From Candidatus Bathyarchaeota archaeon (lineage in GTDB: Archaea > Thermoproteota > Bathyarchaeia > Bathyarchaeales > DTEX01): a stretch of 48,420 nt of DNA. Below the pieces are notes generated by a model. That model was not told where the DNA came from and did not search any database. It saw only the letters and a program-made list of their open reading frames with translations. Position 1 is the stretch's first letter. Each line of letters begins with the position of its first letter. Shown piece after piece: positions 1-48,420 of the stretch. The stretch is from contig JAGTRG010000005.1 in NCBI GenBank assembly GCA_018396435.1, forward strand, positions 1 to 48,420. The letters run 5' to 3'. The position numbers were made by a program, and so were the translations under genes.

Positions 1-470
1 GATGGCTCCCAGTTTCCCATACCCAAACCGGGGTATGGTACTCCGGGACACCGGTCCAGCTCCACTCGGCTTACGCCTACGGGGCTTTCACCCTCTACGG
101 CGGACCATTCCAGGCCACTTCAGCTTCGCCAAGGAGGAGGCGACCGGGCCCACTACGCTACATCCCCCATGGGTTTCCCCATAAGGTTCAGTTTAGACTC
201 TCCCCCTTTCGCTCGCCGCTACTTAGGGGATCCCTGTTGGTTTCTCTTCCTCCCCCTAATAAGATGTTTCCGTTCGGGGGGTTTCCACTCCCTACTTGGG
301 AGCATCGCAGAGCATTAACTCTGCGATGGGAAGTCCCATTCGGGAATCCCCGGATCGAAGGCTGCATGCGCCTACCCGGGGCTTATCGCAGCTTGCCGCG
401 CCCTTCCTCAGCGTTCAAGCCGAGCTATCCACCAGACGGCGTCGGCGTGCCGGGCTTACTCGGGTTCAGC
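1..470 (-). rRNA. 23S ribosomal RNA, 5' part (gene runs off the left edge)
   Basis: The reverse complement reads as the 5' domain of an archaeal large-subunit rRNA. It contains the GGTGGATAGCTCGG block (about 420-435), GCTGCGATAAGC (381-392) and AAGTAGCGGCGAGC (211-224), all universal landmarks of domain I. The mature 5' end is placed near 460-480 by comparison with known 23S starts and is uncertain by about 20 bases. The gene is transcribed leftward out of the window. No 16S gene lies upstream; the next gene to the right is a protein gene on the other strand, so this 23S must be expressed from its own promoter or as part of a dispersed locus. Short open frames here are artefacts of rRNA. Confidence 0.95.
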
Positions 471-508
471 ACCCGTTTAACGATTTGGATCTATGCATGG
501 TGCTCATT

Positions 509-564
509 GTGAGAGTGATTTCTCTCACTTTCACCCTTCCCCCGCCAACCTTGCGTTGGAGGGG
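509..564 (-). other. pre-23S leader hairpins
   Basis: Two hairpins lie in the predicted 23S leader. At 509-528 the arms GTGAGAG and CTCTCAC pair perfectly around a 6-base loop. At 539-564 CCAAC pairs with GTTGG around a 5-base loop and is flanked by C-rich and G-rich runs that extend the stem. They are seen directly; a role in processing or folding of the precursor is inferred. The classical bulge-helix-bulge partner strand would be beyond the 3' end of 23S, outside the window. Confidence 0.5.
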
Positions 565-606
565 TGCATGTTTGGGAAGTTTCTGCAAAATGTTGTTTAC
601 ATTTTT

Positions 607-645
607 CCCGATATAAACTTTCTGCTTAGCTCCATATAAAGATAA
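607..645 (-). promoter_or_regulatory. Candidate archaeal promoter(s) for 23S rRNA
   Basis: On the minus strand there are two TATA-like elements. The stronger reads CAGAAAGTTTATATC (about 611-625, purine-rich BRE followed by TTTATAT). The second, ATCTTTATATGG, lies at about 633-644. With the usual 25-base spacing the nearer one would start transcription near 588, giving a leader of roughly 110-120 bases before mature 23S. This fits a 23S gene that is not co-transcribed with 16S. The elements are visible; their use is inferred. Confidence 0.5.
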
Positions 646-732
646 CTAATATGCCTATATTCTGCGGTGCGGGATATGAGTAACATTAATATTTTTCTCG
701 CTTCAGAATAGTATCCTTGAAGGCAAAGCGGA

Positions 733-2388
733 ATGATTGTCAAGAGTTTCGGTCTTAAACTTAAGGGTCTTATTTTAGTCTCTGCATTTTGCCTCCTATT
801 AACGTTGGGTCCATATTCATCGTTTACGATGGTTTTTTCCAGCCCGGAGCCTCAAGGATACATTGATTACTGGTTTATTGTTGATGAGGATGGTTTCACG
901 CAAGTTAGAATCGTCTACAAGAACAATATGGAGAACGGGTCTTCATGGATGTTTATTCCAAGATTTTCTGAATGGCTAAACTATACTGTTAGTGGGCGCG
1001 TCTATGAATGGTCTTTGGAAGAGCCTGAGAAATATGTGGGCGCAGAATACTACTTCTATAATATTTTAAGTTTCAACTTTTTCTCTAGGGGTTCTCAATT
1101 TGAGATGGTTGTGGAATTTAATTTTTCAAGGGCTGCCATAATAATTGAGCCTAATGGAATGTTCTATTCGCCGCAAATAGGCTTCAGCAGGGGGAGCATA
1201 CTCAAAGCATCGGTTATTTTTCCATCGGCTTTTAGGATAAACCGGAATGAGGCTTTGGCTTTGGGGGCTAGCGGCTCATACAGACCTAGCTACTTAAACT
1301 CCACCTTCGCCTTTTTTGAAAATTTGCCCTCATCTGAGAATCTTCTGCGCATACAGATAGGTTTTAGCACACCTAACAAAAAAGCGGAGATGGTTTCTCT
1401 TGAGAGCGGCATTTTCAGGTTTGAAACTGTTAAGCGCTATGAATCTTATGCTCAAAGCATTCTAGGATTATACAATGCCTCATATGAAACTTTGGTCAAC
1501 CTTTTCAATGTAACCCTCAGGTTTAATGGTTCGGCTGACGATCTGATCGTGAGATTTTTTATCCCAGACTTTAATTCCTTAATGTCAATCGGTGGATACG
1601 TGCCCTTCTCAGGCAAAAGCATGGGTGACATATATATAAATTTCATGTTCACCCGGTATGTGGAGGGCTACCTGGAAGTTGTAGCATTGCATGAGCTTAT
1701 TCATCATTTCCTCTGGAGGGCCGGCGTATCGCCGCAAAACCTTCTATGGTTCCATGAGGGAATAGCGCAGTATGTCAGCATAGAGATCGCTGAGAAATTA
1801 GGCTATGCTGGCGCAGGCATGATTGAGGAAAGCATTGAGGAAAGCGTTAAAGATTTGGAAGGAATGCTTAGCGGGAACTTCGGTTTCTTGGCGGAATGGA
1901 CCCCAACTACTACCCCAAGGGACTTTAATACCCTGTATGCCGCCGCATATTATGTTGTTAGCAGATTGGCTGGGAACCGAGGCTTAGATTATTATGCGAG
2001 ATTCTTTAAAATTATTAATGGTGAGAAGATTGAGGATTCCGTTGCGCTATGTTATTATTTAAGCCTGGCATCTGGTGAATCTGTCGCAGATAAATTGAAT
2101 GCGTGGGGGTTCAATATACCTGACCTTTACACTTACTCGCCGCTTCTGAGGGAGATTGAGAAGGCTGTAAAAGATGTTGACCCAATTTCTCAGCCTTTCA
2201 AGCGTCTAGCTGAATCGATTTATAAGATGGTTATATCTGGAGGACATGTAAGCGCTGAATATGTATTGCCATGCTTACTCGCTGCGTTGGTTGTCGCCCT
2301 CCTAGCTCCACTTCTAACTTTGCTGATGTATTCTGGGGTGTTATTTGCGCTTATGCTTTTCATACTTAAGAAGAAGGGCGTTCTATAA
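733..2388 (+). CDS. Membrane-anchored gluzincin-type zinc metallopeptidase
   Basis: This 551-residue protein has an N-terminal hydrophobic signal or anchor (about residues 9-31), a long Ser/Phe/Asn-rich ectodomain, a zinc peptidase core and a hydrophobic C-terminus (about 510-545) ending in KKKGVL. The metal site is HELIH at 320-324 with a third ligand Glu342 in WFHEGIAQY, an HExxH-x17-E arrangement typical of the MA clan (peptidase_MA_2 or M1/M61-like). The topology suggests an extracellular catalytic domain tethered to the membrane. It starts at ATG 733 and stands alone; its stop overlaps by 6 bases the end of the convergent hydro-lyase gene. The substrate is unknown. Confidence 0.75.
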   Translation: MIVKSFGLKLKGLILVSAFCLLLTLGPYSSFTMVFSSPEPQGYIDYWFIVDEDGFTQVRIVYKNNMENGSSWMFIPRFSEWLNYTVSGRVYEWSLEEPEKYVGAEYYFYNILSFNFFSRGSQFEMVVEFNFSRAAIIIEPNGMFYSPQIGFSRGSILKASVIFPSAFRINRNEALALGASGSYRPSYLNSTFAFFENLPSSENLLRIQIGFSTPNKKAEMVSLESGIFRFETVKRYESYAQSILGLYNASYETLVNLFNVTLRFNGSADDLIVRFFIPDFNSLMSIGGYVPFSGKSMGDIYINFMFTRYVEGYLEVVALHELIHHFLWRAGVSPQNLLWFHEGIAQYVSIEIAEKLGYAGAGMIEESIEESVKDLEGMLSGNFGFLAEWTPTTTPRDFNTLYAAAYYVVSRLAGNRGLDYYARFFKIINGEKIEDSVALCYYLSLASGESVADKLNAWGFNIPDLYTYSPLLREIEKAVKDVDPISQPFKRLAESIYKMVISGGHVSAEYVLPCLLAALVVALLAPLLTLLMYSGVLFALMLFILKKKGVL

Positions 2389-2988
2389 TTTATTCCCAAT
2401 CAGATTCCTAGATATCATTGCTTTTCTATCATCAGCATCTTTAATGGTTTTTTCAAAGAGATCTCCCCCATGAGAGTCTATGGCGATCACCAGCGGGCCG
2501 AATTTTTCAACCTGAAACGTCCATACGGCTTCAGGAATCCCCAGATCCATCCATTCAACGCCCAGCACCCTTATAATATATTTTGATGCTAAAACGGCGG
2601 CTCCGCCAGTGAATACCCCGTATGCTGACCCATTCTTCACCATCGCCATTTTGGTCTTATTCCCCATGCCGCCCTTGCCTATTACAAGTCTAACACTGAG
2701 CTTCTCTATGATTTCATGCTCGAAGGGCTCCATACGCATGCTGGTTGTTGGTCCCGCTGAGACTACAGTCCATTGATCATTCGCCTTTTTAACCAACGGT
2801 CCGCAATGGTAGAGCGCTAAACCGTCAAATTTAAAGGGCAACTCCTTAGATTCCCTTAGATACTGGCATATTCTTTTATGGGCTAGATCCCGCGCTGTGA
2901 TTAACGTTCCGGTTAAATAGATTATGTCGCCAACCCTCAGTCTGCGTACATCATTTTCCGAGATTGGTGTTCTTAGATTAATATACAT
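2383..2988 (-). CDS. Class I fumarase/tartrate dehydratase beta-type subunit
   Basis: This 201-residue protein matches the beta (C-terminal) domain of two-subunit Fe-S hydro-lyases such as fumarase or L-tartrate dehydratase. Signatures are VSAGPTTSMRM, GKGGMG, the GGAAVLA segment and GPLVIAIDSHG. In this family the beta subunit completes the active site on an alpha subunit that carries the 4Fe-4S cluster. No alpha subunit is encoded in the window, so the substrate cannot be assigned. A strong GGAGGAGG Shine-Dalgarno precedes the ATG. It is the last gene of a leftward run behind two URO-D-family genes, 48 bases from the nearer one. Confidence 0.85.
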   Translation of the reverse strand: MYINLRTPISENDVRRLRVGDIIYLTGTLITARDLAHKRICQYLRESKELPFKFDGLALYHCGPLVKKANDQWTVVSAGPTTSMRMEPFEHEIIEKLSVRLVIGKGGMGNKTKMAMVKNGSAYGVFTGGAAVLASKYIIRVLGVEWMDLGIPEAVWTFQVEKFGPLVIAIDSHGGDLFEKTIKDADDRKAMISRNLIGNKL

Positions 2989-3036
2989 GACGTTTCCTCC
3001 TCCACATTAAATGCTTTGTTTTTCTTTCACTCCCAA

Positions 3037-4116
3037 TCAGCCGTAGGCAGCCTTAAATCTATCAATGAGCTCCCTTGCCTCCCTATATGAAGCGCATGTG
3101 GTTTGGATCGCCACGCCTCTAGGAGATATTTTATTAAGTATGTGCAGCACCCTTTGGGGTTGAACAAATATTTGAAGAAGCTTTCCCTTCCCCTGTATTT
3201 TCCTGTACAATGGCACCCATGTCTCTTCCCCTCCATCAGGATTTCCCGCGCCGGGAATCCATTGTATACCGTCCAATTCAGGGATGTCGAGCAGTTTTTC
3301 CAGATGCTTCAACTCTAATGGTCCGTCTAAATGCCATATCGTTCTTTCAATAGTTTTGCATGCTTCAACTATGTAAGGGTAAACCAGCTGATCGAATACT
3401 CTGGGGGACAAGTAGACGATGGTATCGCATTGAAGCACATAGTGCCTCCTTTCGCTCCAGAGGCCTGCCCATGTGGAGAATCCATTTTCCGGGTTATCTA
3501 TCAATCCGCAGAGCTCTTCGTAAGATTGAAACCAGATCTCCTCAACTCTCCTTAAGGCTTCAACCAAGCTGCTCCAGTTAAGAAAAGCATCTCTTATCAT
3601 ATCCGTTGGAAAGTTTCCCCTAAGCAGCCCGAGAACCGTAATTGGGTCAAGCAGGTCGGTGAGCCCTACAACAGCCTCTTCTCGGCATCTTTCTAAAGCG
3701 GTCCTTGTACATTTAACAAGATATCTCCACCATTCATTTTGCGTGTCAAACTCAACTTTTTTAATTTCCTCCAATTTCATTCTACCTTCAAACCAGGCTG
3801 TATCGATCTCTGGGTTAAATTTCACATCGGCCCCTAAACATGCAGATAGGAATCCTGGTCCCAGATTTATCCAAGCGTTTGGGTAAGCCTCCCCGAGAAA
3901 GCAGACCTCTCTAAACTGCGATAGCAGCGTATCTATCGCCTTATCCACATTGGGGTAGTGCCTGAGGAAAACCCATATGTCTATTGTTTCCCTCCAATGG
4001 TCGTTTTTCGGTGCAAGAATCTGCAGTATGGGTTTATCTAGGCTTCTCTCCCACCAAGCCTTAAAGGCGTCTTTCACTTCGTTCCAATCCTCTTTATTTA
4101 TCATTTGGAACACCAT
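3037..4116 (-). CDS. Uroporphyrinogen decarboxylase (URO-D)/MtaA-superfamily protein
   Basis: A 359-residue TIM-barrel protein of the URO-D superfamily. The segment HLDGPLELKHLE (about residue 260) followed by LDGIQWIPGAG is typical of a subgroup of URO-D-like proteins thought to act on methylated corrinoids or related cofactors rather than in haem synthesis. No corrinoid protein or methyltransferase of MtaB/MttB type is next to it, so the substrate is unknown. It lies 25 bases downstream of a second, divergent URO-D-family gene and probably shares its transcript. The start could be the first ATG or the ATG at codon 5. Confidence 0.75.
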   Translation of the reverse strand: MVFQMINKEDWNEVKDAFKAWWERSLDKPILQILAPKNDHWRETIDIWVFLRHYPNVDKAIDTLLSQFREVCFLGEAYPNAWINLGPGFLSACLGADVKFNPEIDTAWFEGRMKLEEIKKVEFDTQNEWWRYLVKCTRTALERCREEAVVGLTDLLDPITVLGLLRGNFPTDMIRDAFLNWSSLVEALRRVEEIWFQSYEELCGLIDNPENGFSTWAGLWSERRHYVLQCDTIVYLSPRVFDQLVYPYIVEACKTIERTIWHLDGPLELKHLEKLLDIPELDGIQWIPGAGNPDGGEETWVPLYRKIQGKGKLLQIFVQPQRVLHILNKISPRGVAIQTTCASYREARELIDRFKAAYG

Positions 4117-4141
4117 TATATTTTACATGACCCCACATAGA

Positions 4142-5209
4142 TTAATCATATTTTTCGGCAGCGCCATGGATCGGATATTCTCCATACTTTTTTGCGGCTT
4201 TAAGCATTATTATGAAATTTTGCGGTGAAACAGAATCATGTATGGTGTGTCCCGATCCTAGTATGTATCCTCCGCCATATGCAGCTTCATTAATGGCTTT
4301 CTTAACTTCCCTTATAACCTGATCCGCTGTTCCGCTTGTAAGCGTATATGCGACATCGATATTTCCTATAAGGCATATTTCCTCACCATATTTCGCTTTC
4401 GCATCGCAAAGTTTCATCCCAGCCGTAGGTTCTAAAGGTTGAACAGCATCTATGCCGGCTTCTATTATCCCATTCATAAGCAAATTTATGTTACCGTCGC
4501 AGTGGAGCAGCACAGGCACCCCTCTCTTATGAAAATTTTCAGCCACCCTTCGAAGCTCCGGATATATGATCTCCATCCATCTTTTTGGGGAGATGAAAGG
4601 CCCTGTTTTATATGCGAAATCGTCCGCAACAAGGAGGGCTTCTGCCCCCGCGTCTATCAAGGCGTTACCGCAAGCAATAGTATAGTCTGCATGGTCTTTG
4701 ATAACCCTTCTTACGAAGCCTAAGTTGCTTTGCATATATCTGAAAAAGTCAACAAAGCCCACCGCTTCTATGGCTACTTCAAAGATGCTCCCGCAGCATG
4801 GAATTAAGAAAAGCCGCCCTTCAGATGCCTTTACACTTTCTTTAAAATACTCAACTCTCCAAGGATCATGGGGGTCAGGTCTGGGAAAAGCATAGTATTT
4901 TTCAGGGGTATTAAGTGTGCCTCCCAAATAGAAGTCAGATGTGGAGAAAGAGATTTTCCTCGTGAATAATCTTCCAAACTCATCAACATATCTATCGCTG
5001 TTCAACTGCTTACTATTCTGGTGATTTAGGAAAGGCCATATTACCAACGAATCTAATCCTAATTTTGATAAAGCAATAAATTTTTCATGATCGATTAAGC
5101 CTGGAAAGATCTTTTTAAGCACCACATCGCTTATCCCTACCTCAAGAAGGGGTACTCTATCGGGTTCCTCTAGGAAAATTGCGGAGAGAACCCGATCTCT
5201 TGAATTCAA
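4142..5209 (-). CDS. URO-D/methylcobamide methyltransferase (MtaA-like) family protein
   Basis: A 355-residue URO-D-family protein. It starts NSRDRVLSAIFLEEPDRVP, the usual N-terminus of the family, carries LLHCDGN near residue 234 where MtaA-type enzymes place a zinc-binding His/Cys motif, and ends with GGGYILGSGHTIHDSVSPQNF, the conserved C-terminal loop. Family knowledge suggests methyl transfer between a corrinoid protein and a thiol or other acceptor; haem-type decarboxylation is less likely. The start is TTG at 5209. It overlaps the TGA stop of a truncated upstream frame as TTGA, a sign of former translational coupling. Confidence 0.75.
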   Translation of the reverse strand: MNSRDRVLSAIFLEEPDRVPLLEVGISDVVLKKIFPGLIDHEKFIALSKLGLDSLVIWPFLNHQNSKQLNSDRYVDEFGRLFTRKISFSTSDFYLGGTLNTPEKYYAFPRPDPHDPWRVEYFKESVKASEGRLFLIPCCGSIFEVAIEAVGFVDFFRYMQSNLGFVRRVIKDHADYTIACGNALIDAGAEALLVADDFAYKTGPFISPKRWMEIIYPELRRVAENFHKRGVPVLLHCDGNINLLMNGIIEAGIDAVQPLEPTAGMKLCDAKAKYGEEICLIGNIDVAYTLTSGTADQVIREVKKAINEAAYGGGYILGSGHTIHDSVSPQNFIIMLKAAKKYGEYPIHGAAEKYD

Positions 5210-5385
5210 TATTTTCCCCTCCAGTTTATTTCTCCCAAAATTTTCCTCAAGTTTATGAGGCTTTGCCGCGTGCCCTCTTCCGGATTTAAAGTATTCTCAT
5301 ATTCTATAGAGAGGTACCCTTTGCATTCCACTACTACCAAACCAAACATTTTCTCAGCATCCCCCCGATTAAGGCTTGTCTCGGC
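5206..5385 (-). pseudogene. C-terminal remnant of a sugar-phosphate isomerase/epimerase
   Basis: About 59 codons are open on the minus strand after an in-frame TAA at 5386-5388. The translation contains TSLNRGDAEKMFGL and GYLSIEYENTLNPEEG followed by a leucine-rich helix, the usual end of xylose-isomerase-like TIM-barrel proteins, where a closing GYLSIEYEG...PEEG segment is common. The rest of the barrel is missing. The stop TGA overlaps the TTG start of the downstream URO-D gene, so the fragment looks like what is left of the first gene of this operon after a deletion or insertion at about 5386. Family assignment is from memory of the motif. Confidence 0.6.
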
Positions 5386-5508
5386 TTAATAAATAGAAAA
5401 CTTCAGATAAAAAGTCTTATTATGTAAGATTTTTATGGGTGACTCTTACGTTAGAAAAGGGCTGGGATAAGCGGCGAAACCTTTTATAGAACTTTGAATG
5501 TTAGAAGA

Positions 5509-5698
5509 GTTGATTAGCCAGCAATGGCAACTTAGACCTTTTCGTTGGAAATACTGAGCAACCCTAGCGACCCGCTATATAACACCCTAATCTCTTCGTA
5601 AGCCCGTTATGGGGCTCCACAACTCGTTTATTAGGCTTGGACGAAGGGTTACGATGAAAGTTGTTCGGCTCAGGCGGCAGGTTTAAAGGTGGCTGAAC
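5509..5698. ncRNA. Candidate structured RNA or decayed long palindrome
   Basis: Seven complementary pairs are nested around one centre (5603-5614): GTT 5509-5511 with AAC 5696-5698, AGCC 5516-5519 with GGCT 5691-5694, ACCTTT 5536-5541 with AAAGGT 5685-5690, CTGAGC 5554-5559 with GCTCAG 5668-5673, AACCCT 5560-5565 with AGGGTT 5645-5650, CCTAAT 5586-5591 with ATTAGG 5630-5635, and AGCCC 5601-5605 with GGGCT 5612-5616. The shared centre is more than chance pairs would normally give. It does not match RNase P or SRP RNA motifs that I know. Strand is undecided; competing pairs exist (CTTCGT/ACGAAG, GTTCGGC/GCTGAAC). Confidence 0.3.
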
Positions 5699-5728
5699 AA
5701 AAGCAGCATGCAGAATGCACACGCCAAT

Positions 5729-5751
5729 AAAATTGCTACAGTAGCAATTTT
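5729..5751. repeat. Perfect 11-bp inverted repeat followed by T run
   Basis: AAAATTGCTAC and GTAGCAATTTT flank a single A, a perfect 23-base palindrome, and T continues to 5754. On the plus strand this resembles a hairpin plus U-tract; as DNA it could be a protein-binding site. A partial copy (CTGTAGCAAT) follows about 25 bases later. No plus-strand gene ends close by. Confidence 0.5.
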
Positions 5752-5991
5752 TTTCTCAGGGATAACAACTGTAGCAATGGATTAGGGAATAGGGTTGGTT
5801 TTAAGGATGGACCGGAAATCATATTGAGGTACTCCTTCAGAATATACCTCCCACTCCTAGAACATGAGCAGATAACAGAATTCCAAGGGAGGAGCAAATC
5901 CTCAAGAAGACGCCCCCGCAATTTTCTCAGATTTAAACGGTTAGAGTGCTACACCAAAATCGCTTGGCATAACCGAAAGAAGCATATTTAA
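5731..5991 (+). pseudogene. Possible remnant reading frame, unknown
   Basis: An 86-codon frame is open from just after TAA 5728-5730 to TAA 5989-5991. It has no ATG and no clear Shine-Dalgarno. The end is strongly basic (GRSKSSRRRPRNF and IAWHNRKKHI), which is reminiscent of the C-terminus of a DNA-binding protein or transposase, but I do not recognise a family. An open stretch of this length can arise by chance. I regard it as a possible broken gene only. Confidence 0.2.
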
Positions 5992-6102
5992 GAGAGCTTT
6001 ATGAAATCACAAACAGAAACAGCCTTAATCCCAATCTTCGGATTCGAACTCCGAGAATGGAGCCAATTTTAAGCCGTGTTCCAGAAGATCAGATTGAAAA
6101 AG

Positions 6103-6180
6103 TGGCGGGCCCGAGGGGAATTGAACCCCCGACCCTCGGCTTAGGAGGCCGATGCCCTATCCTGACTAGGCCACGGGCCC
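6103..6180 (-). tRNA. tRNA-Arg (anticodon CCT)
   Basis: The reverse complement folds as a full cloverleaf. The acceptor GGGCCCG pairs with CGGGCCC, the anticodon stem TCGGC/GCCGA encloses the loop CTCCTAA (anticodon CCT, reading AGG), and the T-stem GGGGG/CCCCT has loop TTCAATT. The discriminator is G and the CCA end is encoded (6103-6105). There is no intron. An A/T-rich TATA-like stretch lies on the minus strand at about 6200-6215, at the right distance for a start near 6181. Confidence 0.95.
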
Positions 6181-6283
6181 CACAATTCTTTGCTCAAGGA
6201 ATAAATTAAATTTTATGTTGCATTCTGTTTCGGTAAAAGATAAATTTTTGTTTCACCCCTTTCCTTAGAAGGAGAAGGCTGAT

Positions 6284-7201
6284 TTGAAGATTAAGGATCC
6301 CTTTGGAAGGGCTGTTGAAAATATAAGGGTGTCAGTTACCCAAAGATGCAACTTCAGCTGCATCTATTGCCACCGTGAGGGTCAAGCGTCAAATTATGAG
6401 GTTGAGATGTCGGCTGGAGAAATTAAGCGAATAGTTAGGTTAGCTGCCTCCTTAGGTGTTGACAGCGTTAAATTAACGGGCGGTGAACCCCTACTGCGCA
6501 GCGACATAATTGACATAACGCGCGGGATAAGCAGCATAACCGGCATAAAGGATGTTTCCATGACGACGAATGGTTTCCTCCTAGCTCAATACGCTGAGCA
6601 ATTAAAGGAAGCTGGCCTTTCAAGGGTTAACGTCAGCCTAGACACATTGAAACCTGAAAGGTTTAGGTTTATCACCAGTATAAATGCCCATAAAAACGTT
6701 GTTGATGGAATAATTAGAGCTGTTGAGGTGGGCTTAAACCCGGTTAAAGCAAACGTGGTGCTGCTTAAAAACGTAAACGATGATGAAGTAAGCGACCTGA
6801 TAGATTTTGCGGGAAGCCACAGCATAGTGCTTCAAATAATTGAGCTTGAGAAATTCGGCAATGAAACCTTTTATGAGCAGTATCACGTTGATCTAAGCAG
6901 CCTCGAAAAAGAGCTTGAGGAGAAAGCCTCAGAAATAATTGTTAGGCGGATGCAGCATAGGAAAAAATACATTCTTGACAATGGGGCTGAGGTTGAGATC
7001 GTCAAGCCCATGCATAATACTGAATTCTGCCTTCACTGTAATAGAATCCGCCTCACATCCGATGGGCGGCTTAAACCATGCCTATTCAAGAACGATAACC
7101 TAGTAGACCTTCTAGAGCCCATGAGGCGGGGCGAAGACGATGAATATTTGAAGAATCTATTTATTGAGGCTGTGATGAGGAGAAAACCCTACTTTATATA
7201 G
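6284..7201 (+). CDS. moaA: GTP 3',8-cyclase MoaA (molybdopterin/tungstopterin biosynthesis)
   Basis: A 305-residue radical SAM protein. The SAM cluster motif C22-x3-C26-x2-C29 sits in RCNFSCIYC, KLTGGEPLLR is the conserved SAM-binding strand, and the second cluster is C249-x2-C252-x13-C266 (CLHCNRIR...KPCLF), which defines MoaA. It converts GTP to the cyclic precursor of the pyranopterin cofactor. The cofactor is needed here by the two tungsten AOR-family enzymes in the window. The start is TTG 6284 with GAAGGAG upstream; the next in-frame options are too far inside. The gene is first of a rightward run with the oxidoreductase and purE-purC genes. Confidence 0.93.
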   Translation: MKIKDPFGRAVENIRVSVTQRCNFSCIYCHREGQASNYEVEMSAGEIKRIVRLAASLGVDSVKLTGGEPLLRSDIIDITRGISSITGIKDVSMTTNGFLLAQYAEQLKEAGLSRVNVSLDTLKPERFRFITSINAHKNVVDGIIRAVEVGLNPVKANVVLLKNVNDDEVSDLIDFAGSHSIVLQIIELEKFGNETFYEQYHVDLSSLEKELEEKASEIIVRRMQHRKKYILDNGAEVEIVKPMHNTEFCLHCNRIRLTSDGRLKPCLFKNDNLVDLLEPMRRGEDDEYLKNLFIEAVMRRKPYFI

Positions 7202-7251
7202 GAAAATATCATGATGTAATATTAAATATTTTCAGGCTAGGTGCAGCCATT

Positions 7252-8301
7252 ATGGCTGGAAAAGTTAGGTTCGGCATAATTGGAACAGGCGTTGGAGGCA
7301 ACTTTTGTGCAAATGGAATAGCGCTTATAGCTAACAGCGGCATAGCCGAGCTGACGGCAGTTACAAGCCGGAGGGAAGAAAGAGCAAGAGAATTCGCGTC
7401 AAAATGGGGCGTAAAACAATGGTACACCGATTACAGAAAGATGCTTACGGAGGCGCCAATAGACGCTGTCATAATAAGCACGCCGCACTATCAGCATTAT
7501 CCTATGGCTTTAGACGCAATAGAAGCCAATAAACATGTTCTAATCGACAAGCCTATGGCAATAAACCTAAAAGAAGCGGATGAAATCATTAGGGAAGCTG
7601 AGAGAAAAGGAGTAAAACTTGGAGTGAACCTCCAATCACGATTCGACCCAACCATCAAGAAGGTTAAGGAAGCCGCAGACGCCGGAATATTTGGGCGTCT
7701 AATCCTAGGTGAGGCGGTGATTGAATGGTTCAGAACCAAGGAATACTATGAAAACAGCGCATGGAGAGGACGCTGGTCAACTGAAGGCGGAGGCGTGCTG
7801 ATAAACCAGGCCATCCATACGATAGATCTCCTATTATGGATCATGGGTTCCCCAAAGTGTCTCTGGGCTCAAATGGGCACATTCGCTCACAGAATAGAAG
7901 TTGAGGATCTTGCCGCTGCAATAATTAGGTTTGAGAACGGCGCCATTGGGATAATACAGGGAAGCACAGCGATCTACCCTGGGCTGCCAACTAGGCTTGA
8001 AATACATGGAACAAAGGGAACAGCCATAATTGAAGGCGAGAGTCTGAAAAGATGGTCCATAATTGGCGGGGAGGACATGGTTTCAGAAGCCACAAAGGAG
8101 GGATTGAAATCATGGGCTAAGCCTGAGATTGTTCCGGCAACCAACCATGCAGCCTTAATAAAAGATTTCGCTGAGGCAATCCTTGAAAATAGGAAGCCGG
8201 CTGTCGACGGGGTTGAGGGCCGAAAATCTCTTGAGGTTATAATGGCCATATATAAGTCAGGTAGAACAAACAATGTTGTGACCTTCCCGCTAAGCAATTA
8301 A
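7252..8301 (+). CDS. Gfo/Idh/MocA-family NAD(P)-dependent oxidoreductase
   Basis: A 349-residue two-domain dehydrogenase. The N-terminal Rossmann fold has GTGVGGNF (11-18) for NAD(P), the family lysine lies in DKPMA (99-103), and the C-terminal domain holds the conserved AIHTIDLL helix. Members oxidise or reduce sugars, inositols or related polyols; the exact substrate cannot be read from sequence. It starts at ATG 7252, 50 bases after moaA and 21 bases before purE. Its placement in front of purine genes is probably operon packing rather than a pathway link. Confidence 0.85.
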   Translation: MAGKVRFGIIGTGVGGNFCANGIALIANSGIAELTAVTSRREERAREFASKWGVKQWYTDYRKMLTEAPIDAVIISTPHYQHYPMALDAIEANKHVLIDKPMAINLKEADEIIREAERKGVKLGVNLQSRFDPTIKKVKEAADAGIFGRLILGEAVIEWFRTKEYYENSAWRGRWSTEGGGVLINQAIHTIDLLLWIMGSPKCLWAQMGTFAHRIEVEDLAAAIIRFENGAIGIIQGSTAIYPGLPTRLEIHGTKGTAIIEGESLKRWSIIGGEDMVSEATKEGLKSWAKPEIVPATNHAALIKDFAEAILENRKPAVDGVEGRKSLEVIMAIYKSGRTNNVVTFPLSN

Positions 8302-8322
8302 TCTCAAAGAGAGGTTATTAAA

Positions 8323-8811
8323 ATGAAAAGTAAAGTTGTAATTTTAATGGGCTCAAAAGCAGACCTCGACTTCTCCCAAGAAATAGTTAAATACTTAAGC
8401 GCCCTAGGTGTTGAGTATGAATTTCGAGTTGCATCCGCCCACAAGACCCCGGAGAAAGTCCTGGGAATATTGAAAGAATACGAGAATGATAAAGTGGTTT
8501 TCATAACAGTTGCTGGAAGATCCAATGCACTAAGCGCATTTGTGGATGCGAACACGCTGAAACCGGTTATAGCATGTCCACCATACTCCGAGAAATTCGG
8601 CGGCGCAGACATATATTCCTCATTAAGGGTTCCGAGCGGAATAGGATCAGTTGTAACCATTGAGCCTGAGGGCGCGGCAATAGCCGCGGCGAAGATCCTT
8701 GCTTTAGATAACCCCCAACTATCCGAAAACATCCTTAAATATCAAAGTTCAAAAAGGATGGAAATCGAGGAAGCCGATAAGGCGGTTAGGAATATTAAGA
8801 GAGGAATCTGA
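8323..8811 (+). CDS. purE: AIR carboxylase PurE, class II (CO2-dependent) type
   Basis: A 162-residue PurE. MGSKADLDFSQEI and SAHKTPEKVL are the substrate loops. The middle reads FITVAGRSNALSAF, then CPPYSEKFGG and SSLRVPSGIGSV, which follow the class II form found in the animal bifunctional PAICS enzyme (VAGRSNGLG, CPP, SSLRLPSG) and not the bacterial class I GAAGAAHLPGM loop. Class II enzymes carboxylate AIR directly with CO2, so PurK is not required. It is followed after 2 bases by purC. The assignment is based on motifs recalled from both classes. Confidence 0.88.
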   Translation: MKSKVVILMGSKADLDFSQEIVKYLSALGVEYEFRVASAHKTPEKVLGILKEYENDKVVFITVAGRSNALSAFVDANTLKPVIACPPYSEKFGGADIYSSLRVPSGIGSVVTIEPEGAAIAAAKILALDNPQLSENILKYQSSKRMEIEEADKAVRNIKRGI

Positions 8812-8813
8812 GA

Positions 8814-9872
8814 TTGGGAAGTGTGAAGGACTTAGAGATCGTTAAGGCGCCGACTAAAGAAATAATGGGGATAGGTAGATTCCACTTTTCAAACCGCTAC
8901 TCAGTATTCGACTGGGGTGAAATGCCTGATCACATACCCTTTAAGGGTGAAGCGCTATGCCTTATGGGGGCATTCATCTTTGAGAGGCTTGAGGAAATAG
9001 GTATTAGAACGCACTATAGAGGCCTAGTAGATGGAAGCGGTAATATCCTAAGGTTCGATGAGATGGATCAACCAACAAACGTGATGGAATTTAATTTAGT
9101 CAATGTTTATAGGCCAAGAGCATATAGGGATGAAGCCGGCTTAAAATATGACTACAGCATATTCACAACGAACTTGAAGAATTACCTAGTACCTCTCGAA
9201 ATCATATATCGAAACGGTCTCCCTGAAGGCTCATCGATCTTCAGAAGGCTTGAACAGGGCTTAATTACAATTGAAGACCTAGACTTGGATCATTATCCCA
9301 AGCCCGGTGAGAAACTTTCTAAACCAATCCTGGATGTCAGCACAAAGCTCGAGGAGAAAGACCGGTATATAACTTGGGGTGAGGCGAAGAAGATAGCTGG
9401 CCTAAAGGATCATGAGGTAGATGAGATAAAAAGTATGCTTCTTAAAACCGACGATGTAATAACCGAAATAGCTTCGGAAGCCGGATTAATAAATGAGGAT
9501 GGGAAGATCGAACTGGCATTTGATCATGAGAGGAGACTTATGATTGCAGATGTAGTTGGCACACTGGATGAGTGCCGCTTCTCATATGATGGGATACATG
9601 TCAGCAAGGAGGTTGCCAGACAATTCTATAGAAAAACCGAATGGTATAAGGATATTGAGGAGGCAAGAAGGAAATCCGAGGCAGTTGGCTTAAAAGATTG
9701 GAGGGGACTCTGCAAGTCGTCTCCGCCAAAACTGGACCCGCGGCTTAAGGCCATCATAAGTGAAATGTATATGGCGGCCGCTAATGATATAACAAAAAGG
9801 AGGCTCTTTGAAGCGCCTAAACTCCATGAGGTTGTGAGGAAATATCGAGAGTATGAGAAGGCAAAAATTTAG
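8814..9872 (+). CDS. purC: SAICAR synthetase PurC, long archaeal form
   Basis: A 352-residue phosphoribosylaminoimidazole-succinocarboxamide synthase. GIGRFHFSNRYSVFDWGEMP at the N-terminus matches the long form known in haloarchaea, and DVVGTLDECRFSYDG corresponds to the conserved active-site EVVGTLDECRF region. It ligates aspartate to CAIR using ATP, the step after PurE. The start is TTG 8814 with GAGG about 8 bases upstream, leaving only 2 bases after the purE stop, so the pair is surely co-transcribed. It is longer than the roughly 240-residue bacterial PurC. Confidence 0.92.
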   Translation: MGSVKDLEIVKAPTKEIMGIGRFHFSNRYSVFDWGEMPDHIPFKGEALCLMGAFIFERLEEIGIRTHYRGLVDGSGNILRFDEMDQPTNVMEFNLVNVYRPRAYRDEAGLKYDYSIFTTNLKNYLVPLEIIYRNGLPEGSSIFRRLEQGLITIEDLDLDHYPKPGEKLSKPILDVSTKLEEKDRYITWGEAKKIAGLKDHEVDEIKSMLLKTDDVITEIASEAGLINEDGKIELAFDHERRLMIADVVGTLDECRFSYDGIHVSKEVARQFYRKTEWYKDIEEARRKSEAVGLKDWRGLCKSSPPKLDPRLKAIISEMYMAAANDITKRRLFEAPKLHEVVRKYREYEKAKI

Positions 9873-9931
9873 CCGCTAAATATTGAAGAGAAAAAAGGTC
9901 TAGGTTTTCCTTTAAATCTTCTCTCTGATAT

Positions 9932-10390
9932 CTAAAATACGCCGGGTGTCTCCTCCGCAGTCGTTTCTTCAGCTGGTGTTTCAGTTTTCTCCTCTTCATG
10001 CTCGCATACGGCTGCCTCAGCAGACTCGGCAGGTTTAGACCCCTCCAAGACGCTTTTTATGTCGCTTAGCTCCTGCTTCGCCGCTTCTAAACCAAGGTTT
10101 ATTGCCTTCATTTGCTTCTCATATGTTTCATCATCAATCTCGCCTGTAACATGAAGCATTTCAGTATTAGCAAGAAATATCTCTAAGGTTCCTATCTGCT
10201 TCTCTAGATCTTGGGCTCTAGATTCCATTTTGCAGACTATGGTCTCAAGATATTTTTCTACACTGGTTAAAGCCTCTTTTATCTCACCGTTTAGATGCTC
10301 ATATGTTGATTGCGAGATTCTTCCAGAGGAGAATAAATCATCCAGCGCCTGTTTTTTTCTCTTTATGAGATCTAATTCTTTACTCGCCAA
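9932..10390 (-). CDS. CdvA-like coiled-coil protein
   Basis: A 152-residue, almost entirely helical protein. It opens with LDLIKRKKQALDDLFSSGRI, continues with SQSTYEHLNGEI and LEKQIGTLEIFLANTEMLHVTGEIDDETY, and ends in a low-complexity Glu/Thr/Ala tail. The heptad pattern and the phrases FSSGRISQSTYE and VTGEIDDETY recall the coiled-coil half of CdvA, the archaeal ESCRT-division recruiter. The PRC-barrel that normally precedes it is absent and no CdvB or CdvC is near. Membership is my inference. A TATA-like element lies on the minus strand around 10462-10472. Confidence 0.5.
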   Translation of the reverse strand: MASKELDLIKRKKQALDDLFSSGRISQSTYEHLNGEIKEALTSVEKYLETIVCKMESRAQDLEKQIGTLEIFLANTEMLHVTGEIDDETYEKQMKAINLGLEAAKQELSDIKSVLEGSKPAESAEAAVCEHEEEKTETPAEETTAEETPGVF

Positions 10391-10721
10391 CTCATGAATG
10401 TGCTTCCATAAGCTAAAGAAATCTATAAATAATCTTTATCATCATTTACGCATACATCTACATATTATATAAAAGAATGCCAAAAAACAGCGCTTCCCGA
10501 AAAACACACGAATTTTTAACATTTCAGGCAGAAGAGTAACCCTAAATAGTTAGTTACCTCCGACCCTTCTTATGCCGGAAATGCCTCTCTACTGGAGCAG
10601 CCTGCCAAGCCTAAGCGGTTGGACTACAAACGTGCCCGGTGATGAGGTAAGCAAAATAGATATTTAAGCATTAAAAATATAAATATCCATTGAATTAAAA
10701 TTAAGAAGAAATGATTAAGAA
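10391..10721. other. Intergenic region with divergent promoters
   Basis: This 331-base gap separates the leftward coiled-coil gene from the rightward ABC ATPase. It holds a minus-strand TATA-like CTTTTATATAATAT (about 10460-10473) for the former and an A/T-rich plus-strand stretch with AAAATATAAATAT (about 10673-10686) for the latter. A 31-codon ATG frame at 10572-10667 has no ribosome binding site and is not called. I see nothing else in it. Confidence 0.5.
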
Positions 10722-11471
10722 GTGAGATGGCTTATGGAGAAGATGGTTCCGGCGGTTAAAGTCGTTGATGTTCACAAAGACTACTACCTTAGGGGCGAGG
10801 TTGTCCACGCCCTACGCGGAATAAACCTTGAGATACCGCGTGGAGAATACTTGTCAGTTATGGGTCCTTCGGGTTCCGGTAAGACGACGCTTTTCAACAT
10901 GGTAGGCGGCATAGACCGCCCAACGAAGGGCGACATATTTATAGATGGAATAGATTTATCGAAGATCCCATCAAAATCCATGGCTTGGCTTAGATGCAGG
11001 AAGATAGGGTATATATTTCAAACTTTCAACCTTATACCTGTCCTAACGGCTAAAGAAAATGTTGCCCTGCCGATGGTTTTCCTCGGTGTGCCTAAGGAGG
11101 AAAGGGAGAAGAAGGCCACCGAACTTCTCAGCACTGTTGGTCTGGGGGATAGGCTTAATCACCGGCCCACTGAGCTCAGTGGCGGTCAGCAGCAGCGTGT
11201 GGCCATAGCCAGAGCCCTAGCCAATGATCCGGCAATCATACTTGCAGATGAGCCGACTGGAAACCTGGATCTAAATACTGGCTTCGCAATAGTGCAGCTA
11301 CTTTATCGCTTGAAGGCTGAACGCGGCACAACAATTATATGCGCCACCCACGACCTGAAAATGATCGACATAAGCGACAGAGTGGTTTTCCTAAGAGACG
11401 GCACCATAGAGAATATTGAGGAGAGACGCGGCCTTGTCCTAACGGCCGAAGAGTTCTTCGCAGGGGAGTAG
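10722..11471 (+). CDS. ABC transporter ATPase, LolD/MacB type
   Basis: A 249-residue ATP-binding subunit with all motifs: Walker A GPSGSGKTT (48-56), Q-loop in YIFQTFNLIP, signature LSGGQQQRVAIARA, Walker B IILADEPTGNLD and the H-switch in ATHDLKM. The PTGNLD form is typical of the MacB/LolD/FtsE group that works with FtsX-type permeases to move lipids, peptides or lipoproteins. No permease is adjacent. It is very similar over its whole length to the ATPase at 13833-14552. The start may be GTG 10722 or the ATG four codons later. The small Cys4 protein follows 15 bases after its stop. Confidence 0.88.
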   Translation: MRWLMEKMVPAVKVVDVHKDYYLRGEVVHALRGINLEIPRGEYLSVMGPSGSGKTTLFNMVGGIDRPTKGDIFIDGIDLSKIPSKSMAWLRCRKIGYIFQTFNLIPVLTAKENVALPMVFLGVPKEEREKKATELLSTVGLGDRLNHRPTELSGGQQQRVAIARALANDPAIILADEPTGNLDLNTGFAIVQLLYRLKAERGTTIICATHDLKMIDISDRVVFLRDGTIENIEERRGLVLTAEEFFAGE

Positions 11472-11486
11472 ATGGAGGCGTGAATT

Positions 11487-11807
11487 TTGGCTGAGGAGAT
11501 TGAAAAAATTCAATGCCCTTGTGGAAGAATAATAGATGACCCGGAAGAATATAAGGTGCTTTACTTAAAACATGAGCTAAGAGAGATAGATATTCTCTGC
11601 CCGAACGACTCATGCTACCTTAGAGAGCTCGGATACATAAAATTTGAAATTAAGGATGGAAAAGCCGTATTTAAGGAGGCATCATTTTATCCGCCCTTCG
11701 TAACGTGGAACGCAGGGCGCCTCGGCTTTGAAATAGCTGAGAAGATTCTAAAGTCTCATTTAAAGGAGATTGCTAAAAGAGTCGACTGGGTTAGATTGGG
11801 CAGATAG
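11487..11807 (+). CDS. Small Cys4 (zinc-binding?) conserved protein
   Basis: A 106-residue protein I cannot place in a named family. It has four cysteines in two pairs, C10 and C12 in QCPCGRII and C38 and C43 in LCPNDSCYL, a likely metal site, followed by a mixed alpha/beta stretch with FYPPFVTWNAGRLGFEIAEKIL. The start is TTG 11487 with GGAGG upstream. It lies 15 bases behind the ABC ATPase, so the two are probably made together, and it converges on the AOR gene with a 12-base gap. Confidence 0.7.
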   Translation: MAEEIEKIQCPCGRIIDDPEEYKVLYLKHELREIDILCPNDSCYLRELGYIKFEIKDGKAVFKEASFYPPFVTWNAGRLGFEIAEKILKSHLKEIAKRVDWVRLGR

Positions 11808-11819
11808 ATCCCTAGTTTC

Positions 11820-13700
11820 CTATTGAAACATGTTAGAGACATACTCATAGGTCCAACCTATACCTAACTCTTCTAGCTTAGCCCTTGTAGGGACGCCCCT
11901 TTTATCCCAACCCATCATTTCATAATACAGTTCAATTGCATTTCTTAGGTTTTCAGCATCTAATGAAGTTTTTGAGAGAACCCCATCCCGTTTAGGGCTA
12001 AAGAATCTTTCGGGAAGCCAATCATCAACCTTTGTGAAGCCCTCCCTTAAATTAAATATTCTAGCCATCGTTGTGATTCTTTCACCCGTCTTCATCAGAT
12101 CCCACATCGAAGTGTTCCAACCTGTTACGGCTTCAACAATATCGGTTTTCTGATTGAAGTCCCAAGGTAGGAAGACGCATATAAGTAGGCTATTATCTAA
12201 AACGCGCCAATTAACATAATATATGAAAGCTCTAATCTTCCCCGGACTGAGATCCTCCAGCGGAATGGGCTCCAGAATACCTAAACTTGAAAGGGAGCTA
12301 AGCATTGGACCAGCGCTTACCAACCCAGTATCGTGCATGTTATGCGCATGGTCGGCGCCGGTTGGAGAGACCGCGTAACCTAAGCCGAGGGCTCTTTTAA
12401 GCCTCGGCTCATGCATCGGTATTTCTAAACCCTTCACATGCATCGCGAATTTCTCAGATCCCCCACCTATGATTTCAGAGGCCCTCCTCACGCCCTCAGC
12501 CAAAATTTTCCCTACGCCTTTACGGTAGGCTATTTTCTCAACCACTTTAACCATAGCTTCAGCATTTCCAAACCAGAGATCTAACCCATCAGCGTCCTTC
12601 CTAGTTAATATGTTATTTTCGTAACATTCCATGGCAAACGCTATTGCCACACCAGTTGATATGGCATCTAAAGAGTACCTGTTACATAACTCGTTTGCCT
12701 TCGTCACCGCCTGAAGATCGTCCACTCCACAGTTTGAGCCGAGGGCTGCTAAAGCCTCATACTCTGGTCCACCGTAAGACGGATCAACATTCCAAGGCTC
12801 ACCAATCTTAACAATTTTCTTGCATCTAACTGAACAAGCGTAGCAGCCTTCCATACCTATGCTTATTGTTCTTTTTATTGTTCTCGCATCTAGATTCTCA
12901 TATCCTGCGAATAATCCATCCCTGAAATTTCTAACTGGTAGATTTCCAGATGCAACACCAGCGTCCATCCCAGCCCCGGTGCCATAATTATGAAAATTGT
13001 ATGCGAGTTTATCCATATTCTGGTTCAGCCATCTGGTTAGATCTCTCAGTCTCTCAGGATTATGAACCTCAACCCTGCCCCTCCCCCTAACAGCTACCGC
13101 CTTAAGATTCTTTGATCCCATAACAGCGCCCATACCGGTTCTTCCAGCCGCATCACGTAGATCAACGATTACGCATGCAAATCGAACAAGGTTCTCTCCC
13201 CCAGGCCCTATTGAAGCAATGCGAACAAGCTTATCGCCTAATTCCTCACGTATTATACTCTGGGTTTCACCAGTCTCCTTACCCCACAAATGCTCAGCGT
13301 CCTTAATTTCAGCTTCACCATCGTGAATCCAAAGGTACACTGGTTCACTGGACTTACCCTCAATTATTACGGCGTCGAGCCCAGCTCGCTTAAGCTCAGC
13401 TCCCCATGATCCACCGACCTCAGACTCGCCGAAACCGCCTGTTAACGGAGACTTTGCGCCTATGCTATTCCTTCCACATCCAGGTATCGGCGCGCCAGTT
13501 AGCGGTCCAGCCGCAAATATCAGCTTGTTTTCAGGTCCAAGCGGGTCTATGCCGGGTTTAACTTCTCTCAGCAGATAGTAGGCAACAAAGCCTTCCCCGC
13601 CTAAATACATACGATAGAACTTTTCATCCGGCTTCTCAATTGTTATGCGTTCATCTGAAAGATTAACCCTTAATACCCTGCCATTATAGCCGAAGGGCAT
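11820..13700 (-). CDS. Tungsten-containing aldehyde:ferredoxin oxidoreductase family protein
   Basis: A 626-residue AOR-family enzyme. It opens with the family N-terminus (GYNGRVLRVNLSDERI, YLGGEGFVAYYLL), contains the pterin-binding GPGGENLVRFA and TGMGAVMGSKNLKA segments, and has four 4Fe-4S ligands C286, C289, C293 and C508 (CYACSVRC, LLICVF). Family members hold a tungsto-bispterin and oxidise aldehydes to acids with ferredoxin. No ferredoxin gene is adjacent, unlike the second AOR at 40957. It is a single gene on the minus strand between the small Cys4 gene and the second ABC ATPase, 132 bases from the latter. The substrate is unknown. Confidence 0.9.
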   Translation of the reverse strand: MPFGYNGRVLRVNLSDERITIEKPDEKFYRMYLGGEGFVAYYLLREVKPGIDPLGPENKLIFAAGPLTGAPIPGCGRNSIGAKSPLTGGFGESEVGGSWGAELKRAGLDAVIIEGKSSEPVYLWIHDGEAEIKDAEHLWGKETGETQSIIREELGDKLVRIASIGPGGENLVRFACVIVDLRDAAGRTGMGAVMGSKNLKAVAVRGRGRVEVHNPERLRDLTRWLNQNMDKLAYNFHNYGTGAGMDAGVASGNLPVRNFRDGLFAGYENLDARTIKRTISIGMEGCYACSVRCKKIVKIGEPWNVDPSYGGPEYEALAALGSNCGVDDLQAVTKANELCNRYSLDAISTGVAIAFAMECYENNILTRKDADGLDLWFGNAEAMVKVVEKIAYRKGVGKILAEGVRRASEIIGGGSEKFAMHVKGLEIPMHEPRLKRALGLGYAVSPTGADHAHNMHDTGLVSAGPMLSSLSSLGILEPIPLEDLSPGKIRAFIYYVNWRVLDNSLLICVFLPWDFNQKTDIVEAVTGWNTSMWDLMKTGERITTMARIFNLREGFTKVDDWLPERFFSPKRDGVLSKTSLDAENLRNAIELYYEMMGWDKRGVPTRAKLEELGIGWTYEYVSNMFQ

Positions 13701-13832
13701 TTTTCATACCTCAGCCCAATTTTCCCTCTATTCCTTCCTCTACTATTAAAATTTAAAATCTCATTTTGTAAGCTAAATTGATGAATGAAAGCGCCGTTGA
13801 ATTTTCGATTTGTTTTAAATGCCTGTTAATAT

Positions 13833-14552
13833 CTATTCTGAAACTCTCACGTATACTTCCGCTCTAGTCTCGTATCGGTCTACTCGTCCATCACGTAGGT
13901 AAATTATCCTATCACTGACATCGATCATTTTCAGGTCATGAGTGGCTGAAATAACCGTTACCCCTTTTTCCTTGTTCATTTCCCTAAGAAGAGTTATTAT
14001 CTCAAGCCCCGTATGTAAGTCCAGGTTTCCAGTCGGCTCATCTGCAAGTATGATAACCGGATTGTTTGCTAGGGCCCTGGCTATGGCCACACGCTGCTGC
14101 TGACCGCCACTGAGCTCAGTGGGTTTGTGATTAAGCCTATCTCCCAAACCAACCATCTCAAGAATTTCCCTACCCCTTCTGAATCTTTCCTCACGCTCCA
14201 CACCAGCAAAGATCATGGGTAGCATGACGTTCTCTATGGCCGTTAGGACAGGTATAAGGTTGAAAGTTTGAAATATATACCCTATCTTCCTGCATCTAAG
14301 CCAAGCAAGCTCATAGGCGTCCAACTTGGCAATGTCAACACCATCGATGTATACTCTTCCCCGGGTTGGGCGGTCTATGCCGCCTACCATGTTGAAAAGC
14401 GTCGTCTTACCGGAACCCGAAGGACCCATGATTGATATATACTCGCCACGTTTAATTCTTAGGTCAACACCATCTAAAGCCTTAACCGTTATGGGGCCCA
14501 TCTGATAATATTTGGCTAAATCCTCCGTTTCAACGACATATTCAAAGCTTAT
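13833..14552 (-). CDS. ABC transporter ATPase, LolD/MacB type, with a non-standard start
   Basis: The core (Walker A GPSGSGKTT, LSGGQQQRVAIARA, IILADEPTGNLD, ATHDLKM) matches the ATPase at 10722 almost throughout. The first ATG (14501) would cut off the first strand of the fold. The frame continues upstream for 17 codons as SFEYVVETEDLAKYYQ, the usual N-terminus, yet has no ATG, GTG or TTG. An ATA codon (14552-14550) sits 8 bases after GGAGG and is my chosen start. An alternative is ATG 14559 followed by a +1 shift at CTT TGA, giving MTYKLEYVVE. The whole protein would be 239 residues. No permease is nearby. Confidence 0.8.
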   Translation of the reverse strand: MSFEYVVETEDLAKYYQMGPITVKALDGVDLRIKRGEYISIMGPSGSGKTTLFNMVGGIDRPTRGRVYIDGVDIAKLDAYELAWLRCRKIGYIFQTFNLIPVLTAIENVMLPMIFAGVEREERFRRGREILEMVGLGDRLNHKPTELSGGQQQRVAIARALANNPVIILADEPTGNLDLHTGLEIITLLREMNKEKGVTVISATHDLKMIDVSDRIIYLRDGRVDRYETRAEVYVRVSE

Positions 14553-14701
14553 ATGTCATTCCTCCCAGTCACTAAATCTTGACATTAATATAAAACAGCT
14601 CCCTCTTATAAAATTAACTTTATTTACGCAGTTGCTGAGTCGCATAAGAAAAATCTTTTAAAAGGCTATCCATACATTGGAATGGATGAGAGGTCTCCCC
14701 T

Positions 14702-15934
14702 ATGAAAAGAGTTAAAGTCGGTGTTGTTGGATCCGGCGGTATCTTCCAGGGCGCCCACCTCCCAGCGTACCCAAATATAGCTGAGGCGCATCTGGCCGCC
14801 ATATGCGATGTTTCAGAATCCGCTTTAAAGATTGCTGAAAGAAGGGTCAGAAGCATCTATTGCGAGAGGGCTCAAAAAGTTATGGAAGAGGGGAACGCAG
14901 AATTGGCTGAGAGACTAAAGGAGGACGCTGAGGAATTAAAAACTTACCTAAGTTTATCCGATATGCTTTCAAAAGAAGACCTAGACTTAGTTGACATATG
15001 CACCCCAACTAAGTTTCATAGTCAAACAGCCATGGAAGCCCTGAAGAACGGCGTAAATGTCATGTGCGAGAAACCAATGGCTAGAACATACATAGAATGC
15101 CTAGAGGTTATTGAAGCCGTTGAGGATGCAAAAAAGATTTATCAGCATAATGAGAACTGGCTTTATCACACCCTCTGGTATAACGCCAAGAAATTTATTG
15201 ACAGCGGCGTGATAGGTGAGCCGCAACTAATATTTCTGGCAACAGCCCATGGAGGGCCTGAGTGGGCATCATGGTTCTGGGATCCTGAAATAGCCGGAGG
15301 CGGCTCCCTACTGGATAACGGCGTGCATGCTATTACATGCTCATGGTTCCTAAGCGGTTTTGATAAGAAACCCACCGTTGTCAAGGCGGCTGAACCCTAT
15401 GGCATATGCATACGCATGAAGACCAGATTTATACAGGGGATGTTCAGACCCTTCGAGGTTGAAGATGACGCGCATGTCCTAATAAGGTTTGATGATGATA
15501 GCGGCAGGTGGGTGACAGCACACATTGAAGGCTCATGGTCCCATAGGGACTCGATGGATACAGCCATAATTGGAACCAGCGGTGAAATAAGGCCGGAGAC
15601 TAAAGGTGAAGAAACAAATATGGTGATACGTGATGCTAAAGGCGACAGGAGAGAATTCAATTTAGGTAAAATTTCATGGGTTCAAAGCTTCACTGAGGAA
15701 ATAAGGAACATGTGTAACTGCATTCTTAGCAATACGCGTCCAATATGCGATGAAAAGATAGGTGCTGAAACAACAGCTATAGTTCAAGCGGCATACCTAT
15801 CTCAGAAGAGAGGGATGAAACCGGTAACACTCGAAGAATTCAAGAGGTACGCACTGGAGATAAGAGATAGGGAGAGAGAAAATGCCTCGGACTTTCTGTT
15901 AAAAGAGCTGCTTATGGGCATAAGAAAAACGTAG
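14702..15934 (+). CDS. Gfo/Idh/MocA-family oxidoreductase with an inserted helical segment
   Basis: A 410-residue dehydrogenase. The NAD(P) motif GSGGIFQGAH lies at 10-19 and the catalytic-domain lysine in CEKPMART (122-129). Compared with the 349-residue family member at 7252 it has about 30 extra charged residues (about 49-80) in the Rossmann domain before LSDMLS, and a longer C-terminus. The conserved GGGSLLDNGVHAI helix is present. It is probably a sugar or polyol dehydrogenase; substrate unknown. It starts at ATG 14702 after GAGAGG and is transcribed alone, divergent from the ABC ATPase gene. Confidence 0.85.
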   Translation: MKRVKVGVVGSGGIFQGAHLPAYPNIAEAHLAAICDVSESALKIAERRVRSIYCERAQKVMEEGNAELAERLKEDAEELKTYLSLSDMLSKEDLDLVDICTPTKFHSQTAMEALKNGVNVMCEKPMARTYIECLEVIEAVEDAKKIYQHNENWLYHTLWYNAKKFIDSGVIGEPQLIFLATAHGGPEWASWFWDPEIAGGGSLLDNGVHAITCSWFLSGFDKKPTVVKAAEPYGICIRMKTRFIQGMFRPFEVEDDAHVLIRFDDDSGRWVTAHIEGSWSHRDSMDTAIIGTSGEIRPETKGEETNMVIRDAKGDRREFNLGKISWVQSFTEEIRNMCNCILSNTRPICDEKIGAETTAIVQAAYLSQKRGMKPVTLEEFKRYALEIRDRERENASDFLLKELLMGIRKT

Positions 15935-15963
15935 ATTCAGCTCTAATTTTTTGCGATACGCTG

Positions 15964-17322
15964 CTAATGAAAGTATTTCGTGATTCTCTCCTGGTATAAT
16001 GCGTCTTTAAGCAGCGCGCTTGTTTTTATCCATTCGTCAATGCCGACTGAAAATTTCGAGCTTACATATGTAAGAGCTTCAATAAGCGTATCGAACTTCT
16101 CACCTTCCTGCTTTAGAGCCTCGCGAACACACTCTCTATTAATCCATACCCCTAGGGGCATGATGAAACTTGGATGAATCTCCCTCATAGCTACCACACC
16201 CGCCTGCCTGCCTTCCCTTGAAAGCGCCTCTGCAACCGCAAGCCTAACTGCATAGTAGCATCCTCCCAAAGATGCATATGCTGTTCTACCCTGATAGCTC
16301 TCCCAATCGCTCCCCATGGCTACGCTTCCACTCTGAGGGTTCCAAAATGTCCCGGGATACCATGCTTCAATCCACTCATATCTCCATTTAGATGGCATCA
16401 CTAAAATGACAAATCTATTTCCCAGATAGTTAAAGCTGTAAACTCGGTATTCACTTATCACCGGATTATCCTTTATCTCATCTTCTATTAAACGCCTAGA
16501 AATCGATGAGTCAACAGCTGTTATGCTCCATCTCGTCGGTACAAGCCTCCTCTGCCTTTTTACACCGAAGGCGCCCACGCTAAATGCCCTTTGGATTCTT
16601 GAAACCGGAACTTGACCCTTATACAGATCCAAAATGGCTTCCTCAGCCTTAAGATCAGAGTCACCGTATGCCTTCTCAATCCTGTGGTCAACTTTAACAT
16701 TTTCCACTTCGATTTTTAGCAGGGGGGCTGATGGGCCCATAGGTTGAACTTCATCGTCGAACAGGAAGCTTCCAGAAGGCTTCCTCTTAAAGAGAACCTC
16801 TGTGTTAACAGAGTCCCTTGAAAGGGCTATTTCCAAGGTTCTGTCAAGGAACCGTTCGTTGCTTAGAGGTTTTTTAATGTTAACCAGAAATTTTCCACGT
16901 ATTAAACCGGTTCTAAAATCAATTATTTCCTCAATAGTTTTACCAACCCATTTTTCAGGGGTATCAAATAGGGATGTGTCCCCCAAAACCGGTGGGACAA
17001 GCGGTCCAGCATAAACATAAGGATAACCTATCCGCCCAACAAATACTCCGGGAGGCGAAGAACCGAGTATTTTATCAGAGTTAACCAGGTTTTTAACTTT
17101 TAAAAATGAATAAAGCTTCGTTACGGCTGGGCACCTAGTTTTCCCACAGAGCATGCGGCTTCCTCTGCAGATTAGGCATGGGCTTCCATCTCTAACATGG
17201 ATCTCTAGGTTTGGCACTGACGGGTTTAAGTCACCAGCTACTTTCTCATCGCTCAGAATATGATTTATCCACGGAAGCTCACGTTGAACTTTTTTAAGGA
17301 TTTTCTTGCGCAGTATTTTCAA
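15964..17322 (-). CDS. nreA: NreA-family archaeal DNA repair protein with PIP-box
   Basis: A 452-residue protein of the archaeal Nre family. The N-terminus carries a zinc site C49, C52, C59, C64 in CLICRGSRMLCGKTRC, followed by the conserved FVGRIGYPYVYAGPL and VPTRWSITAVDS segments. The final residues QERITKYF (444-451) fit a PCNA-interacting peptide (Q-x-x-I-x-x-Y-F). In Haloferax NreA works with UvrABC in repair of crosslink damage in a PCNA-dependent way; a similar role is inferred here. It lies downstream of the Hsp20 gene on the same strand with a 134-base gap. Confidence 0.85.
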   Translation of the reverse strand: MKILRKKILKKVQRELPWINHILSDEKVAGDLNPSVPNLEIHVRDGSPCLICRGSRMLCGKTRCPAVTKLYSFLKVKNLVNSDKILGSSPPGVFVGRIGYPYVYAGPLVPPVLGDTSLFDTPEKWVGKTIEEIIDFRTGLIRGKFLVNIKKPLSNERFLDRTLEIALSRDSVNTEVLFKRKPSGSFLFDDEVQPMGPSAPLLKIEVENVKVDHRIEKAYGDSDLKAEEAILDLYKGQVPVSRIQRAFSVGAFGVKRQRRLVPTRWSITAVDSSISRRLIEDEIKDNPVISEYRVYSFNYLGNRFVILVMPSKWRYEWIEAWYPGTFWNPQSGSVAMGSDWESYQGRTAYASLGGCYYAVRLAVAEALSREGRQAGVVAMREIHPSFIMPLGVWINRECVREALKQEGEKFDTLIEALTYVSSKFSVGIDEWIKTSALLKDALYQERITKYFH

Positions 17323-17456
17323 TCTTAGCCGACCTTAGGTTTGGTCGCAGGGGCGATATCTAACAAAAAATAATATAAAATACATTATTATAGTTTATTC
17401 TCTCCAAGAATCTAGAGTTGATTTGTTCAATAAGCAAAATAAAAAGTGAAATAGTG

Positions 17457-18062
17457 CTATTCTATTTTTATCGGTTCACCCTTAGGTGCCTTCCCCTCTT
17501 TTTTCGGCAGTGTAACTTCTAATACGCCATTCTTGTATGTTGATCTAGATTGCTTCGGGTCAACAGCGCTGGGCAGCTCAACTTCTTTGTAGTACTTGCG
17601 TTGCGGCGTATCCACGCTTATCGTTAATGTGTTTTCTGTTCCATGAAGTTTTATGTCTTCCTTCTCAACGCCTGGCAATTCAGCAATAACTTTTATCTCG
17701 CCGTTGGTGCTGAAAATGTCAACCAGTGGTTCTCTCTCTTCTTTAATGGATATTGATGGTCTTCCGGGTCTTCCGCCTAAGCCTGGCTTTACGTTACCGA
17801 ACTCCCTTACTTCCGGTTTACCATCAGGTCCAATTGTGATGCTGTATCCGTATACGAAGGGTCCCCACTCCTTAATTCTTGTTCCATCTGGAAGTGTTCT
17901 CTCACGAATGAAGTCTTTAGGAACCCTCTTTGATAAATCCTCAAAGTCCCTCTCGAACATCCTCTCCATCTCCCTAAACATTTCATCTATGTCTTCAAAG
18001 AAGCTGGAGAATGGTCTGCGTCTTCTAAACCATCTGTCCCAAAATTCCTCGAACCCTGACAA
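17457..18062 (-). CDS. Small heat-shock protein, Hsp20/alpha-crystallin family
   Basis: A 201-residue Hsp20. A long charged and aromatic N-terminus (FEEFWDRWFRRRRPF, repeated Glu/Met/Arg helices) and a Gly/Pro-rich linker precede the alpha-crystallin domain, which runs from about residue 105 and includes IKVIAELPGVEKEDIKL and the GVLEVTLPK strand. The C-terminal IKIE supplies the I-x-I motif that docks on neighbouring subunits during oligomer assembly. It acts as an ATP-independent holdase in the cytoplasm. It follows the YkgJ-type gene by 42 bases on the same strand. Confidence 0.9.
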   Translation of the reverse strand: MSGFEEFWDRWFRRRRPFSSFFEDIDEMFREMERMFERDFEDLSKRVPKDFIRERTLPDGTRIKEWGPFVYGYSITIGPDGKPEVREFGNVKPGLGGRPGRPSISIKEEREPLVDIFSTNGEIKVIAELPGVEKEDIKLHGTENTLTISVDTPQRKYYKEVELPSAVDPKQSRSTYKNGVLEVTLPKKEGKAPKGEPIKIE

Positions 18063-18104
18063 AGCGCATCACCAATATGTATATTGCGAAAATCTCTTAA
18101 AAAC

Positions 18105-18488
18105 TTATTGGAGAATTTTAAGAATCTTCAGCATAAATATAAGTTTCCTAACGTCGTCTGCATTAACCCTGAATTCCAACCTATAGGGACAGATTTCATC
18201 CAGCATAACTTTGCCTCTTTCCAAGTTAAAAATGAGCGGATAAAGCTGGCAACCATAAGGCCTATATTTATATATTCGACATAAGCCATCATTAAGGAAA
18301 AAGCATTTCCCATCAACATTCTTAAGATGCCAGCAACCATCCATTTTCTCAGCGAAACCGTTTATCCCATAACCAAGCTTAACTATTCTATTCATGTCAA
18401 AATACGTTAGCAGCATGTTTGTCCTATGACAACATAATGAACATTTATGCTTTAAACATATGGTTCCGCTCTCAAGAGGCATCTTCAT
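18105..18488 (-). CDS. YkgJ-family cysteine-cluster protein
   Basis: A 127-residue protein with nine cysteines at 11, 16, 19, 20, 52, 62, 70, 80 and 100. The phrases CSLCCHRT, CFFLNDGLCRIYKYRPYGCQLYPL and ICPYR are the hallmark of the YkgJ/UPF0153 group, thought to bind a zinc or iron-sulphur centre. The function is not established. It starts at ATG 18488 and heads the leftward group with Hsp20 and possibly nreA; it is divergent from thyA with about 100 bases between. Confidence 0.8.
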   Translation of the reverse strand: MKMPLESGTICLKHKCSLCCHRTNMLLTYFDMNRIVKLGYGINGFAEKMDGCWHLKNVDGKCFFLNDGLCRIYKYRPYGCQLYPLIFNLERGKVMLDEICPYRLEFRVNADDVRKLIFMLKILKILQ

Positions 18489-18592
18489 CTATAAGCCGCC
18501 TAAACGCATTAGTTTTTATGCAACAATAATTTCTACAGAAGGCATTTTATATTGCTAATGCGATCTTATAATATGTTAACCGGTGGTGAATT

Positions 18593-19291
18593 TTGAGCCA
18601 AGTATATGTTGGAGCCTTAATTAGAGTTCGAACAGTTTCAGAAGCTTGGGAAAAAGCGGTGCTTAAATGCTGGGAGGAAGGGCTTGAGACTCCAACCGAA
18701 TACGGTGAAAAATCTAGGGAGATTCTAGGGCTACTCGTAGTTGTGGAGGAACCGTTTGGAAACCCGAGGATCCACAGAGGAGACTTATATGTAGCCACGA
18801 AAGGTTCTCTGCAAAAATATATCGATGAGGTTCTTGAGGGAACCCTCGACTGGGCTGTTAAGGAGGGAAAAATACATTACACCTATCATGAGCGCCTATT
18901 CAGTTATCCGCCCAATGAGATAAACCAAATAGGCTATATAGTTGAGAAGCTTAGCAAATCCATTTTCTCTAGGAGAGCTCAGGCAATAACTTGGGTGCCG
19001 GAGAAGGATATGTGGGCTGATTCTCCTCCATGCCTCCAGAGGGTTTGGTGTACAGTTAGAGATGGCAACCTAATAATGCATACGACTTGGAGGAGCCGAG
19101 ATGTATTTAGAGCCATGCACATGAACATGCTGGCTATGACGGAGCTTCAAAGGAGAATCGCTGAGAAGTTAAATGTTAATGTCGGCGCATACGTCGACTT
19201 TTCAAACAGCGCCCATCTATACGAAAAGAGCTATGGCGACGTCGAGCGCTTCGTAAGCGTGCTGAAAAGAAGGTCAGGCGGGCAATTCTAG
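18593..19291 (+). CDS. thyA: Thymidylate synthase, short archaeal type
   Basis: A 232-residue ThyA-family enzyme of the kind found in methanogens and related archaea. The catalytic cysteine is C147 in ADSPPCLQRVWC, and TTWRSRDVFRAMHMNMLAM supplies the dUMP-binding arginine and asparagine region; VDFSNSAHLYE is the usual C-terminal dUMP contact. It methylates dUMP to dTMP, probably with an archaeal one-carbon carrier. The start is TTG 18593 behind GGTGGTGA; no ATG is near. The gene converges on yjbQ with a 4-base gap. Confidence 0.9.
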   Translation: MSQVYVGALIRVRTVSEAWEKAVLKCWEEGLETPTEYGEKSREILGLLVVVEEPFGNPRIHRGDLYVATKGSLQKYIDEVLEGTLDWAVKEGKIHYTYHERLFSYPPNEINQIGYIVEKLSKSIFSRRAQAITWVPEKDMWADSPPCLQRVWCTVRDGNLIMHTTWRSRDVFRAMHMNMLAMTELQRRIAEKLNVNVGAYVDFSNSAHLYEKSYGDVERFVSVLKRRSGGQF

Positions 19292-19295
19292 CATA

Positions 19296-19724
19296 CTATT
19301 CGCCTAAGACATATACGTGTACTCTGCGGGTTTGAGGGCCATCCATCTCAATGAATAGAATTGACTGCCATGTGCCGAGCGCCATTCTTTCTTTCTCTAA
19401 TGGCAATGTAACGCTAGGCTTAATTAGGCAATTCAATATGTGTGCATGAGCATTTTGCTCCTGCGGTATCCAACCGTACTTAGCATTGTGATGGTAGAGG
19501 CCCTTTATAGGCACGATCTTTTCCATAGTGGTAAGAATGTCCTCCCACAGATCCGTATCATGCTCATTAACGGCTACGGAGGCTGTTGTATGCGGAACCC
19601 AAACATTTACAAGCCCATTTTTAATCCCGCTCTTCTTAACCGCTTCATCCACCCTGCTTGTTACATCTATAATCTCCATTTTCCTCGTGCTCTGAACCGA
19701 GAAGTCTGATGAATAAAACTTCAA
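19296..19724 (-). CDS. YjbQ/UPF0047 family protein
   Basis: A 142-residue protein with all signatures of the YjbQ family: VPHTTASVAVNEHD near 43-56, the HAH histidines in NAHAHILN (about 91-98) and LGTWQSILFIEMDGPQTRRV at the C-terminus. Members form trimers with a metal-binding histidine cluster; a weak thiamine-phosphate synthase activity has been reported for one, but the main role is open. It is on the minus strand alone; GGGAGG precedes the ATG. Confidence 0.9.
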   Translation of the reverse strand: MKFYSSDFSVQSTRKMEIIDVTSRVDEAVKKSGIKNGLVNVWVPHTTASVAVNEHDTDLWEDILTTMEKIVPIKGLYHHNAKYGWIPQEQNAHAHILNCLIKPSVTLPLEKERMALGTWQSILFIEMDGPQTRRVHVYVLGE

Positions 19725-19942
19725 GGCTTCCTCCCATCCAAGATTTATGTTTAATCACTATTCTTGCTCAAAGGTCACGTTAAAAAGGTTTCGCATTTTA
19801 GAACCTAATTTGTCCATAGGCTAAATGGCGGAGAATTTAAAAGAGAGTGAGTCATATCAATGCCTTAGAATAAGTTAATGCTAATAATGCTAATGTTGCC
19901 CTTCCATTAATATTTGCGTCTTGCCGAATGGAGGATTGAAAA

Positions 19943-21052
19943 GTGGCCGATGTGGAGAAAAAATCTTTCATAGACCCTTTTGGAATAACACTGATTGAGG
20001 ACTATGAGAAACTATTCGCAGAGTTTGGTATACAATCCTTCAAGCCCCTTCTATCACAGATGCCTAACCCATCAGCCGCCATGCGAAGAGGCATAATTTT
20101 CGGACATAGGGATTTTGAGCGCATACTGGAAGCCATGAAAAAGCATAGTGAATTTGCAGTTATGAGCGGCATAAAGCCAACCGGCGAGTTCCATCTTGGA
20201 ACATTAATGACCGCACGGGAAATAATTTATTTCCAGCAGCAGGGCGCCATTGCCTTCTATTGCATCGCCGATATAGAAGCTTACGAAGATAATGGCATAT
20301 CTTTTGAGGAGAGCAAGAAAATAGCCGTAAACAATATTGCGGATATGCTTGCTTTAGGCTTCGATCCGAAGAGGGGCTACGTGTATTGCCAATCTAGGGA
20401 GGAGCGCGTTAAGGACTTAGCCATAGCTTTCAGCAGAGGCGTAACGCTAGCAACTATGAAAGCCATTTATGGGGAGCGCCATATGGGGCTTTACTTGTCA
20501 GCGCTAATTCAGGCTGGAGACATATTGCTTCCTCAAATCGAGGAGTTTGGAGGTCCAAAACCTACCGTTGTCCCAGTGGGTGTGGATCAGGACCCGCATA
20601 TACGTTTCACAAGGGATTTAGCCACTAGATTTTACGGCAAATACGGATTCATCCCGCCCTCTTCAACCTACCATAAACTCATTAAGGCTTTGGACGGCGG
20701 TTATAAGATGAGTAAGCGTGAACCCATGAGCTACTTCACTCTTGACGAGGAACCGGAAGTCATAGCCAAGAAGATCTTTTATGCATTCACCGGCGGCCGT
20801 CCCACGGCTGAGGAGCAGAGGAAGCTCGGCGGCAACCCGGAAATATGCCCAATCTATGACTTATATCTATTCCACTTCTCTGAGGACGACAAGGATATTG
20901 TTGACCTCTATAATAATTGTAAGTGCGGCAATATTTTATGCGGCGAAGATAAAGCGCACCTAACAGGGATAGTCACAAAGTTTGTTAGGGAGCATCAGCG
21001 CAAGAAAAGCCAGTACATTGATAAAGCGAGGGAAATCCTGGAGGCGGAATGA
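19943..21052 (+). CDS. trpS: Tryptophanyl-tRNA synthetase
   Basis: A 369-residue archaeal TrpRS of class Ic. The HIGH-like motif is GEFHLGT (81-87), the KMSKS-like motif is KMSKR (about 255-259), and VPVGVDQDPHIRFTRD is the conserved substrate pocket. DPFGITLIEDYEKL is the archaeal/eukaryal N-terminus. It charges tRNA-Trp. The start is GTG 19943 with GGAGG about 9 bases upstream. It is transcribed alone, convergent with the membrane-protein gene that ends at 21096. Confidence 0.95.
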   Translation: MADVEKKSFIDPFGITLIEDYEKLFAEFGIQSFKPLLSQMPNPSAAMRRGIIFGHRDFERILEAMKKHSEFAVMSGIKPTGEFHLGTLMTAREIIYFQQQGAIAFYCIADIEAYEDNGISFEESKKIAVNNIADMLALGFDPKRGYVYCQSREERVKDLAIAFSRGVTLATMKAIYGERHMGLYLSALIQAGDILLPQIEEFGGPKPTVVPVGVDQDPHIRFTRDLATRFYGKYGFIPPSSTYHKLIKALDGGYKMSKREPMSYFTLDEEPEVIAKKIFYAFTGGRPTAEEQRKLGGNPEICPIYDLYLFHFSEDDKDIVDLYNNCKCGNILCGEDKAHLTGIVTKFVREHQRKKSQYIDKAREILEAE

Positions 21053-21095
21053 ATAATGGTAACCTTTTAAAACCTTTTAAGGGCTACTATATCAT

Positions 21096-22175
21096 CTAAT
21101 TTCCGAAGTATTTCCATGTCATCTTGGTGGATAAATAGCTGAGGAATATGAGGATAAAACCGAAAATTATTGCTAGGAAGGGCCCCATATTCGCTTCGTA
21201 AATGACGTATGTGGGGTGAACCGGTTCTATCCTAGTGATTTCAACCCCATATATCCAGGATGATGCCGATATAATGCTCAATGCTCCTGAAATTAATGAG
21301 CGGAGGTGTAAAATTTTTCTTCTTATATGTGTCCGGCTTATTTCTATTTCAATGGGGACAAAACCGATGAGGAGTGCTAGGGCATACGCTCTCACTGTTA
21401 CAATAACAGTTTGGCTGGACGGAAAGGGATCTGAGTCATGAATCTCAAAGCTGAAGTACTTGGAAAGGCTTATATCACTTATCCACGGTAGCCAAATCGA
21501 AATTAAAAGCAGCATCATGCATATGCCTATAACATATGTTTTTATTTCTAAGAAAAATTCCACGTTAATTTTAGAAGCTATCTTTTGAAAAATAGGCAGC
21601 TCCGCAGCTATCAAGGTGATTAAAATAGGCACTCCTCCCATTAAAAGCGCATAGGGAAATGGAGGCAATAAACTAATTATGGATCTACGCACAGTTCTAT
21701 ATATTGTAACCACTCTTAAAAACATAATAGAGTATCCCACGCTTATATCCGCATCTTCGGGAGCGTATTCAACTATAACTCCAAAAGTTTTCTCCTCACC
21801 TATAGAGAGATCATGCCCATATTGCGGGTATGTTTCATGCGGATAAGTGGTCTCGCTCGTAACATTGTGCAGCATAGGGTCAACAGCGATCTCCAAGATC
21901 CTTTCCCGTGTACGAATTGTGATCTCAAAAATAATCATTCCAGGAGTTGGATTCCTCAAGGAAACGGATAGAATTTCAAAAGGTAATGGAGATTTCAAAA
22001 GGGTAGATAGTTCGTCAGAATCTGGCTGTTCATCACGAATCATAGACACCCAGAAAACATCGTATTCCCATGCTCCGTAAGGCATGTCTACGTAAAGGAT
22101 GGGTATTAGCAGCATGGTTAAAGCTATGATGGCAAGCATCATCAAGAATGAACGTATGCGCGCTGTTTCCCCCAT
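21096..22175 (-). CDS. Predicted multi-pass membrane protein, unknown function
   Basis: A 359-residue protein of no family I recognise. One membrane span lies near the N-terminus (about 10-29), then comes a roughly 140-residue soluble, probably extracellular beta-rich domain (with YPHETYPQYGHDLSIGEEKTFG), and then about five further spans (near 175-197, 213-235, 264-283, 297-318 and 330-352). Charge and Trp pattern suggest an archaeal envelope protein. It is the only gene of its transcript, divergent from pyrI. Confidence 0.6.
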   Translation of the reverse strand: MGETARIRSFLMMLAIIALTMLLIPILYVDMPYGAWEYDVFWVSMIRDEQPDSDELSTLLKSPLPFEILSVSLRNPTPGMIIFEITIRTRERILEIAVDPMLHNVTSETTYPHETYPQYGHDLSIGEEKTFGVIVEYAPEDADISVGYSIMFLRVVTIYRTVRRSIISLLPPFPYALLMGGVPILITLIAAELPIFQKIASKINVEFFLEIKTYVIGICMMLLLISIWLPWISDISLSKYFSFEIHDSDPFPSSQTVIVTVRAYALALLIGFVPIEIEISRTHIRRKILHLRSLISGALSIISASSWIYGVEITRIEPVHPTYVIYEANMGPFLAIIFGFILIFLSYLSTKMTWKYFGN

Positions 22176-22304
22176 AACTCTAACACCGCTAAAGCGAATT
22201 GAAAGACCCTTTTAAGGAAAAACGTGTGGGCAGAATTAAACTTTTTGTATACAATAATTAACATACTTTTGTGAAAAGATAGTGCTTGCTTATTTTGCAT
22301 CTTA

Positions 22305-22325
22305 GGAAATGCTTTTTATAAGCAT
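22305..22325 (+). promoter_or_regulatory. Predicted pyrI promoter with palindromic TATA region
   Basis: The sequence GGAAATGCTTTTTATAAGC contains a BRE-like purine stretch and TTTTTATA. ATGCTT (22309-22314) and AAGCAT (22320-22325) form an inverted repeat around TTTAT. Transcription would start near 22343, about 10 bases before ATG 22354. This rules out an earlier start for the gene inside the promoter. Confidence 0.55.
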
Positions 22326-22353
22326 CCTTCAAAATATTTGTTTGGTGTTAGAA

Positions 22354-22821
22354 ATGTCTAGGAGAACCCTTAGAGTTTCAAAGATTAGGGATGGGACCGT
22401 TATCGATCATATAACTAGGGGGCACGCTTTAAACGTTATTAAGATTTTGGGGATTAATGGGCAGTCAAACGGCATCGTTACAATAGCCATGAATGTTCCA
22501 AGCCAAAAGCTGGGTGTTAAGGATATTGTGAAGATTGAAGGGCGGGAATTAAACCCGGAAGAGGTTAATAGGATTGCGCTTATAGCTCCTCATGCCACAA
22601 TTAATATAATAAGGAATTTTAAGGTTGTTGAGAAACAAAGGGTTAAACTTCCGTCAATAATACAGGGAACAATTAAGTGTACAAACCCGCCATGCATATC
22701 CAACAGCGAAAACGAACCTGTTAAACCAATTTTCTACGTTGAGAGCGAGGAACCCTTAAGGCTGAGGTGTCACTACTGTGGACATATAATGGGTAAGGAG
22801 GATATGCTGAAACAATACTAA
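22354..22821 (+). CDS. pyrI: Aspartate carbamoyltransferase regulatory subunit
   Basis: A 155-residue PyrI. The N-terminal allosteric domain reads LRVSKIRDGTVIDHI and HALNVIKILG, and the C-terminal zinc domain has C109, C114, C139 and C142 (KCTNPPCI, RCHYCG), the four ligands that bind the catalytic trimer. It modulates PyrB activity by nucleotide binding. PyrB is not encoded in the window, which is unusual because the two are normally adjacent. ATG 22354 is chosen because an upstream in-frame ATG at 22309 lies in the TATA box. Confidence 0.92.
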   Translation: MSRRTLRVSKIRDGTVIDHITRGHALNVIKILGINGQSNGIVTIAMNVPSQKLGVKDIVKIEGRELNPEEVNRIALIAPHATINIIRNFKVVEKQRVKLPSIIQGTIKCTNPPCISNSENEPVKPIFYVESEEPLRLRCHYCGHIMGKEDMLKQY

Positions 22822-22850
22822 TATAAATTTAGTTCAGTGAGTGAACAATT

Positions 22851-23405
22851 TTGAAGCAGCAGCCTCGCCATATTTTTCTAACAGGTCCGCCTAGAATTGG
22901 GAAGACAACAATTGTATTAAAAGTTGTTGGTGAACTTAGAAATATGGGTCTTAAAGTAGGCGGCATGATAAGCCAGGAGATCCGCGATGGAGGAGTCAGG
23001 GTCGGCTTCAAAATAATGGATTTGAAGACCGGCTTGGAAGGCATATTGGCTCATATAGATCAGAAAAGCGGTCCCTTAGTAGGCAAATATAGGGTTTGCC
23101 TAGAGGATTTAGAGAATGTAGGTGTTGAAGCGATACTGAACGCATGTAAGGAGTCAGATTTAATCATTATAGATGAGGTTGGACCGATGGAGCTTCATTC
23201 TGAAGCATTTAAGAAGGCTGTCCTAGAAGCCCTAAACAGTGGGAAAACAGTTCTTGGAACAATACATTATAGGGTTAGTTCCCCATTTATAGATGCAATA
23301 AGAAATAGGGAAGATGTCGAAATAATTGAGGTTACGTATAGAAACAGAGACAACCTGTCTAAGACGATCGCCAAAAAGATCCTTGAGAGAACGCCTAAAC
23401 ATTAG
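22851..23405 (+). CDS. THEP1-family nucleoside-triphosphatase
   Basis: A 184-residue P-loop protein. Walker A is GPPRIGKT (12-19), GLKVGGMISQEIRDGGVRVGF is the family strand-loop, and LIIIDEVGPMELHS is the THEP1-specific Walker B. The family hydrolyses NTPs and dNTPs in vitro; its cell role is not settled. The start is TTG 22851, 29 bases after pyrI, and rnhB follows 12 bases later, so it is inside a rightward operon. Confidence 0.9.
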   Translation: MKQQPRHIFLTGPPRIGKTTIVLKVVGELRNMGLKVGGMISQEIRDGGVRVGFKIMDLKTGLEGILAHIDQKSGPLVGKYRVCLEDLENVGVEAILNACKESDLIIIDEVGPMELHSEAFKKAVLEALNSGKTVLGTIHYRVSSPFIDAIRNREDVEIIEVTYRNRDNLSKTIAKKILERTPKH

Positions 23406-23417
23406 GATGGATAAACC

Positions 23418-24113
23418 TTGCTAATTTGCGGGATTGACGATGCTGGACGCGGCCCGGTTATAGGTCCGCTTATCATAGCCGGTATAGTCGTTGATGAGCA
23501 CGGCTTATCAAACCTAATTAATATTGGTGTTAAGGATTCTAAAATTCTGTCGCCTAGGAGAAGGGAGCATCTAGCAGCTGAAATACTGAAGATCGCTGAG
23601 AATTATAAAATAATTAAAGTTCCGCCGTCAGTGATAGATCATGTTGTTAAAACCGGGAAAAAACTTAACCGCTTAAATAGGCTTGAAGCCCGCGTTATGG
23701 CTAATATTATAAGAGAACTTAGACCTGACATAGCCTACGTCGACGCTTCGGATGTCCTGCCTGAAAGATTTAGGCAGCATATAGCAGAAGAGATTCCATT
23801 CAAGGTTGAAATAATTTCAGAGCATAAGGCTGACAGAAAATATCCTGTTGTTTCAGCAGCGTCAATAATAGCGAAAGTGGAGAGGGATAGGGAAATCGCT
23901 GAGCTAAAAAAGAAATATGGCGATTTTGGATCAGGATATGTAGCCGACCCAAAAACAATGCAATTTTTAAGAAGATGGATTGAGAATCACGATTCCTATC
24001 CAGATTTTGTTAGGAAATCTTGGAAGACGATAAAAGCATTAATGAAGAATAAGGATAGTGGGCGTCAGAGAAGCCTGCCAATGGGGGATGCAAAGGCTAA
24101 AAAGGATCTTTAA
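23418..24113 (+). CDS. rnhB: Ribonuclease HII
   Basis: A 231-residue RNase HII that removes RNA from RNA-DNA hybrids. The active-site acids are D7 and D8 in CGIDDAGRGPVIGP, D109 in AYVDASD and D139 in EHKADRKYPVVSAASI. The second residue of the motif is Asp where most family members have Glu. The tyrosine-containing C-terminal segment GSGYVADPKTM is present. The start is TTG 23418. It sits between the THEP1 gene and the RecA-like gene with gaps of 12 and 16 bases. Confidence 0.93.
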   Translation: MLICGIDDAGRGPVIGPLIIAGIVVDEHGLSNLINIGVKDSKILSPRRREHLAAEILKIAENYKIIKVPPSVIDHVVKTGKKLNRLNRLEARVMANIIRELRPDIAYVDASDVLPERFRQHIAEEIPFKVEIISEHKADRKYPVVSAASIIAKVERDREIAELKKKYGDFGSGYVADPKTMQFLRRWIENHDSYPDFVRKSWKTIKALMKNKDSGRQRSLPMGDAKAKKDL

Positions 24114-24129
24114 CTAAAAAATATTATGG

Positions 24130-25290
24130 GTGTCAAAATCTCCAATGGTAAACGAAGACGAAGTCATTAATTTCCTAATTGAGCATGATGGAGAAGCTAC
24201 GCTGGATGAGGTTTCATCAGCTTTAAAAATCCCAAAATATGGGCTAAACTCCGCATATGCGCTCTTATACTCGCTTAAATCTAAAAATATTGTTGAGAGA
24301 AGAGGCGATAAATGGGTTATAATCGAGCAGAAGCAACCCCCAGTTTCTTCCCCTAAACCCGTCGAGGAAGCCGTGAAAGCGGTGGCAAAAACCTTCAAGG
24401 AAGCATCTCTAATTCAGGGTCAAGGTGAAATTCCCTCCGCATCGTTAGATTTTCAAGGTGAGGTAAAGCAGGAAAAACATTTAGCTCCCGCAGAATACTG
24501 CATCATAAAGCCCGATAAGTCGTATGAAATGCTTAAAAACATTAGAATCCTGGAGAGCGGGACGGTTTTAGATATGCTTTTTCTTGGACCTAGCGGCGAA
24601 GCACTTGGCGGGATTCCATCTTCAGGGCAATTTATTATCATTGGGCCGTTAGGCGCTGGCAAGAGCCTAATTGTCAGCGAGGCCGCTCTTAGGGTCGCCG
24701 GCTCCGGATTAAAAGTTCTCTACGTATCACTTGATGATTTTTGGAGATTTGAGTCTCAAGGATTCGACCTTCAGTCCCGGATGTTTCTTAAGGCTAAAGT
24801 TCACGGCTTAAACTGGGGTAAGATAATTGAAAATTTGCGCATATTAGATCAGCGATTGATAAATGAATCCTTTGAGGAGAACTATAAGCAGCTAGTTGCT
24901 GATGAAAAAATCTCGTTAGCAATATTCGACTCATTAAATGGGCTTCAATCATGCATAGGGGAAGCAAAAAGATTTCATGAAACATTAAGAGGCATTATTC
25001 AAACCAACAAGGTTTATGGTGCCGCAGGACTTTTCACTGCACATTTGAACCCGTCGCAATATGATCCGAACGTTATGCCTGAAGCAGCTAATTTCCTAGC
25101 GCACTTAATGGATGGGATAATCGCGGTTGCAAACATGCAGATAAATATTCCGGGTTTAAAAACAAACATCAAAGGGTCTAGCAGGCTAAGGGTTATATGG
25201 GTCTTAAACTGTCAGCTCTGCAGCTTTGAAGAAAACGGCATCTTGATCGGCATAACACACGATGGGTCAATTCAGCTGATTGAACCCTAA
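24130..25290 (+). CDS. Winged-helix/RecA-superfamily (KaiC- or Rad55-like) ATPase
   Basis: A 386-residue protein. Residues 8-67 look like a winged-helix DNA-binding domain (DEVINFLIEHDGEATLDEV...KNIVERRGDKWVII). A low-complexity linker (68-120) joins it to a RecA-type ATPase with Walker A GPLGAGKS (172-179) and Walker B LAIFDS (263-268); the strand after Walker A is VLYVSLDD. Only one ATPase domain is present, so it is not a two-domain KaiC. Such proteins are usually regulators or recombination mediators; the role is unknown. The start is GTG 24130. It ends the operon pyrI, THEP1, rnhB. Confidence 0.75.
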   Translation: MSKSPMVNEDEVINFLIEHDGEATLDEVSSALKIPKYGLNSAYALLYSLKSKNIVERRGDKWVIIEQKQPPVSSPKPVEEAVKAVAKTFKEASLIQGQGEIPSASLDFQGEVKQEKHLAPAEYCIIKPDKSYEMLKNIRILESGTVLDMLFLGPSGEALGGIPSSGQFIIIGPLGAGKSLIVSEAALRVAGSGLKVLYVSLDDFWRFESQGFDLQSRMFLKAKVHGLNWGKIIENLRILDQRLINESFEENYKQLVADEKISLAIFDSLNGLQSCIGEAKRFHETLRGIIQTNKVYGAAGLFTAHLNPSQYDPNVMPEAANFLAHLMDGIIAVANMQINIPGLKTNIKGSSRLRVIWVLNCQLCSFEENGILIGITHDGSIQLIEP

Positions 25291-25298
25291 ATAAAAGC

Positions 25299-25631
25299 CT
25301 AGTTCTGAGATGATTTAGGTTTTAAATATTCGATTCTCATCTGGATTCTAGATTTTTCTTCAGCGCAACCTCTTATCTTCCTCTCTATCTCGTTTTTCCT
25401 AGATTCCATTTCCCTTCTCCGTCTGGATATAGCGTTAAATTTTATCTCCAGCTGGCTATACTTGTATGGATCACGGCACTTCCTCATTTCCTCAATTATT
25501 TTATTCTCCTCATCCAAAATGGCTGAATATTTCTCCTCAATTTCTCCCCTTTGAGCCTCTAGATGAGCTAAGGTTTTATCAATCATCTTTAGTTCTTCTT
25601 TAAGTTTCTCTAAAATAGTTGTTTGTGACAT
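25299..25631 (-). CDS. Small coiled-coil protein, unknown
   Basis: A 110-residue, almost wholly helical protein rich in Lys, Glu and Arg (LEKLKEELKMIDKTLAHLEA, then a second helix from about residue 55, RRRREMESRKNEIERKI), with prefoldin-like spacing of two helices joined by RDPYKYSQ. Prefoldin beta subunits are of similar size but I cannot confirm membership. It converges on the RecA-like gene with an 8-base gap and lies 43 bases downstream of the MFS gene on the same strand. Confidence 0.55.
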   Translation of the reverse strand: MSQTTILEKLKEELKMIDKTLAHLEAQRGEIEEKYSAILDEENKIIEEMRKCRDPYKYSQLEIKFNAISRRRREMESRKNEIERKIRGCAEEKSRIQMRIEYLKPKSSQN

Positions 25632-25674
25632 ATTTGCGAAAATTTAATAACACATTAATAAACCTGTCGGATCT

Positions 25675-27054
25675 CTATTTTCTTGAACCTTGCTCCAGAA
25701 GCTTCTCAAACCACTCTATATCCTCATCCTCAATCCGCTTGTATTCAGCTATTATCCTATCTATTGTCTCCACCTCCTCCTCGAAGATTTCCCTAAGCTC
25801 CTCCTCGAATTTTGCAGGGTACTTATAGGGCTCTTGGATGGTTAGGTAGAGTAATCCGGATACTAACCTGCCTATTATGGATATTAGATAAACCGTCATC
25901 ATGGATTCTTCAAAACCTAGGCCAGCGCCCATAAAGAGGTCAAGCATGTAGCCTCCAGTTACTGAGCCGAGGAACGTTAAGGATCCAGCTATGGCATTAT
26001 ATATGCTTATGTACGAACCCCTCATGCTTCTAGGCGATATATCCAAGAGATATGCTGAGAGAGCAACATCTGAGGAGGCCATAAGTATGCCGACGATAAA
26101 ATTCACTATTATCAATTCGTTTACTGTTCTTGCAATGGCGTATATAAGTGGTATGAGGAAAAGTCCCATCCTGCCTAATACTATAAGTGGTTTCCTTCCA
26201 GCTCTGTCGGCTATTCTGCCTGTAAACCTGCGAACTATTATCGCTGTTGAGGCGCTGACAATATTTAGGAGGGATATTTGAAACATGTCTGCCTTAACAA
26301 TTTTTACAACTGTTATTGTGAAAAGAGGCCAAGCTAAACCCATGGTGAAACCCTGTATCGTTGAAAGCATGCATAATCTTTTAAAATAAGGGTTTGTTCT
26401 AAGGGCTTTAGCCCAGCCTTTAATGGAGAAGGTTTCCTCATACGAGGGTTCGCTCTTAATTTTCAGCGTTATTAATGCGGCAATTAAGCTAAAAATGAAG
26501 CATAGAATTATGGGTACCCTGTACATTTCTTCAACTTCCCCGCCGATTCGATAGAGAATGTAGCCGGAGATGATTGTTGCTGGCATGCTTCCCATAGAGG
26601 CCATGGCGTTGAGCTTAGCCAAGGTTTTTCCTCTGCCAATCCTGCTTGAGTAATCGCCTATGAGAGAGTTTAATGCAGGTATGGACATTGCCGATAATAT
26701 GTAGGACAATAGAATGATCATGATGAACTCAGTTATGCCGCTTACTTGCAGTAATAGCAGCAGCGCTAAAGCGTACAGGAGGCTGCTCAAAAATATAAAT
26801 GGCTTTCTCCGCTTAACTCTATCTACAACAAGTCCCCAAGGTATCTGGGACATGCTAGGTGAAACCGAGTTTATTGCCTGAACTAGTCCTATTTCTACGG
26901 GCGAGGCGCCAAGCTGCGCTGCGTAGATCGGTATGAAGGGACCTATAAGTCCGCTCCCGAAGGAAGCTAAGAAGGTCCTTCTAAGCAGTATTTTTAAGCC
27001 CTGATTTACATCATCTTCAAATTTCTGCCCGCTCATTTTATTAAGATGATTCAT
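25675..27054 (-). CDS. Major facilitator superfamily transporter
   Basis: A 459-residue carrier with about 12 hydrophobic spans in two halves. The loop between spans 2 and 3 reads GLVVDRVKRRKPFI and its counterpart in the second half is GRIADRAGRKPLIV, both forms of the MFS motif A (G-x-x-x-D-R-x-x-R-R). A charged C-terminal tail of about 50 residues (EEELREIFEEEVETIDR) is unusual and may be a cytoplasmic coiled coil. Substrate is unknown; drug efflux or sugar uptake are both possible. It is divergent from the gene at 27176. Confidence 0.85.
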   Translation of the reverse strand: MNHLNKMSGQKFEDDVNQGLKILLRRTFLASFGSGLIGPFIPIYAAQLGASPVEIGLVQAINSVSPSMSQIPWGLVVDRVKRRKPFIFLSSLLYALALLLLLQVSGITEFIMIILLSYILSAMSIPALNSLIGDYSSRIGRGKTLAKLNAMASMGSMPATIISGYILYRIGGEVEEMYRVPIILCFIFSLIAALITLKIKSEPSYEETFSIKGWAKALRTNPYFKRLCMLSTIQGFTMGLAWPLFTITVVKIVKADMFQISLLNIVSASTAIIVRRFTGRIADRAGRKPLIVLGRMGLFLIPLIYAIARTVNELIIVNFIVGILMASSDVALSAYLLDISPRSMRGSYISIYNAIAGSLTFLGSVTGGYMLDLFMGAGLGFEESMMTVYLISIIGRLVSGLLYLTIQEPYKYPAKFEEELREIFEEEVETIDRIIAEYKRIEDEDIEWFEKLLEQGSRK

Positions 27055-27175
27055 AGTCTCCTATAAATAAATCTACATGCGAAGCAAATATATGAGACTG
27101 AGAATATAAGTAGCTGCTAAATTGGGAGGTTCCAATGTCGCCTGAATAGTCCCTAAAACAGAGGTGTGCTACACT

Positions 27176-27745
27176 TTGAGGGAGGAGATTGAGAAAAGGG
27201 TCTTAAGGGTTTTGATAAACACGGGACTAATAATCCTAATAGGGTTAGCGCTGAGCTTTTTAAATATAAGCCTTCCATCTATCCTGACAATAATACCGAC
27301 TGGAAGTTTTTCATTAACGGTTTTCATCTCTTTAATCATAATTGTAGTGCTATTTTTTACGGCCTTAAGAATCACATTAGACTTGATAAGGCTGATGGAC
27401 GCTGTCTCAACTTCGTTTTTAAGGCGCATACCTGGCTTTAATCCTGAGAAGGGTCCATCAATAGTTAGGGCGCTAAAAGAGTTATTAGCGGTCTTCGCCA
27501 TAACTATATGCGTATCCCTCATTTCGCCATTAATTGCATCCATTCCTAGAGTAGGCGGATGGCTGAGCATAACGCTCTCAATAGCTGCATTCGCCTTTTC
27601 CGCGATATTAATGTATGATGCTGGCAGAACCATGTATGCAGCGTTTGAGTCTTCGATACAAATTTTAGTTGACCGTATAGTAGCGCATATTAACGGTAAT
27701 GAAGCGGAGGAAAAGAAAAATAATGTGGATGTAAGCAAGAACTGA
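27176..27745 (+). CDS. Small integral membrane protein, unknown
   Basis: About 189 residues with four predicted membrane spans and a basic, Asn-rich tail (KKNNVDVSKN). I do not recognise the family. The frame opens at GTG 27164, but TTG 27176 is preferred because GAGGTG lies 9 bases upstream of it, whereas nothing suitable precedes the GTG. It converges on leuS with about 40 bases between. Confidence 0.6.
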   Translation: MREEIEKRVLRVLINTGLIILIGLALSFLNISLPSILTIIPTGSFSLTVFISLIIIVVLFFTALRITLDLIRLMDAVSTSFLRRIPGFNPEKGPSIVRALKELLAVFAITICVSLISPLIASIPRVGGWLSITLSIAAFAFSAILMYDAGRTMYAAFESSIQILVDRIVAHINGNEAEEKKNNVDVSKN

Positions 27746-27786
27746 ATAATTTATCTTTTTTCAAGTATCTTCAGATTTAAAAAGCC

Positions 27787-30684
27787 TTATTCAACATATA
27801 TTGCTGGTTTGTATGGTCTAGCCTGCTGCGCCTTACCTCTAGGATCATGTTTTTTCTGGTCCTCTTCGCTATAAACGACCACTTCAGCGTTGAACTCTTT
27901 CTCTAGGAGAGTTTTTGCATATTTTATCTCCGTCATCTCGTCAATTATGCCGGACTTTAAAAGCCTATCCTTCCTATCCTTCGGAAGCATATTGAGCTCC
28001 TCGATCAGCCGGCTTACGAACGGCGCTAGGTCTTTAGCTGCGCTCCTTAATTCATGGTCTTCCATAAGGGTCTTCATTACTTCCCTCATATCTATTATTT
28101 TAGATGCCGCTATCTCTAAAATCTTCATGTAAGCCTTCCATTTCCATTGCGCCGCGGCATAATAGTAGATTCTCTTCGGCGGAGTCTTCATTAGTCTCAG
28201 AATATTCATCGTATCGCTTATCAGATTTTTAATAAATGCTTCCGTTTCCTCGGCTTTCACGTCTACTTTAGATTCGTTGTATTCCGGCCATTCGGCGAGC
28301 GACACGAAGCCTTCATTTCCAAGCATGCTCCACATTTCCTCACATATGAATGGCGCGAAGGGTGCTAAAAGTCTAATCCATATGTTAGCAACATCCCTAA
28401 GGATCCTTGGGTTCGGTTTGTCTCTGCGTCTAATATACCATCGTATGTCGTTCCAAACCTCATATAGAGCTATTTCAGCAGCGGTTCTTGTTCTAAGGCT
28501 CTCTATGGCTTCTGTTATAGCTCGTATTCTGCCCTGCAGCATTGAAAATAACCATCGATCTATACTTTTTATCTCCTCCTCACCAGACATCTTTGTGATC
28601 TGATCCATGAATGAGTAGAGCGCTCTGAGTCTGGCATCTATGCTTCTTGCATTTTCCTCACGCCAATCCGGATCATCCATTTCCTCAGCTGCTAAAGCCA
28701 ATGTTAACCTAACAACATCGGCGCTAAAGCGGTTTATAGCATCCCTTAAGGTTAGAAAGTTTCCCTTTGATTTAGACATCTTCTGTCCCTCAATTGTTAA
28801 CACACCGTTTACGCCTACGGCTTTAGGCCATTGCTCTCTTGGGAAGAGCGCCACATGCTGGAATATGAAGAATGAGAGATGGTTTGGAACAAGCTCCTTA
28901 GCTGACACTCTGAGATCGACAGGATACCAATATAGGAACTCTTCACGCATCTCTTGGAGTATTGAAGAAGCGATGCCTGATTTCTCAATTGCCATATTTA
29001 CATCTCCCTTTCCAAGAAATACATAGTCAAAGACTTCCCTTACTAGTTGCTCCGGCTTAATGCCGTATTGCCTAATGTGCTTAGCTATCGTGTAGAAAGC
29101 CATGTAGATCGTTGAATCGCTTAATGTCTCAACTATCCATCCTGGGCTCCAGGGAAGCGGTGTGCCTAAGCCGGTTCTCCTCGCGCACGCCCAATCTCTG
29201 AGCCAATCGATCTTATCATGGAAGTATGCTTTTGCGCTCTCCGGAAAAATATTAGCTGAGTCAATTGCTTCATGAGCTAGGTTCTTCCAATCGGGATCGG
29301 AGTAACGTAGAAACCATTGGTCTGAAAGTATTTTAACCACGCATCTTGTTGTGCATCTGCATACAACTCTCTGGGGTAAATCATACATTGAATCCGCTAC
29401 ATTTGTCTTCCTAAAGTCTTCTATTATTTGAGTCTTCACATCCCTAACTGTTTTGCCAGCGTATTTACCGCATATAGGCTTTAAAATGCCGGTGTGGAAC
29501 TCTTTTCTATATATTATCGATGTTGCTTCATCAAGCTTGGGGTCAAACTGGTCTTTAACTTTAAGATGCTCAACTATTTCTACAGCTGGATAATCGCCGA
29601 AACCCTCGATACTTATCAACGAGATGGGTTTGATCCCCTTAACCGTCTCGGCTGTAATGCCGAATTTCTCCAGGGTTTCAGGCTTCTCCATCAGGTCTTT
29701 GAGAGCCACCCAATCTGCGGGTGCATGCGCTGGAACACTATAAACGACCCCGGTTGCAGATTCCGGATCAACGAACCATCCGGGAAGTATGGGGAGATCC
29801 CTGCCGCCAATAGGCTCCTTAAATTGCTTTCCGATCAGCTCCTCGCCTTTAAACTTCCTTAAAACCTCAACTTTCTTAAGTTGCTCAGAAAGCTTGTATG
29901 CCGCCTCCCTGCTTATAATCCATTTTTCACCATTAACTTTGGCCTCAACATATGTTGCATCCGGATTTATGAACATGTTTGTTACGCCGAAGATTGTTTC
30001 AGGCCTGAATGTTGCCGCTGGAAGATACCCGTCGCCAAATATGAATTTTATCAACGTATATTCCTCCGGGAACACTCCCTCGCCTTCTAAGCGGTCGTGG
30101 TCTCCAGTTGGACTTTGGCATTGTGGGCACCAAACCACTGGGTGTGTTCCCCTAGTAACATAGCCCCTCTCACGTAGAGTTTCATACTGCCACTCTATGA
30201 AGCGGCTGTATGTTTGCTCATGGCTTGTTGTATGGAATTCCCTACGCCAATCAACAGAAAATCCCATTCTCTTAACAACTTCTCTGCTCTCACGGGTGTA
30301 ATAGATTGCCATGTAAACTGGATCTGTAAACTTTTCAAGTTCCTCCTCTGGAACCCCATCGATCTCCCTTAAAGCCCTTATTAATTCTTTATCGCCCATC
30401 TTCAATCTTAGCGATGCGCCAACTATCGGCTCACCGGTCCAATGCCAAGCCCATGGGAAAAGCGTGTTATAGCCCTTCATTCTCATGAATCTGGCGTAAA
30501 CATCCACACGAGTAGCCGTAAAGCCGTGTCCCATATGCAGCGGTCCATTCATGTATGGGTAAGGGAACGTCACAAAGCACTTCTCACGTTTAGGATCCGG
30601 ATCAGCCTCAAATATGCGGGCTTCCTCCCACTCTCTCCGCCACTTTTCCTCAATTTCCCTCCAGCTTATCGAAGCCATTTTCAC
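27787..30684 (-). CDS. leuS: Leucyl-tRNA synthetase, archaeal type
   Basis: A 965-residue class I synthetase. The HIGH motif is HMGH (50-53) in FPYPYMNGPLHMGHGF, the KMSKS motif lies in EGQKMSKSKGNF (about residue 635), and a large CP1 editing insertion is present (around ATFRPETIFG...TGVVYSVPAHAPADW). The archaeal C-terminal extension is included. It charges tRNA-Leu. Its ATG overlaps the alaS TGA as ATGA, so translation of the two is coupled. Confidence 0.97.
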   Translation of the reverse strand: MKMASISWREIEEKWRREWEEARIFEADPDPKREKCFVTFPYPYMNGPLHMGHGFTATRVDVYARFMRMKGYNTLFPWAWHWTGEPIVGASLRLKMGDKELIRALREIDGVPEEELEKFTDPVYMAIYYTRESREVVKRMGFSVDWRREFHTTSHEQTYSRFIEWQYETLRERGYVTRGTHPVVWCPQCQSPTGDHDRLEGEGVFPEEYTLIKFIFGDGYLPAATFRPETIFGVTNMFINPDATYVEAKVNGEKWIISREAAYKLSEQLKKVEVLRKFKGEELIGKQFKEPIGGRDLPILPGWFVDPESATGVVYSVPAHAPADWVALKDLMEKPETLEKFGITAETVKGIKPISLISIEGFGDYPAVEIVEHLKVKDQFDPKLDEATSIIYRKEFHTGILKPICGKYAGKTVRDVKTQIIEDFRKTNVADSMYDLPQRVVCRCTTRCVVKILSDQWFLRYSDPDWKNLAHEAIDSANIFPESAKAYFHDKIDWLRDWACARRTGLGTPLPWSPGWIVETLSDSTIYMAFYTIAKHIRQYGIKPEQLVREVFDYVFLGKGDVNMAIEKSGIASSILQEMREEFLYWYPVDLRVSAKELVPNHLSFFIFQHVALFPREQWPKAVGVNGVLTIEGQKMSKSKGNFLTLRDAINRFSADVVRLTLALAAEEMDDPDWREENARSIDARLRALYSFMDQITKMSGEEEIKSIDRWLFSMLQGRIRAITEAIESLRTRTAAEIALYEVWNDIRWYIRRRDKPNPRILRDVANIWIRLLAPFAPFICEEMWSMLGNEGFVSLAEWPEYNESKVDVKAEETEAFIKNLISDTMNILRLMKTPPKRIYYYAAAQWKWKAYMKILEIAASKIIDMREVMKTLMEDHELRSAAKDLAPFVSRLIEELNMLPKDRKDRLLKSGIIDEMTEIKYAKTLLEKEFNAEVVVYSEEDQKKHDPRGKAQQARPYKPAIYVE

Positions 30685-33458
30685 TTCCCCACAATTCTAT
30701 ATATAACTTCTTTAGCCTCCACTAAAGCTTTAGGGGAGTTTTCAACCCTTACCCCACCAGCTTGGGCGAAATCCGGTTTTCCACTTCCCCCTCCGCCAAG
30801 CGCGGAGCCTATTTTCCGAGCTATCTCAGACGCATTGACGCTGGCTTTTATAGCCTCTTCGCCGACTCTAACAACAGCCCTAGCTTCCTGGTTCACGCAT
30901 ATGAAGACAACAACAGCCCTAGAGTTCAACTTTACAATCTCATTCGCAATCTTAATAAGCAGATCCACGTCAGCTTCCTGGGCGTTAACCACCTGCGAAA
31001 TAAATTCTAAGCCACCGATACTTAATGCTGTGGCAGCGTATCTTTCAGCCATCATCTTGGCTATCTTCTCCATGAGGCGTTCCCTCTCACGGCGTAGCTC
31101 TTTATATTCATCTATAATCTTTTCGATTGTTGCATCAGCCTTCTCAACGGGGGCTTCAAGAATCTCAGCAATCTTAAGCATCTTCATCTCGTTTTCCTGT
31201 ATTCTCTTTAGGGCCAGCATTCCCGCGCTGAAGATCATCCTTTCAACGCCGTCCTGTATTCTCTCAGTGCGAACAATCTTTATTAAGCCTACTTCCCCGG
31301 TTGATTTACAATGCGTTCCGCCGCATGCTTCAACATCCCAGTCTCCAGTTCTAACAACCCTTATCTCCCTACCTGGAACAACGCCGCCTTGATAGAGCCT
31401 GAAACCGTATTTCCCCTCCGCTTCTTCCCTAGGCATCCAGAATATTTCAACGGGCATATTTCTTAAAATAGCTTCATTAGCTAGCTCTTCTATTCGAGCG
31501 ATTTCTTCTTTGCTTAACCTTTTTGGATGCGTTATGTCAAGCCTAGATTGCTCAACATCCTTCTGCGCTCCAGCCTGCCAAACATGCTCACCAAGGATCC
31601 TCCTAGCCGCCCCCATAACCAGATGCGTAGCTGTATGATGCCTCATTAGGCTTATCCGCCTATTCCAATCTATTACTCCTTTAACTTCATCACCCTCATT
31701 CGGGACGGGCCCATCAACGAAATGAACTATGAGATTGCCTACAGTCTTCCTCACGCTGTAGACCTTAGTTCTCACACCGCTAAACTCCAGAAAACCATGA
31801 TCAGATGGTTGTCCACCACCCTCTGGATAGAAGGCGGTTCTATCCAATATGACGCGGTTTCCAGAAACCCTTAAAGCCTTAGCGTTGAACTCCTTAATGT
31901 AGGCATCTGCATAGTATAATGGGTAAGTTTCAGAAAGACCAGAAACATCTATGCCTAGATCCTCAATTTCCTCAGCGGCTTTAAATGCCGGCCTTGAGGA
32001 TGCCACATGCTTCTCCGCCACGAAGCTATAAAATCCCTCAGGTACATTAACAGACATGCCCTCTAATAAGGCAACTTCTCCGACAACCTCAGGTGTCAAT
32101 CCATGGGAATCATAGAGTTCAACAAGCTTTTCAATCGGCATCTCCCTTTCACCCCTCATTTTAGCCTCACGGACAACCTTCTTCACCATATCTCTACCTC
32201 TCTCAAGGGTCTGCTCATATTTTTCAAGTTCTACCTTCAATAGCTCTAAGATTTCATCACGCATTTCTGCTAAATGGGGGAAATCAGTTGACCAATAAGA
32301 GATTTGCATGTCCACTATATCCATCATCATCTTCTCAATTAACAGATTTTTCAGCAGCCTATACGTTCTCCTAATTAATAGCCTAGCTAAGTAGCCCTCC
32401 TCAACGTTTGACGGGACAACGCCCTCGGCGAGCATAAAAGCCAAACACTTCGTATGATCCGTTACGGCGAAAGCGTCAACTATGGGATTCATGATACGCT
32501 GTAAATCACCTAAATCAAAGCCTAGGTTAGATGCTATTCTCCTCCAGTTTTCAGCCCGACTTACAGTTTTAGATATGCTTATTAAACCTGAAGCCTTAGA
32601 GAACTCCGCTAAAATTTTCTCGTCTAAAGTGCCTATTCCAGCCAAATTCATGATCCTGCCAAGCAGATTTCCGTAAACCGCATGGAAGCAGCTCGATGAG
32701 CCTTGGGAAAGCCACGTAAACCTCTCAATCCCGTAACCAGTATCAACCGTCCTTATTGGCAACTCAATTAACTTATCGCCCACAACCTTATATCTCATGA
32801 AAACCAGAGTTGCAACCTCTAATCCGCCTACCACGCTCTCAACGTCTGGACCGGCGTTTCCGCCGCCTGACCATATTCCCTCCTTATAAATTATGTATTC
32901 CGATTTAACGCCTAGATCCCTCGTTAAGAATTCATGATGGTATCTTAATGTTTCATCTTTCCAGTAAACCTCTTTATCCGGGTAGTTAAACGCGTGGTGA
33001 CCGCCCATTTCAAAGATTGTTAGATGCCTTCCAAATGTTGGACCTACATTTTCAAGGTCTGGGAACCTTATGCATGGCTGACTTATGACGAGCGGGTTAG
33101 CCGGGGGCGGAATGAGCCCCTCGGTGACATATGGTTGGAAGTCGATTATGCTGGCATTAGTGAAGTAGAGGTCGTCCCTCCATCGGGCGACAATGGGGTA
33201 GGGCTTAATGCGCCTGTGACCTCTCTTCTCAAAAAACGATAGAAAAGCTTCCCGCATTTCACCCAGCGTATAAGATTTCCGAACTGGCGATTTGCCGATG
33301 AAGGTGTATTCTCCGCAGCCATAAATGTTCGATTCGCCGCAGAAAGTTTGATCGGCATTTAATGTCCAGAAGTATTCGCCGCATTTTGGGCAGCGCTTTC
33401 TAACATAGCCGTTTTCCAAAAAGAAAGGTAGCCGATACTCCTCCTCGGGAAACTGCAT
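30681..33458 (-). CDS. alaS: Alanyl-tRNA synthetase, archaeal type
   Basis: About 925 residues. The class II core includes TNASIIDFQPYVTEG, the archaeal AlaRS segment FEMGGHHAFNYPDKEVYWKDET, and GYGIERFTWLSQGS. The editing domain has HHTATHLVMGAARRILGEHVWQAG and CGGTHCKSTGEVG, the HxxxH and CxxxH ligands. It charges tRNA-Ala and clears misacylated species. The frame reaches TTG 33473, but ATG 33458 is preferred, since GAGGAGGAG sits 5 bases before it. It forms an operon with leuS (4-base overlap). Confidence 0.97.
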   Translation of the reverse strand: MQFPEEEYRLPFFLENGYVRKRCPKCGEYFWTLNADQTFCGESNIYGCGEYTFIGKSPVRKSYTLGEMREAFLSFFEKRGHRRIKPYPIVARWRDDLYFTNASIIDFQPYVTEGLIPPPANPLVISQPCIRFPDLENVGPTFGRHLTIFEMGGHHAFNYPDKEVYWKDETLRYHHEFLTRDLGVKSEYIIYKEGIWSGGGNAGPDVESVVGGLEVATLVFMRYKVVGDKLIELPIRTVDTGYGIERFTWLSQGSSSCFHAVYGNLLGRIMNLAGIGTLDEKILAEFSKASGLISISKTVSRAENWRRIASNLGFDLGDLQRIMNPIVDAFAVTDHTKCLAFMLAEGVVPSNVEEGYLARLLIRRTYRLLKNLLIEKMMMDIVDMQISYWSTDFPHLAEMRDEILELLKVELEKYEQTLERGRDMVKKVVREAKMRGEREMPIEKLVELYDSHGLTPEVVGEVALLEGMSVNVPEGFYSFVAEKHVASSRPAFKAAEEIEDLGIDVSGLSETYPLYYADAYIKEFNAKALRVSGNRVILDRTAFYPEGGGQPSDHGFLEFSGVRTKVYSVRKTVGNLIVHFVDGPVPNEGDEVKGVIDWNRRISLMRHHTATHLVMGAARRILGEHVWQAGAQKDVEQSRLDITHPKRLSKEEIARIEELANEAILRNMPVEIFWMPREEAEGKYGFRLYQGGVVPGREIRVVRTGDWDVEACGGTHCKSTGEVGLIKIVRTERIQDGVERMIFSAGMLALKRIQENEMKMLKIAEILEAPVEKADATIEKIIDEYKELRRERERLMEKIAKMMAERYAATALSIGGLEFISQVVNAQEADVDLLIKIANEIVKLNSRAVVVFICVNQEARAVVRVGEEAIKASVNASEIARKIGSALGGGGSGKPDFAQAGGVRVENSPKALVEAKEVIYRIVGK

Positions 33459-33558
33459 TAATCTCCTCCTCAAACAGTTATTAAAGTAGACGGTAAAGTT
33501 AAGAATAATTTAGGAAATACATAAATAAATATCGCTGCGGCAGCAAAATATATAAAAT

Positions 33559-33870
33559 TTACCCAAATAGGGCCGCGAGTCCTTCTAGGGCCTCCTCCTC
33601 TTTCTTCTCTTCCTTTTTCTCCTCTTTCTCCGGTTTCTCCTCTACTGGTGCCGGTGTAGGAGCGGATGGTGCTGGCACCGTCATTGGCATAAACGTTGGC
33701 GCAGACTTTAGTGCTTCATCAATGTTTATCTCAGATAGGGCCGCAACTAGGGCCTTAACCTTTATTGGATCTACATTTATCCCCGCCGCATGTAGAACCC
33801 TGGTTAAATTGTCCTCATCTATTGGTTTACCAGCTCTGTAGAGCAGCATCGCGGCATGTATATATTCCAT
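33559..33870 (-). CDS. Ribosomal stalk protein P1 (L12e)
   Basis: A 103-residue acidic stalk protein. The helical N-terminus MEYIHAAMLLYRAGKPIDE dimerises and binds P0, an Ala/Pro hinge follows (TVPAPSAPTPAPVEEKP), then a Lys/Glu-rich stretch, and the end EEALEGLAALFG is the conserved elongation-factor-binding tail. In many archaea it is co-encoded with L1, L10 (P0) and L11; here none of these is near, so the gene is separated. It is about 85 bases upstream of alaS on the same strand and may be part of that transcript. Confidence 0.95.
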   Translation of the reverse strand: MEYIHAAMLLYRAGKPIDEDNLTRVLHAAGINVDPIKVKALVAALSEINIDEALKSAPTFMPMTVPAPSAPTPAPVEEKPEKEEKKEEKKEEEALEGLAALFG

Positions 33871-34078
33871 CCTAAATCACCATCCTTCAATTATCAGCGT
33901 TTTTACTCAACCTTTCGAACATAGCTAATCTACTACTTAAAGTTTCCGCTAGGGGGACAGTACTTAAGCTGATCGGAAGATATTAAGGTGATTTTAGTGA
34001 CTATGATGAGGAGGAAGTGTTAGATGTGTGTTCGCATGTTTTAGGTAAGATTATATGTATCTGCCGCAACATTATTTA

Positions 34079-34100
34079 GATACAATCATGAGGTTGTATC
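34079..34100. promoter_or_regulatory. Inverted repeat upstream of porGDAB, possible operator
   Basis: GATACAA (34079-34085) and TTGTATC (34094-34100) form a perfect 7-bp inverted repeat with 8 bases between. It ends 26 bases before the porG start, where a repressor would block initiation. ATTATTTAG just upstream (34071-34079) could serve as TATA element. The repeat is seen; an operator role is inferred. Confidence 0.4.
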
Positions 34101-34126
34101 AAGAGCATTTGGAGGTTGATGTTTGA

Positions 34127-34684
34127 TTGTTGGTTGAGGTTCGCTGGCATGGCAGAGGCGGCCAAGGCATAGTTACAGTGAGCCGTATGCTTGCCCAAGC
34201 AGCGTTGCTTGACGGCAAATACGTGCAGGCTTTTCCGGAATTCGGTCCTGAGAGAAGAGGCGCTCCGGTCACTGGATATACGAGGATATCTGATGAGCCG
34301 ATTGTAATTCACAGCCAAATATATGATCCCCACATCGTTGTCGTTGTTGATCCAACGCTTATAGGCAGCGTCAATGTGACCAGAGGTCTTGTACCTAAAG
34401 GATTGATTGTGGCTCATTTCGATAATAGTCCAGGGGATCTAAGAAAGAGGTTGGGTTCATACGACGCAAAAGTTTACACCGTTAACGCCATGAGGATAGC
34501 GCTTGATATATTGGGTAGACCAATATATAACACAGCTATGCTTGGGGCTTTACTTAGAGTTGCGCCACTAGCAAAACTGGATTCGCTTATAAAAGTTATT
34601 GAGGAAAGGTTTCCCGGACCTGTTGGTGAGAAAAATATTGCTGTAATAAAGAGGGCTTATGAGGAGGTGCAGGGAGATGAGTGA
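34127..34684 (+). CDS. porG: Pyruvate:ferredoxin oxidoreductase, gamma subunit
   Basis: A 185-residue gamma subunit of the 2-oxoacid:ferredoxin oxidoreductase family. VRWHGRGGQGIVTVSRMLA near the N-terminus and PEFGPERRGAPVTGYTRIS are the family signature. The complex oxidatively decarboxylates pyruvate to acetyl-CoA and reduces ferredoxin. The start is TTG 34127 or the next TTG; GGAGG lies 11-14 bases ahead. Order gamma-delta-alpha-beta matches the classic archaeal por operon, with the stop overlapping porD by 8 bases. Confidence 0.93.
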   Translation: MLVEVRWHGRGGQGIVTVSRMLAQAALLDGKYVQAFPEFGPERRGAPVTGYTRISDEPIVIHSQIYDPHIVVVVDPTLIGSVNVTRGLVPKGLIVAHFDNSPGDLRKRLGSYDAKVYTVNAMRIALDILGRPIYNTAMLGALLRVAPLAKLDSLIKVIEERFPGPVGEKNIAVIKRAYEEVQGDE

Positions 34685-34961
34685 AATAAAATTAGGATGG
34701 AAATCCCTTCCAATAGGCGGGGTTCTGCTGGAACCAGGATCAGCGATGAAATATAAAACTGGAGATTGGCGGGCCTTCAAACCGATTATAGATCAAAAAA
34801 GATGCATAAACTGCCTTTTATGCTGGATTTACTGTCCAGACTCAGCCATAATTAGACTTGAGAAGTTCGTTGATGTAAACTATGATTACTGCAAAGGCTG
34901 TGGGGTCTGCGCAAACGAGTGCCCAGTAAAATGCATAATAATGGTGGAGGAGAAACGTTAA
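34677..34961 (+). CDS. porD: Pyruvate:ferredoxin oxidoreductase, delta (ferredoxin-like) subunit
   Basis: About 94 residues. Two 4Fe-4S motifs are complete: C43, C46, C49, C53 (CINCLLCWIYC) and C72, C75, C78, C82 (CKGCGVCANEC). It carries electrons from the TPP-containing subunit to external ferredoxin. The frame opens at ATG 34659, but ATG 34677 is preferred because an extended AGGAGGTG precedes it and the family N-terminus fits. It overlaps the porG end. Confidence 0.93.
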   Translation: MSEIKLGWKSLPIGGVLLEPGSAMKYKTGDWRAFKPIIDQKRCINCLLCWIYCPDSAIIRLEKFVDVNYDYCKGCGVCANECPVKCIIMVEEKR

Positions 34962-36143
34962 ATGGCAAAGGTAATTGGTTTAACTGGAAATGAGGCTATA
35001 GCGTACGCTGTTAAACAATGCGATGTTGATGTTATAGCCGCCTACCCAATCACCCCCCAGACAATAATGGTTGAATTACTCAGCGAATACGTTTATAATG
35101 GTGAGATTAATGCTGAGTTTGTATGCGTTGAATCGGAGCATTCAGCCTTGTCAGCTTGCGTCGGCGCAAGCCTGACCGGTGCCAGAGTGTTCACTGCAAC
35201 AGCGAGTCAAGGTTTAGCATTGATGCATGAAATGCTTTACGTCGCTTCCGGATTAAGATGCCCAATAGTTATGGGCGTTGCGAACAGAGCCTTATCTGCC
35301 CCGCTTAATATTCACGGGGATCACTCAGACATGATGGGTTCAAGAGATTGCGGCTGGATGCAAGTTTATGCTGAAAACGCTCAGGAAGCCTATGATTGGA
35401 TAATTCAGTCGTTTAAAATAGCTGAGGATTGTAGGGTTCTGCTTCCGATAAGCGTGAACATAGATGGTTTTATTCTCTCACACTCGATGGAGAGGGTTGA
35501 AGTTTTAGAGGATGAAGATGTTTCAAGGTTCCTTCCTCCCAGAAAGCCCGTTATAACGATTGATCCAGCAAAGCCAATAACCGTTGGCGCTCTCTGTTTA
35601 CCAGACTACTACTTTGAAATGAAGCGTCAGCAAGTTCACGCCTTAAATGAGTCCTACAATGTGATACGTGAAGTTAACAGAGACTTTGAGTCTTTCACTG
35701 GGCGGAAATACGATTTGCTGGAGACATATGAAATGAGCGATGCTGATGTGGCAATAATCAGCCTAGGAAGCACGGCTGGAACAGCAAAAGCGGTGGCAAG
35801 AGATCTTAGAAGTGAGGGTAAAAAGGTTGGCGTTATAAAGCCTTGGGTTTACAGACCCTTCCCAGAGGAGGATTTAATTAAAGCCGTCGGAGACGCTGAG
35901 GCTCTGGCTGTTCTTGATAGGGCTTGCAGTTTCGGCGCGCCCTTCAATGCGCTCTGTAGTGATGTTGTAGCAGCGCTCTACCGATATGGAAAAAGCAGCG
36001 TGAAAGTCTTTAACTGCGTTTATGGCTTAGGTGGAAGGGATATTACGCCCACTGATATAAGGGCAATATTTAACGAGGCCCTTGAGGTAGCTAAAACTGG
36101 GATTGTGAAGGAGCAATTAGAATTTATAGGGGTGAGGGAGTGA
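34962..36143 (+). CDS. porA: Pyruvate:ferredoxin oxidoreductase, alpha subunit
   Basis: A 393-residue alpha subunit. LTGNEAIAYAVKQCDVDVIAAYPITPQT is the start of the substrate domain; FVCVESEHSALSACVGASLTG and RALSAPLNIHGDHSDMMGSRD are the usual porA segments. Together with porB it forms the 2-oxoacid site. The ATG follows directly after the porD TAA. The HGDHSDMMGSRDCGWMQ stretch favours pyruvate over branched-chain or 2-oxoglutarate enzymes; this remains a family-level inference. Confidence 0.93.
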   Translation: MAKVIGLTGNEAIAYAVKQCDVDVIAAYPITPQTIMVELLSEYVYNGEINAEFVCVESEHSALSACVGASLTGARVFTATASQGLALMHEMLYVASGLRCPIVMGVANRALSAPLNIHGDHSDMMGSRDCGWMQVYAENAQEAYDWIIQSFKIAEDCRVLLPISVNIDGFILSHSMERVEVLEDEDVSRFLPPRKPVITIDPAKPITVGALCLPDYYFEMKRQQVHALNESYNVIREVNRDFESFTGRKYDLLETYEMSDADVAIISLGSTAGTAKAVARDLRSEGKKVGVIKPWVYRPFPEEDLIKAVGDAEALAVLDRACSFGAPFNALCSDVVAALYRYGKSSVKVFNCVYGLGGRDITPTDIRAIFNEALEVAKTGIVKEQLEFIGVRE

Positions 36144-37066
36144 TGGTTAGGCTTAATGAATTACCGGTTGAAGAACTTTTCACATCGGGGCATAGACTCT
36201 GTGCTGGATGCGGGGCTGGAACAATAATGAGGATGACCCTGAAAGCCGCTCGAGGACCGACAGTTGTGGTGAACGCAACTGGATGCGTTGAAGTTGCCTC
36301 AACGATATATCCCTATACATCATGGAAGGTCTCATGGGTTCATGTAGCGTTCGAGAACGCTGCGGCTGTGGCATCTGGAATTGAGGCCGCCTATAAGGCG
36401 CTGAGAAGGAAAGGCCTTTGGGACAAACATGTGGACGTGATAGCAATAGCTGGCGACGGAGGAACATTCGACATCGGTATACAAGCTCTTTCAGGAGCTC
36501 TGGAAAGGGGGCATGACTTCCTATATATATGTTACGATAATGAAGCCTACATGAACACTGGGATTCAGAGGTCCGGTGCAACGCCCCATGGGGCTGCGAC
36601 AACAACAAGCCCGGCGGGAAGGAGGATCCCTGGCAAACCAGAGTTTAAGAAGGATTTGATAGGAATATGCGCGGCTCATGGAATAGAATATGCCGCTACA
36701 GCTTCGCCAGCATATTGGAATGATTATATAACGAAGGTTCAGAGGGGCCTGGAGGTTGAGGGTCCAGCGGTTATTCATGTCTTTTCACCATGCCCGCTAG
36801 GCATGAGGTTCGATTCCTCTAAGAGCATGGAGGTCGCTAGGCTGGCTGTTCAAACGCGATATTGGCCTGTATATGAGGTTGAGAAGGGCAAATACAAACT
36901 TAACATCAAGGTTCCGCAGCCGAAGCCGCTGGTTGATTTCCTCAAGATACAGGGAAGGTTCAGCCATCTATTCCAGCCCGAGTTTCAGCATGAGATTGAA
37001 GCTCTGCAGAGATGGGTTGATGAAAACTGGAGTAGAATAGCATCTCTTTGTGGAGAGACAGCGTAG
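36140..37066 (+). CDS. porB: Pyruvate:ferredoxin oxidoreductase, beta (TPP) subunit
   Basis: A 308-residue beta subunit. Fe-S ligands C21, C24 and C49 (RLCAGCGAG, ATGC) with C218 (SPCPLG), and the TPP motif AGDGGTFDIG with NEAYMNTGIQRSGATPHGA, are all present. It binds thiamine diphosphate and the proximal cluster. GTG 36140 overlaps the porA stop as GTGA; the adjacent ATG 36143 is an equally good start. It ends the operon; the next gene is convergent with a 15-base gap. Confidence 0.93.
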   Translation: MMVRLNELPVEELFTSGHRLCAGCGAGTIMRMTLKAARGPTVVVNATGCVEVASTIYPYTSWKVSWVHVAFENAAAVASGIEAAYKALRRKGLWDKHVDVIAIAGDGGTFDIGIQALSGALERGHDFLYICYDNEAYMNTGIQRSGATPHGAATTTSPAGRRIPGKPEFKKDLIGICAAHGIEYAATASPAYWNDYITKVQRGLEVEGPAVIHVFSPCPLGMRFDSSKSMEVARLAVQTRYWPVYEVEKGKYKLNIKVPQPKPLVDFLKIQGRFSHLFQPEFQHEIEALQRWVDENWSRIASLCGETA

Positions 37067-37081
37067 GCAAAAGCGTTTCGA

Positions 37082-38389
37082 TCAGCGCCTCAGCAAGTCT
37101 AGAGATATCCTTTCAGACTCACTTATAATTTCAAGTTCATTCACAGTTTTTATTTCTCTCTCCTCCATAATGATTCTTCCATCAACTATAACCGTGCTGA
37201 CATCGCTTCCACGTGCAGAGTAAACTAACGCCGCGTATGGATCATGCAGCGGGGTTAAGTGAGGCTTCTTAGCATCCAACAGTATTAAATCGGCTCTTTT
37301 GCCAACCTCCAATGAGCCGATTAAACCATCAAGCCCTAAAGCTCTAGCGCCCTCTATAGTTGCCATTTTAACAATCTTCTTTGCCGGCATAATGCGCGGA
37401 TCACCATACTTGACCTTTTGCAGCAATGCAGCTGCCTTCATTGTTTCAAACATGTCTAGACTATTATTGCTCGCCGGGCCATCTGTTCCAAGCCCAACGG
37501 TTATGCCAGCGTCTAAAAGATCCTTGATTCTGGGAATCCCGGAGGCAAGCTTCATATTAGATATTGGGTTGTATGAAACTTTGACATCATGTTTAGCCAT
37601 GAGGTTGATGTCTGTGTCGGATAGATGCACACAGTGCGCTGCTAGAAGCCTTGGGCTGAGAAGACCTAGTTCACCTAAAAGTTCAACCTCGCTTTTCCCA
37701 TAGAGTTTTCTGGCAGTGGCGGTGCCGCTTTCAGTTTCAGCCAAATGCATATGTATGCCAACATCAAATTTCAAAGATTCTTCACCAATCCTCTTAAGTA
37801 GCTGCGGACTGCAAGTGTAAACGGCATGCGGTCCAAGCATCACTGAAATCCTGCCATCTTCGATCTTGCCATATTCCTTAATTATGTTAACTGCGCTTCT
37901 AAGCAGGATCCTACCAAGCATTTTACGCCCGGCCTCTATTATTCCGGGCGATAAGACACATCTTAAACCCGTTTTAATAACGGCTTTCGCAACCATATTC
38001 TCATGAAAATACATGTCTGAAAAACATGTTGTTCCACTCTTTATCATCTCAATGCAGCCAAGCAGTGTCCCATAATAGATGTCTCGAGGCTTCAGTTTGG
38101 CTTCAAGAGGCCATATTGTCTCTCTTAACCATGTGTCTAATTCCTTATCTTCAGCTATGCCTCTAAGTAGGGTCATCGCTGCGTGAGTGTGGCAGTTAAT
38201 CAGCCCTGGCATTGCAATCTTGCCTTCTCCATCAATAACCCTATCAGCCTCGAAGGTTGGCGCTTCAGCGTCTCTTCCAACATAAATGATCTTTCCATCC
38301 TTCAATGCGATCAGCCCCCGCCTTATTACATCTTCAGCGCCCGTTACAGTGAGAATGATGCATCCACGGATGACAATGTCCGCTTTCAA
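37082..38389 (-). CDS. mtaD: Adenosine/S-adenosylhomocysteine/MTA deaminase, amidohydrolase family
   Basis: A 435-residue amidohydrolase of the MtaD/DadD group. Metal ligands are H67 and H69 in GLINCHTHAAMTLLRG, followed by HMHLAETE, AHCVHL and GLGTDGPASNN; the CHTHAAMTLLRGIAEDKELDTWL stretch is diagnostic. It removes ammonia from 5'-methylthioadenosine, SAH or 5'-deoxyadenosine, the last being a by-product of radical SAM enzymes such as MoaA. The exact preference cannot be read. It is transcribed alone from the minus strand. Confidence 0.88.
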   Translation of the reverse strand: MKADIVIRGCIILTVTGAEDVIRRGLIALKDGKIIYVGRDAEAPTFEADRVIDGEGKIAMPGLINCHTHAAMTLLRGIAEDKELDTWLRETIWPLEAKLKPRDIYYGTLLGCIEMIKSGTTCFSDMYFHENMVAKAVIKTGLRCVLSPGIIEAGRKMLGRILLRSAVNIIKEYGKIEDGRISVMLGPHAVYTCSPQLLKRIGEESLKFDVGIHMHLAETESGTATARKLYGKSEVELLGELGLLSPRLLAAHCVHLSDTDINLMAKHDVKVSYNPISNMKLASGIPRIKDLLDAGITVGLGTDGPASNNSLDMFETMKAAALLQKVKYGDPRIMPAKKIVKMATIEGARALGLDGLIGSLEVGKRADLILLDAKKPHLTPLHDPYAALVYSARGSDVSTVIVDGRIIMEEREIKTVNELEIISESERISLDLLRR

Positions 38390-38595
38390 CTAGGCGCATC
38401 CTCCGCAAGGAAACAATTGAACGGCGCGGTTAATCAATTTATAGATCATCTGAAGCATGGAAATTTTAGTTTTACCCCCTTTAACTGATTATAACGTTTG
38501 ATAAGCCGCCTTCTTTATGATGGATTTTCCTAAACTTTTAAATATTTCTCAAATTATGTAATTATTGAGATCTTTAAGGAGCCAAGATCAACATA

Positions 38596-38904
38596 ATGGT
38601 TGATATTTGTCCAGTATGCGGGCTTCCAAAATACCTGTGCGTTTGCGGGGAAATAAGTAAGGAACTGCAGAAGATTAAGATACGTTTAGAGACGAGGAAA
38701 TTTCGGAAGGCAATGACTCTTATAGAAGGGATAGATGACAGAAACGTTGATTTAGGTAGACTTGCTCAGAAAATGAAAGCTTATTGCGCGTGCGGTGGCA
38801 CAGCGAAGAATGGTCAAATAATGCTGCAGGGCGATCAAAGAGAGAAGGCGTATCAGTTCCTCATCCAAACGGGTTATCCTAAGGAGAACATTGAAGTGCA
38901 ATAA
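38596..38904 (+). CDS. Translation initiation factor aIF1 (SUI1 family)
   Basis: A 102-residue SUI1 protein. An N-terminal Cys cluster (C5, C8, C15, C17 in CPVCGLPKYLCVC) precedes the SUI1 fold with KAMTLIEGIDD, LAQKMKAYCACGGTAKNG, and GDQREKAYQFLIQTGYPKENI. It monitors start-codon choice on the small subunit, of interest here given the many TTG starts and one apparent ATA start. A TTTAAATA element lies about 55 bases upstream. The small zinc-ribbon gene follows 31 bases later. Confidence 0.93.
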   Translation: MVDICPVCGLPKYLCVCGEISKELQKIKIRLETRKFRKAMTLIEGIDDRNVDLGRLAQKMKAYCACGGTAKNGQIMLQGDQREKAYQFLIQTGYPKENIEVQ

Positions 38905-38935
38905 ACGGTGGCGATGAAGAATCGGATGGCTCATT

Positions 38936-39148
38936 ATGATGCGACAAAAAATTAGGTGGAAGCCTATAGCCCCAGGTAAAGATAGCATTACGGTTTGCCC
39001 TAGATGTGGAAGCTTAAACATTCAGCTTTCCAGCAAATTTGATGCATGGCTTATGCCGAAAAGATATGTTTGCGAAGACTGCGGATACGTAGGTCCACTA
39101 GTTTTAGAAATCGATAAGGAGGATCAGAAAAATAAAAAGAGGAAATAA
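38936..39148 (+). CDS. Small zinc-ribbon protein
   Basis: A 70-residue basic protein with one zinc ribbon: C21, C24, C46 and C49 in VCPRCGSLNI and YVCEDCGYVGPL. The C-terminus is Lys-rich (KEDQKNKKRK). Similar small ribbons occur in archaeal transcription and translation operons. Function is not known. It is probably co-transcribed with aIF1 and converges on tfb with an 8-base gap. Confidence 0.75.
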   Translation: MMRQKIRWKPIAPGKDSITVCPRCGSLNIQLSSKFDAWLMPKRYVCEDCGYVGPLVLEIDKEDQKNKKRK

Positions 39149-39156
39149 TGCGCGAA

Positions 39157-40104
39157 TCAGTCAGGTATTTCCAGATGCAGTTGTCTCTTTAAGGTTTTAT
39201 AGCGGTTTCTAACCGTAACCTCGGTTACACCAGCAGCCTCAGCGATATCCTTCTGGGTTCTTTTTTCACCAGCCTGATAGCATGCAATATAAAGCGCTGC
39301 GGCAGCTAAACCTATGGGGTCTTTGCCAGCTGAGATATGTTTCCGCCTCGCCTCATTCAATATTCTTAGGGCGGCTGTTTGAATGTATCCGGAGATCCCG
39401 GCTCTCGCAGCGATTTTTGAAAGGTAAACAACCGGATCAGCAATGGGCATTGCTAAGTCAAGTTCACGTAGAAGAAGCCTATAGCATCTCGCCACATCTT
39501 TCCTGCTAACTAGGCTGGCTTCAGAAATTTCCCTAAGATTTCTCGGCGTGCCAGTTAATCTGCATGCAGCATAAAGCGATGCTGCGGCTATAGCGGCTAT
39601 TGATCTTCCCCTTACAAGACCCTGATCTAGCGCTTTGCGGTATATCACGGCCGCCTTCTCCTTTATGGAGGATGGTATTGCGAGTTTGTCTGATAGGCGG
39701 TCAATCTCAGTCATTGCTTGAGCGAGGTTTCTGTCCATTGAAGAGTGCACACGAGATCTTATATGCCACTTTCTTAATCTCCACATTTGAAGCCTCGTGT
39801 TCAGCGGGAGCTTCCGCCCAAGGGCGTCTCGATCAATCCTATCGATCGCCGTGGATAAACCTTTATCATGTACGGAAAATGAGGTTGGTATGCCTACTCG
39901 GCTCCTGCTTTCCTTCTCTTCCTGAGTGAAAGCTCTCCATTCCGGACCCTTATCCAGAGCCGATTCTTGAATAACTAGACCGCAACTACCGCAAATAGTT
40001 TCACCAGTATCAGGATCACTAATAAGATTTGTGCTACCGCACTCCGGGCACTTATCTAATATTACTAATTGAGATTTTACCTCGAGGTTTTCTTCCTCTT
40101 CCAT
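39157..40104 (-). CDS. tfb: Transcription initiation factor TFB
   Basis: About 315 residues. The zinc ribbon uses C19, C22, C38 and C41 (CPECGSTNL, TICGSCGLV), the B-finger region contains GPEWRAFTQEEKESRSR, and two cyclin repeats follow (RSIAAIAAASLYAACRLTG; DPIGLAAAALYIACY) with a C-terminal VTEVTVRNRYKTL helix that reads the BRE. It recruits RNA polymerase to TBP-bound promoters. The frame extends to 40125, but ATG 40104 is preferred with GGGGGAG 5 bases ahead. The promoter region is unusually structured. Confidence 0.95.
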   Translation of the reverse strand: MEEEENLEVKSQLVILDKCPECGSTNLISDPDTGETICGSCGLVIQESALDKGPEWRAFTQEEKESRSRVGIPTSFSVHDKGLSTAIDRIDRDALGRKLPLNTRLQMWRLRKWHIRSRVHSSMDRNLAQAMTEIDRLSDKLAIPSSIKEKAAVIYRKALDQGLVRGRSIAAIAAASLYAACRLTGTPRNLREISEASLVSRKDVARCYRLLLRELDLAMPIADPVVYLSKIAARAGISGYIQTAALRILNEARRKHISAGKDPIGLAAAALYIACYQAGEKRTQKDIAEAAGVTEVTVRNRYKTLKRQLHLEIPD

Positions 40105-40177
40105 ATTAACTCCCCCATCGCCCATATATTGTGGGGTGATTTTAATACGGGATAACTTCCCAAAAGCGATTCCTCAT

Positions 40178-40204
40178 GATGATCGGAATCGATTTCAGAT
40201 CATC
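40178..40204 (-). promoter_or_regulatory. Inverted repeat in the tfb 5' leader
   Basis: GATGATC (40178-40184) pairs with GATCATC (40198-40204) across 13 bases. It would form a hairpin in the predicted tfb leader, about 75 bases before the start codon, or bind a dimeric regulator in DNA. Confidence 0.4.
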
Positions 40205-40236
40205 GAGCCCGTTAACAGCCGTGAAAACGTTTAAAG

Positions 40237-40276
40237 AGCCCTTCCAGTATATAAATCTTTCGATTTTTGAAGGGCT
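40237..40276 (-). promoter_or_regulatory. tfb promoter flanked by an 8-bp inverted repeat
   Basis: On the minus strand CGAAAGATTTATATACTGG gives a near-ideal BRE and TATA box (TATA at 40248-40256). AGCCCTTC (40237-40244) and GAAGGGCT (40269-40276) form a perfect inverted repeat around it with 24 bases between. Transcription would begin near 40225, leaving a leader of about 120 bases before tfb. A factor binding both arms would cover BRE and TATA. The repeat is seen; control of TFB is inferred. Confidence 0.55.
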
Positions 40277-40424
40277 TCTTCAGATTTTAGTTTCATTAAT
40301 CAATCATCTTTACAGGAAATTTAGGAAACATGAAAATCTTTGATTTTTTAATGGGACAATTACACAAAAATTATAAATAATATTTTCCATATTAAAATAT
40401 TCTAATTTAAAGGGTGATTTTCAG

Positions 40425-40955
40425 TTGAGCGATGGAGGTCTTATTTGGATTTATAGGAACTATGAAGATTGCAGCGGATGCAGAAGATGCGAAATTGCCT
40501 GCTCATTGAAGCATGAAGGCAAGATATGGCCGGAAGCCTCAAGGGTCAGGGTGTTTATGCTTGTGCCGGGCATTGAGGTTCCGCATCTATGTGCTCAATG
40601 CCATGATTATCCATGCGTTGAAGCATGCCCAGTTGGTGCTCTTTCAACAAGCAAGGAAACCGGCGCTGTTCTGGTTGACAAGGATAAATGCATAGCGTGC
40701 GGCAAATGCATAGATGCTTGTCCAGGCAAGGTTCCATTTATACACCCGTCTGATAATTATGCCGTTATATGCGATTTATGCGGCGGAGAACCGGAGTGCG
40801 TTAAGGCCTGCGGTAAGGGCGGATGGAACGCGCTGCAGCTCGTCCGAAGATGGGGCGGCGAACACGATATGAAATTATATGCAAAAACCCCTGAAAAGAT
40901 AACTAGGGATCTTGTCGCAAAACTGTACGGTGAAGAAATGGCGGAGAGTGTTTAA
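40425..40955 (+). CDS. 4Fe-4S polyferredoxin associated with AOR
   Basis: A 176-residue protein of the HycB/DmsB-like iron-sulphur group with four cluster motifs: CSGCRRCEIAC, CAQCHDYPCVEAC, CIACGKCIDAC and CDLCGGEPECVKAC. Such proteins pass electrons from a tungsten or molybdenum enzyme. The TTG start (40425) follows GGTGATTTTCAG; the AOR gene starts 1 base after its stop, so the two form an operon and most likely a complex. Confidence 0.88.
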   Translation: MSDGGLIWIYRNYEDCSGCRRCEIACSLKHEGKIWPEASRVRVFMLVPGIEVPHLCAQCHDYPCVEACPVGALSTSKETGAVLVDKDKCIACGKCIDACPGKVPFIHPSDNYAVICDLCGGEPECVKACGKGGWNALQLVRRWGGEHDMKLYAKTPEKITRDLVAKLYGEEMAESV

Positions 40956-40956
40956 A

Positions 40957-42834
40957 ATGAGGGGTTACGCTGGGAAATTTCTTGAGGTGGACTTATCCTC
41001 TGGAAACATTAAGGAGATTAAGATTGGTGAGGATATTTTAAGGCAGTATATTGGCGGACGAGGGTTAGCTGTAAAAATACTTTGGGATCGCTTAGGAAGA
41101 AGATGGGAAGATGTAGATCCTCTAGGTCCAGAAAACATGCTGCTACTATTGACCGGGCCATTAACCGGGTTTATGCCAGGCGGCAGAATATGCGTTTCAG
41201 GCAAGTCCCCACAAAGCAACGGCATAGTTGGCTCAACAGTTGGCGGCGAGTTTTCAATAGAGCTTAAATGCGCAGGGTATGATGGGTTAATATTCACCGG
41301 CACCTCAGAGAAGCCGGTTTACCTATCCATTAAGGACTCAGATATTGATTTGAAAGACGCTGGTCACTTGTGGGGGAAAAACGCTAGGGAAACCGTGTTA
41401 ACATTGACCAGGGAATGGTGGAAAGATTATGGGAGCCTCCATGCTGGGCGAGGCCTATTGAAGGAGCCTGCGATGCTGTATATTGGGCCTGCTGGGGAAA
41501 AACTGTGCCGAGTAGCGGCTGTAACACATAAGTGGGCGCATGCAGCCGGGTATGGTGGATATGGTGCAGTTATGGGGTCGAAATGGTTAAAGGCGATTAT
41601 GGTTAAGGGAACCGGCCCGCTTCCAGAAGTTCATGACATGGAGAAGACGGTTGAGATTGCCGATAAAATTGTGGAGGCTGCTCTCAGGATGGATCTGTTT
41701 AGGCGTTGGGGCACGGCTTCCGCCGGATACACCACTGGCGCCGAATCGAGCTCCGAGCCTGTTATGAATTGGCAAGAGGAGTGGCACGACGAGGAAAGCT
41801 TCGGCGTTAATGAGTTCGAAAGGTTCTGGGTTAAAAGGTTCTGGGGAGACTACGGTTGCCCCATAACATGCCTGAAAATAGCAGTGATCAAATCAGGACC
41901 CCTCAAGGGTGCGGTGACAGATAATCCGGATTATGAGAACCAGGCGTATTTAGGAACAAACCTGGGGATCTTTAAACCTGAGGGGAACATCTATTTAACG
42001 GCTTTAGCGGATGACTTAGGCTTCTGCGGGATTCAGGTTGGTAATCTGCTCGGCTTCGCTGCTGAACTTTATCAGAGGGGCATATTGACTAGGGAGGATT
42101 TAGGGGGCATAGATCTGAAATGGGGAGATGCTGGAGCATTCGCGGCCTTAATGAAATTGATTGTTGAGCGGAAGGGGATAGGGGACATGCTGGCTGAGGG
42201 AACCTACAGGGCGGCGCTAAAAATAAGTGAGATAAAAGGCGTTGATGCGCTGCAATACGCTGTTGTCTCTAAGGGTATAGGTATAGGTGCGCATGGAATA
42301 AGAAGCGAGAAGGATTACCCGCATTATGTATCATATGCCTGCTCAGTGCAAGGCGGTGACCACACATCGGTTGCTTATGTGCCAATCGATCATGGAGGCA
42401 GCGAGTTAGCCGCAATGCTCTACGATTCAGGGGTATTCTGCATGTTCACGTTCTTTAGCCCCGAAACCCAGCGTCTCTTATGGAGTTTCCTAGAATCTGT
42501 CACAGGCTGGAAGATCACGCCTGAAGAATGGTATAATGCGACGGCACGCAGAATACTGCACATTCAAAGGGCGGCTTTACTCCTAGGCGGACCGGATCTC
42601 AGATGGAACCCGAAAATCCATGATGATGTGCCGAAACGGTGGTATGAGCCATTAGGTAAGGGTCCATTTAGCGGTAAAGCTGTCGATAGGGATAGGATGC
42701 GTGAGTCAATAAGTGAGTATTATAGGGCTGCGGGTTGGGATGAAAACGGCATCCCGACCTCGGAGGAGCTTAGGCGTCTAGGGCTAGATGATGTGGATGA
42801 AAGGCTGGAGCATATTAGGCAATCTTTGAAGTGA
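40957..42834 (+). CDS. Aldehyde:ferredoxin oxidoreductase family protein, Asp-substituted cluster motif
   Basis: About 625 residues of the AOR family: GYAGKFLEVDLSSGNIK, YIGGRGLAVKIL, the pterin-binding IGPAGEKLCRVAAV and GGYGAVMGSKWLKA, and C301, C305 and C495 of the cluster site. Where AORs usually have the first cluster cysteine, this protein has D298 (DYGCPITC). The tungsten/pterin segments are otherwise intact. It is paired with a polyferredoxin, like WOR-type and BamB-type members, so it may use a substrate other than simple aldehydes. ATG 40957 is chosen; an upstream TTG extends into the ferredoxin gene. Confidence 0.88.
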   Translation: MRGYAGKFLEVDLSSGNIKEIKIGEDILRQYIGGRGLAVKILWDRLGRRWEDVDPLGPENMLLLLTGPLTGFMPGGRICVSGKSPQSNGIVGSTVGGEFSIELKCAGYDGLIFTGTSEKPVYLSIKDSDIDLKDAGHLWGKNARETVLTLTREWWKDYGSLHAGRGLLKEPAMLYIGPAGEKLCRVAAVTHKWAHAAGYGGYGAVMGSKWLKAIMVKGTGPLPEVHDMEKTVEIADKIVEAALRMDLFRRWGTASAGYTTGAESSSEPVMNWQEEWHDEESFGVNEFERFWVKRFWGDYGCPITCLKIAVIKSGPLKGAVTDNPDYENQAYLGTNLGIFKPEGNIYLTALADDLGFCGIQVGNLLGFAAELYQRGILTREDLGGIDLKWGDAGAFAALMKLIVERKGIGDMLAEGTYRAALKISEIKGVDALQYAVVSKGIGIGAHGIRSEKDYPHYVSYACSVQGGDHTSVAYVPIDHGGSELAAMLYDSGVFCMFTFFSPETQRLLWSFLESVTGWKITPEEWYNATARRILHIQRAALLLGGPDLRWNPKIHDDVPKRWYEPLGKGPFSGKAVDRDRMRESISEYYRAAGWDENGIPTSEELRRLGLDDVDERLEHIRQSLK

Positions 42835-42856
42835 GTTCCCAATATTCCCTCATTTT

Positions 42857-43873
42857 TTACTTTTCTATCGGCGGCCTAACCTTTAAGACCTCCCTATTGA
42901 CCAAGTTAGGTGGGATTTTACCCTCCAATATTGCGGTCATATTTTCCGCAGCCATAATCGCCATCTTTGTTCTTGTCTCATAGCTGGCGCTCGCTATATG
43001 CGGGGCCGCGGTTACATTTTCCAGCGAGAGCAATGGATTATCTGGGTCAGTAGGCTCCTTCTCCCAAACGTCTAAGCCAGCGGCCCATATCCAGCCCTCC
43101 TTAAGGGACTTATACAGCGCTTTTTCGTCAACTACCGGCCCGCGTGAGGTGTTTATTAGGCAAGCTGTTCTCTTCATTAATCTGAGCTTCTCCTCGCTTA
43201 TCAGGTGGTGTGTTGCCGGCGTCAGCGGAACATGTATTGACACAAAGTCTGATTCTCTCAGAAGAGTTTCTAAGTCTACATATTGGGCGCCTAATTCCCT
43301 TTCCGCAGCATCGTTTCGGTAGACATCATAATATAAGATTCGCATGTTCATGCCCTTAGCCCTCCTAGCCACAGCCGTGCCTATTCTACCCATGCCAATT
43401 ATGCCGATGGTTTTGCCCCAAACATCCTGACCTAGAAACATTGTTAGGCCCCAAGGTGTGTTCCATCTGCCCGATCTAACATATCTATCTGCCTCAGCAA
43501 TTCTCCTGGCGGTTGCCATTAGTAGGGCGAAGGCGAAATCCGCCGTTGTCTCGGTTAGAACCTCAGGCGTATTAGTTACATATATGCCCTTCCTCGTTGC
43601 AGCCTCAACATCAATATTATCGTAGCCTACTGCCACCTGGCTTATGCCCCAGAATTGGTCGCCGACGGCTTCAACAACTTCACTGTCAACCCTCTCAGTT
43701 AACATGCAGATTAAACCATTAACCTCCCTAACCTTTTCAATTAAAATATTCTTCGGTACTGGGCTTTCATGAGGCCAAAACTCAACGTTGAACCTGGTTT
43801 TTAACATGTTCATAGCGTCTTCCGGCAGTTTTCTTGTGGCAAAAACCTTTTTTCTAAAGGAGCAGTTCCCCAT
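42857..43873 (-). CDS. D-2-hydroxyacid dehydrogenase (glyoxylate/hydroxypyruvate reductase type)
   Basis: About 338 residues. The NAD(P)-binding motif GIIGMGRIGTAVARRAKGM, the catalytic Arg in LINTSRGPVVDEKAL, the Glu in EKEPTDPDNPLL and the His in AAPHIASAS are all present. It reduces glyoxylate, hydroxypyruvate or a related 2-oxoacid. The frame begins at ATG 43885, but the second ATG (43873) has GGTGAT at proper distance and is preferred. It converges on the AOR gene and is divergent from the iron alcohol dehydrogenase gene. Confidence 0.9.
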   Translation of the reverse strand: MGNCSFRKKVFATRKLPEDAMNMLKTRFNVEFWPHESPVPKNILIEKVREVNGLICMLTERVDSEVVEAVGDQFWGISQVAVGYDNIDVEAATRKGIYVTNTPEVLTETTADFAFALLMATARRIAEADRYVRSGRWNTPWGLTMFLGQDVWGKTIGIIGMGRIGTAVARRAKGMNMRILYYDVYRNDAAERELGAQYVDLETLLRESDFVSIHVPLTPATHHLISEEKLRLMKRTACLINTSRGPVVDEKALYKSLKEGWIWAAGLDVWEKEPTDPDNPLLSLENVTAAPHIASASYETRTKMAIMAAENMTAILEGKIPPNLVNREVLKVRPPIEK

Positions 43874-43962
43874 GGAGATCACCATTTTTTAATTGGTATA
43901 ATCTGTGAACAGAAAATAAATATTTATTTAAAAACATTGACAAATATTGGTGGTGAAGATGT

Positions 43963-45240
43963 TTGGATAAGGCTTCGATGGAAATTGCTAAAAGGCTTCT
44001 TATCGAGTTTAAGGGTGAAGATTACGCTTTTGGAGATGAAGCGCTAAAACAACTTGGCAGATACGTTGGCAGAGTTGGGAGAAGAATCGCCATCATATCC
44101 GGTGGAACCGGCATAAAGTCCGGAATAGTTGACATGGTAAGTGAAACCTTTAAGAAAGGAGGCTGTGAGGTTTTAGGGGTTCTTGAGGGAGCCCGTCAGA
44201 ATACCCCGAAAGAGGATGTCTACAGACTTGCTTATCAACTTTTGAAATTGGGATGCACCGGCGTAATTGCTGTGGGCGGGGGCAGCATTCTTGATGGGGC
44301 TAAAGCAGCTCTAGTTTTAGCCCTATACGGCGGTGTAATTGACGAATACTTCGGAACTGGAAGGGTTTCGGCGAAGTCTAGAGGGGAGAGAATACCGTTA
44401 ATAGCCATACAGACCGCAAGCAGCTCAGCCTCGCATTTAACTAAATATTCAAATGTAACGGACATCATGACTTTCCAGAAGAAGCTTATTGTCGACGATT
44501 CAATTGTGCCTAGAGCATCCATATTCCAGTATGATGTCACAAGAAGCATGCCGCCGGAGTTAACTAAGGATGGTGCGCTTGACGGCATATCCCACTGTTG
44601 GGAGGTTTGGATGGGTGCGGCTGGAAAGGAAAACTATGAGAGAATAAGCGAGGTTGCCTATACTGGGATGAAACTTATTGTTGAAGCTCTGCCAAGAGCC
44701 CTAGAGAACGGCGAAGATCTGGAAGCTAGATGCGCCTTAGGATTAGGCACAGATTTGGGTGGATACGCGATAATGCTTGGTGGAACAAGCGGTGCCCACC
44801 TCGGGAGCTTCTCGCTGGTTGACGTGTTAACTCACGGTAGGGCATGCGCAGTTCTAAACCCCTACTACACAATCCTATTCTCGCCAGTAATACAGGATCA
44901 GCTGAAAATGGCTGTCAGGATATATGCTGAAAACGGCTATATTGATGCGGGGAAAACAAGGTTGAAAGATAGGGATCTTGCTGAAGCCGTTGCTGAAGGC
45001 ATGTTGGGGTTTGCGAGAAGAATAAGATTCCCAACAACGCTTAGGGAGGCCGGCGCATCGGAGAAGCATATTGAGAGAATGGTGAATGCCGCTAAGGATC
45101 CGCAGCTAAAAATGAAGCTGGAAAATATGCCAATACCGATGAGCGTTGATGCTGGAGACATAGATAGATTGATGAAGCCAACTTTGGAAGCCGCTTACAC
45201 GGGCGACTTCAGCTTAATTCCGGAGGTTAAGTCAACATAG
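43963..45240 (+). CDS. Iron-containing alcohol dehydrogenase family protein
   Basis: A 425-residue group III dehydrogenase. The nucleotide site GGGSILDGAKAALV (about 105-118) and the metal region KDGALDGISHCWEVW (with Asp and His ligands), GAHLGSFSLVDVLTHGRACAVLNPY (two further His) are seen. Members interconvert alcohols with aldehydes or ketones, or glycerol with its oxidised products; the substrate is unknown. The start is TTG 43963, without a better ATG nearby; GGTGGTGAAG lies upstream. It could supply aldehyde to the neighbouring AOR. Confidence 0.85.
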   Translation: MDKASMEIAKRLLIEFKGEDYAFGDEALKQLGRYVGRVGRRIAIISGGTGIKSGIVDMVSETFKKGGCEVLGVLEGARQNTPKEDVYRLAYQLLKLGCTGVIAVGGGSILDGAKAALVLALYGGVIDEYFGTGRVSAKSRGERIPLIAIQTASSSASHLTKYSNVTDIMTFQKKLIVDDSIVPRASIFQYDVTRSMPPELTKDGALDGISHCWEVWMGAAGKENYERISEVAYTGMKLIVEALPRALENGEDLEARCALGLGTDLGGYAIMLGGTSGAHLGSFSLVDVLTHGRACAVLNPYYTILFSPVIQDQLKMAVRIYAENGYIDAGKTRLKDRDLAEAVAEGMLGFARRIRFPTTLREAGASEKHIERMVNAAKDPQLKMKLENMPIPMSVDAGDIDRLMKPTLEAAYTGDFSLIPEVKST

Positions 45241-45256
45241 AAAGTTTATTTCGCGG

Positions 45257-46525
45257 CTAACGGATTAGATTCCCAAGAATATCGAATCGCATCTCCTCCG
45301 GTTCGCCTAATATTTCTATTCGCTCAGTTAATTCTTTGTCTTGCTTTACGGTTTCAATTAGGCTCTCTGAAATCCACATCTCCTCTAGCTCCAGCGTATT
45401 TTTAATTCTGACTATTTTCGCCTTTGATGGGTCTATTGGTCCGCAGCAGTGTAGAGCCATTAGTATTGCGTCCCGATCGTTAGGTAGGAATGGCGGTATT
45501 TTGCCGAGTTCCGGCCATGTTCCGGTTAGGCAATTCATGAATGTTGCTTCATAATCTATTTTGGAAACAAGCCTCTTAGTCGTTATATCTGCCAATCCTA
45601 TTCCAACAGCGTTTCCATGGGATCCCTCAGATAAATCTAGCACAACGATTCTCCTTATTTTCGGTGTTTCTGTTTTGTAACCCTCAGGTATGGCCCAAAA
45701 TCTGCCAATGATGTTGGTGTCCATTCCCACCCCGCTTATGTCTTTGCCCATCTCCTCAACTATTAAGACATCCATCTCCTTAAACGGTATTTTAGCCATT
45801 AGGTTCTTTGCTTCCTCTAGAAGCTTGGGTTCTTCATCTTCAATTTTCTCAGGCTTTAGAGCTCTTATCTTCGCTATCTCATGATAGGCGTTTTCCAGAA
45901 TCGCTATCCCCATAATTATTGGGGCTTTTTTCATGATTAATTTGGCCGCTTCAGGTATGAGTTTAAGGTATCCTTCCATTTGATACCTATGTATTGTTTC
46001 AGCACCCTTCTGTTTACCAAGCCCTATTACCATCATCTTCATTAAGCCGCTTTCTATCCTGCCTTTGAAGTCCGTATGAGGCTTTATTCTGTTAACTACT
46101 ATTATGCCGTCGGATTTTAAAGCGATTCTGTCGACGTAAACTGGTGCGCCGTTTTCAAGCCGACCTACCTCCTCAACCTCCATTGAGGCGTAGATGGGTG
46201 CGCCGATTGACTCCGACGTTATGCCTAGACTCTTAAGTACGGCTATCTGTCCCTCCGGGGTTGCTCCACCATGGCTCCCCATCGTTGGCACTAAAAATGG
46301 TTTTCCACCTAACTTCTTAACTTCATCCGCTATGGTTGCTAGAATATCATGTATATGCGCTATTCCACGGCTTCCAGCAGTGATCGCTATTCTGGAGCCG
46401 GGTTTAATCTTCTCACTTAAATCGGCTCTCCTCATTTCCTCCCTTAAAATAGATGCGTGGTCGTCTATTTTTGGGGCTTGCATTTTCTGCCGGATCTTAA
46501 CCATTTTTGGAAGTAGCAGTAGCAT
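45257..46525 (-). CDS. LarA-like (nickel-pincer racemase superfamily) protein
   Basis: A 422-residue protein with the LarA-type N-terminal domain: PGSRIAITAGSRGIAHIHDI, FLVPTMGSHGGATPEGQ, and IIVVNRIKPHTDFKGRIESG. LarA racemises lactate with a nickel-pincer nucleotide; relatives act on other 2-hydroxyacids. LarB, LarC and LarE cofactor genes are not in the window. It converges on the alcohol dehydrogenase gene with a 16-base gap. The start is uncertain: the ATGs at codons 1, 8 and 15 all lack a clear Shine-Dalgarno. Confidence 0.75.
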   Translation of the reverse strand: MLLLLPKMVKIRQKMQAPKIDDHASILREEMRRADLSEKIKPGSRIAITAGSRGIAHIHDILATIADEVKKLGGKPFLVPTMGSHGGATPEGQIAVLKSLGITSESIGAPIYASMEVEEVGRLENGAPVYVDRIALKSDGIIVVNRIKPHTDFKGRIESGLMKMMVIGLGKQKGAETIHRYQMEGYLKLIPEAAKLIMKKAPIIMGIAILENAYHEIAKIRALKPEKIEDEEPKLLEEAKNLMAKIPFKEMDVLIVEEMGKDISGVGMDTNIIGRFWAIPEGYKTETPKIRRIVVLDLSEGSHGNAVGIGLADITTKRLVSKIDYEATFMNCLTGTWPELGKIPPFLPNDRDAILMALHCCGPIDPSKAKIVRIKNTLELEEMWISESLIETVKQDKELTERIEILGEPEEMRFDILGNLIR

Positions 46526-46621
46526 AAGTAGGAATCTGCTATTTTACAATTTAAGCATCTCGCCCATTTTGCTTGTTTACTGCTATAAAACTTTTTTTTA
46601 CAGAGGCGCCTCCTGAAAATT

Positions 46622-47374
46622 TCATTTATAGAGGAAGCCGAATATTTTGTCGATCAGTTCAGGGCTTAGCTTCTCGTAGGCTTCTGTGCTTCCAACATCA
46701 TACCAGAATGCATCCGTAATGTACCCATAAACCCTTCTTCCATAACTTATGAGGCGCGGTATTACGTCCCCCATTAGATCCAGCTCATGCTTGCCGCTGA
46801 CCAGTTTATCCGCCTCTTTCAACACTTCGCCATCTAGGGCTGTTATTGCTATGCTAACTGGCTTATCTATCTTAGGCTTCTCCTCGAAGTATAGGATTTT
46901 TCCATCGCCATCTAGTTCCGCCACGCCAACCCTCACTGTGAAGCCGCTTGATAAAGCAACTGTGGCTATGGCTTCCTTCTCCTTATGGAAACTTATAAAG
47001 TCCTGTATGTTCATGTTCGTTAGAATGTCGCCATAGTAGATTAGAAGAGTATCATCAGCGTTTAGAGCCTTCTTTCTATAGGCGTTCACTATTGAACCGG
47101 CTGTTCCCTTAAGCGCTGGATCATCGTAAACGTATGTTATATTTACATCGAATCTTGAGCCATTATCAAAGTAATTTACAATCTGCTCAGCCTTGTAATC
47201 GACTAGAAAAGTTAAATTCTTTATGCCATAAAACCTTAGAAGCCGAACTATATACTCGAGCAGAGGCTTCTGCATTCTGCCTATGGGGATCATTGCCTTC
47301 TGAAAATAGTACGTAATCGGCCTAAGCCTGGTGCCCGGACCGCCGCATAAAACAATCCCTCTAACATTCTCCAT
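46622..47374 (-). CDS. Sugar-1-phosphate nucleotidyltransferase
   Basis: A 250-residue enzyme of the NTP_transferase family. The nucleotide-binding GGPGTRLRPIT (11-21) with K26, then the sugar site LIYYGDILTN, EEKPK, and FWYDVGSTEAYEK are all present. It activates a hexose phosphate (dTDP-glucose, UDP-glucose or GDP-mannose type) for glycan or lipid synthesis. It is short and lacks a C-terminal left-handed beta-helix. It is transcribed leftward, about 66 bases after the small membrane-protein gene on the same strand. Confidence 0.88.
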   Translation of the reverse strand: MENVRGIVLCGGPGTRLRPITYYFQKAMIPIGRMQKPLLEYIVRLLRFYGIKNLTFLVDYKAEQIVNYFDNGSRFDVNITYVYDDPALKGTAGSIVNAYRKKALNADDTLLIYYGDILTNMNIQDFISFHKEKEAIATVALSSGFTVRVGVAELDGDGKILYFEEKPKIDKPVSIAITALDGEVLKEADKLVSGKHELDLMGDVIPRLISYGRRVYGYITDAFWYDVGSTEAYEKLSPELIDKIFGFLYK

Positions 47375-47440
47375 TTGGATCCCGCCATCAACAGAAAATA
47401 GATATAAAAAGGATTTAACGCTTACCCAATTCCGGCATTC

Positions 47441-47755
47441 TCATTGCCCAGATTCCTCTGTTTCCTCGGTTTTCTCCGGTTTACTTTCCTCCTCAATCTC
47501 CTTTTCGATTTCTTCTATTGGCTTAGGCGGCGGGGTGGTTGCAATCGTCCATCCAATCCACGCTCCGATGAACATTATCGCCAAAAAGGCTATGAGCACA
47601 ATTATGGCAACAGCCCAGAAGCGCACGTCTCCCTCGTTTAGGTTTAATGGTCCGGCTAATATTCTTGGAAATGCAAGTACGGCAATATAGCCTACGGCGA
47701 CAAGTAAGCATAAGGCAAGTATGAGCGCGCCTAAAATCTGATCTTTGCTCACCAT
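47441..47755 (-). CDS. Small two-span membrane protein with acidic tail
   Basis: A 104-residue protein with two hydrophobic spans (about 9-30 and 46-72) and a Glu/Lys/Pro-rich tail (PKPIEEIEKEIEEESKP...). No family is recognised. It is the first protein gene downstream of 16S rRNA on the same strand, 143 bases from the rRNA 3' end, and may be transcribed independently. Confidence 0.65.
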   Translation of the reverse strand: MVSKDQILGALILALCLLVAVGYIAVLAFPRILAGPLNLNEGDVRFWAVAIIVLIAFLAIMFIGAWIGWTIATTPPPKPIEEIEKEIEEESKPEKTEETEESGQ

Positions 47756-47835
47756 TAATCATCACCAAACAGAATTAAAAATAATTGATTAATGCTTAAA
47801 AATCTTGTCATATTCTCTTAACGACATATATGCTG

Positions 47836-47850
47836 CAAAAATAAAAATAT
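47836..47850 (-). terminator. T-rich run after 16S rRNA, candidate termination site
   Basis: On the minus strand ATATTTTTATTTTTG lies about 50 bases beyond the 16S 3' end. Archaeal polymerases often stop in such U tracts. Before it, a GC-rich segment (GGGCCGGCGGGGGA, about 47871-47884) may be the 3' arm of the 16S processing stem. No tRNA-Ala or 23S follows. Confidence 0.4.
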
Positions 47851-47898
47851 GAGTTCATAGGCTTGACATCATCCCCCGCCGGCCCGAAGCATTCTTCT

Positions 47899-48420
<522 letters not shown>

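Follow-up and report, generated by a model that had tools for sequence, protein, structure and literature searches.

Nested complementary blocks beside a tRNA-Arg gene of Bathyarchaeia, probably a chance pattern at the worn edge of a dispersed repeat

The interval 5509-5698 of the window (the whole stretch of 48,420 nucleotides analysed here) probably brings together unique intergenic sequence (about 5509-5599) and, at about 5600-5698, the worn left end of a repeat specific to the lineage. Its complementary blocks would be due to chance, and the repeat is most probably a non-autonomous mobile element in decay, or else a terminal remnant of one. The interval, as it had been delimited, cuts across the actual feature, which extends to about 5810: within this intergenic region of Bathyarchaeia, the sequence from about 5600 to 5810 belongs to a dispersed repeat.

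The locus

Genome G000, an archaeal genome of 1.39 Mb, is assembled in 91 contigs, of which the window is C43. The interval is intergenic, between a gene of the URO-D family and tRNA-Arg(CCT), with a MoaA-like gene beyond the tRNA:

4142-5209, minus strand: URO-D family gene
5509-5698, no strand: nested complementary blocks of the original prediction, judged to be chance from shuffles, a scan of the window and homologues
6103-6180, minus strand: tRNA-Arg (CCT), with its 3' end at 6103
6284-7201, plus strand: flanking radical SAM / molybdenum cofactor synthesis (MoaA-like) gene

Both ends of the window carry ribosomal RNA on one strand, 47 kb apart, the 5' part of the LSU rRNA at 1-456 and the 3' part of the SSU rRNA at 47900-48420; unless the assembly is faulty, the two genes seem to be unlinked in this genome. 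G000, which is 87% complete, shows no match to RF00373, the model of archaeal RNase P RNA, while the control was positive in 11 of 14. Since the model is unmatched in the genome, and since the region matches no Rfam family, identity with RNase P RNA was dropped.

Nested blocks and chance

The original prediction had singled out seven complementary blocks, four of them perfect 6-mers, pairing in order across a centre near 5608, and proposed a novel structured RNA. The four 6-mer pairs do exist, nested with centres at 5605-5613.5:

5536-5541 with 5685-5690: ACCTTT / AAAGGT
5554-5559 with 5668-5673: CTGAGC / GCTCAG
5560-5565 with 5645-5650: AACCCT / AGGGTT
5586-5591 with 5630-5635: CCTAAT / ATTAGG

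As for the figure of seven, it is ordinary: with blocks of at least 4 and a common centre of 10 nt the count is indeed 7, and 22 of 60 shuffles reach it. For this fixed interval the nesting is uncommon, four nested 6-mers being reached by two of 300 dinucleotide shuffles, and by none of 60 when the centres have to lie within 10 nt. However, when the 48 kb are cut into 1206 segments of 190 nt at steps of 40, six hold four nested 6-mers, the five others starting near 4561 (within the URO-D gene), 8601, 17401, 31721 and 38521, so that such a place is to be expected when the whole window is scanned for nesting.

Folding does not set the interval apart either. On the plus strand its energy is -53.5, where shuffles average -51.75 (z -0.41) and 63 of 200 do as well; the minus strand gives a z of -0.76 (42 of 200 as good), and the interval ranks 141 among the 1206 segments by energy. 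An Rfam search of the region, with E up to 10, returned three matches at chance level (E 0.97-5.4).

When positions 5440-5780 were compared with 61 genomes, only G000, G001 and G010 matched strongly and in multiple copies, and these matches all fall in 5661-5780; the copies in the genome itself are 91-98% identical over 50-82 bp. Four more genomes (G006, G038, G053 and G054) gave one weak match each, with E of 0.001-0.007, dropped as chance, that of G006 (locus L006) being one that could be a relic. With 5400-5700 as sole query, nothing rose above chance except the ends of two loci, L002 and L003 (E 0.0015), and the 5' blocks of the nested set have no homologue in the 61 genomes. Homology to these two loci extends left to about 5600 (a local alignment of L003 with 5560-5650 scores 55.8, a value matched by none of 500 shuffles), and 5661-5810 is about 81% identical to them. 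The nested 6-mers number 0, 0 and 1 in L002, L003 and L011, where most blocks are missing, so that the nested pairs are not conserved; one 3' block, at 5668-5673, even sits inside a stretch of about 33 nt (5650-5682) that is extra to L002 and L003. The blocks at 5509-5698 are most likely a chance pattern, and they consist solely of the decayed left edge of the repeat and of unique sequence. A novel structured RNA, which folds no better than shuffles and of which no homologue keeps the pairs, finds no backing here.

A more precise form of that proposal deserves a hearing of its own. In it, a non-coding RNA particular to the lineage, about 245 nt long, would start near 5510 from an upstream box, fold as a nested rod, and end at the hairpin and T run at 5732-5754. 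The box in question is:

5476-5488, plus strand: candidate archaeal BRE/TATA-like box, 21 nt before 5509

GAAACCTTTTATA at these positions is the only exact match to the box in the 48 kb, and it stands at the usual promoter distance before 5509. With up to one mismatch the box is found three times for 0.66 expected, and four of 100 shuffles reach three. The four perfect nested 6-mers and the hairpin with its T run would fit such a gene. Against it, 5508-5756 folds with a z of -1.40 (19 of 200 shuffles as good) and its nested part with the z of -0.41 already given; Rfam offers nothing beyond chance level, the 5' blocks lack homologues in the 61 genomes, most blocks are missing from L002, L003 and L011, and the terminator-like hairpin is part of the repeat and is also found where the rest is missing. 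This RNA gene is thus very unlikely, the place of GAAACCTTTTATA at promoter distance giving a small chance that a short transcript peculiar to the lineage exists.

Anatomy of a dispersed repeat

The repeat, as it appears in the window, is built as follows:

5600-5728, plus strand: decayed left module 'B' (the best alignment with L003 reaches 5560, and is weak before about 5600)
5650-5682, plus strand: about 33 nt extra to L002 and L003, holding the 3' block 5668-5673
5729-5778, plus strand: core of the repeat, a palindrome of 50 bp
5732-5742 / 5768-5778, plus strand: outer inverted arms of the core, 11 bp
5732-5739 / 5741-5748, plus strand: inner hairpin arms of the core, followed by a T run
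5779-5810, plus strand: stub of the right module of the repeat

The extra stretch at 5650-5682 is probably a diverged partial tandem duplication, since the sequence on both its sides aligns to a single stretch of L003. A MITE-like palindrome or a decayed element had also been among the initial suggestions, and this came close, save that the palindrome lies outside the interval, at 5729-5778.

Multi-copy, dispersed and non-coding, the repeat has 24 cores, eight each in G000, G001 and G010; among 24 listed stop-to-stop frames three were scanned and had no Pfam match, and a decayed coding gene was dropped. In all 26 loci were taken, two of which, C68 and 1C9, lack a complete core and stand outside the 24. 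Matches with three mismatches in G008:C63, G003:C1, G005:C21 and G000:C27, where no shared flanking repeat was seen by eye, were not counted. A degenerate pattern of the core was found in nine stretches of GTDB contigs, from three assemblies including QZM_A2_bin_24.

The cores were aligned in 21 rows, 19 of them distinct, excluding three with a damaged left arm (10C54, 10C2 and 10C90). Over the distinct rows, 91.9% of the cells of the outer arms are paired, two pairs (12 cells) have changed on both sides, and the covariation score is 0.154 against 0.102 in shuffles, none of 500 being as high; as kinship of the copies can inflate covariation, these compensatory changes are support rather than proof. 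Conservation is lower in the inner hairpin (83.6% of cells paired), with columns 10 and 20 unpaired in 11 of the 19 rows. The 11-bp inverted arms, with their compensatory changes, lie inside a larger repeated unit whose flanks are modular: several copies share a left module, of which there are two kinds, and a right module, of which there are several. By eye, the layout of the arms varies too, G001:C29 having a plain inverted repeat of 17 bp and G001:C104 a direct repeat. At one syntenic site the layouts differ, the 17-bp inverted repeat of G001:C29 (L012, 1335-1383) facing the hairpin form in G000:C66 (L008, 1532-1581).

The repeat and tRNA 3' flanks

In seven of the 24 copies the core follows the 3' end of a tRNA by no more than 400 bp, with the tRNA always pointing at it. 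The distances are 324 bp for Arg-CCT, 150 for Pro-TGG, 258 for Lys, 172 and 164 for Met, and 255 and 254 for Pro-CGG; an eighth copy, in G010 (C86), is 551 bp from tRNA Pro-TGG. When syntenic copies are merged, a grouping of our own making that leaves about 14 distinct loci, five are near a tRNA, at 150-324 bp and in one orientation, for a chance expectation of 0.05, or of 0.24 if copies are limited to intergenic DNA assumed to be 20%. No tRNA was called at about 9 of the 14. About 200 bp to the right of the core in two loci, L065 (G010:C6) and L066 (G001:C48), the eye picks out a stretch resembling an intron-containing tRNA, which neither ARAGORN nor Rfam calls.

A further likeness between flanks is seen close to the tRNA of the window:

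5973-6086, no strand: tRNA-flank module, with about 70% similarity to G000:C20 and to the tRNA-Met flank of G001:C58

The copy of the tRNA-Met flank in G000:C20 (L087) stands there without the tRNA, and by eye an open frame past the break resembles that of a small DNA-binding or antitoxin-like protein.

Could the core be a signal in DNA or RNA, for instance a bidirectional transcription stop behind tRNA and other genes, kept for that function? Intergenic copies behind tRNA genes, the T run after the inner hairpin, the compensatory changes and the many copies that keep their place in two or three genomes are what such a signal would display. But many copies have a broken inner hairpin, as the 83.6% of paired cells indicates, loci with no tRNA called are in the majority, and only three genomes of the genus carry the repeat in number, so that most tRNA genes do without it. 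We hold a conserved signal to be quite unlikely, and favour a decayed mobile repeat.

Presence and absence at syntenic sites

Genome G001 is 93% identical to the window up to 4585, and again from 6102; what lies between has no counterpart at the syntenic site:

4586-6101, no strand: segment not shared with the syntenic site of G001, where about 480 unrelated bp are found

For both G001 and G010, identity sets in again at 6103, where tRNA-Arg has its 3' end, and thus the variable segment at this locus begins at a tRNA 3' end. G010 is 93% identical from the tRNA on, with a contig that ends about 270 bp behind it, and its sequence there matches neither G000 nor G001. The URO-D gene is matched in G001:C20 (L119) by its C-terminal part only (4142-4585), with unrelated DNA beyond. 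Likewise, for the copy of G001 near tRNA-Lys, matching to G000 sets in again at the tRNA 3' end. Another copy of G000, in C84, is missing in both G001 and G010, whose sequences agree with each other at that place; examination of this copy found no target-site duplication, and the site shows a replacement (about 433 bp against about 200 bp) where a clean insertion would have been expected of a MITE. Many copies sit at identical places in two or three genomes, which therefore do not demonstrate recent movement. We infer the mobility of the repeat from copy number together with presence and absence, and an alternative mechanism, such as recombination between flanks, could account for the same pattern.

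Tyrosine recombinases were sought in the three genomes, with 21 matches, four of which lie 153-189 bp behind a tRNA in the same orientation. That resemblance in distance and orientation, together with matches that resume at tRNA 3' ends, is what would be expected if the core were the binding or crossover site of an integrase-borne element, its copies being att-linked scars of a family of plasmids or viruses integrating at tRNA genes. Three results run against this view: the core occurs in 0 viral contigs, with no phage or plasmid match, for which a viral or plasmid origin was rejected; it is found in none of the 10 integrase loci examined; and the window has no duplicated tRNA end (attR), the 24-nt end being there in one copy only, while a second match at 2105 (16 nt, three mismatches) is within chance. 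None of the 21 recombinase matches lies in contig C43. Such scars are in our opinion unlikely, again in comparison with a decayed, non-autonomous repeat.

Likeness to known elements

REP/BIME palindromes are mobilised by Y1 transposases (TnpA-REP). Like them, the present repeat has a palindrome that is small (about 50 bp), intergenic and imperfect in its stem, but larger flanking modules travel along with it, and no Y1 transposase passes the family cut-off in any of the three genomes, a single match below the cut-off being found, in G010. An origin as a Y1-driven REP was accordingly rejected, and no parent enzyme could be tied to the repeat among the Y1 and tyrosine recombinase families that were sought.

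Among archaea, the MITEs SMN1 and SM3A of Sulfolobus islandicus (PMC3718332) are also short and dispersed, with inverted repeats, a presence in few related genomes, and no frame of a known family found. In contrast to these, the repeat has yielded neither a target-site duplication (at C84) nor a parent transposase (among Y1 and tyrosine recombinases), its flanking modules vary between copies, and its inverted arms lie within the repeated unit. The same source presents tRNA 3' flanks as sites of integration and rearrangement in S. islandicus (PMC3718332). Remnants of tRNA-integrated elements, as portrayed there, resemble our case in that syntenic identity breaks at a tRNA 3' end and that integrases lie behind other tRNAs here; however, the locus in the window has neither integrase nor duplicated tRNA end, and many copies are not next to a tRNA gene. 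In the literature searched, titles and the beginnings of abstracts gave no description of such a repeat in Bathyarchaeia.

The simplest course of events would be as follows. In this lineage, the 3' flanks of tRNA genes may act as sites of integration and rearrangement; the repeat would have spread as DNA at these flanks, which integrases use as well, and decayed after spreading, a non-autonomous passenger now worn out. A bolder idea, to which we grant very little probability, is that core and exchangeable modules at tRNA 3' flanks make up an undescribed class of archaeal tRNA-flank cassettes, the core being a DNA exchange site that swaps intergenic modules with 93% identity kept over the remainder of the genome.

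What the repeat means

As an RNA, the interval 5509-5698 has no importance. The repeat itself is a small unnamed family, limited to a few genomes of Bathyarchaeia, that marks tRNA flanks as sites of rearrangement in the lineage. It also gives rise to intergenic sequence which appears structured in scans, yet is no RNA gene.
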